IMG/VR virus record: IMGVR_UViG_3300025011_000042
Location: 1 to 63,166 of that record
Strand: one strand, 5' to 3'
Source of the DNA: a virus
Length of the DNA: 63,166 bases
Shown here: positions 1-63,166 of the stretch, piece by piece
Layout: every line of letters begins with the position of its first letter
Position numbering within the stretch: the stretch's first letter is position 1
Translations under genes and position numbers: made by a program
Notes under the pieces: generated by a model
The model's input: only the letters and a program-made list of their open reading frames with translations
The model's database searches: none
Told to the model about the DNA's origin: nothing

Positions 1-130
1 CAAGCAGCGTCCAAGCATCATGGCGTCCAAGCATCATGGCGTCCAAGCATCATGGCGTCCAGATAAATCCAAATATTGTAGATCCTAAATAAGGCAATAT
101 TGTAGTTACGTATATACAAAAATAAAGCCA
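1..130. repeat. Terminal direct repeat (left copy)
   Basis: These 130 bases recur at 63053-63166. The two copies are identical apart from one extra 16-bp unit here. This means the sequence closes into a circle or the phage has short redundant ends. The inexact overlap comes from tandem-repeat copy number, not from other differences. Confidence 0.9.
7..60. repeat. 16-bp tandem repeat, candidate packaging signal
   Basis: Three full copies of GCGTCCAAGCATCATG (7-22, 23-38, 39-54) are followed by a partial GCGTCC. The array lies about 260 bases upstream of the terminase small subunit, where cos or pac sites usually sit. The sequence CATGGCGTCCAGA at its right edge (51-63) recurs inside the terminase small subunit gene at 880-892. 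The packaging role is inferred from position and from this echo. Confidence 0.6.
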
Positions 131-279
131 ATATTTACACGTAGCACCTATTATTTACGTGTTAATAGTCCGTAAAATACTTTAAAAGGCATTTATAAGG
201 GCTATTATTATACTTACGCGCGGCAAGTACGTGAAAACCTTTTTATATCTACAATAGTAGTCTATAGCTCTACTATAGC

Positions 280-297
280 GCTGTATAACGTATAATA
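280..297 (+). promoter_or_regulatory. Late-type promoter, TAACGTATAAT motif
   Basis: The sequence GCTGTATAACGTATAAT ends in a perfect -10 box (TATAAT at 291-296), 24 bases before the terminase small subunit start. The same block occurs upstream of the scaffold gene at 5190-5204, and TAACGTATAATA occurs on the minus strand at 56755-56766. None has a good -35 box at 17 bases. A phage-specific factor is a reasonable inference. Confidence 0.6.
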
Positions 298-319
298 GTA
301 CTAAGGTGGTGAAAAATTT

Positions 320-1267
320 ATGAGTGATGCAGATACAGGTATAAGCAAGACTGAAGGCGATAAAAATGACCTAAGCATTACTACAACACTTATAGCTAAG
401 CCGATTACAGAGTCCTTTGCAGGGTCTTTTACTAGCATTGTAGAGCGCAGTGACGATGTAAAGATTGAAGTCGAAATTGACTGTCCGAGGTGTGGACAGC
501 GTGGTATAGCAGATCATAGAAACAAACACATCTGTGTAAGTTGTGCTAAGACAGAAAATTCACTATACTCACACCGAAGGATGCACCGAGACTGGGTTGC
601 TATCGCCGCGGAATCGGGAATTGAATTGTGGGTACAGCAACCTGAAGAAACCCAGTGGGAATACACAGTCTGGGTTGCATACAGAGATTCTTACCCAGGT
701 AAGAAGCCCTCGTACAAGAGCGTAGCTGAGCAGTTGAGTACCACAGTTAATGCAGTGATGAAAATAGCACAGAGATGGTCCTTCCAGATGCGTATGCAAG
801 CTTGGATGAGACATTGTGATGACATTACACTGCTACAGCGCCGCACTGAGATATTAGGTATGAATCAGGCCCACATCAACATGGCGTCCAGAATCAGAGA
901 GAAGCTTGTAGATGCCATTGAGCTGATTAAACCGGCAGCGTTGGAGCCGAAGGACATTACGTCGCTGTTCAAACTCAGCGCGGAGCTGGAACGTAAAGCC
1001 AGAGTCGATACTATAGCACAGGATGAGATGGTGCGAGCTCTCACTACTGATAATGATAACCCTGCACTTAAAAAAACACAGACACCACAATCAGACATGA
1101 AAGAGGTACTGCAAATATTGATGCAGACCGGGGCGCTGGGGCAAATTACACACGTCGGTATGAAGGAAACAAAGGAAATAAAGACAACAACAGAGACAAA
1201 AGAGATAGAACTTGTAGATAATAATGGCAGAACTACCTCTATACAGCTTAATAGGGAGGCTACCTAA
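320..1267 (+). CDS. Terminase small subunit (TerS)
   Basis: This 315-aa protein starts at an ATG preceded by AAGGTGGTG. A C4 zinc-finger pattern (C55, C58, C72, C75) is followed by a helix-turn-helix-like segment (about residues 125-160, around SYKSVAEQL) and a helical C-terminus. TerS recognises the packaging site on concatemeric DNA and recruits the large subunit. The assignment rests on the DNA-binding architecture and on its place as first gene of the packaging module, with only an HNH gene before TerL. The gene itself contains CATGGCGTCCAGA at 880-892, echoing the repeats at the genome ends, as pac sites inside terS do in some headful-packaging phages. The zinc finger is an unusual addition. 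Confidence 0.7.
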   Translation: MSDADTGISKTEGDKNDLSITTTLIAKPITESFAGSFTSIVERSDDVKIEVEIDCPRCGQRGIADHRNKHICVSCAKTENSLYSHRRMHRDWVAIAAESGIELWVQQPEETQWEYTVWVAYRDSYPGKKPSYKSVAEQLSTTVNAVMKIAQRWSFQMRMQAWMRHCDDITLLQRRTEILGMNQAHINMASRIREKLVDAIELIKPAALEPKDITSLFKLSAELERKARVDTIAQDEMVRALTTDNDNPALKKTQTPQSDMKEVLQILMQTGALGQITHVGMKETKEIKTTTETKEIELVDNNGRTTSIQLNREAT

Positions 1268-1845
1268 TGGCTACCGGGCGTAAAAATAGGACACGTAACG
1301 TTGCAAAGATGCACGGAGGCTTCCAGTCAGTTACAGTCGTTGAAGACGGAATCGTGTATCGCACGTGCGCGTTCTGTGGTGAGAAGAAGATTATTTCCGA
1401 TTTTCCTAAGAATGGAACCAATATTGTAGGTGAACCAGAGTACAGAACAGACTGTAAAGTGTGCTACAACGTGCGTCGTAAGGCGAATAACAGTCGGTCA
1501 CGGAAGCACCATAGCGATTTCATATGTGGGATGAAGCGCCGCGGCGAGGATGATGCAGACTTTACGCACCAAGAGTGGAAAGAGTGTTTGATCTTCTTCG
1601 GTGGGGAGTGTGCGTACTGTGGAGGAACGCCGCGGCGAGGTCAGCGATTGACTCGTGATCACCTTGAGTCTGTTGCGAGCGGTGGTTTGACCACGCAGTC
1701 GAATATAGTACCGGCTTGTAGTTCATGTAACAGCTCGAAGGGAGCAGATGACTTCAAGGACTGGTTTATGGGTCAGTCGTTCTTCAGTCAGGAGCGACTG
1801 AACATGATCTTTAAGTGGAGAACCGTTATAAGGCAGGTAGATTAA
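1267..1845 (+). CDS. HNH endonuclease
   Basis: This 192-aa protein overlaps the stop of the preceding gene (TAATG). An N-terminal treble-clef-like pair (C34/C37 and C63/C66) precedes an HNH core with C115/C118, D131-H132, N146, C151/C154 and N155. HNH proteins encoded beside the terminase are known to assist cleavage at packaging sites in several siphoviruses. The position between TerS and TerL supports that role over a free-standing homing nuclease. Its N-terminal zinc motif resembles those of the small proteins at 46189 and 47423 and of the minus-strand genes at 55490 and 56023. Confidence 0.85.
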   Translation: MATGRKNRTRNVAKMHGGFQSVTVVEDGIVYRTCAFCGEKKIISDFPKNGTNIVGEPEYRTDCKVCYNVRRKANNSRSRKHHSDFICGMKRRGEDDADFTHQEWKECLIFFGGECAYCGGTPRRGQRLTRDHLESVASGGLTTQSNIVPACSSCNSSKGADDFKDWFMGQSFFSQERLNMIFKWRTVIRQVD

Positions 1846-1847
1846 GT

Positions 1848-3221
1848 ATGTTAGATATACAGACTCTTGGTGATAGTGACGTATCAGCGCTGCAACGCGC
1901 TCTGACACCACGATTGACAAGGTATATACCCTTCGACCCGACGCCGAAGCAACGTGCCTTTCTGTTGATGAACGCCATACGTGAAATTCTGTATGGCGGC
2001 GCAGCAGGAGGAGGTAAATCGGTATCACAACTTATGGCTGCATTACAATTTGTAGATATACCAGGTTACTCTGCTATTCTGTTTCGTAAAACGTACGCTG
2101 ACTTGGCCTTGCCAGGTGCCTTGATTGATATATCTAAACAATGGTTAATGCCATTCGTAGAGGCAAGGGAAGTTAAATGGTCTGAAAAAGAAAAACAATA
2201 TGTTTTTCCTTCTAACGCAACACTAAACTTCGGATACCTTGAGTCTGCTAATGATTGTTATAGGTACCAAGGCGCTGAGTTCCAGTATATAGGTATGGAC
2301 GAAGTAACACATATCGACCCAGCTAACTACAGGTATTTATTCTCCAGGCTACGTAAACCTAAGGCATTGAATGTACCGCTTAGGTTTAGGGCCACCGCAA
2401 ATCCTGGCGGTCAGTTCGGTGAGTACTACTACCAAAGATTCTTTGTAGATGGTAAGGATAGGGGTCGTGTATTTATCGGAGCGGGTATCGATGATAATCC
2501 GCACTTAGATGCTGAGGCCTATAAAGAGTCTCTTGATGAGTTAGACCCAGTTACACGTGAACAACTGTTGAATGGTAATTGGCAAATCAAAGCTGCCGGT
2601 GACTTATTTAATAGACATTGGTACACAATTATACCACCTACTGATATTCCGCATAACGCGAGACGCGTTAGGTTCTGGGACATGGCATCAACCGATCCTT
2701 CTAAACGTAAAGGTCGCGACAAGCGAGCACCGGACTGGACTGTAGGTTTTAAACTTGCGTACCATCAGGGTTTGTATTGGATTGAAGATATTGAGCGTGT
2801 GCAGAAGATGCCACACGATGTTGAAGAGATAATTAAAATGACTGCCCAGCTAGATGGTTATAGTTGTATGATACGCATGGAGAAAGAACCAGGCAGTTCA
2901 GGTGACATCACTATAGACCATTATGCCCGTAATGTAGTACCTGGGTACGATTTTGTAGGTGTAGCGTCGACAGGTTCAAAAGTTGAGCGTTCTAGAACTG
3001 CATCAGCCGCATCACAATCAGGTAGAGTATTTATTTCACAAAGGTGTAGAAATATACTACAGTTCTTTGATGAGGCTGATACATTTCCGTATGGTATAAA
3101 GGATGATACAGTAGACGCATTTTCAGGTGCTTTCAATACATTTAGGAATGTAGCACTGCTAAGGCCTCCATCAGGCGTAAAGAAAGCAGGGGGTAGTCAT
3201 TGGTCTAAACTTAATAGATAG
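1848..3221 (+). CDS. Terminase large subunit (TerL)
   Basis: This is the ATP-driven packaging motor and nuclease (457 aa from this start). Walker A is GGAAGGGKS (residues 50-58), and Walker B with its catalytic acids is IGMDEVTHID (about 148-157, D151/E152). An RNase H-like nuclease domain follows; its first acidic residue is in the RFWDMAS segment near residue 285. I chose ATG 1848 (AAGGCAGG ten bases upstream); an in-frame GTG at 1815 would extend the protein into the HNH gene. The length is normal for the family. Confidence 0.95.
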   Translation: MLDIQTLGDSDVSALQRALTPRLTRYIPFDPTPKQRAFLLMNAIREILYGGAAGGGKSVSQLMAALQFVDIPGYSAILFRKTYADLALPGALIDISKQWLMPFVEAREVKWSEKEKQYVFPSNATLNFGYLESANDCYRYQGAEFQYIGMDEVTHIDPANYRYLFSRLRKPKALNVPLRFRATANPGGQFGEYYYQRFFVDGKDRGRVFIGAGIDDNPHLDAEAYKESLDELDPVTREQLLNGNWQIKAAGDLFNRHWYTIIPPTDIPHNARRVRFWDMASTDPSKRKGRDKRAPDWTVGFKLAYHQGLYWIEDIERVQKMPHDVEEIIKMTAQLDGYSCMIRMEKEPGSSGDITIDHYARNVVPGYDFVGVASTGSKVERSRTASAASQSGRVFISQRCRNILQFFDEADTFPYGIKDDTVDAFSGAFNTFRNVALLRPPSGVKKAGGSHWSKLNR

Positions 3222-3232
3222 GAGGTTATGAA

Positions 3233-4630
3233 GTGCCTAGGAACTACAATCTTAAACAACTTGGTACAACAGGTCTTAAGAGGTACGGACCGTATGTATA
3301 TGAAGAGTTCCTACCTGAGTTACGTTGGCCAAGAGCCGGAAAGATATATCAAGAAATGGCAGATAATGATGCAGTAATAGGATCGGTGTTGTACCTTGCA
3401 GAGATGCTTATAAGAGGAGTAAGTTGGTCTGTTAAGCCAGCTGGCACAAGCAGCGCTGACTTAGCTGCCGCCGAGTTTCTTAAGAGTTGTATGGATGATA
3501 TGGATATGTCGTGGGCTAACGTAATTTCAGAGATATTGTCAATGTTTACGTACGGCTTTAGTTTTCATGAGATTGTGTACAAAGTAAGAAGAGGTCCGTA
3601 TGAGTCTAACAGCAAGTACCGTAGCAAGTATACAGACGGTAAAATTGCGTGGCGTAGATTGCCTATTCGTGCGCAAGTATCGTTACATGAATGGACGTTC
3701 GATGAAGAAGGCGATGTTACTGAATTTGTTCAATTAGCTGAACCTGACTATAAAATTGTCCATATACCAATGTCTAGAGGGTTACTGTTTAGAACAAAAA
3801 TAAATAAAGATAACCCTGAAGGCAGATCATTGCTAAGGAATGCGTATAGGTCTTGGTTCTTCAAAAAGCATTTTGAAGAAATAGAGGGTATAGGCATTGA
3901 ACGAGACCTTGCCGGTTTTCCAGTATTAACAGCGCCACAGAACTTAGATCTGTGGAATCCAGACGATCCTGAAATGGTTGTACTTAAGCAAAGAGCTGAA
4001 GATATTGTATCTTCAGTAAGACGTGATAGCGAAGAAGGTTTGTTATTACCGTTTGGTTGGGAACTTAAGTTACTTACATCAGGTTCTTCACGGCAAATTG
4101 ACATAGGATCTACAATTGATAGGTACGATAATAGAATAGCAATAACTATGCTGTCTGATATCATATTGATTGGTGGCAATCAGTCAGGTTCTTTTGCATT
4201 AACTGACGCAAAGCAGTCAATGCTAGCCGCTGCATTACAGTCACAACTATCTAACATAGCTGATGTATTTAATGCAAAAGCAGTACCTGACTTATTTAGA
4301 TTTAACAATTTCAGTGATACTACAGAGTATCCGATTATTATTCCTGGACAAATACAGACACCTACATTTAAGGAACTTGCGCTTATGTTAAGAGCAATGG
4401 GTCTAAACATAGCCGGTGACATAGAACTACAAAACTTCCTTAGGCATGTTCTTAGTTTACCTGGACTTGATGTTGATACTTTCAGTAAAACATACTTACC
4501 GCAACTTAAAAAGAATGATAGTACGGTGCCTGGTAAAGGTGCTGATGCAGGTAAAGGAAGTAAGGAGGACGATACTGCAGAAAATGATTTTGAGCAGAAC
4601 GATATGAATCACACTGGGGGCGGTAATTAA
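3233..4630 (+). CDS. Portal protein, DUF935 (Mu gp29-like) type
   Basis: This 465-aa protein starts at a GTG behind AGGAGG. It forms the dodecameric channel at one capsid vertex through which DNA is pumped. The N-terminal part (LRWPRAGKIYQEMADND, then a segment on the adjacent helices) and the central LRNAYRSWFFKKHFEEIEGI region match the DUF935 portal family. The C-terminus is acidic and low-complexity, consistent with a disordered tail. It sits between TerL and the protease gene, the usual order. Confidence 0.85.
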   Translation: MPRNYNLKQLGTTGLKRYGPYVYEEFLPELRWPRAGKIYQEMADNDAVIGSVLYLAEMLIRGVSWSVKPAGTSSADLAAAEFLKSCMDDMDMSWANVISEILSMFTYGFSFHEIVYKVRRGPYESNSKYRSKYTDGKIAWRRLPIRAQVSLHEWTFDEEGDVTEFVQLAEPDYKIVHIPMSRGLLFRTKINKDNPEGRSLLRNAYRSWFFKKHFEEIEGIGIERDLAGFPVLTAPQNLDLWNPDDPEMVVLKQRAEDIVSSVRRDSEEGLLLPFGWELKLLTSGSSRQIDIGSTIDRYDNRIAITMLSDIILIGGNQSGSFALTDAKQSMLAAALQSQLSNIADVFNAKAVPDLFRFNNFSDTTEYPIIIPGQIQTPTFKELALMLRAMGLNIAGDIELQNFLRHVLSLPGLDVDTFSKTYLPQLKKNDSTVPGKGADAGKGSKEDDTAENDFEQNDMNHTGGGN

Positions 4631-4631
4631 G

Positions 4632-5168
4632 ATGGCTGTTGTAGTTACTTCTAGAAGCTTTAGTGACAACAAGACATCGTCAGTGTACCTTGAAAACGGT
4701 GATAGTGTGTATATTGATGAGTACAACAATACAAGAGTTGAACACTACACTAACGTTGATGATGCAGATCTTAATGTTGCAATTGACTTTGCAATAACAA
4801 AGTCAAACGAAGAAAAGGGTCTTATAAGCGGTTGGGCCAGCGTCGCTATTAATGCGGATGGTTCTTTACCGCTAGATTGGGAAGATGACGTTATAAGTCC
4901 AGATGTACTAGAAAAAGCCGCAATAGACTTTATGATTGATTATCGTGACAGCGGCGAAGTGCATAAAGGTACTAGTAAAGGTGTTGTTGTTGAATCAATT
5001 GTGTTTACAAAAGATAAACAGCAAGCTATCGGTATACCAGAAGGTACTGTACCTGAGGGATGGTTTATAACTGTTAAAACTTCTGACAGTGATATACTTG
5101 CTAAAGTTAAGAGCGGTGAATACAAAATGTTTTCAATACAAGGTGCCGCCAAACGTGTTAAAATTTAA
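4632..5168 (+). CDS. Prohead protease, XkdF-type
   Basis: This 178-aa protein resembles the phage XkdF putative serine protease family. The segment GWASVAINADG (about 59-69), a cue for leaving the assembly pathway at DVISPDVLEKAA, and the closing KVKSGEYKMFSIQGAA are characteristic. It would process the scaffold or capsid during head maturation. Histidine in SGEVHKG and a serine in the C-terminal segment are candidate catalytic residues; I cannot confirm them. It begins two bases after the portal stop and lies ahead of the scaffold gene. Confidence 0.75.
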   Translation: MAVVVTSRSFSDNKTSSVYLENGDSVYIDEYNNTRVEHYTNVDDADLNVAIDFAITKSNEEKGLISGWASVAINADGSLPLDWEDDVISPDVLEKAAIDFMIDYRDSGEVHKGTSKGVVVESIVFTKDKQQAIGIPEGTVPEGWFITVKTSDSDILAKVKSGEYKMFSIQGAAKRVKI

Positions 5169-5188
5169 AGTTTAGTTATAATTTTTGG

Positions 5189-5205
5189 CTGTATAACGTA
5201 TAATA
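5189..5205 (+). promoter_or_regulatory. Late-type promoter before the capsid genes
   Basis: GGCTGTATAACGTATAAT repeats the block found before the terminase genes. The -10 box TATAAT is at 5199-5204, 22 bases before the scaffold start. It would give the scaffold and capsid genes a separate, stronger promoter. Confidence 0.6.
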
Positions 5206-5226
5206 ATATAAGAGAGGTTGAGTAGT

Positions 5227-6060
5227 ATGCCTAATATCATTGTTGGCCTGGTGGTCGACAGAGTTGATTTTGTTGATGAAGGAGCCAACTCTGCCGCTTT
5301 CATAAAAATGTATAAAAGAAGGGAGAAAGACGATATGGACCTTGAAGAGGTTTTAGCTAAGCTTAAGCCTGAACACGCTGAAGTTGTAAAAGCAGAAATT
5401 GCAAAGCAAACAGCCAATGTAGATACATTAACTGTTGCGTTAAACACTGCTAATGACACTATCAGTACAGTAAATAAGGAACTTACTGCTGCTAAAGATA
5501 CCATTGTGCATGTGCAAGACGAGTTAAAAGTTGCAAAAGCTAAGCAAAAATGTGAATGTGCTGGTGAAGCAGATGGTGAAGGTATTTGTAAAGCGTGTGG
5601 GCTTAAGAAAGAAAAAAGCAGTGCATCATTTGATGAAACTGAAGTAATGAAAGGAATGCCTGAGCAGGCGCGTGAGTTATTCATTAAAATGCGCGATCAG
5701 AAAAATGCTGCTGAGGAATCTTTACGTAAGGAAAAACTCGAGAAGCAACACAGTGATGCCGTAGCTAAAGCATCCGCATTAAAGGCACTGCCTGTAGATA
5801 ACGCAAAGCTGATTGAGATTTGTAAAAAGGGCGATCAAGACGTTATCGACGTTCTTACTACTGTAAGTGCGGCTATTGATGGTGTTGTACTTAAAGAAGT
5901 AGGCGGCACGCACAGCACTGGTGGCACCGATGCCTGGTCTAAAATCGAAGCTAAGGCTGCAGAAGTTGCTAAGCGTGATAATATTACTAAACAAAAAGCA
6001 GTTAGTGTTGTTATTAAGGAATGTCCGGAGTTGTATAAAGAGTACCTGAATAGAGGATAA
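5227..6060 (+). CDS. Scaffolding protein candidate
   Basis: This 277-aa protein is charged, largely helical and coiled-coil-like (Lys/Glu/Ala-rich through about residues 35-110). It sits directly before the decoration and major capsid genes, the standard scaffold position. A short Cys cluster (KCECAGEADGEGICKACG, about 115-132) may bind zinc. The start is ATG 5227, with AGAGAGG nine bases upstream; an upstream in-frame TTG lies too close to that site. Function is inferred from composition and position. Confidence 0.6.
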   Translation: MPNIIVGLVVDRVDFVDEGANSAAFIKMYKRREKDDMDLEEVLAKLKPEHAEVVKAEIAKQTANVDTLTVALNTANDTISTVNKELTAAKDTIVHVQDELKVAKAKQKCECAGEADGEGICKACGLKKEKSSASFDETEVMKGMPEQARELFIKMRDQKNAAEESLRKEKLEKQHSDAVAKASALKALPVDNAKLIEICKKGDQDVIDVLTTVSAAIDGVVLKEVGGTHSTGGTDAWSKIEAKAAEVAKRDNITKQKAVSVVIKECPELYKEYLNRG

Positions 6061-6108
6061 GTACAGTGAGTGCTATACTGACTGTAAATAAGTGGAGGTG
6101 TAAAACTA

Positions 6109-6867
6109 ATGACAGTGTTTGAAATACCTAATCTTCGCTTTAGTGGTGTAGCTGCCGCTACTGTTAGGAGGTATAGGTTCGTTAAAGTTGATGCAAATGG
6201 CCTGATCGTGCAAGCTGGTTTAGGTGAAGCATCTATAGGTGCCACAAGAAATGAAGCCGCTATTGATCAAGCGGTTGAAATTAACGATGGTATTGCCATT
6301 GTTGAAGCAAGTGCAGCAATTGCAGCTGGTGCACAGGTTCAAGCTGCTGCCGATGGTAAAGCTGTTACAGCTACTACTGGTGGTGTAGTGTTAGGTATCG
6401 TTCTTGTAGGGGCGGCTGCAGCTGGTCAATTTTGTACTGTTAAAATGCCTACAGGTGTTAAAGGTGCCGCCGGTGACGTAATTGTTCCATTGTTCTATCA
6501 AGGAACAGACTTAGCAGCGGGTGCTGACCTCACTGCAGTAGCTTTTGGGTCGTGTCCAGTAGGTTATACTGCCACGGTTGTTTCTGCCCAAGTAATTTCG
6601 CAGGGTACCGCAGCAGGTATTGATGATGCTAATACTTCTGCTTTTGTCATAAAGAAAGGCACTGACACAGTTGCATCAGTGACGTTTAATACTGCCGTAG
6701 CATTCCCCGCAGCTGCTGCTGCACAAGCTTTAACTTTAAGCGCTACGCCTGCAAATCTTGCATTAGTTGCCGGTGACAGCCTTACAATTGCTGTAACAAA
6801 TGGCGCTACCGCTAATTTACCGCTATACCTTGTTCAAGTAATGTTGAAGCTTGAACCCGCTGCATAA
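6109..6867 (+). CDS. Capsid decoration protein candidate
   Basis: This 252-aa protein is Ala/Gly/Val-rich. Its first ~110 residues look like the small beta-rich head-decoration family (DUF2190-like): RFVKVDANGLIVQAG, then GVVLGIVLVGAAAAGQF. The second half (about 120-252) is a separate beta-rich, Ala-rich domain that could be an exposed surface domain. It lies immediately before the major capsid gene, as cement proteins usually do. RBS GGAGGTG precedes the ATG. Confidence 0.6.
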   Translation: MTVFEIPNLRFSGVAAATVRRYRFVKVDANGLIVQAGLGEASIGATRNEAAIDQAVEINDGIAIVEASAAIAAGAQVQAAADGKAVTATTGGVVLGIVLVGAAAAGQFCTVKMPTGVKGAAGDVIVPLFYQGTDLAAGADLTAVAFGSCPVGYTATVVSAQVISQGTAAGIDDANTSAFVIKKGTDTVASVTFNTAVAFPAAAAAQALTLSATPANLALVAGDSLTIAVTNGATANLPLYLVQVMLKLEPAA

Positions 6868-6891
6868 TTTTAGAGAGGAGGGCTAAAACTA

Positions 6892-7869
6892 ATGCCTAAA
6901 ATGCAAGATGCTCATGTAGATAGAGCGCTTACAAACGTATCAGTAGCTTATTTACAGGATGCAAGTGCTTTCATAGCTGATAAAGTATTTCCTGTTATAC
7001 CTGTAAAACGCCAATCTGATATGTACTATATCTACAATAAAGGTGACTTCATGCGTGACGAAGCTGCTGTACGAGCAGCCAGTACAGAGTCCGCCGGTGG
7101 CGATTACGGTGTTGAGGCATCAACTCCGTACTACTGCAAAAAGCACGCATTCCATAAAGATATTTCTCCTGAGGACCGCACTAACTACGATGAGCCTTTA
7201 GATGCTGATCAAGACGCAACTGACTTTGTAACACAGAAAATGCTTATTCGTCGTGAGATGGAATGGGCAACAAAGTACTTTGGTACAGGTATCTGGGGAA
7301 CTGAATGGGCCGGTACCGCGTCTAATCCAGGCGCTAACCAGTTGTTACACTGGAGTGATGATGCTTCAAATCCTATTAAAGATGTTACAGATGCAGGCGT
7401 TACAATGGCAGGTGAAACCGGTTTCAAGCCTAATGTATTTGTATTGTCACCTGTAGTTTTCAATGCACTGAAAAACCATCCCGATATTCTTGACAGAATA
7501 AAGTACACACAAAAAGGTATCGTAACCGCTGATTTGCTCGCAACACTGTTTGAAGTAGAAAGAGTTGTTGTAGCATGGTCAGTTGTAAACTCTGCCGCTA
7601 AAGGCGCTACAGACAGCATCGGCTTTATTATGGGTAAACATGCATTACTATGTTACGCTAACCAGAAACCTGGTCTTCGTAAGCCTTCCGCAGGCTATAT
7701 CTTTGCATGGACTGGTCTAGAAGGCGCTGGCGCTTATGGTAACAGAATTGTACGTTTGCCGATGGACTTGCTCGGCCTCGGTACAGAGCGTATCGAAGGT
7801 GAGATTGCTTTCGATGCTAAACAAATATGTGCTGACCTTGGTACATTCTTTAAGGATATTGTTGCGTAA
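6892..7869 (+). CDS. Major capsid protein
   Basis: This 325-aa protein follows the decoration gene behind a GAGGAGG site. Features typical of this coat-protein group are the opening NVSVAYLQDASAFIADKVFP, the FHKDISPEDRTNYDEP loop, and the central FKPNVFVLSPVVFNAL strand-helix. It would self-assemble into the icosahedral shell around the scaffold. The next gene starts at the stop codon (TAATG), so translation is coupled. Confidence 0.85.
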   Translation: MPKMQDAHVDRALTNVSVAYLQDASAFIADKVFPVIPVKRQSDMYYIYNKGDFMRDEAAVRAASTESAGGDYGVEASTPYYCKKHAFHKDISPEDRTNYDEPLDADQDATDFVTQKMLIRREMEWATKYFGTGIWGTEWAGTASNPGANQLLHWSDDASNPIKDVTDAGVTMAGETGFKPNVFVLSPVVFNALKNHPDILDRIKYTQKGIVTADLLATLFEVERVVVAWSVVNSAAKGATDSIGFIMGKHALLCYANQKPGLRKPSAGYIFAWTGLEGAGAYGNRIVRLPMDLLGLGTERIEGEIAFDAKQICADLGTFFKDIVA

Positions 7870-8159
7870 TGTCTTACTTTATTGTCAGACGTACATTTAA
7901 ATGTAAGTCTGGTATTAAGCATGCCGGTTCTATTATAGAACCGGCAGACATTAGGGATTTTAAGTACCGGTTACGTGATAAGTATATTGTTGAGATTAAC
8001 GAGCAAAACTTTGATAGTATGCATTATCTATTTAGTATACGGTACGGTATTGATATTGTTAATCCAGAACATATTGTGGATATACCGAAAGTTGTTGAGC
8101 CGGTTGTTGAGCCTGGTGTTGAGCCGGTTAAGGTTATAAAAGCAATAGTCATTCCATAG
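7869..8159 (+). CDS. Small head protein, unknown function
   Basis: This 96-aa protein overlaps the major capsid gene by one base. The C-terminus has a Val/Pro/Glu repeat (VEPVVEPGVEPV), a likely flexible tail. Its position between capsid and connector genes suggests a head-completion role, but I recognise no family. Confidence 0.5.
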   Translation: MSYFIVRRTFKCKSGIKHAGSIIEPADIRDFKYRLRDKYIVEINEQNFDSMHYLFSIRYGIDIVNPEHIVDIPKVVEPVVEPGVEPVKVIKAIVIP

Positions 8160-8170
8160 GTGGTGAGGAA

Positions 8171-8545
8171 ATGACTTGGACATACTCAGGCGATCCTTCT
8201 AGTAGCCAATTGGATGAGTTAAGATTTGTCGTTGGTGATACAAGGTCGGACGAACCTATTATGCAAAACGAGGAAATACAGTACTTAATTAACACTTACG
8301 CCAGTAGTAACAATCAGTTAATGTATCAGCTATTTACACGAGCTGCCACTCTGTTCGCTAGGGATATAAAGCGGAGTCTAGGCCCTCAGTATGAAGACCC
8401 TACAGAGCGTTTAAAGTTTTTTAAAGAACAGGCCAAAAAGTATGAACTAAAACTTACTGCTTCAGGTTTATCTGTACCGTTATACGCGCATGAAAAAGTG
8501 TTTAGTATAGGTATGCAAAATAATCCGCCAAACACTGGAGATTGA
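8171..8545 (+). CDS. Head-tail connector, HK97 gp6-like
   Basis: This 124-aa, mostly helical protein has the pattern of the adaptor family: LDELRFVVGDT near the N-terminus, a QNEEIQYLIN helix, then RAATLFARDIKR. It would bind under the portal as the first connector ring. The gene ends with TGA, one of the genes showing that TGA is a normal stop here. Confidence 0.7.
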   Translation: MTWTYSGDPSSSQLDELRFVVGDTRSDEPIMQNEEIQYLINTYASSNNQLMYQLFTRAATLFARDIKRSLGPQYEDPTERLKFFKEQAKKYELKLTASGLSVPLYAHEKVFSIGMQNNPPNTGD

Positions 8546-8549
8546 TTGT

Positions 8550-8858
8550 ATGTACAATAGCTTGAAAAAATGGATAAATGTAGATTTACAGATTAAACCT
8601 TTTTTAGAAGTAGATGGCGCCGGTGTTGCTGTTTACGGTGAGTCTGTTTATACTAAGTGTTATCCTGAAGAAAAAATAGTAACAATAACAGACAAAAACG
8701 GCGTTGAAGTTGTTTCCAATACTCAATTGTACCTGTCAGGAACAACTGAAATAAATGAGTTGGACAAAGTTGTGCTTAATGGTAAAGACACACAAATAAA
8801 GAGTATAAGTTTATTTTACCGTAATGGTTTAGTTGATTTGAAAGTTATCTACTTGTAG
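8550..8858 (+). CDS. Head-tail stopper or joining protein candidate
   Basis: This 102-aa beta-rich protein lies between the adaptor and the gp10-like gene, the slot occupied by the stopper (putative head closure) protein in comparable genomes. The sequence alone gives no firm family. Confidence 0.5.
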   Translation: MYNSLKKWINVDLQIKPFLEVDGAGVAVYGESVYTKCYPEEKIVTITDKNGVEVVSNTQLYLSGTTEINELDKVVLNGKDTQIKSISLFYRNGLVDLKVIYL

Positions 8859-8872
8859 GTGAGGTGCGTACA

Positions 8873-9301
8873 GTGCAAGTTAAGTCTGGAATGAACATAA
8901 GTACACAAGGTATAAAAGATATAGCGGCTAATCTAGACATAGCAGAAGACCTTATACATAACGCGTTGCGTAAAGCGTTGTACGCTGAGGGTCGCTTACT
9001 TATAGATGAAGCTGGTCAAGAGGTACCTAAAGATACTCGTGCGCTATACAATAGCCGGTTTGTAGCACCTCCTAATACGGGTAAAGAAGGTATAAAACTT
9101 ACGTGTGGCTTCGGTACGGCATCTACAATAAATGCAAAAACTAAAGAGCCCACTTCTAACTATGCGCTAATAGTGCATGAAAGGTTAGATGTTGTACACC
9201 CAAATGGTAAAGCTAAATTTTTGGAGGACCCTGCTAATAGGTTAAAGTCTAAATTAGAGGCTAATCTAGCAGCACGTGTTGCCAATAGTATAGGTAGGTA
9301 A
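8873..9301 (+). CDS. Minor head-tail protein, HK97 gp10-like
   Basis: This 142-aa protein fits the gp10-like tail-completion family: an N-terminal helix with KALYAEGRLLIDEAGQEVP, a short beta region, YALIVHERLDVVHPNGKAKFLEDP and a C-terminal helix. The YALIVHE...GKAKFLE segment is characteristic. Start GTG 8873 has GAGG eight bases upstream; an in-frame GTG at 8864 overlaps the binding site. Confidence 0.7.
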   Translation: MQVKSGMNISTQGIKDIAANLDIAEDLIHNALRKALYAEGRLLIDEAGQEVPKDTRALYNSRFVAPPNTGKEGIKLTCGFGTASTINAKTKEPTSNYALIVHERLDVVHPNGKAKFLEDPANRLKSKLEANLAARVANSIGR

Positions 9302-9305
9302 CTAC

Positions 9306-9692
9306 ATGGCAGATTTATTGCTTGATTTAACTGCGTTGTTAGTAACTGAAGGAGTAGTCACAGGTGATGGCATAGATTGTTTCAGAGATTTTACTCCTAA
9401 CGAGCCAAACGACATTGTAGTTTTAAATGAGTACGCAGGCGTACCAAGTGAAACTTGCTCTGCCGCAGTTAGATCAATTCAAGTTATTTCTCGTGGTGTA
9501 AATGCAAGTACAGCCAAACAACGCATTTGGGATATATATAAGCTACTTAATACTCCTGAAAATAGACTTATGACGTTAGGCGACAGATGGTTAATTGTAT
9601 TACCTAGACAAACACCATTTCGCATAGATGTAGATAAGAATAATCGTATCATATGGGGTTTCAACGTAGCTATAACTACAGTTAGTGATTGA
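9306..9692 (+). CDS. Tail terminator / minor capsid protein
   Basis: This 128-aa protein has the alpha-beta pattern of phage tail terminators (LLLDLTALLVTEG helix, then CSAAVRSIQVISRG strand, TAKQRIWDIYKLLN helix and a C-terminal strand). It would cap the tail tube and join it to the head. It directly precedes the major tail protein, as expected, and ends with TGA. Confidence 0.65.
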   Translation: MADLLLDLTALLVTEGVVTGDGIDCFRDFTPNEPNDIVVLNEYAGVPSETCSAAVRSIQVISRGVNASTAKQRIWDIYKLLNTPENRLMTLGDRWLIVLPRQTPFRIDVDKNNRIIWGFNVAITTVSD

Positions 9693-9706
9693 AAGGGGGT
9701 CCATAA

Positions 9707-10279
9707 ATGGACGGTGTTGTTATAGGATTAAAAGAGTTGCATTACGCACTTCTTACTACAGATACAGAGGCTACTATTTTGTATGCTACACCTGTTAAAA
9801 TTGCAGGAGCTATTCAGGCTAATATAAATCCAAATGCTGCTAATGAAACGTTATTTGCTGATGACGGTCCTATGGAAACTGCCTCATCTTTAGGGCAGAT
9901 TGAGTTGGAACTAATTGCAGCAGACATACCGTTAGATATACAAGCAGCGTTGCTTGGTCATACAATATCTGCTAAAGGTGTACTACGGCGTTCGGCTGGT
10001 GACATACCGCCGTGGGTTGCTATCGGTTTTCAAACGCTTAAAAGTAACGGCAAGTACCGTTTTGTATGGTTGCTTAAAGGTAAGTTTACACAACCAGAAC
10101 GTAAGCATGAAACGCGTGGCGATAAGGTTAATTTCCAGACACCAACCATCAAAGGTAATTTCGTGAAACGTGACCATGATGATGATTGGATACTTGAAAC
10201 AGACGAAGATACTACTGGCTACACTGAGTCTATAGGTACTGGGTGGTTTACACAAGTTGACCCAATAGAAACAACATAG
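9707..10279 (+). CDS. Major tail tube protein
   Basis: This 190-aa protein is in the tube-protein slot before the frameshifting chaperone pair. The sequence matches the siphovirus major tail family: GLKELHYALLTTD at the N-terminus, a beta-rich core with YRFVWLLKGKF, and FQTPTIKGNFVKR near the C-terminus. A strong site (AAAGGGGG) precedes the ATG. It would polymerise into the hexameric tail tube around the tape measure. Confidence 0.8.
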   Translation: MDGVVIGLKELHYALLTTDTEATILYATPVKIAGAIQANINPNAANETLFADDGPMETASSLGQIELELIAADIPLDIQAALLGHTISAKGVLRRSAGDIPPWVAIGFQTLKSNGKYRFVWLLKGKFTQPERKHETRGDKVNFQTPTIKGNFVKRDHDDDWILETDEDTTGYTESIGTGWFTQVDPIETT

Positions 10280-10305
10280 GATACTAATTATAAGGAGTGG
10301 TAAGC

Positions 10306-10847
10306 GTGAGCCACGCTGCGGACGTAAAGGAAAGTTGCTTTCCTGTTTTGTTAGATAAAGAGCGTACTCTAAAGTACGACTTAAATTCTTTTATTGAGCT
10401 TGAAGAATTGTATGGTTCAATTGAAGGAGCTCTTAAAGAAATGGAAAAGGGCACCGGTCAAATGAAAGCTGTAAGAGCCGTATCATGGGCTGGACTGTTG
10501 CATGAGGACCCGAGTTTAACAGTAAAAAGTGTTGGCGCTATGCTAAATTTACGTAACTTAGATGCAGTTTCACAAACACTTTTAGCTGCAATCGAAGCAG
10601 CTCTTCCGAAAGGTACTGATACGAAAAACCCTTTGTAGTTGATAAAGCTACCAAAATAGACGACGATGGATGGGACTGGCGCTGGCTATACTATGCTGGC
10701 ACAGTCCTTCTTCGAATGTCTGCTAGTGAATTTTGGCGATGTACTCCCCGTCGCCTCAAGGCTCTTATCAACGTACATATTGAAGTAAACGGCAAGGGAG
10801 ATACAACCGACGCACCTAGAACTGGTTACATAGATCAAGTTCTTTAG
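10306..10847 (+). CDS. Tail assembly chaperones G and GT (programmed -1 frameshift)
   Basis: Zero-frame product G is 110 aa, ending at TAG 10636-10638. The heptamer C CCT TTG (10629-10635) fits the XXXYYYZ slippery rule and directly abuts the stop. A -1 slip continues through 10847, adding about 70 residues (WDWRWLYYAGTVLLRMS, then EFWRCTPRRLKALI) and giving a 180-aa GT protein. The T part has the Trp/Tyr-rich pattern common in siphovirus GT extensions. The pair chaperones tape-measure assembly before tail tube polymerisation. GTG 10306 has AAGGAG eight bases upstream and is preferred over GTG 10297. Confidence 0.85.
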
Positions 10848-10860
10848 GAAGTGATATAAA

Positions 10861-13800
10861 ATGAACATAGGAAACTTGATAGTAAACTTATCATTAGCCA
10901 CGACAAGCTTTAACGCGTCTATAAGACAAGTTAGAACGCAAATCAGTGCGCTGGGTACACAATTTCAAAGGTCTTTAGGTACCCAAACGCAAAATGCACT
11001 TAACAATACTCAAAACCAACTTAACAGACTTACATGGACTACACGCGGGTATCTTAAAGATGTCAGTAGAATTGCCACAGGTATCTTAATATCTCAAGCT
11101 TTTTACAAAGTATTGCGGACAGTAAATGAAAGTGTAGATAGCTTAGCAGAATTCAACAGTGAATTACAACGGGCTGAAATAGGTTTTAAAATTTTACTGG
11201 GTTCTGCTAATGATGCAAAAGGGTTTATTTCAGCGTTAGAAGACTTCACTGCAACTTCTCCATTAATGTTTGAACAAAGCTCTAGAATATCGTCACTTCT
11301 TGGTGCAATGGGTTTTCAAGGTAAACAGTTAATACCTATATTACGTACTATAACAGACGCTGCTTCTGTGAGAGGCGGTGGTGTAGAAGTTATTGAAGGT
11401 ATAGCACTTGCTTTAGGGCAGATGCGTACTAAAGGTAAAGTTGCTACACAAGAACTTAACCAATTAGCAGAGCGCGGAATACCGGCATTCGAGATATTAC
11501 GTGAAGAACTAGGTCTTACAAAAAAAGACATGCAAAATATGGGTAGGGCAGGCATTCCAGCAGGTAAAGCTATCGCAGCGTTACTCACTGGCATGGACAA
11601 GCGCTTCCACGGCGCTGCTCAGCAGCTCAACAGAACTACAATGGGTTTGTGGAGTAACATAAAAGATGCCTTGTTATTTGTAGGTAACGATGTATTCACG
11701 CCAATGTTTGAAAAGCTAAGAAGCTCCCTAGAAGTAGTTTCAGATAAGTTACAGGAAATGAGACGTATAGTAAAAGAATCTGGGTTGGGTTCATTGTTCA
11801 AGCATATAGTTCCTGTTAACTTACAAACATCTATTATGCTAGTTGTAGGTGCTATTAAGAGTCTTTGGAGCAGTGTACGCATGCTATGGCAAGCATTTAA
11901 ACCGGTCTTCAGTGATATGGCTGAGTTAGGCTTACGCTTAGCCAGTATATTTCTGCCAGTATTAGCTGGCGTAGTACGCGCTATATCATTACTTGTTAAA
12001 TGGTCATTACAAGCTGGTTCGCCTATACGTTACTTAGTTATAGCTATAACTGGTTTACTTATAGCTGGTACTGCCGCTAAAGCAACTCTATGGTTAGCGT
12101 CTGGTCTTAGATTTTTATTTATTGCTGGACCTGTTACCAAACTTGTAGCTCTTTTAGTAAGGGCTTTAGCGGCACTTAACGTAGTAATGATACGCAATCC
12201 TATTGTAGCCGTAGTTATTATGCTAGCAGTAGCGCTAGTAGCATTGGCAGTAAGTTCTCAGACTGCCGCGGCATGGCTTGATAACTTAATGCGTAAGTTG
12301 TCTGCGCTACTTGGTTATGATATCGGTAAAATACTTAGTCCTGACACATCTGATGATGCGTCTAAGTGGGCAGATGAGTATACTGCTGGTTTACAAGAAG
12401 TTATAGATGGCTTGAATGATACTGATGAAGCGGCTGAAGAAGCTAAAAAATCAATAATGTCTTTTGATGAAGTATATCAATTATCTGATGAAGAAGATAA
12501 CGATATACCTCCTTTAGACATTCCTGATATTCCAGATATGCCTACAATACCACCTGTAGATGGTGTAGGCCCTTTAGAACCGGGTAGTGATGGAACTCTT
12601 CCACAATTTGAGTGGCCAGAAATACCTCCTTTTCCGCCGTGGCCACCTATACCTCCTATTCCGCCGATACCACCTATTCCGGTTCCTGTTATACCACCGA
12701 TACCTATTCCTATAGTTGCACCGGTGCCAGTGCCTGTTCCGTCTTGGGTGTTTTCTTTTGCTGAAGCTTTTGAAGCAGCTTTTGCTCCTGTTATTGAAGT
12801 AGTACACGCGTTTCAGTATGCATGGCAAAATGCTACTGAACTAGTGACTTCCGCTGTGAATTCTTTAGAGTTAGCTTGGTATTCCGTTGTACAGACTGCA
12901 AAGGCTTTTGTACAACCTGCAGTTGAACTGGCAAATTCATTCTCAGTAGCGTGGGATACAGCTGTTAATTACGTATCTGAAGCTGTAGTAAGCTTTCAAC
13001 AAGTGTGGGATTCAACTTGGGCCGGCGTTGTAGCGGCAGTAAGTCCTATTGTAGAAGCTGCAAGATTGTTTAAGGATGCTTGGAATACTAGTACAGATAA
13101 AATAAAAGAAGTAATGAAAGACTTTGGGGACTGGGCTTCTGATGTTATGGGACAACTAGGTGATATGATGAAGAAGCCACTAAGCCAAGCTTTCGCTGTA
13201 ATAGAAGATTTTTGGGAAAATCACAAGACGGCTGTACTAGTCACTGTAGGCGTATTATTTGCAGGTATAGCAGCTTGGTGGCTCGGTTTACCTGTTATAG
13301 CTCTAGAAGTTTTAGTAGTTATACTGTCTAAGCTTACAGGGTTTTTTCCTAGAATTGCAACTACAATGGTAAGTCTAGTAACAGCTATGTTTAGTAGCGT
13401 AGGTATTGCAGCGGCCAACGAAGTGGAGGCTACTAAAGCTAAGGTAGTATCAGGTTGGCAAAATATTACTAGTGCTATAGGAGACGTAATTAGTGGTATA
13501 TGGACTTCTATTAAAGAGAATGTTCGAAGTTCTGTAAATAATATGATTGATATTATGAATTCCTTTATAAGCTACCTTAACGGATTAACTATACGCGTAC
13601 CATCCGTAAACATCCCACTTGTAGGTGAAGTTGGAGGCTTTAGTGTAGGTATGCCACAGATTGCAAAGATTCCACATTTAGCCGCAGGAGGAATTGTAAG
13701 TAAAGACCAAATAGTACGGGTAGCTGAGAATAATCGCCCAGAAGGTGTTGTACCATTGTCAGGTAGCGCAGCAGAACCATTTGTGTCTATGATTGTAGAT

Positions 13801-13965
13801 TCTGTTTTAGCAGCTCTGCCACAACAATCTAACGGCAGCACTTCGGAGCTGCCTCCTATGTACGTAGGTACTCTTATTGCTGATGATCGAAGCTTAAAAG
13901 AGCTATCGCGCCGTATGCAAGTTATAGCTATAGCAGAGACTCAACGGAGAGGAGGTATCGGATAG
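10861..13965 (+). CDS. Tail tape measure protein
   Basis: At 1034 aa this is the longest tail gene and sets tail length. The N-terminal third has coiled-coil segments and the conserved tape-measure block with QLAERGIPAFEILREELG (about residues 200-217). Hydrophobic helices follow at about 385-470. An unusual proline-rich stretch (about 555-630, repeats of PPIPPIP) is followed by Trp-spaced repeats (AWQNA, AWYSV, AWDTA, VWDST) and another hydrophobic segment near 770-810. The C-terminus (AAGGIVSKDQIVRVAENNRPEGVVPL) is typical. Confidence 0.93.
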   Translation: MNIGNLIVNLSLATTSFNASIRQVRTQISALGTQFQRSLGTQTQNALNNTQNQLNRLTWTTRGYLKDVSRIATGILISQAFYKVLRTVNESVDSLAEFNSELQRAEIGFKILLGSANDAKGFISALEDFTATSPLMFEQSSRISSLLGAMGFQGKQLIPILRTITDAASVRGGGVEVIEGIALALGQMRTKGKVATQELNQLAERGIPAFEILREELGLTKKDMQNMGRAGIPAGKAIAALLTGMDKRFHGAAQQLNRTTMGLWSNIKDALLFVGNDVFTPMFEKLRSSLEVVSDKLQEMRRIVKESGLGSLFKHIVPVNLQTSIMLVVGAIKSLWSSVRMLWQAFKPVFSDMAELGLRLASIFLPVLAGVVRAISLLVKWSLQAGSPIRYLVIAITGLLIAGTAAKATLWLASGLRFLFIAGPVTKLVALLVRALAALNVVMIRNPIVAVVIMLAVALVALAVSSQTAAAWLDNLMRKLSALLGYDIGKILSPDTSDDASKWADEYTAGLQEVIDGLNDTDEAAEEAKKSIMSFDEVYQLSDEEDNDIPPLDIPDIPDMPTIPPVDGVGPLEPGSDGTLPQFEWPEIPPFPPWPPIPPIPPIPPIPVPVIPPIPIPIVAPVPVPVPSWVFSFAEAFEAAFAPVIEVVHAFQYAWQNATELVTSAVNSLELAWYSVVQTAKAFVQPAVELANSFSVAWDTAVNYVSEAVVSFQQVWDSTWAGVVAAVSPIVEAARLFKDAWNTSTDKIKEVMKDFGDWASDVMGQLGDMMKKPLSQAFAVIEDFWENHKTAVLVTVGVLFAGIAAWWLGLPVIALEVLVVILSKLTGFFPRIATTMVSLVTAMFSSVGIAAANEVEATKAKVVSGWQNITSAIGDVISGIWTSIKENVRSSVNNMIDIMNSFISYLNGLTIRVPSVNIPLVGEVGGFSVGMPQIAKIPHLAAGGIVSKDQIVRVAENNRPEGVVPLSGSAAEPFVSMIVDSVLAALPQQSNGSTSELPPMYVGTLIADDRSLKELSRRMQVIAIAETQRRGGIG

Positions 13966-14315
13966 TGGGAATCGCTCCTAAAATTAACGGTACCTCTATT
14001 AAGGAGCCTACCGACTTTGATGTAGAGAAGTATAAGCTATCTAAGTCTGGTCGAGTAGCTTCTGGTAAGATGACTATGGAAATTATAGCTAAGAAGAAGA
14101 AATTCAACTTTAGTTACGCAGTTTTATCTGGTACCGAACTAGAGACCATTACAGATATCTTGGACAGTAATACCGCTTTCTATAACTTCTCGTTTGTCGA
14201 AAATGGAGATACCAAAACTTACACTATATACCCTGGTGCTATAAAGTTTAAAAAGTTCCGTACGGATGGAGTATGGTACTGGAAAGATGTACAATTCAGT
14301 TTAATTGAACAATAG
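13965..14315 (+). CDS. Small tail protein, distal tail candidate
   Basis: This 116-aa protein starts at a GTG in the overlap with the tape measure stop, behind GAGGAGGT. It is beta-rich with Lys-rich (AKKKKFNFSYAV) and aromatic (VWYWKDVQFSL) segments. Its location directly after the tape measure suggests a distal tail or baseplate hub element. No family is firmly recognisable. Confidence 0.55.
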   Translation: MGIAPKINGTSIKEPTDFDVEKYKLSKSGRVASGKMTMEIIAKKKKFNFSYAVLSGTELETITDILDSNTAFYNFSFVENGDTKTYTIYPGAIKFKKFRTDGVWYWKDVQFSLIEQ

Positions 14316-14327
14316 TGGGGTGATTAG

Positions 14328-15689
14328 TTGATAATAGTCAGTGAAGCTTATAAAGACTCTATAAAAGCGGATACTAGACATATAATAGCACGTGTTGATG
14401 TATACTTCGATGGTCCAGATCAATTACTCACTATATTCAATGAGATAGTTTCGTTAAGTCTTCTTGAGGAACTTAAAGCGGATAGTGCAAGTCCGTTAGG
14501 TTTAGTAAGTTCAAATGAACTTACTATAGGTTTCGACAATAGCGCTAGAGACTTTACACCAACCAACTCTGAAGGTATTTATTATGGTATGCTTAAGCCT
14601 AACATTTTAATTAAACCGTATCTTGGTTTAGAACTACCTGATAGTAGTATTGAGTATATTCCTATCGGCGTATTTAGGTCCGGTGATTGGAACAGTCCAA
14701 GTAGTTCTTTGGAATCATCTGTAACAGCGTACGACAAGCTGTACGAGATAGGCGATTTAGATGTCCCTATGATAGCCGTTGCATCCGATACCACAATAGG
14801 ACAGTTATTCGAGATGTTGTTTTCCGCTCTTGGAATGGCTACAGATGAGTATACTATAGACGCTACATTGACGCAGGTAGTACTGCTAGGCTATATTCCT
14901 AAAGGTAAAGTCAAAGCAGCGCTGCAGTACCTCAGCACCGCAGGTTGCTGTAGTGTGTATGCTGACAGATATGGTATTATACAGGTCAAAAGTAATTTCA
15001 TTAGCGGTAGTTCAGTTACTACTTGGACCGATGACGACCAAATTATCAATGCAGAAAACCCTCAGAAGTATTTAGACGCATACTCAGTTATAAGGTTAAA
15101 CTACAAACTTCCTGTTAAAAAATCTTTGACTACTATTCTCAGCATTACTGACTATAGCATACCTACTGGAGGTATTGCAGTAACTGCCGCGGAATTTTCA
15201 ATTGGACCTGTTTTTTATGTGGAACAGGTAAATTTACTTGGTGCTATTAACGCGCAAGTAACCAATATCAATTATGGAGCATGGTCTATAACAGTTGAAA
15301 TAGCTAACATAGGTGATGCTGAGGTAGTAACTATTGAAGTGATTGGACGTACTGTAGAATTTACAGGATTTAACTACTCTATAGAAGATACTAGTGCAGT
15401 TACCTTATTTGGACGAAGAGAACTACCGATCGATAATAACCTTATCCAATCTTTAAGTGTAGCTACATCTTACGCGCAATCATTATTAACGTACGTTGTA
15501 GATCCATTAGTAAATTTTGACGTCGAATTAAGAGGTGACCCTGCCGTAGAAGTACACGATATTGTTAAAATAGAGGACACAGTCGATAAGATAGGCACTA
15601 TTGATATAGTCGTCACCAGAACCGAGCTAAATTTTGATAGTGGCCTCAGTGCAAAAGTTAAAGCTAGAAAGCCGATAGCGGGGGTGTAG
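14328..15689 (+). CDS. Tail hub / baseplate-like protein
   Basis: This 453-aa protein starts at a TTG behind GGGGTG. The first 160 residues (ARVDVYFDGPDQ; NELTIGFDNSARDFTP; IPIGVFRSGDW; VTAYDKLYEI) resemble the tail-hub family found after the tape measure in siphoviruses of low-GC hosts. The middle and C-terminal parts are beta-rich. It would form the tail tip that links tube to receptor-binding proteins. Confidence 0.65.
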   Translation: MIIVSEAYKDSIKADTRHIIARVDVYFDGPDQLLTIFNEIVSLSLLEELKADSASPLGLVSSNELTIGFDNSARDFTPTNSEGIYYGMLKPNILIKPYLGLELPDSSIEYIPIGVFRSGDWNSPSSSLESSVTAYDKLYEIGDLDVPMIAVASDTTIGQLFEMLFSALGMATDEYTIDATLTQVVLLGYIPKGKVKAALQYLSTAGCCSVYADRYGIIQVKSNFISGSSVTTWTDDDQIINAENPQKYLDAYSVIRLNYKLPVKKSLTTILSITDYSIPTGGIAVTAAEFSIGPVFYVEQVNLLGAINAQVTNINYGAWSITVEIANIGDAEVVTIEVIGRTVEFTGFNYSIEDTSAVTLFGRRELPIDNNLIQSLSVATSYAQSLLTYVVDPLVNFDVELRGDPAVEVHDIVKIEDTVDKIGTIDIVVTRTELNFDSGLSAKVKARKPIAGV

Positions 15690-15690
15690 T

Positions 15691-16047
15691 ATGGCTGACG
15701 AATTATACGGTAAGAATCAACTTACAAACCCAGGTGCGGAAACCGGTAATATGACCGGTTGGACGATTGAAGGAATACTTAATGATATAGGCGTTGCTGC
15801 TGGAGGTAATGGTGCTGAGAGTACCTATTGCTTTGCTATAGATAGTACTGGCGTTAATATGTCACAAACGAAAAGCTATTTCACGACACCATCGGATTTT
15901 AAAATAGAGGCTGATTTCTTACCTGCTACAGATAATGATGATGGGGCGTATCAAACAGAAGGTATAGTGGCATTAATATTTGCGTACGGCGATGGAACTA
16001 GTGACAAGATAGTGTTCCCTCTACGTGACGATTCGGAGGGTTCTTAA
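15691..16047 (+). CDS. Carbohydrate-binding-like tail protein, N-terminal half
   Basis: The 118 residues look like the first half of a jelly-roll carbohydrate-binding fold: NQLTNPGAETGNMTGWT at the start, then a run of strands ending at FPLRDDSEGS. The fold is completed only by the next gene, where the strand AYFDNFALTK lies. The stop at TAATG overlaps the next ATG. Either two coupled polypeptides form one domain, or a frameshift has split one gene. Confidence 0.6.
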   Translation: MADELYGKNQLTNPGAETGNMTGWTIEGILNDIGVAAGGNGAESTYCFAIDSTGVNMSQTKSYFTTPSDFKIEADFLPATDNDDGAYQTEGIVALIFAYGDGTSDKIVFPLRDDSEGS

Positions 16048-16595
16048 TGGCAATATCTTGGGTAGCTGGAGAACTTAATGAATTACCGGTAAAATGGTTA
16101 ACAGTTAAAGGTACCGCAAAAGTAAATCAAGAGAAAGAGTTTCTGACCGCTAAGTTTTTAATTAAACTAATACAGTCTAATGGTATGGATGCATACTTCG
16201 ATAATTTCGCATTAACCAAAAACCTGCTCAATGACAAAACCCTTGGGAACTCTATTATCTACCTGCCATTACTAGCTGGAACAACCGAATACCCGGTTTT
16301 TGGAGCCCTGGCTGACTGTCATATTGTGGCAGCACATATCGTTCCAAAAGCCGACATAACTGGTACTGACGAAAGCCCGATGCAACTACTGCTTAGGAAT
16401 GTTGACACTAACGAGGTTATCTGTACAAAAACTTTCATACTTGGGAATAATGCCACAGCTAACCAAGTAACCAGCTTTGGCCCTGTGAACGACACAAATA
16501 AAGAGCTTTATCCGGGTAACGGTGTTACTTTTGAGCAATCAGGAGGCTGTAGTATACCGGATATATTATTAATAATAGAATGGAATCTATCTTAG
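16047..16595 (+). CDS. Carbohydrate-binding-like tail protein, C-terminal half
   Basis: This 182-aa protein starts at the ATG within TAATG and has its own site, GGAGGG, six bases upstream. It opens with WVAGELNELPVKWLTVKG and AYFDNFALTK, the expected second half of the fold begun in the gene upstream. A second domain follows (about 65-182), beta-rich with NVDTNEVICTKTF. It is probably part of the tail tip or a neck appendage that binds host surface sugars. Confidence 0.55.
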   Translation: MAISWVAGELNELPVKWLTVKGTAKVNQEKEFLTAKFLIKLIQSNGMDAYFDNFALTKNLLNDKTLGNSIIYLPLLAGTTEYPVFGALADCHIVAAHIVPKADITGTDESPMQLLLRNVDTNEVICTKTFILGNNATANQVTSFGPVNDTNKELYPGNGVTFEQSGGCSIPDILLIIEWNLS

Positions 16596-16608
16596 GAGTT
16601 GATGGCTT

Positions 16609-18081
16609 ACGGCTACTGTAACGTTTGCGGGGCATGTAACGGATAAGCGTACAGGAGCGCCGCTTGCTGGTGTAATTGTAAACATTTCTGGAAATTACAA
16701 CAATGCTAGTGTGTATTTTAATACAGAAGTTACTACAGATAGTAATGGGTTTTATACTCATACTCAAGATATGCCAAGTTACACGAATGGATTAACGCTA
16801 AACTCAGTGTGGTTCAAGGGATCTAACTTAGTCTTAGCAAACTTCTATCCACTAACAGGCAGTGCCTACGTACCTCCAAGCTACACATACATCCTTGATG
16901 TAGAACTAATTAGCAATGTAGCTGTTACAGGTATAGTAACAGATAGCATTTCCGGTGCTCCTCTACCGAATGTGAATATAGATGTCGTTATCGGAGCCTA
17001 CAATTCCAGTAATGTAAAAGTTCAGGAAATAACCGTAACTACAATCACAGATGTTAATGGGGTTTACGCCGGAATTTTACCTGTTACTGACTTTTTCACC
17101 ATACCGTTGTCAACAAGTACAACTTATCTAAAAGTAATATCTTTAAGATTCTATTCGAGCTTCACGCAGGAATATTTGCTGCCCCTCACTGATATGTTGG
17201 TATCTTTCACCTATAGTTCTGTGTGGGTAGAATATCGTTATTCGGGTTTTTATAGTAACGTCTCTCGAAACGTCTCATTAGTGTCCATGACTCACACCCT
17301 TACTATGGATGTTTGCGGAGTTGGTACAACGACTCCTGCTGTAGGCACTCATCAGTACATAGAAGGACAAGTTATAAATATTTTAGCTGTGCCAGGCTAT
17401 GGTTACGCTTTTGATTCTTGGGATGGTAATGTAGCTCAACCTAATAGCGCAAGTACTACGGTAACTATTGGTAGTGCTGATATAACAATTACTGCAGTAT
17501 TTGTGCTTGTCTGTAGCTTAACTATACAAATCAGTGGTAACGGTACGACTACGCCTAATAGTGGAATTTACAGTTACGGTATTGGCCAACTAATAAACTT
17601 ATTAGCACTTCCAGACGAAGGTTGGAAATTTCTACAGTGGCAAGGTGCTGTAGAAGATCCAAATAGTTCGACCACGACCATATTTATGAATGCGGATAGA
17701 GTAGTAACAGCAGTTTTTCAGCTATCTCCAAGTCCACCACAATTATTAACAACTGAAATGCGTAGCGCAAACCCGCTGATTAAGTTTCTTATTGTAAAAG
17801 TAGCTAATGTACCTTACACAGGTCCAAAGTTACACTACCGGGTAGAGGTTTTTGCGGACAGCGAAATGACCGAGTTGCTTGATGACAGGACCAGCAATAT
17901 TGTAGATAGTAGTCACCCGGCATTCCAATACAGTTTCAATGGGTTTACGTGGTTTGATATTGCGCCGACAGGAATTGACCCTACCCAGTACGGAAATTTT
18001 GATATGTATATCCGGGCCATGGTGCATGTAGGCCCGCGGCTACATGCTTATATAAGATGCAGCGTTGGTACAGATAATTAG
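16609..18081 (+). CDS. Tail surface protein with InlB-like B repeats
   Basis: The reading frame is open from 16603, but no ATG, GTG or TTG fits. An ACG at 16609 lies ten bases from AGGAG, and an out-of-frame ATG at 16602 would be restored by losing one T. Two Ig-like segments (about 1-60 and 100-190) precede two divergent InlB-type B repeats (GVGTTTPAVGTHQY...SWDGNV and GNGTTTPNSGIYSY...QWQGAV). The last ~110 residues (LTTEMRSANPLIKF...RCSVG) are shared with the next gene. Likely a receptor-binding or adhesin-like tail protein. The start is uncertain. Confidence 0.65.
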   Translation, partial: TATVTFAGHVTDKRTGAPLAGVIVNISGNYNNASVYFNTEVTTDSNGFYTHTQDMPSYTNGLTLNSVWFKGSNLVLANFYPLTGSAYVPPSYTYILDVELISNVAVTGIVTDSISGAPLPNVNIDVVIGAYNSSNVKVQEITVTTITDVNGVYAGILPVTDFFTIPLSTSTTYLKVISLRFYSSFTQEYLLPLTDMLVSFTYSSVWVEYRYSGFYSNVSRNVSLVSMTHTLTMDVCGVGTTTPAVGTHQYIEGQVINILAVPGYGYAFDSWDGNVAQPNSASTTVTIGSADITITAVFVLVCSLTIQISGNGTTTPNSGIYSYGIGQLINLLALPDEGWKFLQWQGAVEDPNSSTTTIFMNADRVVTAVFQLSPSPPQLLTTEMRSANPLIKFLIVKVANVPYTGPKLHYRVEVFADSEMTELLDDRTSNIVDSSHPAFQYSFNGFTWFDIAPTGIDPTQYGNFDMYIRAMVHVGPRLHAYIRCSVGTDN

Positions 18082-18100
18082 GTAGAGAGTTGGTGACGTT

Positions 18101-19321
18101 TTGGCGGGAGGTAATTTCGGCGGTGGTACTGGTATGGAACTAGACCCGTACCTAGTAGAGGATGCAGATGACTTAAACGCGGTAAGGAATGACCTGGCTG
18201 CTTCTTATAAACAAACTGCAGATATAGATCTATCAGGGTATGCTAACTGGGAACCTATAGGAAATATAAGCGACTTGGATTACGATCCATGGGTTATATT
18301 CGCGCCATTTACAGGTAGCTACGATGGTAGCGGTTACACTGTTAACAACTTACAAAGAGTAGACCCTAGAGAACCTACAAGTACTGTTTTCGATGAGTGT
18401 AGTGGTCTGTTCGGATTTTACAATGGAGCTACTTTTTCAAACATAGGTATTTTAAATGCAGATGTAACCGCTTATACTAATGGTGGAACCCTTGCAGGGG
18501 GCGGTCCCGGTGGAATATTTAACAAATGTTATGCAACAGGAACTGTTAATGACAAGGATTTAAGTGGAAATTATTTCTTTGGTGGACTAGTAGGAAGTCC
18601 ATCCGGCGGCGAATTCAATAATTGTTACGCTATCGTTAATGTAAAGGGTGCGCGTGTCGGTGGGTTAGTAGGGTTCTGGAGAAATACTGATTTTACTAAT
18701 TGTTTTTCGGCTGGTTCTGTTACTCAAACTGGCGACTACCCAGCATATAAAGGCGGTTTGATAGGTGAAGTAGATACCGTAGGCACGCTAACAGCTTGCT
18801 ATTACGACTCAGAAACATCTGGTCAAAACGATACAGGTAAAGGTATACCTAAAACTACCACACAAATGCGACAACAGGCAACATTTAGTGGATGGGACTT
18901 TACTGACACATGGAATATAGACGAAGGAATCTCATATCCATATTTAATATTTGCACCGGATATAGCTTTAACATCTCCAGTACTGTTAGTGACAGATATT
19001 AGAAGTGCAAATCCTACAATTAAATTTAAGATCAATAAACAGGAAAACATACCTTACCTTGGTCCAAAGCTGCATTGCCGTGTTGAAGCGTTTGCAGATG
19101 AAGCGATGACTGTCTTGTTAGATGATAGGATAAGCAATATTGTAGATAGTGCGCACCCAGTATTCGAGTATAGCTTTAATGACGCTATGTGGTTCGATGT
19201 AGCACCTACTGGGATAGATCCCACACAGTATGGTAACTTTGATATGTACGTACGGGCTATAGCATACGTAGGGCCAAGACAGCAAGCTTATATCAGGTGT
19301 AGTATAGGTATAGATAGTTAA
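18101..19321 (+). CDS. Tail surface protein with GLUG-like repeats
   Basis: This 406-aa protein starts at a TTG. Residues about 10-290 form repeats resembling the GLUG motif of bacterial surface adhesins (GLFGFYNGATFSNIGI; GGLVGSPSGGEFNNCYA; GGLVGFWRNTDFTNCFS; GGLIGEVDTVGTLTACYY), which build a right-handed beta-helix. The C-terminal ~110 residues are homologous to the end of the preceding protein (IRSANPTIKFKIN...YGNFDMYVRA), probably a common anchoring or trimerisation module. Confidence 0.7.
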   Translation: MAGGNFGGGTGMELDPYLVEDADDLNAVRNDLAASYKQTADIDLSGYANWEPIGNISDLDYDPWVIFAPFTGSYDGSGYTVNNLQRVDPREPTSTVFDECSGLFGFYNGATFSNIGILNADVTAYTNGGTLAGGGPGGIFNKCYATGTVNDKDLSGNYFFGGLVGSPSGGEFNNCYAIVNVKGARVGGLVGFWRNTDFTNCFSAGSVTQTGDYPAYKGGLIGEVDTVGTLTACYYDSETSGQNDTGKGIPKTTTQMRQQATFSGWDFTDTWNIDEGISYPYLIFAPDIALTSPVLLVTDIRSANPTIKFKINKQENIPYLGPKLHCRVEAFADEAMTVLLDDRISNIVDSAHPVFEYSFNDAMWFDVAPTGIDPTQYGNFDMYVRAIAYVGPRQQAYIRCSIGIDS

Positions 19322-19348
19322 TTACTCTGTTACCGAGGGGTGAGGTGA

Positions 19349-19549
19349 ATGGAAGCTGAAGCACTTAAGTTAGCGTCGAGTCAGGGATTTTTTGCATTTT
19401 TATTTGTCTGTCTACTGTTCTATGTGCTAAAAGAAAATGCAAAACGCGAGGCGCAGTATCAAAGCACTATTAATACGCTCGCTAAAAAACTTGATATTGT
19501 AGATGATATCAAGAAAGATGTAACAGAAATAAAATCTCATGTAGTGTAG
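19349..19549 (+). CDS. BhlA/UviB-type holin
   Basis: This 66-aa protein has one membrane segment (GFFAFLFVCLLFYVLK, about 13-28), then a charged coiled coil (REAQYQSTINTLAKKL). That layout, including YVLKEN, matches the BhlA/UviB bacteriocin and holin family. It would contribute to the membrane lesion for lysis. It precedes a second holin gene, an arrangement common in phages of low-GC hosts. Confidence 0.8.
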   Translation: MEAEALKLASSQGFFAFLFVCLLFYVLKENAKREAQYQSTINTLAKKLDIVDDIKKDVTEIKSHVV

Positions 19550-19562
19550 GAGGTGAATACAA

Positions 19563-19751
19563 ATGTGGAACTTTAAAGGTAAACTTAAAAGCGCTTCTTT
19601 CTGGGTAGCTTTAATAGGAGCAGCTAAACTAGCTACTGATGCATTAGGCTTTGCAGTTATCTCAGACGCTCAGGTCAATACGATAGCTAACGGTATCGCC
19701 GCTATCGTTACTTGTCTTGGCGTTGTTTACGATCACGGTGCTACCTCTTAA
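19563..19751 (+). CDS. Holin
   Basis: This 62-aa protein has two hydrophobic segments (FWVALIGAAKLATDALGF, about 13-30, and IANGIAAIVTCLGVVY, about 41-56) around a short polar loop. This is the pattern of small phage holins of the phi-LC3/LL-H type. It follows the BhlA-type gene by 13 bases. The amidase lies 3.2 kb downstream, with three structural-looking genes and a recombinase between. Confidence 0.7.
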   Translation: MWNFKGKLKSASFWVALIGAAKLATDALGFAVISDAQVNTIANGIAAIVTCLGVVYDHGATS

Positions 19752-19774
19752 TATGAGGTGGGAGGAGGAACAAA

Positions 19775-21073
19775 ATGAATGCTACAATAACTAGAAAGCC
19801 GCTACTTGCTGCAGGTGTGTATGAGCAGCCTTGGCAAGATAGACTTAAGAGTGATACGGTGGTTGCAGTTAAAGGTACGATATTTGCAGACGCGGCGGGC
19901 ACTCTATATGTTGATGCTTCTGATGATGGTGGAATAACTGCATCGGAGCTCACAAATGTAAGTGTGAATGTACGTACTACTGCTGAGTTAAATTGGTTAA
20001 AGCTAACTAAACGCTGGTACCGCTTCCGGTATGTCAATAGTGAAACTGCTCAAGATGAGTTTATACTAGTCCAAGAGATTACTAAAACCAGTGGTATCAA
20101 GATTACTAATACAGCGGGTGACGAGGATGTATCTATTGTAGCTAACTTAGGAGACGAAGAAACATTCGTCAACGCTTTAGCTACTGTTGGATTTATGCTA
20201 CAGCACGACGCGGCTACAGGTAACTACAAAAGGTTTACTGGAAAAGTAGTACCTATCGATACCGCTGGCAATGAAATATTCACTGATAACAACCCGGCGT
20301 CTATCAAATTAACGGGTAGTAGAACTGCTGTAATAGCGCACAGGGCCGCTATTACAGCAGTAGATAAGGTACCTACCGTAACAATAACAGCTACAAATTC
20401 AGATGTAGGAGGCTCTTTAACGGCCGTTAACCATGGCGTAGCGGTCGCTCCTGGGAACGCCTATGGTTCTTGCGGCATTTCAAATATAGTTGTAGTTACG
20501 CCGGCTGCCGGGGAAAGTATTGACATATTCATTCCGCAAGCTGTTGGGGCTGCGTATTATGACGTTCTCGTTTCTCCATCTACAACGGCGCCTTTTTGGG
20601 TTGGGCGTATTACAGAAGAGCAACGAGCAGCAGGGTGTACAATAACGGCTATAGGCGTAGTTGAGACAGGGGGCCAAGCTGATTCTGTAAATGTAAAAGT
20701 TGTTGGCGCTGGTACTGGAACAGCTGTTGCTACTTCAGCTATTTACGCCGCTAATAACGCATATGTTTTTGGCGCCATAGAAACTATTTCATGTGTAGGT
20801 AAAACTAAAGCCTATATCTATACAAGGGTTGCTATTGACAACTTAGGCGCGGCTCCCTCAGTAGGCATCGTGCCATTCTTTCGGAAGAACGATACATCAA
20901 TAAACTGGTATGCTACAGACGTTAATTTGTTGTCGGTTTTAGGTGGGTTAGGGGGTCAGCCCCTTTCGCAAGTGGTTGTTGTAGATATTAATGCTGTAAA
21001 AGAATTAGTAGTTCTTGTAGATGTGCTAGCAGGTAACGGAACCACAGTAGATATAGATGTGGAACTTTACTAG
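19775..21073 (+). CDS. Structural protein, unknown (tail or capsid appendage)
   Basis: This 432-aa protein is behind GGGAGGAGG. It is beta-rich with many Ala, Val, Thr and Gly residues, suggesting a surface-exposed fibre or spike. A typical segment is RTTAELNWLKLTKRWYRFRY near residues 69-88. I see no enzymatic motif. Placement after the holins and before a LamG-like gene suggests a late appendage set. Confidence 0.55.
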   Translation: MNATITRKPLLAAGVYEQPWQDRLKSDTVVAVKGTIFADAAGTLYVDASDDGGITASELTNVSVNVRTTAELNWLKLTKRWYRFRYVNSETAQDEFILVQEITKTSGIKITNTAGDEDVSIVANLGDEETFVNALATVGFMLQHDAATGNYKRFTGKVVPIDTAGNEIFTDNNPASIKLTGSRTAVIAHRAAITAVDKVPTVTITATNSDVGGSLTAVNHGVAVAPGNAYGSCGISNIVVVTPAAGESIDIFIPQAVGAAYYDVLVSPSTTAPFWVGRITEEQRAAGCTITAIGVVETGGQADSVNVKVVGAGTGTAVATSAIYAANNAYVFGAIETISCVGKTKAYIYTRVAIDNLGAAPSVGIVPFFRKNDTSINWYATDVNLLSVLGGLGGQPLSQVVVVDINAVKELVVLVDVLAGNGTTVDIDVELY

Positions 21074-21084
21074 GAGGTGCTAAC

Positions 21085-21810
21085 ATGAAAATTACTGTAG
21101 TACAGCCGATAGCAAAAGGAATAGAAGGCATACACGCTGATGAGCTAGTTGCCGAATACCGTTTTGATGAGCTAACAGGAGACGTATTGTTAGATTACTC
21201 AGGCAATGGCAATCATGGAGCGTTTGGTCTAGGTAACGCTAGGCCTGAAAGAACATCTACCGGCATAACATTTTTTGACGATTATATAACGTTACCTAAT
21301 GCAGTAAGGGACGCTTTATCTGTTAGTAAAGAGTTCACTGTTATTACAGCTGGACTTGTAGGTAAAAGCGGTGGCTCTGTTTTGGGTTCTGCAATAAGCG
21401 CTACGGACAGATTTATACTTAATGCTTCACCAGGCATGGTTACTAGTTTAAGCCCATACTTAAAAAATATGCGTGGGTGTTTAAATACAGGCACGACTAC
21501 TGTTACGCAATTTGCAAAAGCTTCTGGTTCTTTTGACGTATACTCTACGAGTATTTTTACGTACTGCTATAATCCTACTTTTCTAAAGGGCAAAATGATT
21601 ATAGGCAATGAATTGTATGGCAATGTATCAGCTGCAAATCCTTCCAATATTATAGGTTGTCGAATCGGCGCTCAGACCAGCGGCGCGCCGTTCTTAGTAG
21701 GTACTCTTTACTATATGCTGATTTACTCAAAATTTTTAAATAACAGTTTAATACGTAAGCAGCATAGAGTTATTAAAAAAATACTGAAACACAGAGGAGT
21801 TGTTATATAA
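21085..21810 (+). CDS. LamG/concanavalin-like lectin protein
   Basis: This 241-aa protein has the opening of a concanavalin-like (LamG) beta-sandwich: VAEYRFDELTGDVLLDYSGN followed by HGAFG. The rest continues as strands (KEFTVITAGLVG; RFILNASPG; GTLYYMLIYSKFL). Phages use such domains for sugar binding on tail or capsid surfaces. Its stop overlaps the next ATG. Confidence 0.7.
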   Translation: MKITVVQPIAKGIEGIHADELVAEYRFDELTGDVLLDYSGNGNHGAFGLGNARPERTSTGITFFDDYITLPNAVRDALSVSKEFTVITAGLVGKSGGSVLGSAISATDRFILNASPGMVTSLSPYLKNMRGCLNTGTTTVTQFAKASGSFDVYSTSIFTYCYNPTFLKGKMIIGNELYGNVSAANPSNIIGCRIGAQTSGAPFLVGTLYYMLIYSKFLNNSLIRKQHRVIKKILKHRGVVI

Positions 21811-22040
21811 TGGCATTCTATATTGTTTGGCCAAGTTTGGAAAGCTTTGAAAGTACCGAGTTGCCGCTACCCAGCGGCCAGTCACTTGGAGAGCCAAGAG
21901 TAGATGTAAATGGCAGAAGGTTGGTACGCTACAATTGGGACCAACTTACCCAGGAAGACGTGGACTATTTCTTGAGCATGGAAGGTGTGACAGTAAGCGC
22001 ATACCTGCCTGACCCTTGGGATGAGTACGCAGAAGAATAG
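21810..22040 (+). CDS. Small protein coupled to the LamG gene
   Basis: This 76-aa protein begins in the stop of the preceding gene (TAATG). It is acidic and Trp/Tyr-rich, with RRLVRYNWDQLTQEDVDYFL. No family is recognised. Translational coupling suggests it works with, or chaperones, the lectin-like protein. Confidence 0.5.
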   Translation: MAFYIVWPSLESFESTELPLPSGQSLGEPRVDVNGRRLVRYNWDQLTQEDVDYFLSMEGVTVSAYLPDPWDEYAEE

Positions 22041-22043
22041 CCG

Positions 22044-22063
22044 ACTAACGAAGGTGCGTTAGT
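22044..22063 (+). terminator. Hairpin before the recombinase gene
   Basis: ACTAACG (22044-22050) and CGTTAGT (22057-22063) form a 7-bp stem followed by a short T stretch. It could end late transcription, or attenuate entry into the recombinase gene. Confidence 0.4.
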
Positions 22064-22108
22064 TTAACAAAAGTTTCAAAATTTAAGTATTTTGTTAGGA
22101 GTGTTTAC

Positions 22109-22945
22109 ATGAATCTTAGTTATGCTTGGAGACTTTATGAGTCTGATAAGAGGCTAGCGCGGTATGCAGATACAACATTAGACGCGTATCGTCTTCAAGC
22201 TAAGCTCCTAATGCAGCATGTAGGTGACATTAAATTAGATGCATTAGACTTACCTACAATTAAAGATTATTTAATTAGCCTGAGTCATCTAACACCTATG
22301 TCTCTAACACACCGTATTAAGTTTCTTCGTTCAATGCTTAGATGGGCTTCTGATGAAGGGTACATACAAAAGAATCCTATCGCTAAGCTTAAAGACCCTA
22401 AGCTAGGCAAACGTCTACCTAAAGCACTTGATATTGAGTCTATTGAGATACTAAGGGATAGCTGTAAAACATCTTTTGAGAGATCTTTGATTGAATTTTT
22501 GCACTCTACTGGGTGTAGATTAGATGAAGTGTACAACTTAAACAGAACATCATTAAACATGACTAATCTGTCTATTGTAGTAATAGGTAAAGGAGACAGA
22601 GAGCGTGAAGTATACTTCTCTATAATATGTAGATTATGGTTAAACAGATACTTAGCAAGTAGAAAAGATAATGACACAGCGCTATTCGTAACAGAACGGA
22701 TGCCTCATAGAATGTCTAAAGCGCAATTAAGATTCATAGTTAAGAAAATAGCCGATAGGACCGATATAAGTGTTTCAGTATATCCACACAGGTTTAGACA
22801 CAGTTACGCTACACATTTGTTGGATAAAGGGTGTCCTTTAGAAGCAATTAGTGATTTCTTAGGACATGCTAGAATAAGCACAACAAAGATTTACGCACAG
22901 TTATCTAGCGCTAGAAGAAGCGAAATATACAAAAGGTACTTCTAA
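22109..22945 (+). CDS. Tyrosine recombinase, XerC-like
   Basis: This 278-aa protein carries the full catalytic set: R137 (TGCRLDE), K161, H227 and R230 (PHRFRH), H253 (LGHARISTT) and nucleophile Y262 (IYAQ). An N-terminal SAM-like core-binding domain covers about residues 1-95. There is no arm-binding extension of the lambda-integrase kind, and the length matches XerC/D. It may integrate the phage or resolve genome multimers. No excisionase or obvious repressor gene is near. Confidence 0.9.
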   Translation: MNLSYAWRLYESDKRLARYADTTLDAYRLQAKLLMQHVGDIKLDALDLPTIKDYLISLSHLTPMSLTHRIKFLRSMLRWASDEGYIQKNPIAKLKDPKLGKRLPKALDIESIEILRDSCKTSFERSLIEFLHSTGCRLDEVYNLNRTSLNMTNLSIVVIGKGDREREVYFSIICRLWLNRYLASRKDNDTALFVTERMPHRMSKAQLRFIVKKIADRTDISVSVYPHRFRHSYATHLLDKGCPLEAISDFLGHARISTTKIYAQLSSARRSEIYKRYF

Positions 22946-22958
22946 GGAGTGTTACAAT

Positions 22959-23747
22959 GTGAGCATAAAAGCTTACATCGACCTTGGTCACGATGAAGGC
23001 AGTGACACTGGGGCGGTGTGTGGTAGTTTTATAGAACGTAACATGATTAAAGTTTACGCAGCGCAATTAGTTAGACACCTTGTAGCTGCTGGTTGGGACG
23101 TAAAAGTAAAACCACCAGGCTTAGGCATTAACGCAAGCGCCGCGGTGTGTAATGCATTTAACCCTGACATTATGTTCAGTTGTCATATCAATGCAGGAGG
23201 CGGAGACCGCGGCGAAGTTATACACAGTATACGTGCAGGCTCTAAACAGCTTGCTAATGTAATTGGCAGTGGTCTAAGCAGTGCCGGTCAGACTAAAGTA
23301 AATACGTACTTAAAACTTAATACAAACGGCACGGACTACTTTGGTATGTTACGTCAGACAAAATGCGCCGCCGTGATAATTGAGCCATTCTTTTTAGATA
23401 ATATTGTAGATCGTCAAATCGGCAACACGGATGGTGAGCTACAACACATTGGTAAGTGCATCGCCTTTGCGTTACTAAAGCACTATGGCGGTCTACAAAT
23501 TAAGGAGGAAACAGAAATGGTTAGGTATCGTACACTTAATGAAATACCGAATGAAAGTGGTTTTAGAGATGTTGTAGATAAACTTATGAATGCTAAAATA
23601 ATTACTGGCGACGGCAGTGACACTACAGGTAATACTGACGTTATTGATTTGTCACATGATCAGGTTAGGACATTAGTGTTTACTTACCGCGGCGGCGCGT
23701 TTGATAAGAAACTACAAGTTGTAGGTCTTGCTCCGGCGGTTAAGTAG
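22959..23747 (+). CDS. Endolysin, N-acetylmuramoyl-L-alanine amidase
   Basis: This 262-aa protein starts at a GTG. An Amidase_3-type zinc domain covers residues 1-175, with ligands H11 (DLGHDEG), E26 and H76 (FSCHINAGGG) and a catalytic Glu in VIIEPFFLDN. The C-terminal part (about 188-262: YRTLNEIPNESGFRD...DLSHDQVRTLVF) resembles the small repeat domain often attached to such endolysins. It cleaves the amide bond between muramic acid and the stem peptide. It closes the late operon and is followed by a hairpin. Confidence 0.9.
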   Translation: MSIKAYIDLGHDEGSDTGAVCGSFIERNMIKVYAAQLVRHLVAAGWDVKVKPPGLGINASAAVCNAFNPDIMFSCHINAGGGDRGEVIHSIRAGSKQLANVIGSGLSSAGQTKVNTYLKLNTNGTDYFGMLRQTKCAAVIIEPFFLDNIVDRQIGNTDGELQHIGKCIAFALLKHYGGLQIKEETEMVRYRTLNEIPNESGFRDVVDKLMNAKIITGDGSDTTGNTDVIDLSHDQVRTLVFTYRGGAFDKKLQVVGLAPAVK

Positions 23748-23762
23748 AAACTACAATCCTCT

Positions 23763-23796
23763 TAGAACCTATGTTCTTATATGGACATAGGTTCTA
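23763..23796 (+). terminator. Terminator after the lysis module
   Basis: TAGAACCTATGT (23763-23774) pairs perfectly with ACATAGGTTCTA (23785-23796) around a 10-base loop. It lies 15 bases after the amidase stop and is followed by AT-rich sequence, though without a clean T-run. Confidence 0.7.
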
Positions 23797-23880
23797 TATA
23801 GTATATAATACATAATATATTTATTATTCAGTAATACTTATTATTTTATTATTTTATTATTTTATTTATTTATAAATTTT

Positions 23881-24027
23881 CTTAACTTCCTTAACTTATT
23901 GTCTTTTCAACATAAAAATTTTTGACTTTTTAAAATTTCATTTGAAAAATTTTCAAATATTTTTAAACACTAAATCATTTTTAACATCGTGAAAGTGTAA
24001 ATAAGCCAGTAAACTAAGGAAGTTAAG
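23881..24027. repeat. Long-range inverted repeat in the AT-rich region
   Basis: CTTAACTTCCTTA at 23881-23893 is perfectly inverted at 24015-24027. Flanking TTTATTTATTTATAAA-like sequence on the left has a partial counterpart on the right. The loop of about 120 bases is extremely AT-rich. Confidence 0.6.
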
Positions 24028-24182
24028 GAAAATAATAAATAAATAAATTATAAATAGTAACTTAACAAGAATTGTAGTTGCGTCGGCGCCGCGTCTCTGT
24101 ATTATAAATAGTACTGTAGGTATAACGACGTAGACCTACACAACGAACGGCCCTTTGGCATTACCAAATAATACCATTGCAT

Positions 24183-24252
24183 CACGGAAGAGTGTTAAGA
24201 TACCACGAACAGTATACTGTCTCACGACCAGTATTAAGTTTCACGACAGTGA
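24183..24252. promoter_or_regulatory. Phased operator-like direct repeats
   Basis: CACGAACAGTA (24204), CACGACCAGTA (24223) and CACGACAGTGA (24242) start exactly 19 bases apart. A weaker CACGGAAGAGT lies at 24183. The perfect palindrome ACAGTATACTGT (24209-24220) overlaps the second copy. They end about 50 bases upstream of a -10 box, as operators or replication-initiator sites would. Confidence 0.6.
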
Positions 24253-24281
24253 CACTCGCAGAAAAGTCGTTAAAGAAGTTA

Positions 24282-24310
24282 TTTACTTTATAATGAAAAA
24301 GTGGTATAAT
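24282..24310 (+). promoter_or_regulatory. Early promoter
   Basis: TTTACT (24282-24287) and TATAAT (24305-24310) are separated by 17 bases, a good housekeeping sigma match. It lies 49 bases before the first gene of the replication region. Confidence 0.7.
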
Positions 24311-24358
24311 ATTAAGAGTGGGGGAATTATACTTTAAATTAGGAGGCTTGATTTAACT

Positions 24359-24775
24359 ATGAGTAAAAAGTTCAGAGTCGAGGTTGTTGTACCTGAAGGG
24401 CTTAAGCCCGGTGACGCGTTTTTAGTCGAGATTGAAATCCCGAAGAACAGTGGCAAGCCAAGAGGCGTGCTTAAAGGTATTGATCTTGAAGATATGACTG
24501 ACGACCAATTGAAACGTGAAATCATCAATGCCAGCTCGGTATTGTACAAGGCCAAGCAACGTGAAGCTGCTCCGGAAATAATTGAGGCTAACCAAGCAAG
24601 ACTCGACGCCGCTAAAGCCGTAAAAGCAAAGCGTGAGCCAGTCGCTGAAGTTGAAGTGCTGCCAACTTTGACAGCCGCAATTGTAGGTACTAAAGTCAAA
24701 GACACTCCGGTTTATGTCAGTGATGAAGTTGCAGAAGAGCCTGCTTATGAACCTGACATTGCTTCTGAGATTTAG
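24359..24775 (+). CDS. Early protein of unknown function
   Basis: This 138-aa acidic protein is the first gene after the control region, behind AGGAGG. The N-terminus is beta-like (KFRVEVVVPEGLKPGDAFLVEIEIP). A helical middle (DQLKREIINASSVLYKAKQREAAPEIIEANQARLDAAK) is likely coiled coil, and the tail is Glu/Pro-rich. I recognise no family. The first-gene position and strong promoter suggest an early regulator or host-takeover factor; this is inference. Confidence 0.55.
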   Translation: MSKKFRVEVVVPEGLKPGDAFLVEIEIPKNSGKPRGVLKGIDLEDMTDDQLKREIINASSVLYKAKQREAAPEIIEANQARLDAAKAVKAKREPVAEVEVLPTLTAAIVGTKVKDTPVYVSDEVAEEPAYEPDIASEI

Positions 24776-25114
24776 CATTGCAACAACTAGTTCGAATTTA
24801 ATTCGGCTGGTTGTCGAAAGTTCTCGTACGTACTACAGGTCTAAGGTATTAGGCATAGCTACACAGTGGTTATACACGAAAGCTTTCGACAGTCAGTTTG
24901 TAAGCTACACGGTAATGGATGCGACATCCAAGCATCTAATTGCCTATGTTGTATAGGTGTTGTACAATGTCGTGCAGGGTACTGTATAACACCAGGAGTT
25001 CTGGTTATTAGTTGGTTTCCTCCTTTACCAACTAATTAACCAGAATTTTCTATCTAAACAAACAGTTCAGATACGTACATATAAACTATACAATGAAATA
25101 GGTGACCGAATAAA
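24776..25114. other. Non-coding stretch with a possible small RNA
   Basis: This 339-base stretch contains TGTCGAAAG (24822-24830) inverted downstream as CTTTCGACA (24894-24902), then a terminator-like hairpin at 24999-25049. A frame open to the stop at 24956 has no start with a binding site. The layout would suit a short structured RNA ending at the hairpin. Confidence 0.45.
24999..25049 (+). terminator. Strong hairpin with T-run and pyrimidine loop
   Basis: An 18-base arm (24999-25016) pairs with 25027-25045 with a single bulge and is followed by TTTT. The 10-base loop TTCCTCCTTT is complementary to a ribosome binding site. It fits an intrinsic terminator of a short RNA or of the preceding early gene. 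Confidence 0.75.
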
Positions 25115-26839
25115 ATGGCTAATAAGATACTTATATCGAAGAACAAAATAGAAATTCACTGCGCCAAAGGTGATATTGATACACAAACTAAACTTGTAGA
25201 TATCAACCCGTTGCATTTTAATAGGTCAAGAACAATATTTACATGTTCTGCGCATTTTGTTCCTGAGATACTGCACTTACTTAGAGGTGTTACTAAGGAC
25301 AACATTGAATCAGCGCCGCTGAAAATTCAAGAGTATTTCAATAATGAGATTCGTATTAGAGAGAATATGCAGGATTTGTTAGTCAATGGTCCGCGTATGT
25401 CACCTTACATAAACAGTAACTTAACATTAAAGAAACACCAACAGTTAGGTAGAGAGATTGCGATGTATCAAGATAAGTTTGGTTTCTTTTATGATACACG
25501 TACAGGCAAAACACCGTTATCACTGGCGATAATTAATGATGACCTACAAGTAAATCCTAATCATAAGTGGTTAGTAATTTGTCCGTTGATTTTAATAGAC
25601 AACGCTTGGCTTGAAGACGCTGCTAAATTTGTACCTTACATATCTTTTATAAACTGTCACGCATCTACAAAGCAAAATAGGCTAAAGCAAATAGCTAAGC
25701 CCGGCAACGTATACATAACTAACACAGAGTCATTTATAACATACCGTACATATTTTGATAAAATTAACTTTGCTGGTTGCATTTTCGACGAAAGTTCTGA
25801 CATAAAGAGTAACAGTTCTAAAGTCAGTAAAGAGATTGTAGATTTTGCGGCGCATGTGCCGAGGTTCTACTTACTATCTGGAACGCCCGCTGCTAATGGT
25901 GAGTATGAGTACTTTATGCAAATCCGTGCTATAGATTACTACGGATTTCAACAGAGTTACGAACAGTTTAAAAAGTATTATTTTGTTAATGTGGCGTATA
26001 ACTCAAGATTTGAGAGACTTATGTTAAGGCCTGACAGAGAACAGGAATTTTATGAAACATTACGTAAGTACAGTATCTTCATAGATAAAGAGGATGTTCT
26101 AACGACACCAGGTAGGACCTTTCTTGAAGTCGAGTTGGATATGCCTAAGGATCTCAAGCAGCACTACAACTTGTTAAAGAATCAGATGTATCTTGAAGTT
26201 GAGAATGAAAAGTTCATAACTACTGCGAACGCTGCTGCGAAGATGAACAAACTTAATCAGGTTGCGTCTGGTTTTATTATTGATACAGGCGCAAAAAAGG
26301 ACAATAAGTTGTTCAAAGATGACGAAAGTTATGAAAAACAGCAAGAATGGTACCTACTAAATGAGTTTCGTTTCCATAAGCTTGCTGAGCTACTTTCATC
26401 AGGGAAATGTGTTGGTAAACAGGTTTTAATATGGGCAAACTACAGGAATGAGTTCGAGCTAATTAAGAAGATGTTAGGCGCCAACTGCAGGCTCATATAT
26501 GGAGCGACTTCTCTTAAAGAGAAGTCAGAAGCGATTAGGTTATTCAAGGAAAAACGTATACAATACCTTGTAGCTAACCCTGCTTCTGCTGATAAAGGTT
26601 TGACGTTAACTAATGCTCACATCGCTGTTTACTTTAGTCTAAATTGGTCGTACGAGCTCTTTAAACAGAGTTATGAACGTATATATGCGGATATAAGTAA
26701 ACAACCTGAACATTGTTACTACTATATTTTTATTGCTAAAGGAACTATAAATAGAGCTATATACAGCGACGTATTGCTTGGTAAAAAGCATGCCAGCGAC
26801 GCTGTGTTGAATCACTTGAAAGGAGGAAACTTAATTTGA
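25115..26839 (+). CDS. SNF2/DEAD-type helicase
   Basis: This 574-aa superfamily 2 ATPase has Walker A in DTRTGKT (127-133), preceded by a Q-like segment (LKKHQQLGREIAMYQ). Walker B/DExx is FDESS (224-227). Helicase motif III is LLSGTPAANG, and a C-terminal RecA-like domain carries ANPASADKGLTLTNAHIAVYFSLNWSYE with the motif VI region QSYERIYADIS. It is likely a DNA translocase for replication or recombination. It ends TGA with the next gene starting at overlapping TTG, and is paired with a VRR-NUC gene, a common phage pairing. Confidence 0.9.
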   Translation: MANKILISKNKIEIHCAKGDIDTQTKLVDINPLHFNRSRTIFTCSAHFVPEILHLLRGVTKDNIESAPLKIQEYFNNEIRIRENMQDLLVNGPRMSPYINSNLTLKKHQQLGREIAMYQDKFGFFYDTRTGKTPLSLAIINDDLQVNPNHKWLVICPLILIDNAWLEDAAKFVPYISFINCHASTKQNRLKQIAKPGNVYITNTESFITYRTYFDKINFAGCIFDESSDIKSNSSKVSKEIVDFAAHVPRFYLLSGTPAANGEYEYFMQIRAIDYYGFQQSYEQFKKYYFVNVAYNSRFERLMLRPDREQEFYETLRKYSIFIDKEDVLTTPGRTFLEVELDMPKDLKQHYNLLKNQMYLEVENEKFITTANAAAKMNKLNQVASGFIIDTGAKKDNKLFKDDESYEKQQEWYLLNEFRFHKLAELLSSGKCVGKQVLIWANYRNEFELIKKMLGANCRLIYGATSLKEKSEAIRLFKEKRIQYLVANPASADKGLTLTNAHIAVYFSLNWSYELFKQSYERIYADISKQPEHCYYYIFIAKGTINRAIYSDVLLGKKHASDAVLNHLKGGNLI

Positions 26840-27240
26840 TACCGTCTGATAAGCAGTACAGTGACGAAGCTACACTACTTAAGAAAGCTATTGAATGGTT
26901 AGAGTCACTTAAACGTGAAGGCATTAAGGTAATACGAATAAATGATAACAGTCACGTTGGGTACTCTGACCTATTCATAAGTGTTAATGGTTGGTTCGTT
27001 GTTGCTGAACTTAAAGATGATAAAGGCACTGCCTCCGTGCCTCAGAAGCTGTTCATAAAAGAAATGATTGCCACCGGAGCGGTAGGAGGAGTTTGTAGAT
27101 CATTGCGCGATATCTACAGACTGATTCAGACTGCTAAAGCTTACCCGCTGAGTGTTGCACATCCTATCGATGCTGATGGTAATACCAACAATAAAGTATC
27201 GTACTGTCACGTTTGTGGTCAAAGGCTGAAATGGACTTAA
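26836..27240 (+). CDS. VRR-NUC endonuclease
   Basis: This 134-aa protein starts at a TTG overlapping the helicase stop, behind AGGAGG. The core is the PD-(D/E)xK-like VRR-NUC fold: NDNSHVGYSDLFISVNGWFVVAELKDDKG, giving D..ExK, then PQKLFIKEMIATGAVGGVCRS. A C-terminal CHVCGQRLKW may bind zinc. Such nucleases work with SNF2-like helicases on branched DNA. The overlap suggests one functional pair. Confidence 0.85.
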   Translation: MIPSDKQYSDEATLLKKAIEWLESLKREGIKVIRINDNSHVGYSDLFISVNGWFVVAELKDDKGTASVPQKLFIKEMIATGAVGGVCRSLRDIYRLIQTAKAYPLSVAHPIDADGNTNNKVSYCHVCGQRLKWT

Positions 27241-27253
27241 GTTATGGAGGTGA

Positions 27254-27344
27254 CGTCACTTGCGAGATGGAATTGAAACCGTAATAAACCAAAACGTTGG
27301 GTTACTTTACAAGCAGTTACATAAATTTCATCTCGCAAGTGACG
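27254..27344 (+). promoter_or_regulatory. Start-codon-masking inverted repeat of the sigma-like gene
   Basis: A perfect 16-bp inverted repeat joins 27254-27269 (core CACTTGCGAGATG) to 27329-27344 (core CATCTCGCAAGTG). The 5' arm begins just after the GGAGGTGA site and contains the TTG start codon at 27260. In mRNA this stem, with a 59-base loop, would block initiation. Confidence 0.7.
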
Positions 27345-27808
27345 CCGATGCAATCAGCTTTGGGTATGAAGCATTGTGGAAAGCTGTTACAACGTATAGT
27401 GCTGATAAAGACGTAAAGTTTTCTACATATGCTACTGTATGTATTTTCAACGCACTAGGTTCATACGTTAGGACACTTAATAGACAACGTCAACTTGAAG
27501 TTATCTCGTATAACAATATTGTAGATAACACTACAGAGTACTTAGAACTACTGAAGTCACCTGTAGATATAGAGGATGATTATATACGTAATGAGTACGC
27601 TAATGTGTTAGATACAACCCTTGAATCTGTTTTCAATATGCTTAGTAAAAAGCATAAAGAAATAATAACGCGTTGGATTGAGTCAGATTTTGAGGCTACT
27701 GCAACACAGATAGCAAAGGAAGTCGGATGTTCACAATCCTACGTAAGTCAAGTCGAAGCTATTTTCAAAGGAAAGTTTAAGAAAAGATTGGAGGAGTCGA
27801 ATTGCTAG
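27260..27808 (+). CDS. RNA polymerase sigma-70-like factor
   Basis: This 182-aa protein starts at a TTG behind GGAGG. Region 2-like sequence is FGYEALWKAVTTYSADKDVKFSTYATVCIFNALGSYVR (about 30-70), with the DxxFxTYA pattern of the -10 recognition helix. Region 4-like helix-turn-helix is ATQIAKEVGCSQSYVSQVEAIFKGKFKKRL (about 150-180). It would redirect host polymerase to phage promoters, plausibly the TAACGTATAATA type. Its start is masked by a 16-bp inverted repeat. It overlaps the ligase gene. Confidence 0.8.
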   Translation: MRDGIETVINQNVGLLYKQLHKFHLASDADAISFGYEALWKAVTTYSADKDVKFSTYATVCIFNALGSYVRTLNRQRQLEVISYNNIVDNTTEYLELLKSPVDIEDDYIRNEYANVLDTTLESVFNMLSKKHKEIITRWIESDFEATATQIAKEVGCSQSYVSQVEAIFKGKFKKRLEESNC

Positions 27809-29160
27809 AAGCCGCTCGCATTATTAATGCAATACAGAAGACGTCTGGTACTAATGACAAGAAAACTATACTGATAAGAAATCAGTCTAACCAGGCGCTA
27901 AGAGACATCTTGAAGTTTATCTACAATCCTTACTTAAAAGCAGGTATATCAGCTGCTAAGCTTAAGAAAGTACTATCATTTAGTGCCGCTAACGCTGTAG
28001 GTGAAAGACATCACGTAGATGTTAACTATGTGGAAGTAATTGAGTATTTATCAACACACACCACAGGTTCAGACGCCGACTTGCTAATGGCTGCTCGTTT
28101 TATTAACAGCACCAAGTTAGCGTACAATTCTGATATCGCATATGAATTAGCTAAAGCCATTGTTACACAGAACCTAAAGATAGGCGTAGCTGTTAAAACA
28201 CTTAATGAAGTATTTGGTGTAGACTTTATACCTGTCGTTGGTTGTATGCTTGGTACTAAGTATAGTGATTTAGGACCGAATAAGATAGAATGGCCTTGCA
28301 TAGTGACCGAGAAACTAGATGGCATTCGCCGCATACTCGTTAAAGAAAATGGTGTTTGTAGATTATTTAGTCGCTCTGGTCATGAGGATACTGGTCTGGT
28401 TGATATTGTTAAAGAAGCGCGTTTGTTACCTAATAATACAGTGTATGATGGTGAGCTACTCGCTGCTGGGACCTACAGAGATAGTATTGCACTTCGTCAG
28501 GTTACGAACTCTATAGCGAGTCTATTGGGTACTAAAACTGGACTTATATTCAACATATTTGATATGGCGCCTGTTGATGAATTCTATCGAGGTATATCTG
28601 GACAAGTTGCACTAGTGCGTAAAGTAACTCTTGGAGCTATACTGATGGATAATAGCATCGCGTTGTTACCTACAAGGCAACCTGCTGATGAACTTATCAA
28701 AAAATTCGGTTTGCATCAGGAACTGTCATTTATCAAGTCAGTGCCTATTCTCGGCTATATCAATGAGTTATCAGAAGCAGACGAAATTGTTAAAGGTATT
28801 TGGGGTCGCGGCGGTGAGGGTATTATGCTTAACACAAAGAATGGCAGGTATGAAGTTAAACGCTCTAAGCACCTTATAAAGGTTAAGCATACAGAAGAGA
28901 TGAACCTAACCATTGTAGATTTTATAGAAGGTACTGGTAAATACGAAGGCATGTTAGGATCACTAGTTGTAGCTTATAAAGGACATAAGGTAGGCGTAGG
29001 TACTGGCTTTACTGATAATCAGCGCCGCGACATATGGGAAAATCAAGGAAAGTACATCGGACGCAACATAGAATTTGACACATTTGGTGAATCTACTGAT
29101 AAGTTCGGTACAGTATCACTTAACTGCCCTGTATTCAAGCGGTTCGTTGGAGAAGAGTAA
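27802..29160 (+). CDS. ATP-dependent DNA ligase
   Basis: This 452-aa protein starts at a TTG overlapping the sigma-like gene. The adenylated lysine is in EKLDGIRR (about 169-176). Nucleotidyltransferase motifs continue with YDGELLAAG (about 215), IFDMAP, GEGIMLN and YEVKRSKHLIKVK. A C-terminal OB-fold (LTIVDFIEGTGKYEGMLGSLVV) completes the enzyme. The N-terminal ~140-residue helical part is typical of longer phage ligases. It seals nicks during phage replication. Confidence 0.95.
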   Translation: MLEAARIINAIQKTSGTNDKKTILIRNQSNQALRDILKFIYNPYLKAGISAAKLKKVLSFSAANAVGERHHVDVNYVEVIEYLSTHTTGSDADLLMAARFINSTKLAYNSDIAYELAKAIVTQNLKIGVAVKTLNEVFGVDFIPVVGCMLGTKYSDLGPNKIEWPCIVTEKLDGIRRILVKENGVCRLFSRSGHEDTGLVDIVKEARLLPNNTVYDGELLAAGTYRDSIALRQVTNSIASLLGTKTGLIFNIFDMAPVDEFYRGISGQVALVRKVTLGAILMDNSIALLPTRQPADELIKKFGLHQELSFIKSVPILGYINELSEADEIVKGIWGRGGEGIMLNTKNGRYEVKRSKHLIKVKHTEEMNLTIVDFIEGTGKYEGMLGSLVVAYKGHKVGVGTGFTDNQRRDIWENQGKYIGRNIEFDTFGESTDKFGTVSLNCPVFKRFVGEE

Positions 29161-29195
29161 TTTACTAATGCTACGTTTAAAGGAGGTGAACTGTA

Positions 29196-29348
29196 GTGCG
29201 TGTTACTGTAAAAGTTGACTTCAGTGAGTTTTGTAAACAGTTTAGAATAATTGGTAATGGACTGTTGGCAATTGCAGATGACCTAGAAAAAGCAGCGAAA
29301 GAAGCTGCTGAAAAAGAAGCAGCTGAAAAAGAAGAAGGTGACTCGTAG
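29196..29348 (+). CDS. Small coiled-coil protein
   Basis: This 50-aa protein starts at a GTG behind AAAGGAGG. Its second half is a Lys/Glu/Ala repeat (EKAAKEAAEKEAAEKEE), clearly helical. The next gene's ATG follows its stop directly. Function unknown; it could be a partner of the ligase or RNase H. Confidence 0.65.
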   Translation: MRVTVKVDFSEFCKQFRIIGNGLLAIADDLEKAAKEAAEKEAAEKEEGDS

Positions 29349-30008
29349 ATGTTACGTATAGCAATAGACGGCGCGTGTCGCCGTAATGGTAAACCGGATT
29401 GTATATCTGCTGGCGGTGTGTTTGTAATGAGTTATGATGATTTAAAGCTTACGCGCACTTATACATTATCTGGTTATGAATTTAATTCTACAAGCCAACG
29501 TGGTGAACTACAAGCTTTGCTTATGGCGTTAGACTATGTAAATATGTATAAACAGGACGCACAGATTATTACTGACTCTGAGTACTTATTCAATACAGTG
29601 ACCAAGGAATGGTATAAGAATTGGGAACGTAAAGGTTGGGTCACTGCAGTGAATGAACCAGTTAAGAACGTTGATATGTGGCGTAAAATAAGTTCAGCTA
29701 TAAGTGTGTGTGCAACAGACATAATACTTTATCACATAAAAGGTCATTGTATACCATTTGGTAAAGTAACAGCATCGAACTTACTTGACACAGATGGTAC
29801 TGGCCTAGCGTTACTTAAAGCCGTAGACGCTAAGTACGACCAAGTTAAAGACTCTAAGTCTGATAATATTTTGAAAGCTACACAGCTGTCCGAAAAGAAC
29901 AATGGTTTTGCACTGGAAGATGAACAGCTTAAAGCATTCATAGTTGCCAACGTAGTTGCCGACGCAATAGCTACAAGGTGTATTGATGCTTTATCGTTAG
30001 CTAACTAA
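29349..30008 (+). CDS. Ribonuclease HI
   Basis: This 219-aa protein has the RNase HI catalytic acids D7 (IAIDGACRRNG), E53 (SQRGELQALLMAL) and D76 (ITDSEYLF), with the basic WYKNWERKGW segment and KGH near the end of the domain. It would remove RNA primers. The last ~70 residues are a helical extension. It is larger than the usual ~155 residues. Confidence 0.85.
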   Translation: MLRIAIDGACRRNGKPDCISAGGVFVMSYDDLKLTRTYTLSGYEFNSTSQRGELQALLMALDYVNMYKQDAQIITDSEYLFNTVTKEWYKNWERKGWVTAVNEPVKNVDMWRKISSAISVCATDIILYHIKGHCIPFGKVTASNLLDTDGTGLALLKAVDAKYDQVKDSKSDNILKATQLSEKNNGFALEDEQLKAFIVANVVADAIATRCIDALSLAN

Positions 30009-30042
30009 TTAAATTATACGTTACTTTAAAGGAGGTGTTAGT

Positions 30043-30255
30043 ATGAAAGATACTTGTTACGTAACTAAGCGCAAAACTAAATTGCATGTTGAAGTGCCGT
30101 ATGCTACAGACTTTCTTGAAACATTTAAAAGACTCGTACCGGCTGATGCACGCACCTGAGATCCTGCAATGAAACAATGGATTGTAGATGAATCCTACGC
30201 TAGACAAGCAACGCAGTGTTGCAAATCGCACTTCAATAATGTTATTGAATGCTAA
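30043..30255 (+). CDS. Small WDP..K.W family protein with in-frame TGA
   Basis: Behind AAAGGAGG, ATG 30043 opens a 70-codon frame interrupted by TGA at codon 39 (30157-30159). Readable residues are EVPYATDFLETFKRLVPADART, TGA, then DPAMKQWIVDESY. In related small phage proteins the pattern is P..RxWDPxxKxW, so TGA takes the place of a conserved Trp. Without readthrough only a 38-residue fragment is made. It may be a one-base nonsense change, a sequencing error or genuine recoding. The family has unknown function. See the linked finding. Confidence 0.6.
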
Positions 30256-30303
30256 CTAAGTAGCATCCTATACTATAACTTAAACTAAATGGAGGTATGA
30301 ACG

Positions 30304-31140
30304 ATGACTAAATCTACTGTTGTTAACGAAACTGAAGCTACAGTTGTTGACGAGAAAGAAGTTGTTCAGGCAAAAGAAGTAGCGGAAGTAAAAGAAGCCG
30401 CTTCAAATGAAACTGCTATTGCAACACAGCAGGACATTCCGATGGGCTTTGAGGACGATAATCCAGAGGATATGATTATACCGCGTGTCAAGGTTATTCA
30501 GACTTTAAGTCCTGAGCGTAAGGATAAGATTGCTGAGGAAGGTGACATCCTTAACTCTCTGACAAAGGAAAAGATTAATGGTAAGATATTCATTCCGGTA
30601 TTTAAGTTCAATAACAATATCGAGTGGCGCCCAAGGAATGATGGCGGCGGTATTGTATGTCAGGCCCGCGACGCTAAGCTAGGTGAAAAGTCAGACGGTA
30701 CGCGTATGCTGTGCATATCCTGTAAGCGTTGTGAGTTTGACAATACTAAGCAAGGCAGCGACGCAGCGCCGAAGTGCACTAAGTACATCAACTTCTTCGG
30801 TTTCTTTGCCGGTGAAAGAATGCCTATCATCTTGAGTTTTGCAAAGACTAACTACAATGAAGGTAAAAAGGTATACAGCTTGGCGAAAGTAACAATGCAA
30901 AACATGTGGAATTACGGTTACCGGTTGGATGAGAAACTAATTTCGAAGAATGGTAATGAGTGGTACAATATTGTAGGTACTCCTGCCGGCGCTACTTCTG
31001 TTGAAGACCGCGATTTTGGTTTATCACTTTACAAGCAATTTAGAGCCAATGTAACTAGCCTTAATATTGACCTTGAAGACTCAAACGCTGCAGCCGCAGA
31101 ACAAGCTCCTGTTGTTGACGTTGACAAAGTAGAGTACTAA
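30304..31140 (+). CDS. Replication-module protein, ssDNA-binding-like
   Basis: This 278-aa protein has an acidic N-terminus (1-45), a conserved beta-rich core starting DMIIPRVKVIQTLSPE, a Cys cluster (MLCISCKRCEF...CTKYINF) likely to bind zinc, and an acidic C-terminal tail. This layout and its place directly before the primase-helicase resemble phage ssDNA-binding or recombination-accessory proteins. I cannot name the family with certainty. Confidence 0.6.
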   Translation: MTKSTVVNETEATVVDEKEVVQAKEVAEVKEAASNETAIATQQDIPMGFEDDNPEDMIIPRVKVIQTLSPERKDKIAEEGDILNSLTKEKINGKIFIPVFKFNNNIEWRPRNDGGGIVCQARDAKLGEKSDGTRMLCISCKRCEFDNTKQGSDAAPKCTKYINFFGFFAGERMPIILSFAKTNYNEGKKVYSLAKVTMQNMWNYGYRLDEKLISKNGNEWYNIVGTPAGATSVEDRDFGLSLYKQFRANVTSLNIDLEDSNAAAAEQAPVVDVDKVEY

Positions 31141-31154
31141 GATTTAATTGGATG

Positions 31155-31181
31155 TGCATAGTGCTACAATAGCACTATGCA
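31155..31181 (+). terminator. Hairpin abutting the primase-helicase binding site
   Basis: TGCATAGTGCT (31155-31165) pairs perfectly with AGCACTATGCA (31171-31181) around ACAAT. GGAGGAGG follows one base later. It may attenuate transcription, protect the mRNA 5' end or tune translation of the large gene. Confidence 0.6.
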
Positions 31182-31197
31182 TGGAGGAGGCTGGTAA

Positions 31198-34167
31198 ATG
31201 CTTTGGAGTGAGTATACAAATCGCATTCTAGCCGAGATAGACAACGAAGCCTTTTTCTTGAATGAACTTAAAAACATTCAACGTAGAGGACAGGAAGTCA
31301 AAGCAGAATGTCCGTTCAAGGAACTACATGGTTCGCAGACTGATAATAATCCTTCATTAACTGTAAACGTATCAAGAGGTGTGTACTACTGTAATAGTTG
31401 TCATTCAAAAGGTAACGTACACACAATGTATAGGCATTTGTATGGACTTACACCTGAGCAAGCTTGGTTTCAATTAGGTGACGCATTAAAACTTCAAAGA
31501 CCTGACGGTACTAAACCTACAAGACCTGATATTAACATAGGGTTAGTACAACTGTACCATAAGCAGCTTATTAATTTAACTGGCCCAATAAGAGATATAT
31601 TACGAGAAAGACGTGGGTTAACTGATGATACTCTAAAGCGCTTTCAGCTTGGTTGGGATGGCGAACGAATAACAATTCCAATATACGATGAATACAACAC
31701 GTTAGTTAATTTCAGGCGCTATAAATGGAACTCAACTGATGACCAATGGAAAGTACTTAACTATATAGATGAACTTAACAACTCGTATGGTGAAGTTCGC
31801 ATCTTTGGTATAGACAAGATTGTAGATACTTCTATTGAGTACGTAGTATGGTGTGAAGGTGAAATGGACTGTATATGTGCTACGCAGCATGGTTTCCCAT
31901 CTGCGTGCCCAACGTCTGGTGCAGGTACATGGAAAGCTGATTGGACAAAGTTGTTTAGGAATAAGAAGCGCGTATATTTAGTACAAGATAATGATGAAGC
32001 AGGACGTAACGCAGCTAATAAGCTTTGTGAAAAACTGTATCGTGTAGTTGATGTCTATTTAATTAATTGGCCAGAAAATTTCCCAGATAAGGGAGATACA
32101 ACAGACTTCTTTACAAAGTGTGGTCTTGGTACTGAAGATTTTCAGCGGCTGCTAGACAACGCTGTTCAGTACATTGATAGTACACTGGCTGATAACAGAA
32201 TCGCTGATGAGGCCGATGCACAAGAAGTACACCTATCTGATAGCTCCGAAGCAGGCTTCTATGGTAAGAGATTACGTATTCCTGTTATGGTAAGTGGTAA
32301 AGATAACACGCCGTATATATGTCCAAAGGTAATTAGAGTGCGCTGCGGCGACGCAGCTGATAGTGAGAATAAGCGGTGTGAAAAATGTAGTCTAGCTGTA
32401 CATGCTGGTGAAATTAATAAGACATTAACGTCTGCTGATAAAGATATTTTAAAGCTTATAAAATGTACTGAGAAGCAACAACAAGCAGCTATACATGAAA
32501 TGTTAGGTGTTAACCATAAATGCACGCAACACAGTCTTGACATAATAGAGTATATGAACATAGAAGAGTTAAGGTTGATACCTAAGGCTGAAGCAAACTT
32601 TGGTTTTTCTAAAGAGCATGATTATGTAGTTAGGACTGGCCACTACATTGGTAATAACTTAAAGACTAATAAGCGCTACACCATGGCTGGTTACATGTAC
32701 GCAGAACCTACGACTCAGTACGCAACATGTATGTTTGATAAAGCGTATCCTGAGAAGGATTTAATAAGTGACTTTGAATTAACTGATGAGGTACTCGAAC
32801 AGCTTAAAACTTTCAGAGTTAAACCCGGTCAAACAGTTAAAGAAAAGTTTGATGAGATTCACATAGACTTGGAGCGTAACGTAACCTACATATGGGAGAG
32901 GCGTAACATAGCGTTTGCAGTTGATCTAATATACCACACTGTACTTAACTTTTATTTTCAAGAACAATTTGTTAAACGTGGTTGGGGTGAGTTACTAATC
33001 ATAGGTGACTCTGGACAAGCTAAAACTACTGTTGTAGAGCGCTTGATGAATCACTATAGACTAGGTGAACTACACTCTGGCGAGTCCTCTCGTAGGACAG
33101 GCTTAGTGTACAACATGCAGCAAAACAATAAACGATGGTTTCTTGTCTGGGGTGCGTTTCCATTAAACGATGGAGGATTGATAACTCTTGACGAATTATC
33201 TGGACTTAGCGAAGAAGATTTGTCCATTATGTCTGACGTCAGGTCTTCAGGAATCGCTAAAGCAACTGGTGTCATTACTGCAGAAACAAGTTGCAGGACT
33301 AGAGCAATCTACATCTCGAACCCTAGAAATGGTAGACAGCTCAATTCAGAAACATATGGTGTTACAGCTGTACTCAAGCTTATGGGTAAAGCAGAAGACG
33401 TTAGACGTCTCGATATCGCAATGTCTGTTGCATCTGGAGACGTTGACCCATCACTCATCAACAGAGCAGTTGAGGACTTTCCTAGCATCGGGCATGTTTA
33501 TACCTCGGATCTGTGTAACTCACGCGTACTGTGGGCATGGAGTAGGCGGCCAGAAAATGTTAAAATCACGCATGAAGCTACAAAACGTATCCTTGAATGT
33601 GCGACGGAGATGGGCTCAAAATACACTTCGAAGATACCAATAGTTGAGGCAGCTGATCAACGCATAAAGATAGCTAGACTATCAATAGCTACCGCATGTT
33701 GTGTGTTTTCTTCTGATGAAGCCGGTGAAAACGTAATTGTTAAGCCAGAGCATGTAAACTTTGTTGTAGATTTTATGACGGAGTTATATAGTGCGAAAAG
33801 CTTTGGTTATGATAAACTTAGTGAGCAAGAAAAAGTTACAACTGATTCATCCGACGATAATATTAGCAAGTTACGCGCTATGTTCTTGACACTACCTATT
33901 ATGGATGCTAATGAAATGGCTACTGTACTGTATCAACTACCGTACTTTAGCCGAGCTACACTTGAGGATTACACAGGCTTATCAAAAGATGACCTTAAGA
34001 TGCTACTGAAGTTTATGACTAATCAACACCTTGTAGATAAGGTTAGAGGTGACTACAGAAGATTGCCTTTAGGTACTGAATTGTTTAAGAACTTAACTAT
34101 CATACCAGTAAGTAAAAAGGAAATTGACGAAGCTAGGAAAGAGTTCTACAGCGCCGCGGACTACTAG
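31198..34167 (+). CDS. Primase-helicase with MCM-like AAA+ motor
   Basis: This 989-aa protein has a zinc-binding primase domain (C38, H44, C65, C68), a TOPRIM domain (about 215-285: VWCEGEMD, then VYLVQDNDEAGRNAA), a second Cys cluster (about 380-410) and a C-terminal AAA+ motor. Walker A is GDSGQAKTT (about 602-610), Walker B LITLDELSG (about 660-668), and RTRAIYISNPR is a sensor/arginine segment near 700. The motor resembles MCM-type rather than the usual RecA-like DnaB helicase. It would prime and unwind at the fork with the Pol I-type polymerase at 41697. Confidence 0.85.
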   Translation: MLWSEYTNRILAEIDNEAFFLNELKNIQRRGQEVKAECPFKELHGSQTDNNPSLTVNVSRGVYYCNSCHSKGNVHTMYRHLYGLTPEQAWFQLGDALKLQRPDGTKPTRPDINIGLVQLYHKQLINLTGPIRDILRERRGLTDDTLKRFQLGWDGERITIPIYDEYNTLVNFRRYKWNSTDDQWKVLNYIDELNNSYGEVRIFGIDKIVDTSIEYVVWCEGEMDCICATQHGFPSACPTSGAGTWKADWTKLFRNKKRVYLVQDNDEAGRNAANKLCEKLYRVVDVYLINWPENFPDKGDTTDFFTKCGLGTEDFQRLLDNAVQYIDSTLADNRIADEADAQEVHLSDSSEAGFYGKRLRIPVMVSGKDNTPYICPKVIRVRCGDAADSENKRCEKCSLAVHAGEINKTLTSADKDILKLIKCTEKQQQAAIHEMLGVNHKCTQHSLDIIEYMNIEELRLIPKAEANFGFSKEHDYVVRTGHYIGNNLKTNKRYTMAGYMYAEPTTQYATCMFDKAYPEKDLISDFELTDEVLEQLKTFRVKPGQTVKEKFDEIHIDLERNVTYIWERRNIAFAVDLIYHTVLNFYFQEQFVKRGWGELLIIGDSGQAKTTVVERLMNHYRLGELHSGESSRRTGLVYNMQQNNKRWFLVWGAFPLNDGGLITLDELSGLSEEDLSIMSDVRSSGIAKATGVITAETSCRTRAIYISNPRNGRQLNSETYGVTAVLKLMGKAEDVRRLDIAMSVASGDVDPSLINRAVEDFPSIGHVYTSDLCNSRVLWAWSRRPENVKITHEATKRILECATEMGSKYTSKIPIVEAADQRIKIARLSIATACCVFSSDEAGENVIVKPEHVNFVVDFMTELYSAKSFGYDKLSEQEKVTTDSSDDNISKLRAMFLTLPIMDANEMATVLYQLPYFSRATLEDYTGLSKDDLKMLLKFMTNQHLVDKVRGDYRRLPLGTELFKNLTIIPVSKKEIDEARKEFYSAADY

Positions 34168-34178
34168 GAGGTGTTAAG

Positions 34179-34367
34179 ATGTTCGAATTCCTTGCTGTAA
34201 GTATTTTCGGTTTAATGATTGCACTCTGGTTTGTATGTTATTGGTGGGTAGGTAAGTACTGCACAGTACCTTCAGCAGAGCAAGCATTTCTCAATTGTTC
34301 CAGTACTTCCGTAGAGGAGTACACTCCGGAAGAGGTAGTAGTGATAGTCGTACCACCAGTGATATAG
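34179..34367 (+). CDS. Small membrane protein
   Basis: This 62-aa protein has one strong N-terminal transmembrane helix (FLAVSIFGLMIALWFVCYWWVG) and a short acidic, Pro-rich tail. It sits in a run of tiny membrane-associated genes after the helicase. Function unknown. Confidence 0.65.
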   Translation: MFEFLAVSIFGLMIALWFVCYWWVGKYCTVPSAEQAFLNCSSTSVEEYTPEEVVVIVVPPVI

Positions 34368-34377
34368 GAGGGACGTC

Positions 34378-34464
34378 ATGTTAAACAATTTTTGGAAAGA
34401 GAATGGCTTAGCTATAGCAATCGGTTTCATATGTGGTGCTGCCTTATTTTGGTTAACGAAGTAG
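34378..34464 (+). CDS. Tiny membrane peptide
   Basis: This 28-aa protein is behind GGAGGG. A short charged start (NFWKEN) is followed by a transmembrane helix (LAIAIGFICGAALFWL). The next ATG follows its stop directly. Function unknown. Confidence 0.6.
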   Translation: MLNNFWKENGLAIAIGFICGAALFWLTK

Positions 34465-34686
34465 ATGTACTACATTATTAATGGGGTGTTTAGAATTGAA
34501 CCACTTTTAATTACGTCTGTTATATTAAATGTAACGCTTACAGTACAGTATGTTATGTTAGTAAAGAAACATAATCGTGTTATTGATGATGTGGTGTCTA
34601 TGCTTGAAGACATTAAAGGTAGACATTGTAGACCACCTAAACCACTGGCACAAGGAAAGGTTAGAAAGCAAGGACTAAATAACTAG
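34465..34686 (+). CDS. Small membrane-anchored protein
   Basis: This 73-aa protein has an N-terminal membrane segment (PLLITSVILNVTLTVQYVML) and a basic, Pro-containing cytoplasmic tail. It has no close ribosome binding site and probably depends on coupling to the preceding gene. Confidence 0.55.
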   Translation: MYYIINGVFRIEPLLITSVILNVTLTVQYVMLVKKHNRVIDDVVSMLEDIKGRHCRPPKPLAQGKVRKQGLNN

Positions 34687-34697
34687 GAGGAGTACAA

Positions 34698-34964
34698 ATG
34701 GATAATGCAAACAATGCCGATGGTAAAGAAGTTCGCTATTACCTAGATATTATAAAGAAAGCAATGGAACCTAAACCCGATATAAAGTCATTCGAGCCTT
34801 CTTATATTGTTACGGCAGTAAAGTTGCCTACTGGTGCTATTGAGCTAATAGTTAACAGTAGCAACATAGCAGAAAAGATTGATTACCTATTAGAAGCCTA
34901 TGATGAAAGCATGTGCCTAAAAGCTAATCCGAAGATATTTATAAGTAATGTAATGGTTGTATGA
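34698..34964 (+). CDS. Unknown protein before the DUF4326 gene
   Basis: This 88-aa protein is behind AGGAGG. Alternating helix and strand segments (EVRYYLDIIKKAM; SYIVTAVKLPTGAIELIVNS) suggest a small alpha-beta fold. It ends TGA inside ATGA, with the next gene starting at that ATG, showing that TGA functions as a stop here. Confidence 0.6.
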   Translation: MDNANNADGKEVRYYLDIIKKAMEPKPDIKSFEPSYIVTAVKLPTGAIELIVNSSNIAEKIDYLLEAYDESMCLKANPKIFISNVMVV

Positions 34965-35227
34965 TACCTGCAAGATTAGTTAATAAGAAGCATAAGCATG
35001 ACGTGTACATCGGCAGACCGTCGCGTTGGGGGAACCCTTACCACATTGGTATAGATGGTACACGTGAAGAGTGTATAGCAAAATATGAAGACCATGTGAG
35101 GACAAGCAAGATTTTAATGCGAGCCTTACCAGCATTAGCTGGTAAGGTATTAGGATGACACTGTCCTCCGAAGCCGTGTCACGGCTCTGTACTGATTAAG
35201 ATACTGAATGAAATTGAGTACGCGTAG
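34961..35227 (+). CDS. DUF4326 protein with in-frame TGA at the conserved Cys
   Basis: The 89-codon frame starts at ATG 34961 (ATGA overlap). DUF4326 hallmarks are HDVYIGRPSRWGNPYHIG and REECIAKYEDH. After ALAGKVLG comes TGA (35156-35158), and the frame continues with HCPPKPCHGSVLIKIL to TAG 35225-35227. The family has GKxLGCxCxPxPCHGxVL here, so TGA replaces the first conserved Cys. A hairpin with stem AGCCGU/ACGGCU and loop GUC begins 14 bases after the TGA, as bacterial selenocysteine signals do. A perfect 10-bp hairpin (35124-35147) precedes the TGA. Selenoprotein, nonsense mutation and sequencing error remain open. Confidence 0.7.
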
Positions 35228-35459
35228 GTGGTGGCAACAAATAGCTAAGTACACTATAGACGGCATTTTGTTTCAACATAAGCTACTTGCAACAGTACCT
35301 GAACAAGACACACATAATTATAACAGTACAAACAAAGACAATGAAAATATGCTCCTTTACAAAACGTTTCACCATAGTGCACTTATGGCATGTGGCGGTG
35401 GCGGTGGTGGTGGAGGAGGAGGTGGCGGCGGTGGCGGCGGCGGTGGTGGCAATTGGTAA
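35208..35459 (+). CDS. Possible glycine-rich peptide
   Basis: This frame of 83 codons ends in MAC followed by 19 glycines and NW (GGN tract about 35397-35453). Codons GGC, GGT and GGA are mixed, unlike a simple DNA repeat, which hints at selection for glycine. There is no clear binding site at 35208 or at the inner ATG 35388, and the 5' end overlaps the DUF4326 readthrough. It may be noncoding. Confidence 0.3.
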   Translation: MKLSTRRWWQQIAKYTIDGILFQHKLLATVPEQDTHNYNSTNKDNENMLLYKTFHHSALMACGGGGGGGGGGGGGGGGGGGNW

Positions 35460-35484
35460 TAATAAAGAAATGAGGTACTAATAA

Positions 35485-36483
35485 ATGGTAGTAGCATTAA
35501 AGCAATTAACTAACTGCTCTGTGTATTCAACAGTAACTAAAGAGGAAGATGAAGATGCTTGGCTAAAAGCTAGGACAAGAGGTATAGGTGGTTCTGACGT
35601 TGGCGCTATATGTGGTGTAAGTCCATTCACGTCAGCACGTCAAGTGTACCTTAGTAAAACCGGTCAGTATGAAGATTCAGTAAAAGGCTTCAGCGCCGCG
35701 GCTACAGAACGCATGCACTTTGGTAGCATGCTAGAACCGATAGTTGCAGATGAGTTTGCTAAGCGTACAGGCTTAAAGCTTGTAGAAGTTAAAGCTACAC
35801 TAATGCATAATGAAGTACTGTGGGCATTAGCAAACATTGACAGGTTAGTAGTAGATGACGAAGGTAAACCTATAGGTGTGCTAGAGTGTAAGACAACAAG
35901 CGAATATATGAACAGTGACTGGGAGAATGGCGACTTGTTATTGTCATATATATACCAACTTAACTGGTACTTATGGATAACAGGCCTTAAGAGAGGCTGG
36001 TTCGCATGCTTAGTTGGCGGTAACAAGTTCTACCATTATGAAGTGTTCAGGAATGATGAACTGCTAGAAACTATCATAATACCTGCAGTTACACATTTCT
36101 GGAAAGAAAACGTTTGTAGTTTAATAGAGCCAGAACTACAGGCAACTGATAAAGACTTCGCTAACGGCTTATACGCAGAGGTTATAAAAAATGCTGAGAT
36201 TATAATGGAAGATGATGTTGCCAACGAGCTTGCTCGTACAGTCTTCGATTGTAAGATACAGATTAAAGAGATTACGGCGATTATGGAAGAGGCACAGAAT
36301 AGATTGAAAGACAGACTTAAGGAAAATGAAATCGGTTATACAAAAGATTTCATGATTAAATGGTCGCCGCGGTCACAGGTTAGAGTTGACACAGACAAGC
36401 TTAAGGGACAATTTCCACAGATATACGCTCAATGTCAAAAGAGAATTGACTTCAGGGCGATGTCAGTTAAAGGAGTGAAGTAA
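35485..36483 (+). CDS. YqaJ-type recombination exonuclease
   Basis: This 332-aa protein is behind GAGGTAC. The YqaJ viral-recombinase core includes WLKARTRGIGGSDVGAICG (about 27-45), the metal site in GVLECKTT (about 132-139, E-x-K), and YIYQLNWYLWITG. It is the lambda-exonuclease-type 5'-3' nuclease used in phage recombination, normally working with an annealing protein. The C-terminal helical part (about 240-332) is coiled. Confidence 0.9.
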   Translation: MVVALKQLTNCSVYSTVTKEEDEDAWLKARTRGIGGSDVGAICGVSPFTSARQVYLSKTGQYEDSVKGFSAAATERMHFGSMLEPIVADEFAKRTGLKLVEVKATLMHNEVLWALANIDRLVVDDEGKPIGVLECKTTSEYMNSDWENGDLLLSYIYQLNWYLWITGLKRGWFACLVGGNKFYHYEVFRNDELLETIIIPAVTHFWKENVCSLIEPELQATDKDFANGLYAEVIKNAEIIMEDDVANELARTVFDCKIQIKEITAIMEEAQNRLKDRLKENEIGYTKDFMIKWSPRSQVRVDTDKLKGQFPQIYAQCQKRIDFRAMSVKGVK

Positions 36484-36914
36484 TGGATAAGCTTTACAAA
36501 TGTGACCCTGAAAAGAACACTGAATGTACTAAAGAAAGCTGTGGTACGCACTGTACTAAGACTACAAATAAGAAATTTGCTATGCAGGAAGAACCTACAT
36601 GTACGGTACGCATGGACGGCGAAGAAGTAACTACAGATGATTTTATAGCCATTGTAGTTAATGACGAAGCAGATGCCGTGCTAATATTCAACACTGACGC
36701 TTTGACGCTAGGAATGGCTCTTAGGCTGCTTACTAAGTCATTCGCTGAGATGATGGCAGAGTGTACAGAGGAAGAACGTAATGAAATCAAAGCTGTACTA
36801 AACAACGAGCACTTCATTAAGCAGACTGACGAAGAAAGCTCTGCAAGGCACGTGTCACAGCGTCCTACACTGAGCCTTGTTACAAATGGTAAGAAAGAGG
36901 TAAACAATGAATAA
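36483..36914 (+). CDS. Unknown protein with N-terminal Cys motif
   Basis: This 143-aa protein starts in the YqaJ stop (TAATG). The N-terminus (YKCDPEKNTECTKESCGTHC) is a short Cys pattern seen in many small phage proteins of low-GC hosts. The remainder is alpha-beta with an acidic helix. It overlaps ThyX. Function unknown. Confidence 0.65.
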   Translation: MDKLYKCDPEKNTECTKESCGTHCTKTTNKKFAMQEEPTCTVRMDGEEVTTDDFIAIVVNDEADAVLIFNTDALTLGMALRLLTKSFAEMMAECTEEERNEIKAVLNNEHFIKQTDEESSARHVSQRPTLSLVTNGKKEVNNE

Positions 36915-37710
36915 GATTGAAGTTGCCGTACTCCATGAAGCAAATGTAAGTCCAGCAGGAATGATGATGTTCCTTGCTAAGCTCACACAGCGCGGCCATA
37001 GTATAACTGATATGAGTTCATTAAAGAACTTGTACCAGGAGTGTATATACGGCCCGCTACCGTTAGTGGCTGATAAAGTCGCAGTGATGCCACATGGAAC
37101 CATCAAAAGGTTCACGCCTATAACAATAGCTATTGTGGGTGCTTCACGTAGGTTCTTAGCACAGGCAAGAACACATCAAGTCGGTTTTACGTGTGTATCA
37201 GCATCGCTGCAGTACAGCGATTATTCTAATGGAGCAGACTTTGTAGTTCCTTATAAGTTCTTTGAGAGTGATTCAATTGTAGGTGATATGTATCTACAAT
37301 CATGTAAAGACTCTATGAGACACTACCGGCAGTTGGTAGACAGAACAGATGATAACGATTCAGCTGGCTACGCGTCGCCACAAGGCTTACGTAACATACT
37401 GATAATGCAAGGTAATCATGAAGCGTTACGCTACTTTATTCGTACACGTGGTTGTAACAGGAATACAGCTGAGACGCAGTACGTGACAATGTTGGTGTGG
37501 AAGGAACTATTGACTACTGCCGATGGTTGTGTAATGTTCGAAAAAGCTGGCCCAGATTGTTGCTATGGCCAGTGCCGTGAAGGCACTATGACATGTGGTA
37601 AGTCTCTTAAGCCGGTAGCTGAAATGCAGCGTATAGTTAATGATAACTTACCTACGCTGATAATTGAAAAACGGTGGCCGTTGCTTCTTGGAGGTATCGT
37701 CAAATGTTAA
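36907..37710 (+). CDS. thyX: Flavin-dependent thymidylate synthase (ThyX)
   Basis: This 267-aa protein fits ThyX, which methylates dUMP using methylenetetrahydrofolate and FAD. The signature is a variant of RHRx7S: RTHQVGFTCVSAS (about residues 86-98), followed by LQYSDYSN. A second conserved segment is LRNILIMQGNHEALRYFIRTRGC, near the C-terminal active site. It is within a run of nucleotide genes (kinase, dCMP deaminase, RNR). The variant motif is the only caveat. Confidence 0.8.
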   Translation: MNKIEVAVLHEANVSPAGMMMFLAKLTQRGHSITDMSSLKNLYQECIYGPLPLVADKVAVMPHGTIKRFTPITIAIVGASRRFLAQARTHQVGFTCVSASLQYSDYSNGADFVVPYKFFESDSIVGDMYLQSCKDSMRHYRQLVDRTDDNDSAGYASPQGLRNILIMQGNHEALRYFIRTRGCNRNTAETQYVTMLVWKELLTTADGCVMFEKAGPDCCYGQCREGTMTCGKSLKPVAEMQRIVNDNLPTLIIEKRWPLLLGGIVKC

Positions 37711-38168
37711 TACTGCTTGAAGGGCCTGATGGTAGTGGAAAAACTACTCTTGCTAAGCAATTAGCAAAACAAACTGGTTATAAACAGGTATGTTTCAGCT
37801 ATCCTAAATCAGAACAGGAAAAAGCTGAAATGTTAAGTATGTACGAAAAAGTTATTAAGAGTGCTGGCAATGTTATAATAGATCGCTGCTGGTATTCTGA
37901 AATGGTATACGGTCCTATATTACGTAAAGAAAACAATATAAGTTTTCCACAGATGTACACACTAGAACGGTTGTTAGCTAAGAAAGGCGCTATGATTATC
38001 TACTGTACTGGTGATAGGAATACTCTATGGGAACGATGCCTTAAGCGTGGTGAAGATTACGTAACTGATCTTGAAGATTTTATTAACATATGTAGAGGGT
38101 ACAACACGCTAATGCTTGATGTACCTCACTACATCCCGGTAACAAAATATGAGTACATTGACGTGTAA
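37704..38168 (+). CDS. Thymidylate / deoxynucleoside monophosphate kinase
   Basis: This 154-aa P-loop kinase has LLEGPDGSGKTTLAKQLA (residues 3-20) as Walker A, DRCWYSEMVYGP as the D-R-(W/Y) substrate motif, and a lid-like segment CLKRGEDYVTD. It would phosphorylate dTMP made by the ThyX just upstream. It is shorter than typical Tmk (~205 residues). Start ATG 37704 follows GGAGG and overlaps thyX by 7 bases. Confidence 0.8.
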   Translation: MLILLEGPDGSGKTTLAKQLAKQTGYKQVCFSYPKSEQEKAEMLSMYEKVIKSAGNVIIDRCWYSEMVYGPILRKENNISFPQMYTLERLLAKKGAMIIYCTGDRNTLWERCLKRGEDYVTDLEDFINICRGYNTLMLDVPHYIPVTKYEYIDV

Positions 38169-38751
38169 AGGTTGTGGTTGGGTTTACCCACCAGATACAA
38201 CTAGACGAAGATGTAGATTCTGCGGCACTGAGTTTGAAGAAAGCACTTGTAAGATATGTGGTAAGTTTGGGAAGCTATTTCCCAAACTTACTATATGCAG
38301 AGAATGTTACAATAGACACTTAAGGGAGTCAGGCACAGCCAGTAGGCTGTATGCAAAAAAGATAACTAAGTACATTAAGAACGTTGAAGATAAGTATACA
38401 GCATGGCGGGACTTAATTAACAAAATACCGAAACCTTACAAGTTCCTTACGGAGAGTCAATGGTTAGATGCCTGTAGATTCTTCAATGGTTGTGCACTTT
38501 GTAACAACAAGGAAGTAACTACAAGAGGTTTTTTCATACAGCATAGTGCAGGTGGTAAGTATTGTGATTGGAACACACTACCGTTATGTGAACAGTGCGC
38601 GACAAGGTTAAATATACAGCCTAACCCATTTAAGCGTATGGATAAAATACTAAATAGGACGGTTAACACTGAACGCGGTATGTCAAAGGAAAAGGTAGAA
38701 GCTGCGGCGTTGTATTTAAGTAGTAAGATGGAGGTTTTAATACGTGGGTAG
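38149..38751 (+). CDS. Zinc-ribbon protein of unknown function
   Basis: This 200-aa protein overlaps the kinase by 20 bases. The N-terminus has three CxxC pairs (CKGCGW, CRFCGT, CKICGK, CRECYN), giving two zinc ribbons. The rest is basic and helical, with more Cys pairs (CALCNN, CEQCAT) in an HNH-like arrangement (FIQHSAGGKYCDWNTLPLCEQC). It may be a nuclease remnant or DNA-binding factor. Confidence 0.65.
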   Translation: MSTLTCKGCGWVYPPDTTRRRCRFCGTEFEESTCKICGKFGKLFPKLTICRECYNRHLRESGTASRLYAKKITKYIKNVEDKYTAWRDLINKIPKPYKFLTESQWLDACRFFNGCALCNNKEVTTRGFFIQHSAGGKYCDWNTLPLCEQCATRLNIQPNPFKRMDKILNRTVNTERGMSKEKVEAAALYLSSKMEVLIRG

Positions 38752-39148
38752 AAGTGAAAAACTTGCAGTTTTTAAAGCATTTACAAACCACCTAGCAACA
38801 TTGTCTAAGTGCACCGAACGTAAGGTTGCGGCTATTATTACAGACTACAATTTGACACAGGTGTACAGTATAGGTATAAATGGTGGACCTAAAGACCTTG
38901 ATGATTGTATGTGTGTTACAGATGGTAAGTTTGGTTGTTTACATGCCGAAATAAATGCGCTTATTAAATGCAAGGTAATGGCACAAAACAAAATTATGAT
39001 TGTGTCTCTATCGCCGTGTAAACAATGCGCTGCTGCAATAATAAACGAGCCAGGTGGATTTAATACAGTGTACTACATGGAAGAATGGAAGTACTCTGAA
39101 GGTCTTAAATTATTAAAAAATGCGGGGATAAACACTCTTAAAATATGA
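38744..39148 (+). CDS. dCMP deaminase
   Basis: This 134-aa cytidine/deoxycytidylate deaminase starts at a GTG. The catalytic and zinc motifs are HAEINAL (about 67-73) and PCKQC (about 92-96). It converts dCMP to dUMP, feeding ThyX two genes upstream. Length and motif order are normal for the family. It closes the local cluster and ends with TGA. Confidence 0.9.
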   Translation: MGRSEKLAVFKAFTNHLATLSKCTERKVAAIITDYNLTQVYSIGINGGPKDLDDCMCVTDGKFGCLHAEINALIKCKVMAQNKIMIVSLSPCKQCAAAIINEPGGFNTVYYMEEWKYSEGLKLLKNAGINTLKI

Positions 39149-39259
39149 CGTGCAGCATATAGCATTAACCTTTAAATAGTACGTAAGTATTGTTTATATA
39201 CATTTATACTAGTAATAATTTACGGACCTACAACACGTTAATTTAAGGAGGTGAACAAT

Positions 39260-39493
39260 TTGGCTAATATAGTTATTAACACTACACCAGAAGAGCAAGA
39301 AGCTGTACTAGATGCACTTAGAAAACTACAAGGTGTTGTAGTTCCGTTATCAAGAGTAGTAGGTATAACAGGTTTGACATACAGTAAAGTTAGGTATGTA
39401 GTAATGGACTTAGAGGATGCAGGCAAAATAAAACGCATCAAAGCTAAAGAATTTAATAAGCACTACGTACGGTACATGTATGAAGTGCTGTAA
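39260..39493 (+). CDS. Small winged-helix regulator candidate
   Basis: This 77-aa protein starts at a TTG eight bases after AAGGAGG; an in-frame GTG at 39251 overlaps that site. The segment EEQEAVLDALRKLQGVVVPLSRVVGITGLTYSKVRYVVMDLEDAGKIKRI reads as a winged helix. It directly precedes the ribonucleotide reductase gene, so it may regulate it or other genes. It is one of few DNA-binding regulators visible. Confidence 0.55.
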   Translation: MANIVINTTPEEQEAVLDALRKLQGVVVPLSRVVGITGLTYSKVRYVVMDLEDAGKIKRIKAKEFNKHYVRYMYEVL

Positions 39494-39513
39494 ATAACGG
39501 AGGTGTATCTACA

Positions 39514-41682
39514 ATAGCACTATTATCGGACGCTGGTCAACGCGTGTTTGATGCGCGTTACGCAGCAAGAGATGAAAATGGTATAATATATGAAACGTTT
39601 GAGCAGGCTGTTGACAGACTTGCAAAAGTTGCATCAAGTGTTGAGGAAAATCAAAAGCACTGGTACAGTGAATTCAAGTACGTGCTTGAGAATCTACTAT
39701 TGGTACCATCAACGCCTATATGGGCTAACATTGGTAAAGATGACAGAGAATGGCAACCGTCCGCATGTTTTGTATTGGATATAGAAGATGATCTACATGA
39801 GATGTATAAAACGCTTACTGATACAGCATTGATATTTAAGTCAGGTGGCGGTGTAGGGTATAACTTCAGTAAGATACGTCCTAAAGGTTCTTTAGTTAAC
39901 TCTACAAAAGGTAAGGCATCTGGTGTTGTTGAACTTATAAAGTTGTATGATGCAAGTTCATCAATGGTTATGCAAGGTGGCGTGCGACGCGGCGCTTCGA
40001 TGGCTATACTTAACATAGACCATCCAGAGATAATTGACTTCATAAATGCTAAACTAAACGGTGAATTACCTAATTTCAATTTATCTGTAGGTGTTTTCAA
40101 TTCATTCATGGACGCGTTAGAAGCAGATGGCTATTGGGACCTACAATTCAACGGTATAGTTCATCAGACAATTAGGGCTAGAGAACTGTGGCGTATTATA
40201 GTTGAAGCGTCATATGCATGCGGCGACCCTGGATTGATATTCCTAGACCACATACAACATGATAATCCAATGATACATGTAGTGTTAAGAGCTACAAATC
40301 CATGTGGTGAACAACCTTTAGCAATCGGTGAGTCTTGTTTATTAGCCAGTATTAACTTGGCAAGATTGCTTGTAGGTACGCCTGAGTTCTACAGGGTTAT
40401 ACAAATTGCTGTAAGATTTCTTGACAATATGATCGAGGTGGCACAGTATCCATTGGTTGTTATAGCTGAAGCTACACTTGCTACACGTAAGATTGGCTTA
40501 GGTTACACTGGTTTAGCTGATGCGCTGTTTAAAGCACGGTTCGCGTACGACTCTGAAGAAGGTCGTATGTACGCTAAACGTATAACAGGTAGTTTACGTT
40601 CTATAGCGTATGAAGCGTCTATTGATTTAGCTAAAGAAAAAGGCTGTTTCCCAGAATGGTGCAATAGTACGTTTTATCCTAATATACCGATGCGAAATGC
40701 TACCCGTGTAACAATGGCACCAACAGGGTCTGTTACAACAGTGGCAGGCTGTGAGGGTTATGGTGTTGAGCCTATATTCGCTGTTGCATACAAGAAATCT
40801 ACAAACGTTGCGGGTGACTTTGAAGTGTTTAGTCCGCTGTTTGTAGAAGCATGCAATGAATATAAAGTACCTACTGACGTTATGGTAAAAGTGGCAGAAC
40901 TTGGTACATGCCAAGGTGTTGAGGGAGTGCCTGGTATAATACAACATGTATTTAAAGGAGCACAAGACATCGCCGTTATAGACCATTTACTAATGCAATC
41001 TGCTATACAGGAAGAAATTGATAATGCAGTGAGTAAAACAATAAACATGCCTAAGACAGCAACTATGCTTGATGTAAACGAAGCGTTCAGGGCTGCTTAC
41101 AAACTAAATCTTAAGGGCATAACAGTATTCAGAGACGGCTGTAAGAAAGGCACAATCACAGTAGGTGAAGGTAATACAACTAAAATTGTTGCACAAGTAG
41201 GCTGCGTTATTAAAAAGAGACCTGAAAGTGCACCGGGTGAAACATTCTGTTTATTAACTGGTTGTGGCAAACTGTATCTTACTGTTAACTATGAACACGG
41301 TGAAATACTAGAGGCTTTCATAACTACAGGTTCTGATGGCGGTTGTCTAATATACACTGAGGCAACGTCTAGACTAATAAGCCTGGCAGTACGCGCAGGT
41401 ATACCTATTGAAGTTATAGTTGAGCAGCTTAAGAGTACTCATGCATGCCCATCTTATATGCATGCAAAAGGCGCCGGTAAGAAGCTGTCAAGAGGTAAAT
41501 CTTGTCCTTCTATTATCGCTAATAAACTACAAGAAATTACGGATAAAATCAAGACGCGTGAGCAAGTAGTGGTGCAGATACACGATAAAGCAATGACGCA
41601 AATGTGTGAAATATGTGGAGAACAGCTGCGCGCCGCTGAAGGATGTTTTGTGTGTACTAACTGTGGGTATTCAAAATGTTAA
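39514..41682 (+). CDS. nrdJ: Class II (B12-dependent) ribonucleotide reductase
   Basis: This protein of about 722 aa reduces ribonucleotides using adenosylcobalamin. Motifs are GVGYNFSKIRPKG (about 109-121), NPCGEQPL (about 261-268) with the active-site Cys and Glu, APTGSVTTVAGC (about 402-413) and a C-terminal zinc segment (CEICGE...CTNCGY). No ATG, GTG or TTG matches the homologous N-terminus: the expected LLSDAGQRVFDARYA begins near ATA 39514, nine bases after GGAGGT. GTG 39544 would cut it. An ATA start or an ATG-to-ATA change is likely. Confidence 0.9.
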   Translation: MALLSDAGQRVFDARYAARDENGIIYETFEQAVDRLAKVASSVEENQKHWYSEFKYVLENLLLVPSTPIWANIGKDDREWQPSACFVLDIEDDLHEMYKTLTDTALIFKSGGGVGYNFSKIRPKGSLVNSTKGKASGVVELIKLYDASSSMVMQGGVRRGASMAILNIDHPEIIDFINAKLNGELPNFNLSVGVFNSFMDALEADGYWDLQFNGIVHQTIRARELWRIIVEASYACGDPGLIFLDHIQHDNPMIHVVLRATNPCGEQPLAIGESCLLASINLARLLVGTPEFYRVIQIAVRFLDNMIEVAQYPLVVIAEATLATRKIGLGYTGLADALFKARFAYDSEEGRMYAKRITGSLRSIAYEASIDLAKEKGCFPEWCNSTFYPNIPMRNATRVTMAPTGSVTTVAGCEGYGVEPIFAVAYKKSTNVAGDFEVFSPLFVEACNEYKVPTDVMVKVAELGTCQGVEGVPGIIQHVFKGAQDIAVIDHLLMQSAIQEEIDNAVSKTINMPKTATMLDVNEAFRAAYKLNLKGITVFRDGCKKGTITVGEGNTTKIVAQVGCVIKKRPESAPGETFCLLTGCGKLYLTVNYEHGEILEAFITTGSDGGCLIYTEATSRLISLAVRAGIPIEVIVEQLKSTHACPSYMHAKGAGKKLSRGKSCPSIIANKLQEITDKIKTREQVVVQIHDKAMTQMCEICGEQLRAAEGCFVCTNCGYSKC

Positions 41683-41696
41683 TGAGGTGAGACTTA

Positions 41697-43709
41697 TTGG
41701 CTGTGATAAAAGCTAAGAAAAGACCTGTAATACAGAAAGGTGCAGGGTATGTGTACGATAAGTTCACATTCATAACTAAGCACAAAGTATCGAACTTTTA
41801 TACAGTACAATCTGCAGAAGAGCTACTTCAATGCGTAAAGCCATTTGAGTTGTTCGATAGAAAGTTTATAACGTTCGACACTGAGACGCATCCACACTTT
41901 GGAAGTAGCCAAGAAGTACCTAAAGAAGTAGTGCGCCGCTGGGTTGGTAAAGGTAAGAAGGCAATTCCACAAGATTATCCGTTTTGCATATCTGTGTGTG
42001 ACGGTAAAGCTGCTTATACACTGTATGACAGTGTTGATAATAACTTCGAAGAGTTTAAGAAGCTAATGCCACTGTTCTGCGACCCGTCTATTGAAAAGAT
42101 AGCACACAACGTAAAGTTCGACATGCACATGTTTGCTAACGCTGGATTAAGGATTGTAGGTAAGCTACACGATACTATAGTTATAGGTAAGTTAGTAAAC
42201 GAGAACCGCATGTCTTTCCAATTAAAAGACATTGTAGCAAAGAAACCCGGCGGTATAGTTAAATATGAAGAAATGGTTAATCACTATAAGCAGCTTGCTA
42301 AAGTTAGTGACTACCGTAATATACCGCGTGAACTGCTTAGTGAGTACGCTAACGCAGACGTATGGAACTGCTTTGTAGTTTTCAATGATGAATTTAGTAA
42401 GTTGTTTGATTACGAACTTGATAACTTGTACGAAACAGAACTTGCTGTGACAATAGCAACATATGAAATGGAACGCTACGGTATGAAAGTAGACGTAGAA
42501 TACGAAGGTCCATTGAAGGGTGAACTACAACAACTTTCTGATTCTGCTGAGCGTGACGTGTATAAAGAAGCCGGTAAGATGTTTAACATCAACTCTGGTA
42601 AGCAACTATACAGTGTGCTAATGAACATGGGTGTTAGTAAGGAATGGATATCATTCACAGACAAAGGTAATCCTACGTTAGACAAAGCTGCACTTGAACG
42701 CTTGGCTGATATACACGAAGTATCTATTGTAAAGAAGATATTAGAATTTAGAAAGTATGAGAAGCTACTAGGCACATACGCTAACGGTATCTATGGGCAG
42801 CGTGACGCAGAAGATGCTGTACACGGTTCTATAAATCAGACAGAAGCTACAACTGGCCGTATGTCTATTACTAAACCGGCGTTACAAACGCTTCCTAAGA
42901 AAGATAAACGTATACGTAGCGCTTTTATTCCAGATGATGACTTCATTCTATACTTCATGGACCTCGACCAAGTGGAATATCGCCTATTTGCACACTATGC
43001 TAAGGCAGAAGGTTTATTAGAAGCTATTAGGAATGGCTACGACGTACACACTGCTACAGCGGCTATTATCTACAATAAACCTATTGATCAGGTAACTGAA
43101 GAAGAACGTGAAAAAGCAAAGCGCATAAACTTTGCAAAGATTTATGGGCAAGGAATAGATGCTACAGCGGCGTTATTAAAAATGACACTTACAGAGTCAG
43201 CGCTGTTCAATGCTACGTACTTTGCGGCTATACCTGAAGCAAAGCCATTTATTAACACGGTGCATCATGTAATTAAGTTACGTGGCTACATTAAGAACTT
43301 CTACGGTAGACGCAGACGTTTAACTACAAATGAAGGCTACAAAGCGCCTAATGCGCTTATTCAAGGATGCGCCGCAGATTACATTAAGAACAAACTTGTA
43401 GGTATACTGAAGTACTTAAGGTACAATAATCTTAAGACATATCTTGCAAACATAGTTCATGATGAATTAGTTATAGCGTTTCATAAGGATGAACTAGCAC
43501 ATGTACCTGTACTCCGTAGGTTACTTTCGGAATTTAAAGCATTCCGATGCCCAATAACCGCTGGAGTTGATAAAGGTGCACCATCCTGGGGACATAAAGT
43601 TGCACAGAGTGACGTTGGCTTTGAAGAACCCGCTGATTTAAACTACTTAAACTACAATGTATTTGACGGTTCTGTATTCGATATTAATAAGGAGGAGGAC
43701 ATGCAATGA
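41697..43709 (+). CDS. DNA polymerase I family (family A)
   Basis: This 670-aa protein starts at a TTG. An N-terminal 3'-5' exonuclease has FITFDTETHP (about 57-66). The polymerase domain follows with motif A FMDLDQVEYRLF (about 420-431), motif B KRINFAKIYGQG (about 474-485) and motif C IVHDELVIAF (about 585-594), plus KNFYGRRRRLTTNEG. No 5' nuclease domain is present. It is the phage replicative polymerase, working with the primase-helicase. It ends TGA overlapping the dUTPase ATG. Confidence 0.95.
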   Translation: MAVIKAKKRPVIQKGAGYVYDKFTFITKHKVSNFYTVQSAEELLQCVKPFELFDRKFITFDTETHPHFGSSQEVPKEVVRRWVGKGKKAIPQDYPFCISVCDGKAAYTLYDSVDNNFEEFKKLMPLFCDPSIEKIAHNVKFDMHMFANAGLRIVGKLHDTIVIGKLVNENRMSFQLKDIVAKKPGGIVKYEEMVNHYKQLAKVSDYRNIPRELLSEYANADVWNCFVVFNDEFSKLFDYELDNLYETELAVTIATYEMERYGMKVDVEYEGPLKGELQQLSDSAERDVYKEAGKMFNINSGKQLYSVLMNMGVSKEWISFTDKGNPTLDKAALERLADIHEVSIVKKILEFRKYEKLLGTYANGIYGQRDAEDAVHGSINQTEATTGRMSITKPALQTLPKKDKRIRSAFIPDDDFILYFMDLDQVEYRLFAHYAKAEGLLEAIRNGYDVHTATAAIIYNKPIDQVTEEEREKAKRINFAKIYGQGIDATAALLKMTLTESALFNATYFAAIPEAKPFINTVHHVIKLRGYIKNFYGRRRRLTTNEGYKAPNALIQGCAADYIKNKLVGILKYLRYNNLKTYLANIVHDELVIAFHKDELAHVPVLRRLLSEFKAFRCPITAGVDKGAPSWGHKVAQSDVGFEEPADLNYLNYNVFDGSVFDINKEEDMQ

Positions 43710-44503
43710 CTGATAAGAAGCATATGAAACATTTACTTGATGGTTTCAATCCTACAGTCCCTTTTAACGCTTTAGCAGATATATTTGAAAAACAAAAGAA
43801 GTTTGCGTCAAAGTGGACAAATTTTGATAATAGAGAAGATATAAACTATTATCGTAAATGGGTTGATGATTATAGCTGGTGCATAGTTGATGAAATATCT
43901 GAAGTTATTAATTGGTTGCCATGGAAACATTGGAAGGACTATACCGGTTGCGTTATTGATATTAGAGAGGTACGTTTCGAGCTTATTGACATATTACACT
44001 TTGTAGTTAACATTTGTTTACTTTCTGATGTTACACAAGAGGACTTACAGGAACATTGTTCAGCTAAAGGCTCAGACATTAAGTCACTGATGCGCTCAGT
44101 TAAAGCAACGTTTATTCAAACTACTGGCGAAGATTTGCCATTGGACGATGAACAATATTTATGCTCGTTTACTAAAGAGTACCTCGGTAAAATTAACAGA
44201 ATTATATCTACAATGCATCTTAAACACGAAACACATACTGTGCAAGAAGCTAGTAATAAGCTTGTATGGCGTAAAAGTATTGAATCAAAAAAGGACTCTA
44301 CTGATGCAGTGACGCGTTTTAGAACTAACGTTGTTAAACCAGGAATTATGAACGTATTCACTAACCTATTAGTATTGTTTCAACTGTGGAGTATGACTGC
44401 AAATGATGTATGGGTGTACTACGCCGCAAAGAACAAAGAGAATTATGACAGGCAGGAACGTGGTTACAAAGAGGTGCTTGTAGAGTTAGAATTAAACGTG
44501 TAA
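43706..44503 (+). CDS. Dimeric dUTPase (MazG-like fold)
   Basis: This 265-aa protein has the metal-binding helix pattern of dimeric dUTPases: WCIVDEISEVINWLPWKHWK (about 53-72) with E57/E61-type acids, and RFELIDILHFVVNIC (about 91-105) with a second E/D pair. It hydrolyses dUTP to dUMP, protecting DNA and feeding ThyX. The C-terminal ~120 residues are a second helical part. It overlaps the polymerase stop by four bases. Confidence 0.8.
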   Translation: MTDKKHMKHLLDGFNPTVPFNALADIFEKQKKFASKWTNFDNREDINYYRKWVDDYSWCIVDEISEVINWLPWKHWKDYTGCVIDIREVRFELIDILHFVVNICLLSDVTQEDLQEHCSAKGSDIKSLMRSVKATFIQTTGEDLPLDDEQYLCSFTKEYLGKINRIISTMHLKHETHTVQEASNKLVWRKSIESKKDSTDAVTRFRTNVVKPGIMNVFTNLLVLFQLWSMTANDVWVYYAAKNKENYDRQERGYKEVLVELELNV

Positions 44504-44510
44504 ATAACAC

Positions 44511-44542
44511 TGCGTTCAGTACGTATTAAAGTACTGAACGCA
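44511..44542 (+). terminator. Terminator after the polymerase-dUTPase pair
   Basis: TGCGTTCAGTAC (44511-44522) pairs perfectly with GTACTGAACGCA (44531-44542). The tail is weak in T, so it may attenuate rather than fully stop transcription. Confidence 0.6.
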
Positions 44543-44572
44543 CAGTAAAATAAACTACTTGGAGGTTATTGT

Positions 44573-44956
44573 ATGACAGTAGAAAAACCAATAGAAAGAC
44601 CTGTAGTTATTGAAGGCTCGTTAATGAGGCGCTTATGGGATAATCATAAAATTATCGGTGAAATTAAGCGCTCTGATGCAATGAAGATTTGTGTAAGTAT
44701 TGTAACAAGGGATGGTATTAAGTACATCAACGTGAGAGACTTCTACAAAAAGAAGTCAGCAGATGAATGGAAACCATCTACAAATGGTATAGTTATACCT
44801 ATTTTAATTCCTGTTAACAAAGGTACAGAGCGTATAGAAGTATACAAGCTACTTTCAGAAATGCTCGCAAAAGCCGCTGATGAACTTGTTGACTTTCCTT
44901 TAGCAGATGCAGATAATGCAGTGTATACGCCTGTTACGCGCAGAAATCCGCGCTAA
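44573..44956 (+). CDS. PC4-like single-stranded DNA-binding protein
   Basis: This 127-aa protein carries the transcription coactivator p15 (PC4) pattern: MKICVSIVTRDGIKYINVRDFY (about 42-63), then WKPSTNGIVIPILIP. Phage PC4-like proteins bind single-stranded DNA during replication and recombination. The C-terminal helix (KLLSEMLAKAADEL) suggests dimerisation. It lies between replication genes. Confidence 0.75.
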   Translation: MTVEKPIERPVVIEGSLMRRLWDNHKIIGEIKRSDAMKICVSIVTRDGIKYINVRDFYKKKSADEWKPSTNGIVIPILIPVNKGTERIEVYKLLSEMLAKAADELVDFPLADADNAVYTPVTRRNPR

Positions 44957-44982
44957 ACTTAAACATGACGGAGGTTTTTAAC

Positions 44983-45996
44983 ATGAGCGATGTATTAAAA
45001 ATAAGCGAACTTGAAATAGGCACTACATGCCAAATACCACTTGTAGTTACATCTGCGACACCTAGTCTTACGAAGGCTAAGAAAAAGTACTTATCGTTAA
45101 AGTTCTTTGATGGTACAGATGCCATAGCAGGTAACTACTGGGACTGGAACGGTTTAGTAGTACCCGAGAAGAATACAATTGTAGATGTACGTGCTACAGT
45201 AGGTGCGTGGCAAGGCAACAAACAACTTAATATAAACGGTATGTCCCTCAACAAAGAAATGAAGTTAAGCGACTTCGCTCCGCAGTCAGGTCTTGACATC
45301 AGCGCTGTTTACAGAGAAGCTTACGTGCTCGCTACTGACATATGCGATGATGACCTACGTGGCTTAACACTATTCTTACTTGAACACTTCCGTGATGATT
45401 GGTTAGAAGCTCCAGCAGCAAGGTCTATACATCATGCTTACGTAGGTGGCTTACTAGTCCATTCATTAAGTGTAGCTAAAATTGCCAAAGCAATAGCTTT
45501 AACTAAACCTACAATTAATGTAGACTTATGTGTTGCTGGAGGGCTGCTACACGATATAGGTAAGATGCAAGCGTATAAGCTTGACGGTGTTGTTATAGAG
45601 ATGACTGATGAAGGAATGCTTTATGACCATCTGTTCATCGGCGCAGAGATGATTGGACACTACGCATATTCCGCTATTCCAGCTGACAGTGGTACGACAC
45701 TACAAAAGATTGAACTTCTCAGACACATGCTACTGTCGCATCATGGCGCACTTGAGCACGGCGCCGTTGTGCCACCGCAGTGTATTGAAGCTCATATTGT
45801 ATTCCATGCGGACATGCTTGATGCTATAAGTGAGACAGTATCTACAAGTAGTCGTAAAGTTTCAAGTGATTCTAAATGGACTGAAAAGATTTGGTCATTG
45901 TCAAACCGTCCTAACTTGACCATACAATATGTGCATAAAGTTATGGCAGCTAGTACAAACAACATAAACACCGCCGTGCACAACGCTGTGGAGTAG
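44983..45996 (+). CDS. YhaM-like OB-fold/HD-domain 3'-5' exoribonuclease
   Basis: This 337-aa protein begins with an OB-fold (about 1-95) and then an HD domain with HHAYVGGLLVHSLSVAKI (about 147-164), GGLLHDIGKM (about 186-195) and LLSHHGALEHGAV. This is the architecture of YhaM, a 3'-5' exonuclease acting on RNA and single-stranded DNA. ATG 44983 follows GGAGG; an ATG at 44965 precedes that site. The phage could use it for mRNA turnover or host RNA degradation. Confidence 0.85.
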   Translation: MSDVLKISELEIGTTCQIPLVVTSATPSLTKAKKKYLSLKFFDGTDAIAGNYWDWNGLVVPEKNTIVDVRATVGAWQGNKQLNINGMSLNKEMKLSDFAPQSGLDISAVYREAYVLATDICDDDLRGLTLFLLEHFRDDWLEAPAARSIHHAYVGGLLVHSLSVAKIAKAIALTKPTINVDLCVAGGLLHDIGKMQAYKLDGVVIEMTDEGMLYDHLFIGAEMIGHYAYSAIPADSGTTLQKIELLRHMLLSHHGALEHGAVVPPQCIEAHIVFHADMLDAISETVSTSSRKVSSDSKWTEKIWSLSNRPNLTIQYVHKVMAASTNNINTAVHNAVE

Positions 45997-46041
45997 CTGC
46001 ACAAATTTTTAATAACAGTACTATTCTGTAGTCTTTCGTGT

Positions 46042-46047
46042 TATAAT
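46042..46047 (+). promoter_or_regulatory. Promoter -10 for the small-gene region
   Basis: GTTATAATATTA resembles the early promoter at 24305. A clear -35 box is absent. The start of transcription would lie about 35 bases before the strong hairpin at 46088. Confidence 0.5.
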
Positions 46048-46087
46048 ATTAAAGATAGGGATTTTATACGTCTCATATCAAGCTCAT

Positions 46088-46116
46088 CCGCCCAGCAGTA
46101 TTTGACTGCTGGGCGG
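46088..46116 (+). terminator. Perfect GC-rich hairpin in a leader
   Basis: CCGCCCAGCAGT (46088-46099) pairs perfectly with ACTGCTGGGCGG (46105-46116) around ATTTG. There is no T-run after it, so a regulatory or stabilising leader structure is as likely as a terminator. Confidence 0.55.
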
Positions 46117-46188
46117 CTAAAAGGATGTACGTCGTGAGCCTTAATACTATTAACTAACATAGACAACAGCATAAAGGAGGATGTAACA

Positions 46189-46401
46189 TTGGTACTAGCA
46201 CAAATGTTCGAAAGCAATGAGCACGCACTTGAAACAGGCATGCGTAGATGCGGTACGTGTAAAGAAGTTAAACCTGTAAGTGAGTTTTATAAAGACGGTA
46301 AAGATGGTCACGGTAATACACGTTGGCGCCGGGATTGCAAAGATTGTTATAAAGTAACTAGGATGCATGATGAAAAACTAAAGAAGTTAAAAAATATATA
46401 A
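46189..46401 (+). CDS. Treble-clef zinc-finger protein
   Basis: This 70-aa protein starts at a TTG behind AAAGGAGG. It has MRRCGTCKEVKPVSEFYKDG and CKDCYK, the CxxC...KP..F...CxxC finger shared with the N-termini of the HNH protein at 1267 and the proteins at 47423, 55490 and 56023. It is probably a nucleic-acid or protein adaptor. First gene of the accessory block. Confidence 0.65.
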   Translation: MVLAQMFESNEHALETGMRRCGTCKEVKPVSEFYKDGKDGHGNTRWRRDCKDCYKVTRMHDEKLKKLKNI

Positions 46402-46425
46402 CGGCAGTATAAGGGAGGAAGTACA

Positions 46426-46656
46426 ATGGAACGCAATAGTATACAAATGCACGGTGCATCTAGAAAATTACTTGTACGTGGTACGGATGGCACCGTACGT
46501 ACGCAATATGCGAGGTGTTGCTTTACGTGCGCATCATTAGATGACGAATGCAACGCTTACTGTGAAAATATAAGACGTGCAGGTAAAGAAGACAATTGTA
46601 TTGGTTGTTTGTCTAGACCATGCGAATCTTATAAACCAGACTCTCAGACATGTTAG
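46426..46656 (+). CDS. Cys-rich small protein
   Basis: This 76-aa protein has eight or nine cysteines (CCFTCASLDDECNAYC; CIGCLSRPCESY), consistent with a zinc-binding fold. It has a strong GGGAGG site. No family recognised. Confidence 0.6.
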   Translation: MERNSIQMHGASRKLLVRGTDGTVRTQYARCCFTCASLDDECNAYCENIRRAGKEDNCIGCLSRPCESYKPDSQTC

Positions 46657-46666
46657 AAGGTGCATT

Positions 46667-47026
46667 ATGACGCAGCAGTTTCGTAAAACATACTTCACAA
46701 TTGATGAAGAGGGTCACTTATTTGAAGGTTACACAACAGATAAAACATGGAATGGCTGGGAGTGTCCTTTCTTTACATTAGAAGTTGGTATGCAACTTGT
46801 AGAGCACTTTAACAGTGATAAGTACCCTGCGTACTATGATGCTAATAAAGACACATTTGTGTTCTGTATGACTGAGGATGATAATCCTGATGAATATTCT
46901 AAGTATAGTAGCAAAGAAGTTGAAATAGAAAGTGTAAAACTTAAGTTATACCCAATCGGCGCGTTTTCATGGATATGGGACGAAGCAACGCCTGAGGAAC
47001 TACAAGAGTTAACGGAGGTACAGTAA
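46667..47026 (+). CDS. Unknown alpha-beta protein
   Basis: This 119-aa acidic protein starts at ATG 46667 behind GAAGGTG. It opens RKTYFTIDEEGHLFEGYTT and has a GWECPFFTLEVGMQLVEHF segment. Its stop overlaps the next ATG (TAATG). Function unknown. Confidence 0.6.
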   Translation: MTQQFRKTYFTIDEEGHLFEGYTTDKTWNGWECPFFTLEVGMQLVEHFNSDKYPAYYDANKDTFVFCMTEDDNPDEYSKYSSKEVEIESVKLKLYPIGAFSWIWDEATPEELQELTEVQ

Positions 47027-47346
47027 TGCATAAAAACTTGGAAACGTTGTGTGAAGCAATTATTGAACAAGCTACATGTTTGCAAACAAACGCAGCGGCA
47101 ATTAAGAATATTGAAGAACTTAAAGAGTACGCAGCACATAGTGAGGGCATAGCAGCTGGTTTAATGCTAGCAGTAAAATGGACCTCAATGGTTTTAAAAA
47201 GTAAACAAACTACACAAGTAAGCTACGAACACGCTATTAAAAGTAAGTGTCCTACTTGTAAATTACTCGGTACTGAAGAGTGTATAACTCAAAATAGCGG
47301 TGTATTTGATCCAGTTGGATGTAAGATTACTTCCTCTGACGCATAA
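47026..47346 (+). CDS. Unknown helical protein
   Basis: This 106-aa protein is coupled to the preceding gene. The N-terminal half is helical (TLCEAIIEQATCLQTNAAAIKNIEELKEYAAHSEG). A C-terminal CPTCKLLGTEEC may bind zinc. Function unknown. Confidence 0.6.
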   Translation: MHKNLETLCEAIIEQATCLQTNAAAIKNIEELKEYAAHSEGIAAGLMLAVKWTSMVLKSKQTTQVSYEHAIKSKCPTCKLLGTEECITQNSGVFDPVGCKITSSDA

Positions 47347-47422
47347 ACAACTTTGTAGGTTCTGCCAATGATTATGGAATCTACACACGTTAGTTATAAA
47401 TTTGTAAGGAGTGAAATTTTAA

Positions 47423-48013
47423 GTGGCACAGCAACTAAGTAAATTATGTAGACAATGCGGCGAAGTAAAACCTACTCCTAGTTTTCGTCAGTACTACACA
47501 GGTCGCAAAGGTACTTACAAAATGTGTAAAGCTTGCGAAAGCATTAACTATCGTGTTAAGTACTTGAGTGGTTTAGACACAATGTCAGATAAACAGCAAA
47601 CAGAACTTAATACTATATACAAACTTTGGGAACTACAGCGTTCGCTAGGTTTAGAACCACCTGACTGGAATTTACACGATAAAGATGCTGCGAAAGACCT
47701 AGATGAACAGCTTAGAAAAATGAATAGTAAGTTTGTAAAGTTACCTACAGATGTTATGCTAGCTCTTAGTTTAGAAAGCTCGTATGTAACAGCGCCACGC
47801 GCTAGGTTATATCATTGGGCAACGTGTGAGCTAGACAGCAACACAGAGCCGCAGTACTACACGGAAACAGTGTATGAATCACTTAAAGAATCATTCAGGC
47901 CACAGGTAGGTATGAACTCAACTACATTCTTACCGATTCATGATGAAACATATAAACCTGTGCTTGAATACATTCTGGATAGGTTCTACAAATTTGAGGA
48001 TGAAAGAGCTTAA
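47423..48013 (+). CDS. Zinc-finger protein with helical domain
   Basis: This 196-aa protein starts at a GTG behind AAGGAG. The N-terminus KLCRQCGEVKPTPSFRQYY...CKACESINYR is the same treble-clef finger as in several other genes here. The rest is helical with an acidic linker. Possibly a DNA-binding factor. Confidence 0.65.
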   Translation: MAQQLSKLCRQCGEVKPTPSFRQYYTGRKGTYKMCKACESINYRVKYLSGLDTMSDKQQTELNTIYKLWELQRSLGLEPPDWNLHDKDAAKDLDEQLRKMNSKFVKLPTDVMLALSLESSYVTAPRARLYHWATCELDSNTEPQYYTETVYESLKESFRPQVGMNSTTFLPIHDETYKPVLEYILDRFYKFEDERA

Positions 48014-48035
48014 TTAAATAAAAGGAGGAACTACA

Positions 48036-48377
48036 ATGCCTACTGTTAAAATTAATGGCCTAAGTCTTGAAGATGACAATAACATAACGTTAAGAAACGG
48101 TGACTTAATTGTTGTCGGTTCGGTGCCGTACATTGTGTCATCGTACGTAAAAGATAAAGATTATGTGCAGGGTAGTGAAGATAATCACACTAAGTATTGC
48201 TCATTTGTAAGTCTTAGAACTGGTCAGAAAGCATTTTCTGAACCTTGCACACGTAGAAATACTAGCTTAAAGCGCATTATGAACCATTTACATTGTGCGC
48301 ATTCGAATGCTACTGTAATGGACTTACGTATAGTACCTAATGATAAGTACGAAATAGCTATAACTATTAACAGTTAG
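48036..48377 (+). CDS. Unknown small protein
   Basis: This 113-aa protein is behind AAAGGAGG. It is beta-rich (NGDLIVVGSVPYIVSSY), perhaps an SH3-like barrel. It is followed by the structured leader at 48395-48546. Confidence 0.6.
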   Translation: MPTVKINGLSLEDDNNITLRNGDLIVVGSVPYIVSSYVKDKDYVQGSEDNHTKYCSFVSLRTGQKAFSEPCTRRNTSLKRIMNHLHCAHSNATVMDLRIVPNDKYEIAITINS

Positions 48378-48394
48378 TACTTAGACCGTTTCAC

Positions 48395-48546
48395 GCCTCA
48401 CTGTAGGGATGGTAAATACTAAATTGAATGGAGGTGCGCCTCCTGTAAAATAACACCGGTGAGGCATTATATAACTGCTGTGCTTCCTACACAGCAGCCC
48501 TTCTTCGAGAGCACTGTAGTGCTCTGGACGAAGGGAGGTGCGTAAC
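48395..48546 (+). ncRNA. Multi-stem leader RNA covering a ribosome binding site
   Basis: GCCTCAC (48395-48401) pairs with GTGAGGC (48459-48465) and encloses the hairpin GGAGGTGCGCCTCC (48430-48443). CTGCTGTG (48475-48482) pairs with CACAGCAG (48490-48497). CCCTTC (48498-48503) pairs with GAAGGG (48530-48535) around a second stem (48508-48514 with 48519-48525). The last 3' arm overlaps GGGAGG, the binding site of the next gene. The leader looks like a regulatory RNA; the ligand or trigger is unknown. Confidence 0.6.
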
Positions 48547-48720
48547 ATAAAAAGATTTACTTGCATAGAATGTGGTAACACATTTGATGAAAAATATATG
48601 AAAATTACTGAGTTTGGTTCAGGTGCAGTGTTATCAAAAGTAGAATTAGTAACATGTAATGTGTGTGATTCTACCGTTATCAGGGATGAAGAAACTGGTA
48701 AAGTTCAAAAACTATTTTAA
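48547..48720 (+). CDS. Zinc-ribbon protein with probable ATA start
   Basis: This 57-aa protein begins KRFTCIECGNTFDEKY and has a second pair (CNVCDS), a classic C4 zinc ribbon. The binding site GGGAGG (48533-48538) is eight bases before ATA 48547, while in-frame GTG 48538 overlaps it. The start is thus probably ATA, or a mutated ATG. Its binding site is inside a hairpin, so expression is likely regulated at translation. Confidence 0.6.
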   Translation: MKRFTCIECGNTFDEKYMKITEFGSGAVLSKVELVTCNVCDSTVIRDEETGKVQKLF

Positions 48721-48739
48721 ATAAGTGGGGTTGGCCGTT

Positions 48740-49096
48740 GTGTTAAACAATAGTACGTCTAGAAAGAATTGTAGTTATATTTTAAGGCAATCTTGTATAT
48801 TCAAAAATTCTGACGAAAATAAAAATCCTTGTTATACTTGCTCTTCAGGCAGCAAGTATAAAGAAAATTTGTCAATAAATTCTGCAGGGTATAACTACAT
48901 GCAAGTAACAATACGTATAATTGAAGAAGTAGAACCATTAGGCGTTGTTAACGTATTCACTTGTGACACACGTAATATAGAGCCTATGGCACATACCTAT
49001 ACAACTACATTAACTCGTAAACCGTGGGGATGTATATGTGGCATGTCGAAGTTTAGCAATACTATATTCTTTATGTTACCGAGGGAGTGTGAATAG
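48740..49096 (+). CDS. Cys-containing unknown protein
   Basis: This protein of about 118 aa starts at a GTG with GGGG some 10 bases upstream; the start is uncertain. It has CIFKNSDENKNPCYTCSSG and a beta-rich middle (YMQVTIRIIEEVEPLGVVNVFTC). Function unknown. Confidence 0.5.
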   Translation: MLNNSTSRKNCSYILRQSCIFKNSDENKNPCYTCSSGSKYKENLSINSAGYNYMQVTIRIIEEVEPLGVVNVFTCDTRNIEPMAHTYTTTLTRKPWGCICGMSKFSNTIFFMLPRECE

Positions 49097-49097
49097 C

Positions 49098-49418
49098 GTG
49101 TACAATAATGATCAGTCAAAAACATTACCAAATAGTCCTATGTGTATGACCAAGGATAACGCTGAAAAGTTTTTATTAGCACTGGAAGATGGTAGAGAGA
49201 TACTATCTGTGTTAGAAGTTGAAGCTAACATACTAGAACGTAATCAACTAATACGTGGCTATCATTGCACAGTAGGTATTGTATTCGAGTTTACTAACGG
49301 TCTATCCGCTTTCGTTGAATCATGTAGAACATTCAGTCGTGTTTGTGGTCCATACATTACGCCAAAGCTTGAAAGAATGTTTAAGTATGCAGAGAAAGAA
49401 TGGGGTATTGACAAATGA
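49098..49418 (+). CDS. Unknown protein
   Basis: This 106-aa protein starts at a GTG behind GAGGGAG. A long helix (AEKFLLALEDGREILSVLEVEANILERNQL) is followed by strands. It ends TGA in ATGA overlap with the next gene. Confidence 0.55.
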   Translation: MYNNDQSKTLPNSPMCMTKDNAEKFLLALEDGREILSVLEVEANILERNQLIRGYHCTVGIVFEFTNGLSAFVESCRTFSRVCGPYITPKLERMFKYAEKEWGIDK

Positions 49419-49648
49419 GACGCAGCGGTGATATAACAACTGCTTATGTAGATAGTCTACCTAAATGTGACTTTTGTAACGAGCCTGCTGCTTATGACGC
49501 TGTTACAAAACTAGGCTGTTGGGCTAATATGTGTGAAGAACACTTTGACCAATACGGAGTAAGTTTAGGTACAGGTAAAGGGCAGCGGCTTTTAAAGAAG
49601 CAAGGGCGCATAAGTGTATGTATAAGTAAGCTACAAGTAATATGTTAA
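49415..49648 (+). CDS. Small zinc-binding protein
   Basis: This 77-aa protein overlaps the preceding stop. CDFCNEPAAYDAVTKLG followed by CEEHFDQYG is a C-C-C-H finger of the HNH-less treble-clef type. Function unknown. Confidence 0.6.
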   Translation: MRRSGDITTAYVDSLPKCDFCNEPAAYDAVTKLGCWANMCEEHFDQYGVSLGTGKGQRLLKKQGRISVCISKLQVIC

Positions 49649-49664
49649 TTTGGAGGATGCCTAT

Positions 49665-50777
49665 ATGGGTACGTACGAACTGAGCTTATCACCTGAATAC
49701 GTAACGAACTGGACTGTGACAGATGCTGTACGCGAGCTGTTTCAAAACGCACTTGATCAGCAGATACAAAATCCAGCTAATCTTATGTTTATGAATTATA
49801 ATGATGGTATATTAACTATTGGCAATAAATTCTCAAGCCTTGATACATCTAGTTTATTGTTAGGACATTCTACTAAGCGCCACGACGAAGCTACTATAGG
49901 CCAATTTGGTGAGGGCTACAAAGTAGGCGTGCTAGTGCTGCTTAGAGAACATAAAGTTGTAACGTTTTATAACTATGGCCAGCGTGAAGTATGGAAGCCT
50001 AGGCTCGTAAAGTCCCGCAAGTACAAGGGAGCTACAATCCTGGTATTTGGTACTGTAAAGCAACACTTCTGGAACCCTGTGCCTGATAATGACTTAACTA
50101 TTACAGTAGAAGGCATTACCGAAGATGAATACGCTGATATTGTAGCTAATAACCTACATTGCCAACAGCTTAAAGGAGACATCATCGAAGTGCCTCAGGG
50201 TCGCATATTGCTTGACCCGGAATATGCCCGCAAAGTATTCGTTAACGGCTTATTTGTAAAAGACTTTGCTAACTACAAGTATGGTTATGACTTTATGCCA
50301 AAGCATATAAAGCTTAACAGAGATAGGAAACTTGTAAGTGATTTTGAGTTAACGTGGTTAGCGTCTAAGATGTGGGCTGAGTCAGGCTCACCTATTAAGT
50401 TCGAGTTACTTAAAGCTGGTGCGGGCGATGTGGCATGTCTTGATTCATTTACGTATGTACGCAGCGCTATACATGATGACGCGTACAGTTTGTTTAAAAA
50501 AGAGCATGGTGCGAAAGCGGTACCCGTAACTACACAGGAAGATATTGATGAAGTTAAGGAGCGGTACGTTGACGCGGTGCCTATTGTAGTACCTGAGTCC
50601 TACAGGCATACAATTAAAAAAAGTTTAACATACAGTAACACAATAGCACAAATGGAAATGAAGCCAAAGGAAACTACAAAGGAAGCTTTATTAACATGGT
50701 ACGAACATGTCAAAGAGAACCTTGATAGTTGTGACAGGTTAGACTTTGAAAGTATAGTGAGTGAGCTAGACTACTAG
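49665..50777 (+). CDS. GHKL-type ATPase
   Basis: This 370-aa protein carries the Bergerat ATP-binding fold: N-box RELFQNALDQ (E24, N28), a degenerate G1 box NDGILTIGN, and G2 box TIGQFGEGYKVG (about 77-88), followed by a strand-rich region. HSP90, MutL, gyrase B, histidine kinases and MORC share this fold. No histidine kinase, transducer or topoisomerase partner is adjacent. ATG 49665 follows GGAGG by ten bases. Its role is unknown; nucleic-acid remodelling or anti-host function is possible. Confidence 0.75.
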   Translation: MGTYELSLSPEYVTNWTVTDAVRELFQNALDQQIQNPANLMFMNYNDGILTIGNKFSSLDTSSLLLGHSTKRHDEATIGQFGEGYKVGVLVLLREHKVVTFYNYGQREVWKPRLVKSRKYKGATILVFGTVKQHFWNPVPDNDLTITVEGITEDEYADIVANNLHCQQLKGDIIEVPQGRILLDPEYARKVFVNGLFVKDFANYKYGYDFMPKHIKLNRDRKLVSDFELTWLASKMWAESGSPIKFELLKAGAGDVACLDSFTYVRSAIHDDAYSLFKKEHGAKAVPVTTQEDIDEVKERYVDAVPIVVPESYRHTIKKSLTYSNTIAQMEMKPKETTKEALLTWYEHVKENLDSCDRLDFESIVSELDY

Positions 50778-50787
50778 GAGGTGCGTC

Positions 50788-51519
50788 ATGTTAACACCAT
50801 TATTGAAATTTGAAGTGAGTCCTATAAAGAACCACTCTAATTTGAAAAAGGAAACTGTGTACCCTGTACTGGCGTTAGTACAAGGAGACAATATTACATT
50901 AGCTATGCTTAATGCTGACGACAGAAAGCCCGCGTTAATAGATATAATGGATACGTATATAGTTGGTGTAGAAGCTTTTGAAAGCAATAAAGTTGCAAAT
51001 ATTAAATCTACAAGTACTTCTAATAGCATGGCGCCATGCGGCAAAGAGATAGATTGCATGGACGCTCCAGAACTTATAGAATTAATGATTTCGAAGTACA
51101 TGGTTAGGGCATATATGAATGATTACAGTGAATCGGATAAACGTTTATGTGCTAAAATATTGGTTGCACAAGACATACAGGAACTAAGTTGGATTGTTGA
51201 TACAGAGCAATACACTGTAAAGTACCCAGGAACGTATTATGCAATTGTAGATGACAATGAAGTTACTACAGTAACAGGTAACCTTATAAGACTATGCTTA
51301 AGCTGGTGGAATGACGTACAAGACCTTGCATTAGTTGTACTAAACCTATCTAAGCATGAGCATAGCCGTATAATTGACTGGTGTGAGCGTACTGTAAAAC
51401 CACACATAAATAAAATTGTACAGTACGTTAAGGAGACAAATGAAGCAGAGTATGAACGTAAACAATGTTTAAAAGCTGATTACGTTTGTCGTAACTTGTG
51501 CTGTAGCAAACTAACTTAG
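50788..51519 (+). CDS. Unknown protein downstream of the GHKL ATPase
   Basis: This 243-aa protein follows the ATPase by ten bases (GGAGG site), so the two are probably cotranslated. Helix-strand alternation without recognised motif. Segments include NSMAPCGKEIDCMDAPELIELMI and RIIDWCERTVKPHINKIV. A functional link to the ATPase is inferred from spacing only. Confidence 0.6.
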   Translation: MLTPLLKFEVSPIKNHSNLKKETVYPVLALVQGDNITLAMLNADDRKPALIDIMDTYIVGVEAFESNKVANIKSTSTSNSMAPCGKEIDCMDAPELIELMISKYMVRAYMNDYSESDKRLCAKILVAQDIQELSWIVDTEQYTVKYPGTYYAIVDDNEVTTVTGNLIRLCLSWWNDVQDLALVVLNLSKHEHSRIIDWCERTVKPHINKIVQYVKETNEAEYERKQCLKADYVCRNLCCSKLT

Positions 51520-51532
51520 CCGGAGGTATAGA

Positions 51533-52003
51533 ATGACAATGAAAGTTCTTACAGTAGGCACTGGTAGAAGCAATAGTAAAACATTTGATGCCGTTATGCG
51601 TATGATACAACATGCTAAAAAAGACTGCAATACCATACTAATTGGTAAAGAGTTTGTTGTTATTAATCGTAAGCTGTATAACGAATTAGTAGAAACACAT
51701 GATAGCAACCAATGTAGTGACCTACAATTAACGCCTGAACGTGCTGCAGCGCTGAAGCGTAAGATAGATGCATATGCGTTTAATACTGATGCGGCAGTGC
51801 GTGTAGTATTCTATCAAAGTGACTTGGACTTATTCAAGAGGCTCATCGACGCAGCTACTGAGAAGGTAGAAGTTAAGATTGTATGTCATGTATGTGAAGG
51901 TCGCGGTTTTTATACATCAGATGACTACTATCCACCTAAATATGTTGCTAAGTGTGATGAATGTGGCGGCAGTGGGTACATTACAGAAGATGGTACAGAA
52001 TGA
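51533..52003 (+). CDS. Protein with C-terminal DnaJ-type zinc motif
   Basis: This 156-aa protein has a helical N-terminus and a C-terminal CHVCEGRGFY...CDECGGSGY, the CxxCxGxG pairs of the DnaJ zinc domain. Such domains occur in phage and plasmid proteins that bind nucleic acids or unfolded proteins. It ends TGA overlapping the next ATG. Confidence 0.6.
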   Translation: MTMKVLTVGTGRSNSKTFDAVMRMIQHAKKDCNTILIGKEFVVINRKLYNELVETHDSNQCSDLQLTPERAAALKRKIDAYAFNTDAAVRVVFYQSDLDLFKRLIDAATEKVEVKIVCHVCEGRGFYTSDDYYPPKYVAKCDECGGSGYITEDGTE

Positions 52004-52245
52004 GAGATATTGTAGATGTTTTGCATGATTTATTTACTATAGGCGTAACAGGCGCTGCTGTACTTGTAATTCTCGGTGGCGGTACGTATTCGCTTATGTA
52101 TATATTTAAGAAACTACAATCTAACTTCAAGTGTCACCACTGCGGCGCCGAATATTGGCTTGCAGGACGTGCTAACTATTGCCCATGGTGCGGTGGTAAT
52201 CAAAAAGTTAGTAAAGATGAAGCAATAGGTCTTGAGCGTTATTAA
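52000..52245 (+). CDS. Membrane-anchored zinc-ribbon protein
   Basis: This 81-aa protein starts in the ATGA overlap. A transmembrane helix (IGVTGAAVLVILGGGTYSLMYIF, about 13-35) is followed by a zinc ribbon (CHHCGAEYWLAGRANYCPWCGG). Zinc-ribbon domains on membrane anchors often recruit partners to the envelope. Function unknown. Confidence 0.65.
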   Translation: MRDIVDVLHDLFTIGVTGAAVLVILGGGTYSLMYIFKKLQSNFKCHHCGAEYWLAGRANYCPWCGGNQKVSKDEAIGLERY

Positions 52246-52272
52246 GTATTATAAGTTATAGGAGATGAAGCA

Positions 52273-52533
52273 ATGAATACAACACATAACGAATTGCCTG
52301 TAGTAAAAGGCAAGGTTATATCTACAATTGACTCTGATAATGAACTTGACGAACGTGTAGTAGCCCTTGTTGACAGAATACTTAGTGGTCTTGCGTTTAG
52401 TTCGGCACTTACTGAGCGTAGACGCATCGCCACTAAGTTAAGTAAAACACATCTTTGTCCATGTGGGTGTGTATCTACAAATAACTGTGTAAGACACTGG
52501 TTGGACTGGTTAGAGGAGGACTATAATGTATAA
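52273..52533 (+). CDS. Unknown small protein with Cys motif
   Basis: This 86-aa protein has a helical middle (LDERVVALVDRILSGLAFSSALTERRRIATKL) and a C-terminal CPCGCVSTNNC. It overlaps the next small membrane gene by eight bases. Confidence 0.55.
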   Translation: MNTTHNELPVVKGKVISTIDSDNELDERVVALVDRILSGLAFSSALTERRRIATKLSKTHLCPCGCVSTNNCVRHWLDWLEEDYNV

Positions 52534-52672
52534 TAATAAGAAACAGCCGCTAGTTATGCTTGTGACAGCTTTTGCTGTGTACGGTGCTGTAATATACTCC
52601 GTAACATACGTGATAGAACATTACTCATGTACAATAAAAAGTACGGTATCGCACTTAATTATAACTGTATAG
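52526..52672 (+). CDS. Tiny membrane protein
   Basis: This 48-aa protein starts at ATG 52526 behind GAGGAGG. The central membrane helix is VMLVTAFAVYGAVIYSVTYVI. A candidate small host-interaction or lysis-modulating peptide. Confidence 0.55.
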   Translation: MYNNKKQPLVMLVTAFAVYGAVIYSVTYVIEHYSCTIKSTVSHLIITV

Positions 52673-52683
52673 GAGTTGTTATT

Positions 52684-52968
52684 ATGTGTACATCAGCTAT
52701 ACCAAAGAACATTGGTGAAAATAACTGTATTAAAGCTGACACAAAGACTAAAAGACAGCGTTACAACGGCAACGTGCTACCACCGTTACACACCACTGCG
52801 TTCGAAAATCGTCGCAAAAAGTGCTCAGTATGCGGCAAGGAGTTTTACGATATGGCAGGTACGTGGGCGTATAAGTACACGGCAATTAACAACACACTTA
52901 AGTATCAGTGTACCTACAAGTGCTATATGATTGCTTTTAGGTTACGTAACGGCAATAAACGTGGATAA
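52684..52968 (+). CDS. Small zinc-finger protein
   Basis: This 94-aa basic protein starts at ATG 52684 behind AGGAG. CSVCGKEFYDMAGTWAYKY and CTYKCYM form a Cys pattern. Probably nucleic-acid binding; function unknown. Confidence 0.6.
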   Translation: MCTSAIPKNIGENNCIKADTKTKRQRYNGNVLPPLHTTAFENRRKKCSVCGKEFYDMAGTWAYKYTAINNTLKYQCTYKCYMIAFRLRNGNKRG

Positions 52969-52992
52969 CGCTTCAAGAGGAGGTGTACTGTA

Positions 52993-53223
52993 ATGTATCC
53001 TACATTTGACGTTACGCACATATTGAATGCTGACAGACTTAAAATAAGTGAACTTACAAAGTTTATGCAGTACAGCACCGATACAGTTATGCACGATTTA
53101 ATTATTGACGTCATAATAAATCTACAAGATTCTAACAGACGTTGTCCGTCAGCTAACTGTAACGAAAATTGTATTGACAGCATCACTGCGCTGCGCGAGT
53201 ACATTTTGGACTGCGCTAATTAA
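52993..53223 (+). CDS. Unknown helical protein
   Basis: This 76-aa protein is behind GAGGAGG. It is mostly helical with a Cys group (CPSANCNENC). Function unknown. Confidence 0.55.
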   Translation: MYPTFDVTHILNADRLKISELTKFMQYSTDTVMHDLIIDVIINLQDSNRRCPSANCNENCIDSITALREYILDCAN

Positions 53224-53242
53224 ATAACAGGAGGCTGATAGA

Positions 53243-53635
53243 ATGTGGGGATTCAATGGTTATAATTCTACTGAACCATGTGAGATATGCGGTAAAACAG
53301 GCGGTGAGATATGCGGTAAAACAGGCGGTAATAAGTATGAACCGCGGTTCGGTTATACTGTTTGCGAAGAGCATTCGCATATGTCACCTGTTGAAATCAC
53401 AGTTGAACTTAATACTATCAGACTTAAAGCTGAACACGATAAAGCCTTAAGTCAGGCGCTACGTCGAGCCTGCGCCGCGGAGGCTAAGTGTAATCTATAT
53501 AAGGATGGGTTAGCTCGCATAGAACATCTTATGCCCACAACGGTGGTTGGCGCTATTATGGTACGTGATACTATACGAATCATTAAAAAGAAACTAAGAA
53601 AACTGGAGGAACGCACAGATGAAACAACCGATTAA
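53243..53635 (+). CDS. Zinc-motif coiled-coil protein with internal 24-bp duplication
   Basis: This 130-aa protein has CEICGKTGG in which EICGKTGG is duplicated exactly (53282-53305 and 53306-53329), then CEEHSHMSPVEI, a C..C..C..H finger. The rest is an alpha-helical coiled coil (LNTIRLKAEHDKALSQALRRACAAEAKC). The identical repeat indicates a recent slippage. It overlaps the next gene by 17 bases. Confidence 0.6.
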   Translation: MWGFNGYNSTEPCEICGKTGGEICGKTGGNKYEPRFGYTVCEEHSHMSPVEITVELNTIRLKAEHDKALSQALRRACAAEAKCNLYKDGLARIEHLMPTTVVGAIMVRDTIRIIKKKLRKLEERTDETTD

Positions 53636-54125
53636 AGTTAGCTTCAAAAACCAACTAAATAAGAAAATCCAACTTAGTGCTGGGCAAAGTGAACACACTA
53701 TTGCACCTGACCAAGGGGTTGAAGTGTATATTCAAGAAGGAGATTGCTTGTATATAGACCATATGAACGTAACTGCTATGGCCGCGTCGCTTGAACACAT
53801 ACTAACATCTGAGTACAACGAGGAATTTGACAGACTTCGCAAGAACCGTATGGTAATGAGTTTCTACAAATACGGACCTGTTAAGGAGAACTACAATAAA
53901 GTTTCTACTGACGGCGCCGCGTTGGTTGATGCTGTTAAGAGCCTTAAACTTCGTCTTAACGAGTACCTACGCACCGGTAACACTGAGTTTCTTGTAGACG
54001 TAGCTAACTTTGCAATGATAGAGTACATGTATCCGCAACACAGCGGCGCGCACTTCAAGGCTACTGACGACGCAGCGAGTCCAGGACTGGTTGGTACCTG
54101 TGTTAATGAGCTCAAACAACGCTAG
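53619..54125 (+). CDS. Unknown protein
   Basis: This 168-aa protein begins with a beta-rich half (IKVSFKNQLNKKIQLSAGQ; QGVEVYIQEGDCLYIDHM) and ends helically (YKYGPVKENYNKV...LVDAVKSLKLRLNEYLRTGN). The C-terminal half recalls the common phage dATP/dGTP-pool helical proteins, but I cannot assign a family. Confidence 0.55.
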   Translation: MKQPIKVSFKNQLNKKIQLSAGQSEHTIAPDQGVEVYIQEGDCLYIDHMNVTAMAASLEHILTSEYNEEFDRLRKNRMVMSFYKYGPVKENYNKVSTDGAALVDAVKSLKLRLNEYLRTGNTEFLVDVANFAMIEYMYPQHSGAHFKATDDAASPGLVGTCVNELKQR

Positions 54126-54147
54126 CACGTGAAGAGGTGATTATAAC

Positions 54148-54543
54148 ATGCTGTATAAAGCTAATAACACTATGCCACCTTGGTACTTTCTACCTTACAA
54201 CGTTCCTGACGGTGCTTTGAAAATCAAAGACAAAGTATTCGTATACAAAGGTTACGTGTATAAGTTATACTACAAGGCGTTACCGGACGAAGGCTTTGAT
54301 CGCTTTTTCGGACAAGGCGACGGTAGAAATGTATACGTAAGAGAAAGTAGGTATTATCGTAAGCACGGTACAATACTGATATACGCAAGGGAACACCTTT
54401 TAGACAGAGTGTGCCCATTATGTCAATGCACTGTGAACTACAATGGTAGTGATCTAATGTGTCAAGAATACACATGCGCAGGCTGTAATACTATATTTGA
54501 GGAACGCGGTAACGGTATTACAATAATAGGTGTGTATAGTTAA
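54148..54543 (+). CDS. Unknown protein with zinc ribbon
   Basis: This 131-aa protein is aromatic-rich at the N-terminus (WYFLPYNVPDG). It has a C-terminal zinc ribbon (CPLCQCTVNYNG...CQEYTCAGCNTIF). Possibly adaptor-like. Confidence 0.55.
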   Translation: MLYKANNTMPPWYFLPYNVPDGALKIKDKVFVYKGYVYKLYYKALPDEGFDRFFGQGDGRNVYVRESRYYRKHGTILIYAREHLLDRVCPLCQCTVNYNGSDLMCQEYTCAGCNTIFEERGNGITIIGVYS

Positions 54544-54561
54544 GTTAAGGAGGCGTATGTG

Positions 54562-54783
54562 ATGTATTTTCCATCGTCCAGCTTTGGTTTGTTTGGTGGA
54601 GAGATGCAGGTGGAATTCTACAGGCCTACACGTAAACTACACGTAATTCATTCTAATACATGCAGCGAGTGTGTACGCTTCAAGCCTATGGCGCAGACAA
54701 AATGTGACAAGCGCCACGGCGTAGCAAGCGACACATTCGCCTGCAAACAATTTAAGCCACGTTCAAAGAACGGCTTTAGATAA
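54562..54783 (+). CDS. Small Cys-containing protein
   Basis: This 73-aa protein starts at ATG 54562, eight bases after AAGGAGG. Cysteines cluster in NTCSECVRFKPM...CDKRHG, a possible zinc site; the tail is basic. Function unknown. Confidence 0.55.
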   Translation: MYFPSSSFGLFGGEMQVEFYRPTRKLHVIHSNTCSECVRFKPMAQTKCDKRHGVASDTFACKQFKPRSKNGFR

Positions 54784-54798
54784 AGGAGCTACAATTAC

Positions 54799-55035
54799 AT
54801 GATTAAGAGAATTATACTGGAAGTTGACATGTCTGAGGACACTTTCAATGACGGTGAAAACCTGTTTACGTATGCAGTGCGTATGGTACAACAAAGTGGT
54901 TTTAGCGGATACTGTATTGTAGATTTGAAACCTGTTATTGAAGTTGACCGTATAAGTGACTGTTTCGGTAATAAGTACGGCGTAGTAACAAAGCAAGTGT
55001 TGTCTATAGAAATACAAATGCAAGATAAAGGGTAG
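54799..55035 (+). CDS. Unknown small protein
   Basis: This 78-aa acidic alpha-beta protein (RIILEVDMSEDTFNDGENLFTYAVRMVQQ) is behind AAAGGAG. No family recognised. Confidence 0.55.
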   Translation: MIKRIILEVDMSEDTFNDGENLFTYAVRMVQQSGFSGYCIVDLKPVIEVDRISDCFGNKYGVVTKQVLSIEIQMQDKG

Positions 55036-55097
55036 TATCTACAATATTATATTTGTAACTGTTTACAGCTAGGAGCTGATAAGGAGTGTGTTGCACA

Positions 55098-55436
55098 TTG
55101 AAGGAATACCAGAAGGCACTAATCATCGTTAAATCTACAAGTAAAGCAGATGCCAAAGCTAATAGTCTGCTTAAAATATCTGTCATTACCGAAGACAAGG
55201 AATTTAAGGTTCGATTAGATCAACTTATCAAAGCATACAGTTATTATATATCTCCTAGGTACAGCAGGTCGGTGCCTCCGGGGTCAGATATACCTACAAA
55301 CAACTCTACATGGTTGGCGTATCTGAAACCTTATAAAGAAGAGCTGATACGCTATGCTGAGGAAATGCTAACAAACAAAGTGCCGCAGTGGCAAATATTG
55401 GCTAAGCGTAATGGTTGGAGTAAAACTACAAAGTAA
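55098..55436 (+). CDS. Unknown helical protein
   Basis: This protein of about 112 aa starts at a TTG after AAGGAG. Basic and helical, ending QWQILAKRNGWSKTTK. It is the last plus-strand gene before the convergent terminator. Confidence 0.5.
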   Translation: MKEYQKALIIVKSTSKADAKANSLLKISVITEDKEFKVRLDQLIKAYSYYISPRYSRSVPPGSDIPTNNSTWLAYLKPYKEELIRYAEEMLTNKVPQWQILAKRNGWSKTTK

Positions 55437-55440
55437 GATT

Positions 55441-55468
55441 AAGACCCAGGTCAATTAGCCTGGGTCTT
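55441..55468. terminator. Bidirectional terminator between convergent genes
   Basis: AAGACCCAGG (55441-55450) pairs perfectly with CCTGGGTCTT (55459-55468). It separates the plus-strand small-gene block from the minus-strand gene ending at 55490. Confidence 0.8.
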
Positions 55469-55489
55469 GCTATGCCTTACTGCGTTTTA

Positions 55490-55900
55490 CTACCTATCTA
55501 TAAAATTCAGCAAAACACGCTTAGTTTTAACTTTATGTTTTTCATAGGCTGGATCTACAAGCAAGTTTGCATACTTCGTTACGAGTACATAACCACGTTC
55601 TTTAAGCTTTCTATAATGGTTAGTGACATCGTTAATCGACTGTTTAGTTGCTTCGTCTAATTCTGTACCATGGTCTAAAGCACTGCGTTGCTTTTTGTAC
55701 AGCCTTGAAGCTAGGTTCTCTACTGCTTCACACTCTATACAAATTGTATGGTAACCTACAATAGTGTTGTACTTCCCATCGCCGCGAGGAACGTTACGAC
55801 GAAACCGTTTTACACTTAATGTTCTATGACATTGTTTGCATTCCTTTACCTCAGTGCCATCCTTTATAAACACACCTTTTGGCAACGTACTAAACATCAT
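55490..55900 (-). CDS. Treble-clef zinc-finger protein (paralogue A)
   Basis: This 136-aa protein has CKQCHRTLSVKRFRRNVPRG and CIECEAVENLASRLYKK, the same CxxC...CxxCEAVE finger as the next minus-strand gene. A helical region (KQSINDVTNHYRKLKERG) is also shared. ATG 55900 has GGAG eight bases upstream. It is probably a DNA-binding or regulatory factor. Confidence 0.65.
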   Translation of the reverse strand: MMFSTLPKGVFIKDGTEVKECKQCHRTLSVKRFRRNVPRGDGKYNTIVGYHTICIECEAVENLASRLYKKQRSALDHGTELDEATKQSINDVTNHYRKLKERGYVLVTKYANLLVDPAYEKHKVKTKRVLLNFIDR

Positions 55901-55912
55901 ATTCTTCACTCC

Positions 55913-55986
55913 AAATCTAATCCAGTCTAATCTAATCTAATCTAATCCAGTCTAATCTAATCTAATCTAATCTAATCTAATCTATA
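55913..55986. repeat. TCTAA pentamer tandem repeat
   Basis: About 13 copies of TCTAA or TCCAG-type pentamers lie between two minus-strand genes, upstream of paralogue A. Simple tandem repeat; no coding role. Confidence 0.8.
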
Positions 55987-56022
55987 CTAATCCATACTAT
56001 ATTGCTGGATCAATCTACACAA

Positions 56023-56703
56023 TTAATGCGTCTTCCAATACTCATCCCCATAATTATCGATCCTAATTAGAACACTATTGTAGATGCTCTCATATACTGG
56101 GTTTAATATACGAGGATCTCTTTGGTTACTCTGCATTTTATCACGCAGCTCATAGAGTATTTCGTCGTACACCTCAGGGTTATCTGTAAGATCCATTACC
56201 ATAAGTTTATTAAACTCATCCATTAGTGTGTCTTGACCTACAAATGATTGTCCAGTTACTGCAGCACCGTCGGCAGCTACTGTGTAATCTACAAATGTTA
56301 GATTAACACTAAAAGGTTTCTTAGCATTGTTAGCATTATCTACACTACTATCAGCACATTGCGTAGGATCTACAATTCTTCTTGCATTAGCTGTTACTGG
56401 TGGTAAACCTATACGTGTAAGCTTCTTATAATGGTTAGACACGTCTTCTATCTGTTTATTCAGCTCATCAGTCACCTCGCCACTGCGTAGCCTCTTTAAC
56501 AGTCTCATTGCTAATCTTTCGACTGCTTCACACTCGGTACAAATAGTATACGTGCCTTGTGAGGTACCGCTATAAGTCTTCGCCCCCTTGCCGCCTCTAT
56601 ACGGGTACTTTCTGAATGAAACTATGTTAAGTTTGCGGCCGCACTGCTTACACTTCTTCACCGCCACGCCGTTAATTAAAGACGTATTAGATGATTTTTG
56701 CAT
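56023..56703 (-). CDS. Treble-clef zinc-finger protein (paralogue B)
   Basis: This 226-aa protein shares its N-terminus with paralogue A (KKCKQCGRKLNIVSFRKYPYRGG; CTECEAVERLAMRLLKRLRSG; IEDVSNHYKKLTR). It adds a C-terminal domain (about 100-226) with MDEFNKLMVMDLTDNPEVYDEI. The ATG follows AAAGGA. A late-type promoter motif lies 52 bases upstream on the same strand. Confidence 0.65.
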   Translation of the reverse strand: MQKSSNTSLINGVAVKKCKQCGRKLNIVSFRKYPYRGGKGAKTYSGTSQGTYTICTECEAVERLAMRLLKRLRSGEVTDELNKQIEDVSNHYKKLTRIGLPPVTANARRIVDPTQCADSSVDNANNAKKPFSVNLTFVDYTVAADGAAVTGQSFVGQDTLMDEFNKLMVMDLTDNPEVYDEILYELRDKMQSNQRDPRILNPVYESIYNSVLIRIDNYGDEYWKTH

Positions 56704-56754
56704 ACAAACAATCCTTTCTGTGCTTTATTTTTAAAATATACTGTATATTATGTA

Positions 56755-56766
56755 TATTATACGTTA
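56755..56766 (-). promoter_or_regulatory. Late-type promoter on the minus strand
   Basis: Read on the minus strand this is TAACGTATAATA, matching the motifs before the terminase and scaffold genes. It lies just upstream of paralogue B. Confidence 0.55.
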
Positions 56767-56823
56767 CATAGACTCAAATTATAACAAATGCAGTAAAATA
56801 GCGTTAATTATAAGTCAATTTTA

Positions 56824-56995
56824 TCGAATTAATCGATTTAGTCGAATTCGTGGTGAAAAAATTATTTAGACTTTAAAAAGTATTATAAATTATAACATAA
56901 AAAATTTTTGAATCAAAATTAAATATAACGCAATCGATTTAATCGATTAATTTAACCTACAATCGACTTATAATTATTAATTCGATTAAATTTAA
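56824..56995. repeat. Iteron-like TCGA/ATCGATT repeats
   Basis: Groups TCGAATTAATCGATTTAG (56824), ATCGATTTAATCGATTAA (56933) and ATCGACTTATAATTATTAA (56962) recur in direct and inverted order. GCGTTAA brackets the block at both ends in opposite orientation. They adjoin a very AT-rich stretch, as in replication origins. Confidence 0.5.
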
Positions 56996-57081
56996 CGCAT
57001 TCTACAAAATTGATAGAAATTACAGAAACTACAGAAGACAACAGATTCTAAACAGAAAACAAAAATAATTTATAAATATAA

Positions 57082-57136
<55 letters not shown>

Positions 57137-57542
57137 TATAATAAATAAATAAATGAATAAATGAGTACTCTTCCTTTGGACGTGTACCCTTCCAGAATGA
57201 ATTGTAGCTATATATGCATGTTATGAAGAACTTTTCAAGGTGATTTTTTAACCAGGCTCCAAGCCCGACGCGGCGCCGTTTTGCTGAGATAAAAGGTACT
57301 TGTAGCGCCTAAATACAGTACTTTTAAAGGCTGTCGGGCCATATACCAGGCTTTTAAAGCGTACGTCCAACTGCAATGATAGTAGCTACCGGGCCGATAA
57401 ATTATGGCCGTGACGCAGCGTCGCTTGGGTATACGACGCCAAAACAGGCTGATCGCAGCGTATGCAGGTGATGTACCGCGACGCTGAGCTGCGTGTGCAG
57501 CCGTATTATAGCGCCACAGAGCAGAGGCCAAGTGCTATGGCG

Positions 57543-57735
57543 CCGCGCAGTCCGACTGTGGCTGTGCAGTTTTGGTCAATTGGAAACGTAGCTATACGAC
57601 TTAAGCAACCGCGGCACCGCGCAGTCCGACTGTGGCTGTAGAAATCGTAGCACATAGCCGCGGTTGCTTACGCTGAATAAAGATCTACAATCTTGTAGGT
57701 CATAGCCCGGTGACGCTGAATCTAAACTTCGCGGC
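57543..57735. repeat. GACTGTGGCTGT repeat element, left copy
   Basis: A 23-bp identical unit containing GACTGTGGCTGT occurs at 57543-57565 and 57617-57639. AAGCAACCGCGG (57603-57614) and CCGCGGTTGCTT (57658-57669) form a perfect 12-bp inverted repeat around the second. About 100 bp (57628-57735) are homologous to 59803-59905. Confidence 0.75.
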
Positions 57736-57760
57736 AAACCGCGAAGTCGCGGTGAAGCAC

Positions 57761-57792
57761 AAAATAAAAACCGCAGGCGTTAACCAGCGGTT
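57761..57792 (-). terminator. Terminator of the minus-strand cassette
   Basis: On the minus strand, AACCGC (57792-57787) pairs with GCGGTT (57774-57769), followed by a T-rich run. It directly follows the stop of the 57800-57994 gene. Confidence 0.65.
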
Positions 57793-57799
57793 AGTTGAA

Positions 57800-57994
57800 C
57801 TACAATTTACATACTATCGCGTTCTGTTGCTGTCTCCAGTCTTTGAACTGTTGTGTAAGTGACTCAGCAAGACATCTGTCACACGGCGCACCGTCGTCAC
57901 ACGGTCTGTTTCCAGTCATTAGGTTTTCATCACAGAAGAATTCGTCTAGAAATCTTCTCCATTCGCTGTACAGTACTTCATTGAGGCTACTCAT
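57800..57994 (-). CDS. Small Cys-containing protein
   Basis: This 64-aa protein starts at ATG 57994 behind AAAGGAG. CDENLMTGNRPCDDGAPCDRC may bind zinc. It overlaps the end of the upstream minus gene by eight bases, so they are probably cotranslated. Function unknown. Confidence 0.55.
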   Translation of the reverse strand: MSSLNEVLYSEWRRFLDEFFCDENLMTGNRPCDDGAPCDRCLAESLTQQFKDWRQQQNAIVCKL

Positions 57995-58481
57995 GCTGCT
58001 TGCTCCTTTCGTACGCAAGCTCTGTGGCGCACTCTTCACAGTGATTCGCGGCATCGCGTGGTAAATCGCAACCGCATCGTTTACACTGCTTAACTTCATC
58101 GCCACTTTCCTGCGCAAGTTTTAATGTACACTTATCACAGTACTCTAAACCATCAAGCGGTATGTCGCAACCGCATCGTTTACACCGTGTAACTTCATCG
58201 CCACTTGCATCAACGCAAATATTAACTTTAGCAGCAACTACAAACTCACGGTCGCCGATGTAACTTGCGTCAAACAGCGTGTATCCTTCTGCCACTTTAC
58301 AACCATTGGCTTTGTCAACTGCAATCTTGTGTATGGCATCACCACTTATTGTCAGCGCTAAGTCTTCACTCCAGTTTTTCCTTAAACTGAACAGTGCGTC
58401 AAACTCAAAAGACTTCTTCAGCAGCTGTTCGTACCTCTCGACAGGTATAGTAACGAAGCCATTCTTGTAGTTATCATGCAT
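57987..58481 (-). CDS. Tandem zinc-ribbon protein
   Basis: This 164-aa protein has an alpha-beta N-terminus (VERYEQLLKKSFEFDALFSL; REFVVAAKVNI) and two duplicated zinc ribbons: CKRCGCDIPLDGLEYCDKC and CKRCGCDLPRDAANHCEEC, each introduced by SGDEV. DNA-level similarity of the repeats (ATCGCAACCGCATCG at both) points to a recent duplication. Confidence 0.65.
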   Translation of the reverse strand: MHDNYKNGFVTIPVERYEQLLKKSFEFDALFSLRKNWSEDLALTISGDAIHKIAVDKANGCKVAEGYTLFDASYIGDREFVVAAKVNICVDASGDEVTRCKRCGCDIPLDGLEYCDKCTLKLAQESGDEVKQCKRCGCDLPRDAANHCEECATELAYERSKQHE

Positions 58482-58510
58482 TGTAATATCCTCCTCGTAT
58501 TTTTGATGTT

Positions 58511-58546
58511 GTGTATCGCCTGCGACAATTTTAGCACAGGCGACAC
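58511..58546 (-). terminator. Terminator inside the minus-strand cassette
   Basis: TCGCCTG (58516-58522) and CAGGCGA (58537-58543) form a stem extended by GTGT/ACAC. It follows the stop of the 58598 gene on the minus strand and precedes the next gene, with an A/T-rich loop. Confidence 0.55.
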
Positions 58547-58597
58547 TGCCAAATTAAGTGCGGTTCGCGTATATATGTGCCGTATATACGTCACGTA

Positions 58598-59365
58598 TTA
58601 ATCCGCCATAATAATCTCCTTGATTTGTTCAAGCAACTGCTTGCTGTCTTGTGACTTAAGTCCTTCAATGTTGATACCAAGGAATAAGTCAGCGATTAAC
58701 TCTCGCGTAGTGTCTACTTCAACTTCTACAATTGTAGTTGCTGCACCAACCCTTATTGCCTTAAGTTGCGCTTCAGCTTTAAGAAGTGATACCCAACGTT
58801 CATCAGTTTCACTGAAGTCAGCTTTTCCCTTCATTATAGACTTCTTGCTCTGAACGTTCCGCAATTCTTTACGCAAGCGGTCTTGATCATCCTGTAGTTC
58901 CTGCAGCAATTCTTCGCTGAACTCAATCGTACCTGTTGCGCGGTTAGCTCCTGAGGCAAGTTTTGATTTGCCAAGCGCTAATCGAACTAAGTTCTCAGCA
59001 ACGGCTCCAACCATCATATTCGCGTAGTTGTCCATAGTCATAACTTTCGATTTGCTGCGGCTACGTTTCGACTGCTGCGACTTGAGCATTCCTTCAAGCG
59101 TCGCTTCGTCAAGCGCTTTAAGAAACGATACGTCCTCAGTAGCTATTGGGTACATCAGTCCAACGAGTTCGTCCATTGCGTTGTGATCAGTTTTAGACTT
59201 CGCAATCAAATCTTTGTGGTCAGCAAAGTTAGCGTCCAACGACTTCAGTACTACGTTGGTAATCTCTGTCGACAGGTTTGTAAGCTGTGCAGTGCCCGCC
59301 AGTCCGCGAGAGTTAGTTACTTGCTGCGCGACGTTGTTGCTTTCGAACAATTGATTAATATCCAT
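58598..59365 (-). CDS. Unknown coiled-coil protein
   Basis: This 255-aa protein has strong coiled coils (EELLQELQDDQDRLRKELRNVQ), the phosphate-rich-looking SQQSKRSRSKSKVM, and no recognised domain. ATG 59365 follows AAAGGAG. The frame remains open upstream to 59722, but that part lies in repeats and lacks a binding site. It may be a structural or DNA-condensing protein. Confidence 0.6.
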   Translation of the reverse strand: MDINQLFESNNVAQQVTNSRGLAGTAQLTNLSTEITNVVLKSLDANFADHKDLIAKSKTDHNAMDELVGLMYPIATEDVSFLKALDEATLEGMLKSQQSKRSRSKSKVMTMDNYANMMVGAVAENLVRLALGKSKLASGANRATGTIEFSEELLQELQDDQDRLRKELRNVQSKKSIMKGKADFSETDERWVSLLKAEAQLKAIRVGAATTIVEVEVDTTRELIADLFLGINIEGLKSQDSKQLLEQIKEIIMAD

Positions 59366-59455
59366 AAGTTTCTCCTTTGTACCGCCATCCATGCGGTTGC
59401 TACTTTGTGCCGTAGCCAGCAATTTATGTAGGCTTATTTCACCATCTCTAATTAT

Positions 59456-59461
59456 ATTATA
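59456..59461 (-). promoter_or_regulatory. Promoter -10 of the minus-strand cassette
   Basis: On the minus strand the sequence is GTTATAATATAATTA, matching the early-type TATAATATWA motif. It is about 90 bases before the start at 59365. Confidence 0.5.
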
Positions 59462-59732
59462 ACGCATCCTGTAGTGTATGTATTCAGTTTTCAGAGAAAC
59501 GATGCAGTGCTGCAATAATTTTTCGCTGCTGTGAAGCACTACACAGTTTGGCCTGGCTGAGGCTGCAGCGGTGGTATGAGGCATTGGCAGACTGAAGCGG
59601 CGCGGTGACGCTCGCCACCTGCCTGCTGCTAGGCTTTTAACGGACTCAGCACACAAATACCGCGCTGTATTTTTATAGCCGCAGCGTTGCATTATCAATA
59701 CGAGACTGCGTAGCTGCGACACAGTGCAACCT

Positions 59733-59905
59733 GACTGCGGCTGTGCAGTTGCAGCATAGCACAGATCGACTGTGGCTGTGCAGTTGCAGCGCCACTCGAA
59801 CTGACTGTGGCTGCGCGAATCACCTGGCCGCGGTTGCTTGCGCTGAATGAAGTTCCAAAGTCTTGTAGATCTCAGCCCGGTGGTGCTGGTTCTGATCTTT
59901 GCGGC
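59733..59905. repeat. GACTGTGGCTGT repeat element, right copy
   Basis: GACTGCGGCTGT, GACTGTGGCTGT and GACTGTGGCTGC are followed by GCCGCGGTTGCTTGCGCTG, then TCTTGTAGATC and AGCCCGGTG, in the same order as at 57628-57735. The two copies flank the minus-strand cassette in direct orientation. Confidence 0.7.
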
Positions 59906-59952
59906 CTTAAAAATTTTTCTTAAAAACTTAACACAGCCGCGTTGAAGTATGG

Positions 59953-59958
59953 TATAAT
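59953..59958 (+). promoter_or_regulatory. Promoter -10
   Basis: GGTATAATATAAAC is the TATAATATWA early-type motif, 45 bases before the next gene. The -35 region is unclear. Confidence 0.5.
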
Positions 59959-59997
59959 ATAAACAGTGGGGAAAATTTAACTAAGGCGGTGCGTGTA

Positions 59998-60213
59998 TTG
60001 AAAGCTCTTATACACCGTGTAAACAGTGAGGTTAGAGAAATAAGCGGCGACAGTGCTTCTATTGAAATGCGTGGCAACGAAATGTGGTTAGTAGTTCACA
60101 GGTCTAATATGTACAAAAGTTGGACCACAGCTAGTGTACAGTTGAATGAGCCGTGTGAAGCAGGCTGGGAACTACAACGTGTTGAGTTTGTTAGTGATAG
60201 TTTGCGTAATTAA
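59998..60213 (+). CDS. Unknown small protein
   Basis: This 71-aa protein starts at a TTG, eight bases after AAGGCGG. Alpha-beta sequence with AGWELQRVEFV. Function unknown. Confidence 0.55.
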   Translation: MKALIHRVNSEVREISGDSASIEMRGNEMWLVVHRSNMYKSWTTASVQLNEPCEAGWELQRVEFVSDSLRN

Positions 60214-60235
60214 TCAACAGGAGGTAACTACAAGT

Positions 60236-60325
60236 ATGTCAAATACAACTATACGCGTAGTACTAATTATTACATCGCTGTTAGCCATGTGGGGATTGAT
60301 AAGTTACTTTCATGGAGGTGCGTGA
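60236..60325 (+). CDS. Tiny membrane peptide
   Basis: This 29-aa protein is behind AGGAGG. One membrane helix (VVLIITSLLAMWGLISYF). It ends TGA in overlap with the next ATG. Confidence 0.55.
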   Translation: MSNTTIRVVLIITSLLAMWGLISYFHGGA

Positions 60326-60489
60326 TGTTTAAAGATTGGGTACATCATACGATTGCAACTAGCTTAATTGCAGTTATTGGAGTAGCCGTTAGTTATGTAT
60401 CTCCGATACAAATTAACGGCACAGCGGCCATGTTTGTTGCGTTATACGCGTTGAGTGTTGCTATCAGCAACTCAACTACTAAGGTTTGA
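60325..60489 (+). CDS. Small two-helix membrane protein
   Basis: This 54-aa protein starts in the TGATG overlap. Two hydrophobic segments (ATSLIAVIGVAVSYV and AAMFVALYALSVAI) resemble a small holin, but it is far from the lysis cassette. Function unknown. Confidence 0.5.
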   Translation: MFKDWVHHTIATSLIAVIGVAVSYVSPIQINGTAAMFVALYALSVAISNSTTKV

Positions 60490-60534
60490 TTGTGGCGTTG
60501 TGCTACACTAAAATAAATTAGGAGGCTGAAAGTT

Positions 60535-60948
60535 ATGTATAACATTACTAAATGCGAGGAAGTATTCTTCACTGGTTTAACTGAGCAGCAACAACGTATT
60601 TACGCATTGTCTGATACTCAATTGCGTAAGTTACATGCGATTGATGACTACTGCGTTAATGAATTCATCAATGCAGCGTTACTGCTTAATGCTTTGCATG
60701 CTGCGCATGAAACTTACAACATAATGACTGAAAAGTACTGTTTGCGGACTGAGAATGAAGATGTAGATAACTTGCTTGGTGAAGCGTTCAATTGTTCAAT
60801 TACAATTGGAACGCAATCAGCTGTTATACCGTTATGTTACATGGACAGTTGCGATGCACTATACGTTTACTTAGCACATGTAAAAATGAATGGCTTTAAC
60901 ATTATGGTTGATAGTGTAAAGATCGATGATCTTATTGGTTGTTTGTAG
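60535..60948 (+). CDS. Unknown helical protein
   Basis: This 137-aa protein is behind AGGAGG. Mostly helical (INAALLLNALHAAHETYNIM). The C-terminal half aligns loosely with the protein at 61281 (FNCSITIGTQSAVIPL versus DKLTITINGQQLELPL), suggesting distant paralogues. Confidence 0.55.
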   Translation: MYNITKCEEVFFTGLTEQQQRIYALSDTQLRKLHAIDDYCVNEFINAALLLNALHAAHETYNIMTEKYCLRTENEDVDNLLGEAFNCSITIGTQSAVIPLCYMDSCDALYVYLAHVKMNGFNIMVDSVKIDDLIGCL

Positions 60949-60954
60949 CAACGT

Positions 60955-60980
60955 AAAATGCTTGCATTAGCAAGCATTTT
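60955..60980 (+). terminator. Intrinsic terminator
   Basis: AAAATGCTTGC (60955-60965) pairs perfectly with GCAAGCATTTT (60970-60980), giving a T-rich end. It directly follows the stop of the preceding gene. Confidence 0.85.
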
Positions 60981-61212
60981 ATTTTAGCGTTCAATGCAGT
61001 GACACATCGCGCCTTGTACAGTATACTGCTTTTATGCGGCGCAATTGCTTCATATGTCAACAATAACTACAAATTGGTGTAGTTACTGCATTATTCAAGC
61101 TGACTGTGGCTGTGATGTGGTTATAATATTGTTCAAGCTGACTGTGGCTGTATAAATATTGCGGCTATAACATTTATTTTCAAAAACTGACATAAACTGC
61201 GCTAAAATGTAG

Positions 61213-61218
61213 TATAAT
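61213..61218 (+). promoter_or_regulatory. Promoter -10
   Basis: AGTATAATATAATT is an early-type motif upstream of the 61281 gene. A small hairpin (TGCAGC/GCTGCA around 61250-61265) lies in the leader. Confidence 0.5.
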
Positions 61219-61280
61219 ATAATTAAGCTGCAAAAGGCTAAAATATATTGCAGCTAAAGCTGCAGAAAGAAGGTTATAGC

Positions 61281-61547
61281 ATGAACAAAACTTTAGAGCA
61301 AGTAGAAACTATCGACGTCGACACAAACGTATTATTGTTAGAAGCCGCAAGCAATATTACAGCGTTAATTAATAACGCATGCGACTATCATCATACGTAT
61401 GACATACGCGACGACAAGCTTACTATAACTATTAACGGTCAACAGCTTGAACTGCCACTGTATTCAGCCGACGTGCTTAATATGCTGGCTGCGTTCATCG
61501 ACGAAGTAAAAGACTTTGCAACGTCAGAACTAAACTATGGTAAATAA
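61281..61547 (+). CDS. Unknown small protein
   Basis: This 88-aa acidic protein starts at ATG 61281 behind AGAAGG. Contains NVLLLEAASNITALINNACDY and VLNMLAAFIDEVKDF. It may be a distant paralogue of the protein at 60535. A terminator follows. Confidence 0.55.
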   Translation: MNKTLEQVETIDVDTNVLLLEAASNITALINNACDYHHTYDIRDDKLTITINGQQLELPLYSADVLNMLAAFIDEVKDFATSELNYGK

Positions 61548-61554
61548 CTACCGC

Positions 61555-61575
61555 ATAGCGGCCATTGGCCGCTAT
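61555..61575 (+). terminator. Intrinsic terminator
   Basis: ATAGCGGCC (61555-61563) pairs with GGCCGCTAT (61567-61575), followed by TTATTTTT. Confidence 0.85.
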
Positions 61576-61690
61576 TTATTTTTGCTTTTATGCGGCGCCG
61601 GATAGCACTACAGCTTTTATGCAGCACAGCGCTACCGGGCCGAAGCAGTGCTTTTATGCAGCACAACACAGATTGGCTGTGGCTGTAATT

Positions 61691-61779
61691 ATTCAGAAGA
61701 TTCAGAATACTCAGAATATTCAGAAGATTCAGAAGATTCAGAATATTCAGAAGATTCAGAAGATTCAGAATATTCAGAC
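61691..61779. repeat. ATTCAGAAG 9-bp tandem array, first
   Basis: About ten copies of a 9-bp unit (ATTCAGAAG, ATTCAGAAT, ACTCAGAAT variants). Followed by CTATTTGCAGCTAGC as in the second array. Confidence 0.85.
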
Positions 61780-61821
61780 TATTTGCAGCTAGCGTTTTGC
61801 ACCAGCTGACTGTGGCTGTAA

Positions 61822-61976
61822 TCATTCAGAAGATTCAGAAGACTCATAATATTCAGAAGATTCAGAAGATTCAGAAGATTCAGAAGATTCAGAAGATTCA
61901 GAAGATTCAGAAGATTCAGAAGATTCAGAAGATTCAGAAGATTCAGAAGATTCAGAAGATTCAGAATATTCAGACT
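61822..61976. repeat. ATTCAGAAG 9-bp tandem array, second
   Basis: About 17 copies of the same unit, including a run of about 13 uninterrupted ATTCAGAAG. The flanks repeat those of the first array. Confidence 0.9.
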
Positions 61977-62056
61977 ATTTGCAGCTAGCATTTTGCACCA
62001 GCTGACTGTGACTGCAATAATTAAGAATATTATGAATATTCTGAATATTTAAAATA

Positions 62057-62089
62057 AAATAAGACTTGACATTATGTCAAGTCTTATTT
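62057..62089 (-). terminator. Terminator of the minus-strand coiled-coil gene
   Basis: AAATAAGACTTGACA (62057-62071) and TGTCAAGTCTTATTT (62075-62089) form a perfect 15-bp stem with loop TTA. T-runs on both strands make it usable in both directions. Confidence 0.85.
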
Positions 62090-62094
62090 ATATT

Positions 62095-62610
62095 TTATAA
62101 TAATTTTTGCAACAGAGCTAAAATTCTGTTTTTATCGACTTCGACGTTTTCTTCTAAAACGTCTATTATCGTCTGAATTTCAGTTTTTCGAACGTTTAAA
62201 TCGTCGACTGGAGCTACGGTTAATTTATGTTCAAGCAGCATCTGTTCGATTTCGCAAGCTTTTCGATATTCGTCGTTATTTCCGGCTTCGTCATTTAGCC
62301 ATTTCGTCAGCGTTTTTTTGCTCTGAATCGATCTAATGGCTTTAACAGTTTCGTCGTAATCTAATTTTTTAATATCGGCTAAAGTATACATCGTAACCGG
62401 TTTTTCTTTTGGCTCGAGCAAGTTTTTAGCTTCTTTTAAAATCTGTTCTTGCTGCAAAACTTCCGTCATTTCGTCTTGATATGACTTTTTGCCCTTTTGC
62501 TTTTTAAGTCTGCATTTTACAGACTGAATTCTTTTAATTTCTTTTTGCAACAATTCGACATCATTGCAGAATTTTACGCAGACTTCTTGAACTTTTTCGA
62601 GATTGATCAT
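62095..62610 (-). CDS. Unknown coiled-coil protein
   Basis: This 171-aa highly helical, Lys/Glu-rich protein (VELLQKEIKRIQSVKCRLKKQKGKK; TEVLQQEQILKEAKNLLEP) is behind GGAGG. It lies between inverted tandem arrays. Its base usage (TTCG-rich, AT-rich third positions) looks different from neighbouring genes, suggesting separate acquisition. Function unknown. Confidence 0.6.
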   Translation of the reverse strand: MINLEKVQEVCVKFCNDVELLQKEIKRIQSVKCRLKKQKGKKSYQDEMTEVLQQEQILKEAKNLLEPKEKPVTMYTLADIKKLDYDETVKAIRSIQSKKTLTKWLNDEAGNNDEYRKACEIEQMLLEHKLTVAPVDDLNVRKTEIQTIIDVLEENVEVDKNRILALLQKLL

Positions 62611-62849
62611 TTTAAAATTCCTCCGATTTTTAATAGATTTTTGTACATTATTCAGTTATCAAAGACCGTATAAATTAATGGCAAATAATAGTAGTTTAAA
62701 TAAAGTTTGAGCTATTTGACGCAGTTAATTTATAATTTATTTATTTATTAAATATATTATATAACGTTTTGATTAAAAAGTAAATAGCTTTTTGAATAGC
62801 CGCAATATTAAAATTATTCTGAATAGTCTGAATATTCTTAATAGCTTAA

Positions 62850-62970
62850 ATATTCTGAGTATTCTGAGTATTCTGAGTATTCTGAGTATTCTGAGTATTC
62901 TGAGTATTCTGAGTATTCTGAGTATTCTGAGTATTCTGAGTATTCTGAATATTCAGAATATTCTTACAGG
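62850..62970. repeat. TATTCTGAG 9-bp tandem array (inverted relative to the others)
   Basis: About eleven TATTCTGAG units, the reverse-complement family of the arrays at 61.7-62.0 kb. It ends in the perfect 20-bp palindrome at 62941-62960. Confidence 0.85.
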
Positions 62971-63052
62971 TCCAAAAATTGTCCGAATATTCTGAATATT
63001 CTGGCTACGCCTGGCGCGGTGTCGCAGAAGTAAAGCAACATTGAGATAAGCA

Positions 63053-63166
63053 CAAGCAGCGTCCAAGCATCATGGCGTCCAAGCATCATGGCGTCCAGAT
63101 AAATCCAAATATTGTAGATCCTAAATAAGGCAATATTGTAGTTACGTATATACAAAAATAAAGCCA
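63053..63166. repeat. Terminal direct repeat (right copy)
   Basis: Identical to 1-130 but with two 16-bp units (63059-63090) instead of three. Shows circular closure or redundant ends. Confidence 0.9.

Follow-up and report, generated by a model that had tools for sequence, protein, structure and literature searches.

Integron cassette arrays consist of single-gene cassettes of unknown function, bounded by directly repeated, divergent attC sites. Among phages, the stoperators of cluster A mycobacteriophages such as L5 and Bxb1 are single 13-bp repressor-bound sites, distributed genome-wide and oriented with transcription (PMC6550527, PMC9283540), while the repeated element of SPbeta, SPBRE, comprises 15-bp operators within promoters that are bound by MrpR (PMC10516654). 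The SAS/ESAS elements of cluster K mycobacteriophages are 13-bp asymmetric repeats located 3-7 bp before start codons (PMC3203893), and halovirus-type intergenic repeats carry promoters (PMC8707807). Here we describe a family of oriented intergenic arrays that is real and conserved within one uncultured phage lineage, and for which a limited literature search found no description. The arrays resemble stoperators, SPBRE and SAS as lineage-specific oriented repeats, although the defining features of those systems are absent or not established here.

The window analysed is the whole of IMG/VR record IMGVR_UViG_3300025011_000042 (63,166 nt), in which positions 63053-63166 duplicate the first 130 bases minus one 16-nt unit. 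As the record ends overlap save for this unit, the genome is complete, and either circular or permuted. A 16-bp tandem repeat, GCGTCCAAGCATCATG, lies at both ends (1-61 and 63059-63097) with a copy number that differs by one between them, and it is probably because of this difference that the terminal redundancy was missed at assembly. The gene set is that of a tailed phage, including terminase, portal, tape measure, primase, polymerase and ligase as well as ribonucleotide reductase, integrase and amidase. The preliminary description placed the repeats at the right end of the DNA; they do lie at the end of the record, but this end is a mere cut point and the region sits just upstream of the terminase genes. 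Isolate phage genomes contained nothing close at the DNA level to the right 23 kb of the record. Two ORFs, 56023-56703 (with a C-x2-C...C-x2-C pattern) and 47423-48013, have tblastn matches in the same relatives (25-28% and 30-44% identity, respectively) and are likely distant paralogues. Simple repeats elsewhere in the window include an AATCT pentamer array (55914-55992), an ATA triplet array (57078-57144) and a perfect 24-bp tandem duplication within an ORF (53280-53329).

All ten copies of GACTGTGGCTGT initially listed between 57554 and 62004 are present, on the plus strand and in non-coding sequence: six are exact, those at 59733, 59803 and 61675 carry one mismatch, and that at 62004 carries two. 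Elsewhere in the 63-kb record, only one match is found at up to two mismatches (minus strand, 995). Within 57200-62050, nine copies at up to one mismatch lie on the plus strand and none on the minus strand, and dinucleotide shuffles of this interval give a mean of 0.03 copies over both strands (maximum 1). The second reported motif, TGCTTTTATGC, is likewise non-coding and confined to one strand, with exact copies at 61027, 61583 and 61649, but the fourth copy, originally placed at 61610, is the one-change variant AGCTTTTATGC at 61612. The perfect inverted repeat with the 57628 copy in its loop also exists, although its arms (TAAGCAACCGCGGC 57602-57615; GCCGCGGTTGCTTA 57657-57670) measure 14 bp rather than 12. 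Coding repeats were rejected, as the sequence is non-coding and its periods (35, 38, 40 and 41) include no multiple-of-3 period in an ORF.

The GACTGTGGCTGT 12-mer is not a stand-alone family but the core of a block, M4 (RCTGNGRCTG), within composite intergenic arrays. A second block, M1 (GGTTTTAGCSGC), is represented by TGCTTTTATGC in the window, as in some relatives, and a third, M3 (CTAGTAGAT), reads TTGTAGRT in the window. The order (M4-M1)n-M4-M3-M4 is fixed in most array-bearing relatives, and M4-M4 spacing peaks at 39-44 bp, a peak confined to one strand; the period is about 40 bp in relatives and 35-38 bp in the window. The idea of a phage-borne small repeat family is right, and relatives carry the repeats; the unit exceeds the 12-mer and forms a composite array with a period of about 35-44 bp. 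Some units are duplicated within one phage, for example with identical spacers. The arrays occupy the gaps around and between gene A, a set of small cassette genes and gene B, in a single orientation that is independent of gene orientation, remaining constant beside genes of both strands; gene A itself is on the minus strand in most phages and on the opposite strand in L216, where the arrays still run in the same sense. A CRISPR-like array was rejected, the repeats being divergent and the spacers partly common to units, and CRISPR/tracr mimicry and type III toxin-antitoxin repeats were likewise dropped on anatomy. The island in the window is laid out as follows.

57225-57740, plus strand: E1, the array left of gene A, with an M1-like GCTTTTA at 57350, M4 at 57554 and 57628, a block M2 (TTGCTTACGC) at about 57664 and M3 (TTGTAGGT) at about 57692; contains the 14-bp hairpin.
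57602-57670, plus strand: perfect inverted repeat with 14-bp arms and a loop that holds an M4 copy, window-specific, fold z -5.7/-6.9.
57987-58481, minus strand: ORF between E1 and A, weak zinc-ribbon similarity (PF17032, below cut-off).
58598-59365, minus strand: gene A, 255 aa, all-helical, QSKK repeat(s), conserved in relatives.
59500-59910, plus strand: E2, between the minus-strand promoter of A and the first plus-strand cassette, with a looser M4 core at 59556, M1-like at 59633, M4 at 59733, 59768 and 59803 (35-bp period), M2 at about 59833 and M3 at about 59862.
60535-60948, plus strand: cassette gene encoding 137 aa, with homologues among the cassette genes of L196 and L200.
60985-61180, plus strand: E3, with M1 at 61027 and M4 at 61102 and 61140; upstream, a hairpin with a T-run read by eye (about 60956-60986); downstream, the promoter of the next cassette.
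61186-61220, plus strand: cassette promoter, AAAACTGACATAAACTGC...TAGTATAATATAA, conserved before cassettes in relatives.
61248-61547, plus strand: cassette gene encoding 99 aa, listed with a TTG start.
61551-62050, plus strand: E4, with M1 at 61583, 61612 and 61649, M4 at 61675, 61808 and 62004, and interleaved (TTCAGAAGA)n.
62095-62610, minus strand: gene B, encoding 171 aa with two QSKK helical-hairpin repeats.

E4 is flanked by predicted terminators (61555-61575 and 62057-62089) of convergent genes. On either side of B, in roughly inverted arrangement, are arrays with a 9-bp unit (ATTCAGAAG and TATTCTGAG; 61691-61974 and 62815-62964), which are a candidate operator, origin or partition site. 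L211, L216 and L217 have similar arrays close to B, and in G011 two arrays of the 8-bp unit TTGTAAGA form an inverted pair.

About 20 uncultured relatives were found via terminase and gene A, with more recovered via motif patterns and gene B, and arrays lie at the same place in about 20 related uncultured phage contigs. Because these relatives carry the same family, the repeats are not an assembly artefact, a possibility raised when they were first reported. Three MAG contigs carry relatives, but these may be mis-binned phage contigs and do not assign a host. Profiles of the M3-M4 end and of the unit, trained on relatives with the window left out, gave 49 and 87 matches respectively at E<0.1 in 630 kb, against 0 in a reversed-sequence control, and every match falls within or next to the A-B island, all pointing the same way with respect to A/B. 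The window belongs to the family as a divergent member: its best profile scores fall in its island, on the plus strand and at the copies initially reported, with a match in E1 at 57604; the 3' halves of E1 and E2 align with elements of relatives, and the end of E3 plus its promoter shows 73.5% identity to relative G006 across 136 bp. Profiles for M1 and M3 gave no match in the most distant islands (L209, L210, L211 and L215-L217), where looser versions were seen by eye only. In G011, which has a single A-like protein, no B and no array match were detected. The short word alone is no marker, as an exact scan of viral contigs for the 14-mer CTGACTGTGGCTGT gave only single chance matches.

A and B recur across the relatives, whereas the small genes between them differ. 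Cassette families also change order, running F1-F2 in G001 and F2-F1 in G009. In the close pair L213/L214, a unit of about 747 bp comprising array end, promoter, gene and terminator is found only in L214, where both flanks carry GCTCGGGC(G/A)CGCTGAGGC; the corresponding junction in L213 falls within CGCTGAGGC, the M4 core, and provides one direct case for recombination points, another of the roles first suggested for the repeats. In the close pair L216/L217 the arrays of L217 are mosaic, and one breakpoint lies near a ribosome-binding site, outside the arrays. General homologous recombination at any repeat could have generated these junctions. Downstream of the arrays lies a promoter that is itself conserved across relatives (AAACTGACAYAAACYGC...TGRTATAATATAA). 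In some elements, M4 precedes it by about 65-90 bp; E2 and E3 are upstream of promoters, and E1 and E4 are not. In the window (61186-61220) and in relatives, this strongly conserved promoter carries, ahead of an extended -10, a pair of AACTG boxes spaced by about 10 bp, which suggests that a single phage-specific activator serves the island.

A and B have in common a helical hairpin of about 50 residues with the motif IxxxQSKKSxxK ("QSKK"), and repeat 2 of A aligns with both repeats of B at an hhalign probability of 92-94%. A QSKK HMM matches only A and B proteins plus one lone homologue in G011, and the string SQQSKRSR is invariant across 13 A homologues. Identity of A among relatives falls to 37-55%. 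AlphaFold models of both proteins are all-helical, with moderate confidence, and foldseek comparison with solved structures in the PDB gave no significant fold match. No informative match was found in Pfam, PHROGs (A as an alignment, B as a single protein), PADLOC or PDB for either protein, nor in NCBIfam for B. Given these family and structure libraries, the hairpin may represent an undescribed domain. Both proteins are absent from isolate phage records, and B also from plasmids. Neither matches a known DNA-binding family, and neither has a basic net charge (A, 32 K+R against 39 D+E; B, 31 against 31). In L180 (2508-3000), gene B is split across two frames, through either a frameshift or a sequencing error.

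These comparisons enabled us to propose, tentatively, that the oriented arrays are protein-bound boundaries of exchangeable single-gene cassettes in a fast-changing A-B accessory island, the leading reading but one that is possible rather than probable. In this model, each array would be a run of asymmetric sites, with M4 recurring about 40 bp apart, M1 alternating with it and M3-M4 at the end, to which a sequence-specific protein would bind as double-stranded DNA. We infer from co-location that A and/or B are the prime candidates, a co-occurrence that is partly by construction because most contigs were found via A, B or terminase. Once bound, an array would insulate the individual cassettes, each with its own promoter and terminator, and would serve as a junction for cassette gain, loss or exchange. 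Protein binding, the partnership with A/B, insulation and selection for exchange are all steps that we infer. Speaking against the model are the non-basic charge of A and B and their lack of similarity to known DNA-binding families or folds, the L216/L217 breakpoint outside the arrays, the failure of M1 and M3 profiles in the most distant islands, and the hairpins and spacer signal on the plus strand described below. Putative protein-binding sites fit best among the three roles of the preliminary description, the other two being recombination points and structured RNA.

It is unlikely that the arrays are instead transcribed from the plus strand as a repeated-unit non-coding RNA acting as sponge, scaffold or A/B substrate. 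Their asymmetric, one-strand motifs, their GC-rich composition in an AT-rich genome, good hairpins in some units, the 14-bp hairpin of the window and a permutation test on plus-strand spacers, which reached p about 0.02 for two of its four cuts (uncorrected for multiple tests), would all suit such an RNA. Conversely, RNAalifold found no consensus pair on either strand and arm-swap tests found no consistent compensatory pairing, swapped M3 arms on the plus strand being no worse than native ones and the difference not significant. MFE folds and an ungapped pair matrix were negative or marginal, mean fold z-scores (-1.16/-1.00) are near the background of -0.58, and hairpins read by eye in unit spacers barely exceed those in shuffled spacers (11.9 vs 10.7). 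The window hairpin, for which RNA covariance modelling was initially suggested, is not common to relatives. Rfam gave no match for the arrays at gathering thresholds, and an e-value scan only chance microRNA matches on the 9-bp arrays. The several arrays that run from terminator to promoter also leave little room for a promoter of their own. A DNA-level role is favoured over an RNA one because there is no conserved structure and no Rfam match, and because arrays sit between terminators and promoters.

Within a DNA-level role, the arrays might be passive, that is, tandemly duplicated intergenic DNA whose sole role, or by-product, is to provide homology for cassette swapping. The cassette indel at M4, the unit duplications within phages and the mosaic arrays of L217 are consistent with this, yet block order and orientation persist where A has diverged to the identities given above, and three distinct words should not survive in drifting repeats; we consider it rather doubtful. 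Oriented DNA-processing sites, such as an origin, partition or packaging array or sites for a directional host machine, are quite unlikely. An orientation tied to the genome and not to genes, the position upstream of the terminase genes, the inverted 9-bp arrays around B and the sole GC-skew reversal of the genome, at 54-59 kb, speak for them, but this reversal coincides with gene orientation, many genes interrupt the sites over about 4.5 kb and no par or rep neighbour was identified. Stoperator-like roadblocks, at which an array-bound repressor would halt plus-strand read-through into the island, would explain asymmetric sites in one orientation between transcription units; with tandem arrays instead of single 13-bp sites, an orientation untied to local transcription and no repressor identified, this is highly improbable.

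Phage accessory genes that change quickly are kept in defined islands, but sequence seldom reveals how single genes are slotted into and out of them. In the island described here, most cassettes have a promoter of their own, a conserved oriented array lies between them and two uncharacterised proteins recur with it. If the protein-bound boundary model is correct and the arrays are A/B sites, they would form a new system of DNA sites and proteins, and cassette turnover would gain a testable mechanism; at minimum, they provide a signature for locating the accessory genes of this family of uncultured phages.

Compared with known systems, the arrays share with stoperators many short, asymmetric, phage-specific sites, mostly in one orientation and with motif drift between related phages, but they are composite tandem arrays of about 40 bp, restricted to one island and independent of gene direction. 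Like SPBRE, which later proved to be a protein site, they recur between the genes of a single phage lineage, although they also occur between convergent genes, and in arrays. Unlike SAS, they are far from start codons, beyond promoters and terminators, with a promoter intervening between element and gene, yet they resemble SAS/ESAS in being asymmetric, in being nearly all in one orientation, in having an associated second element and in lying in the non-structural half. As regards halovirus-type repeats, which contain the promoter, the conserved promoter here is downstream of M4 in some elements and missing at E1 and E4. An integron attC array was rejected, since the tyrosine recombinase of the window (22109-22945) lies 35 kb from the island and found a counterpart only in the near-identical G010; no attC core sites were seen, there is no integron integrase in the island and the cassettes have their own promoters and terminators. 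It is very unlikely, though conceivable, that the island is an integron-like phage cassette-exchange system with its own boundary arrays and a dedicated QSKK pair, unrelated to known recombination systems. With integron arrays, the island shares single-gene cassettes whose limits are marked by divergent sites in direct repeat.
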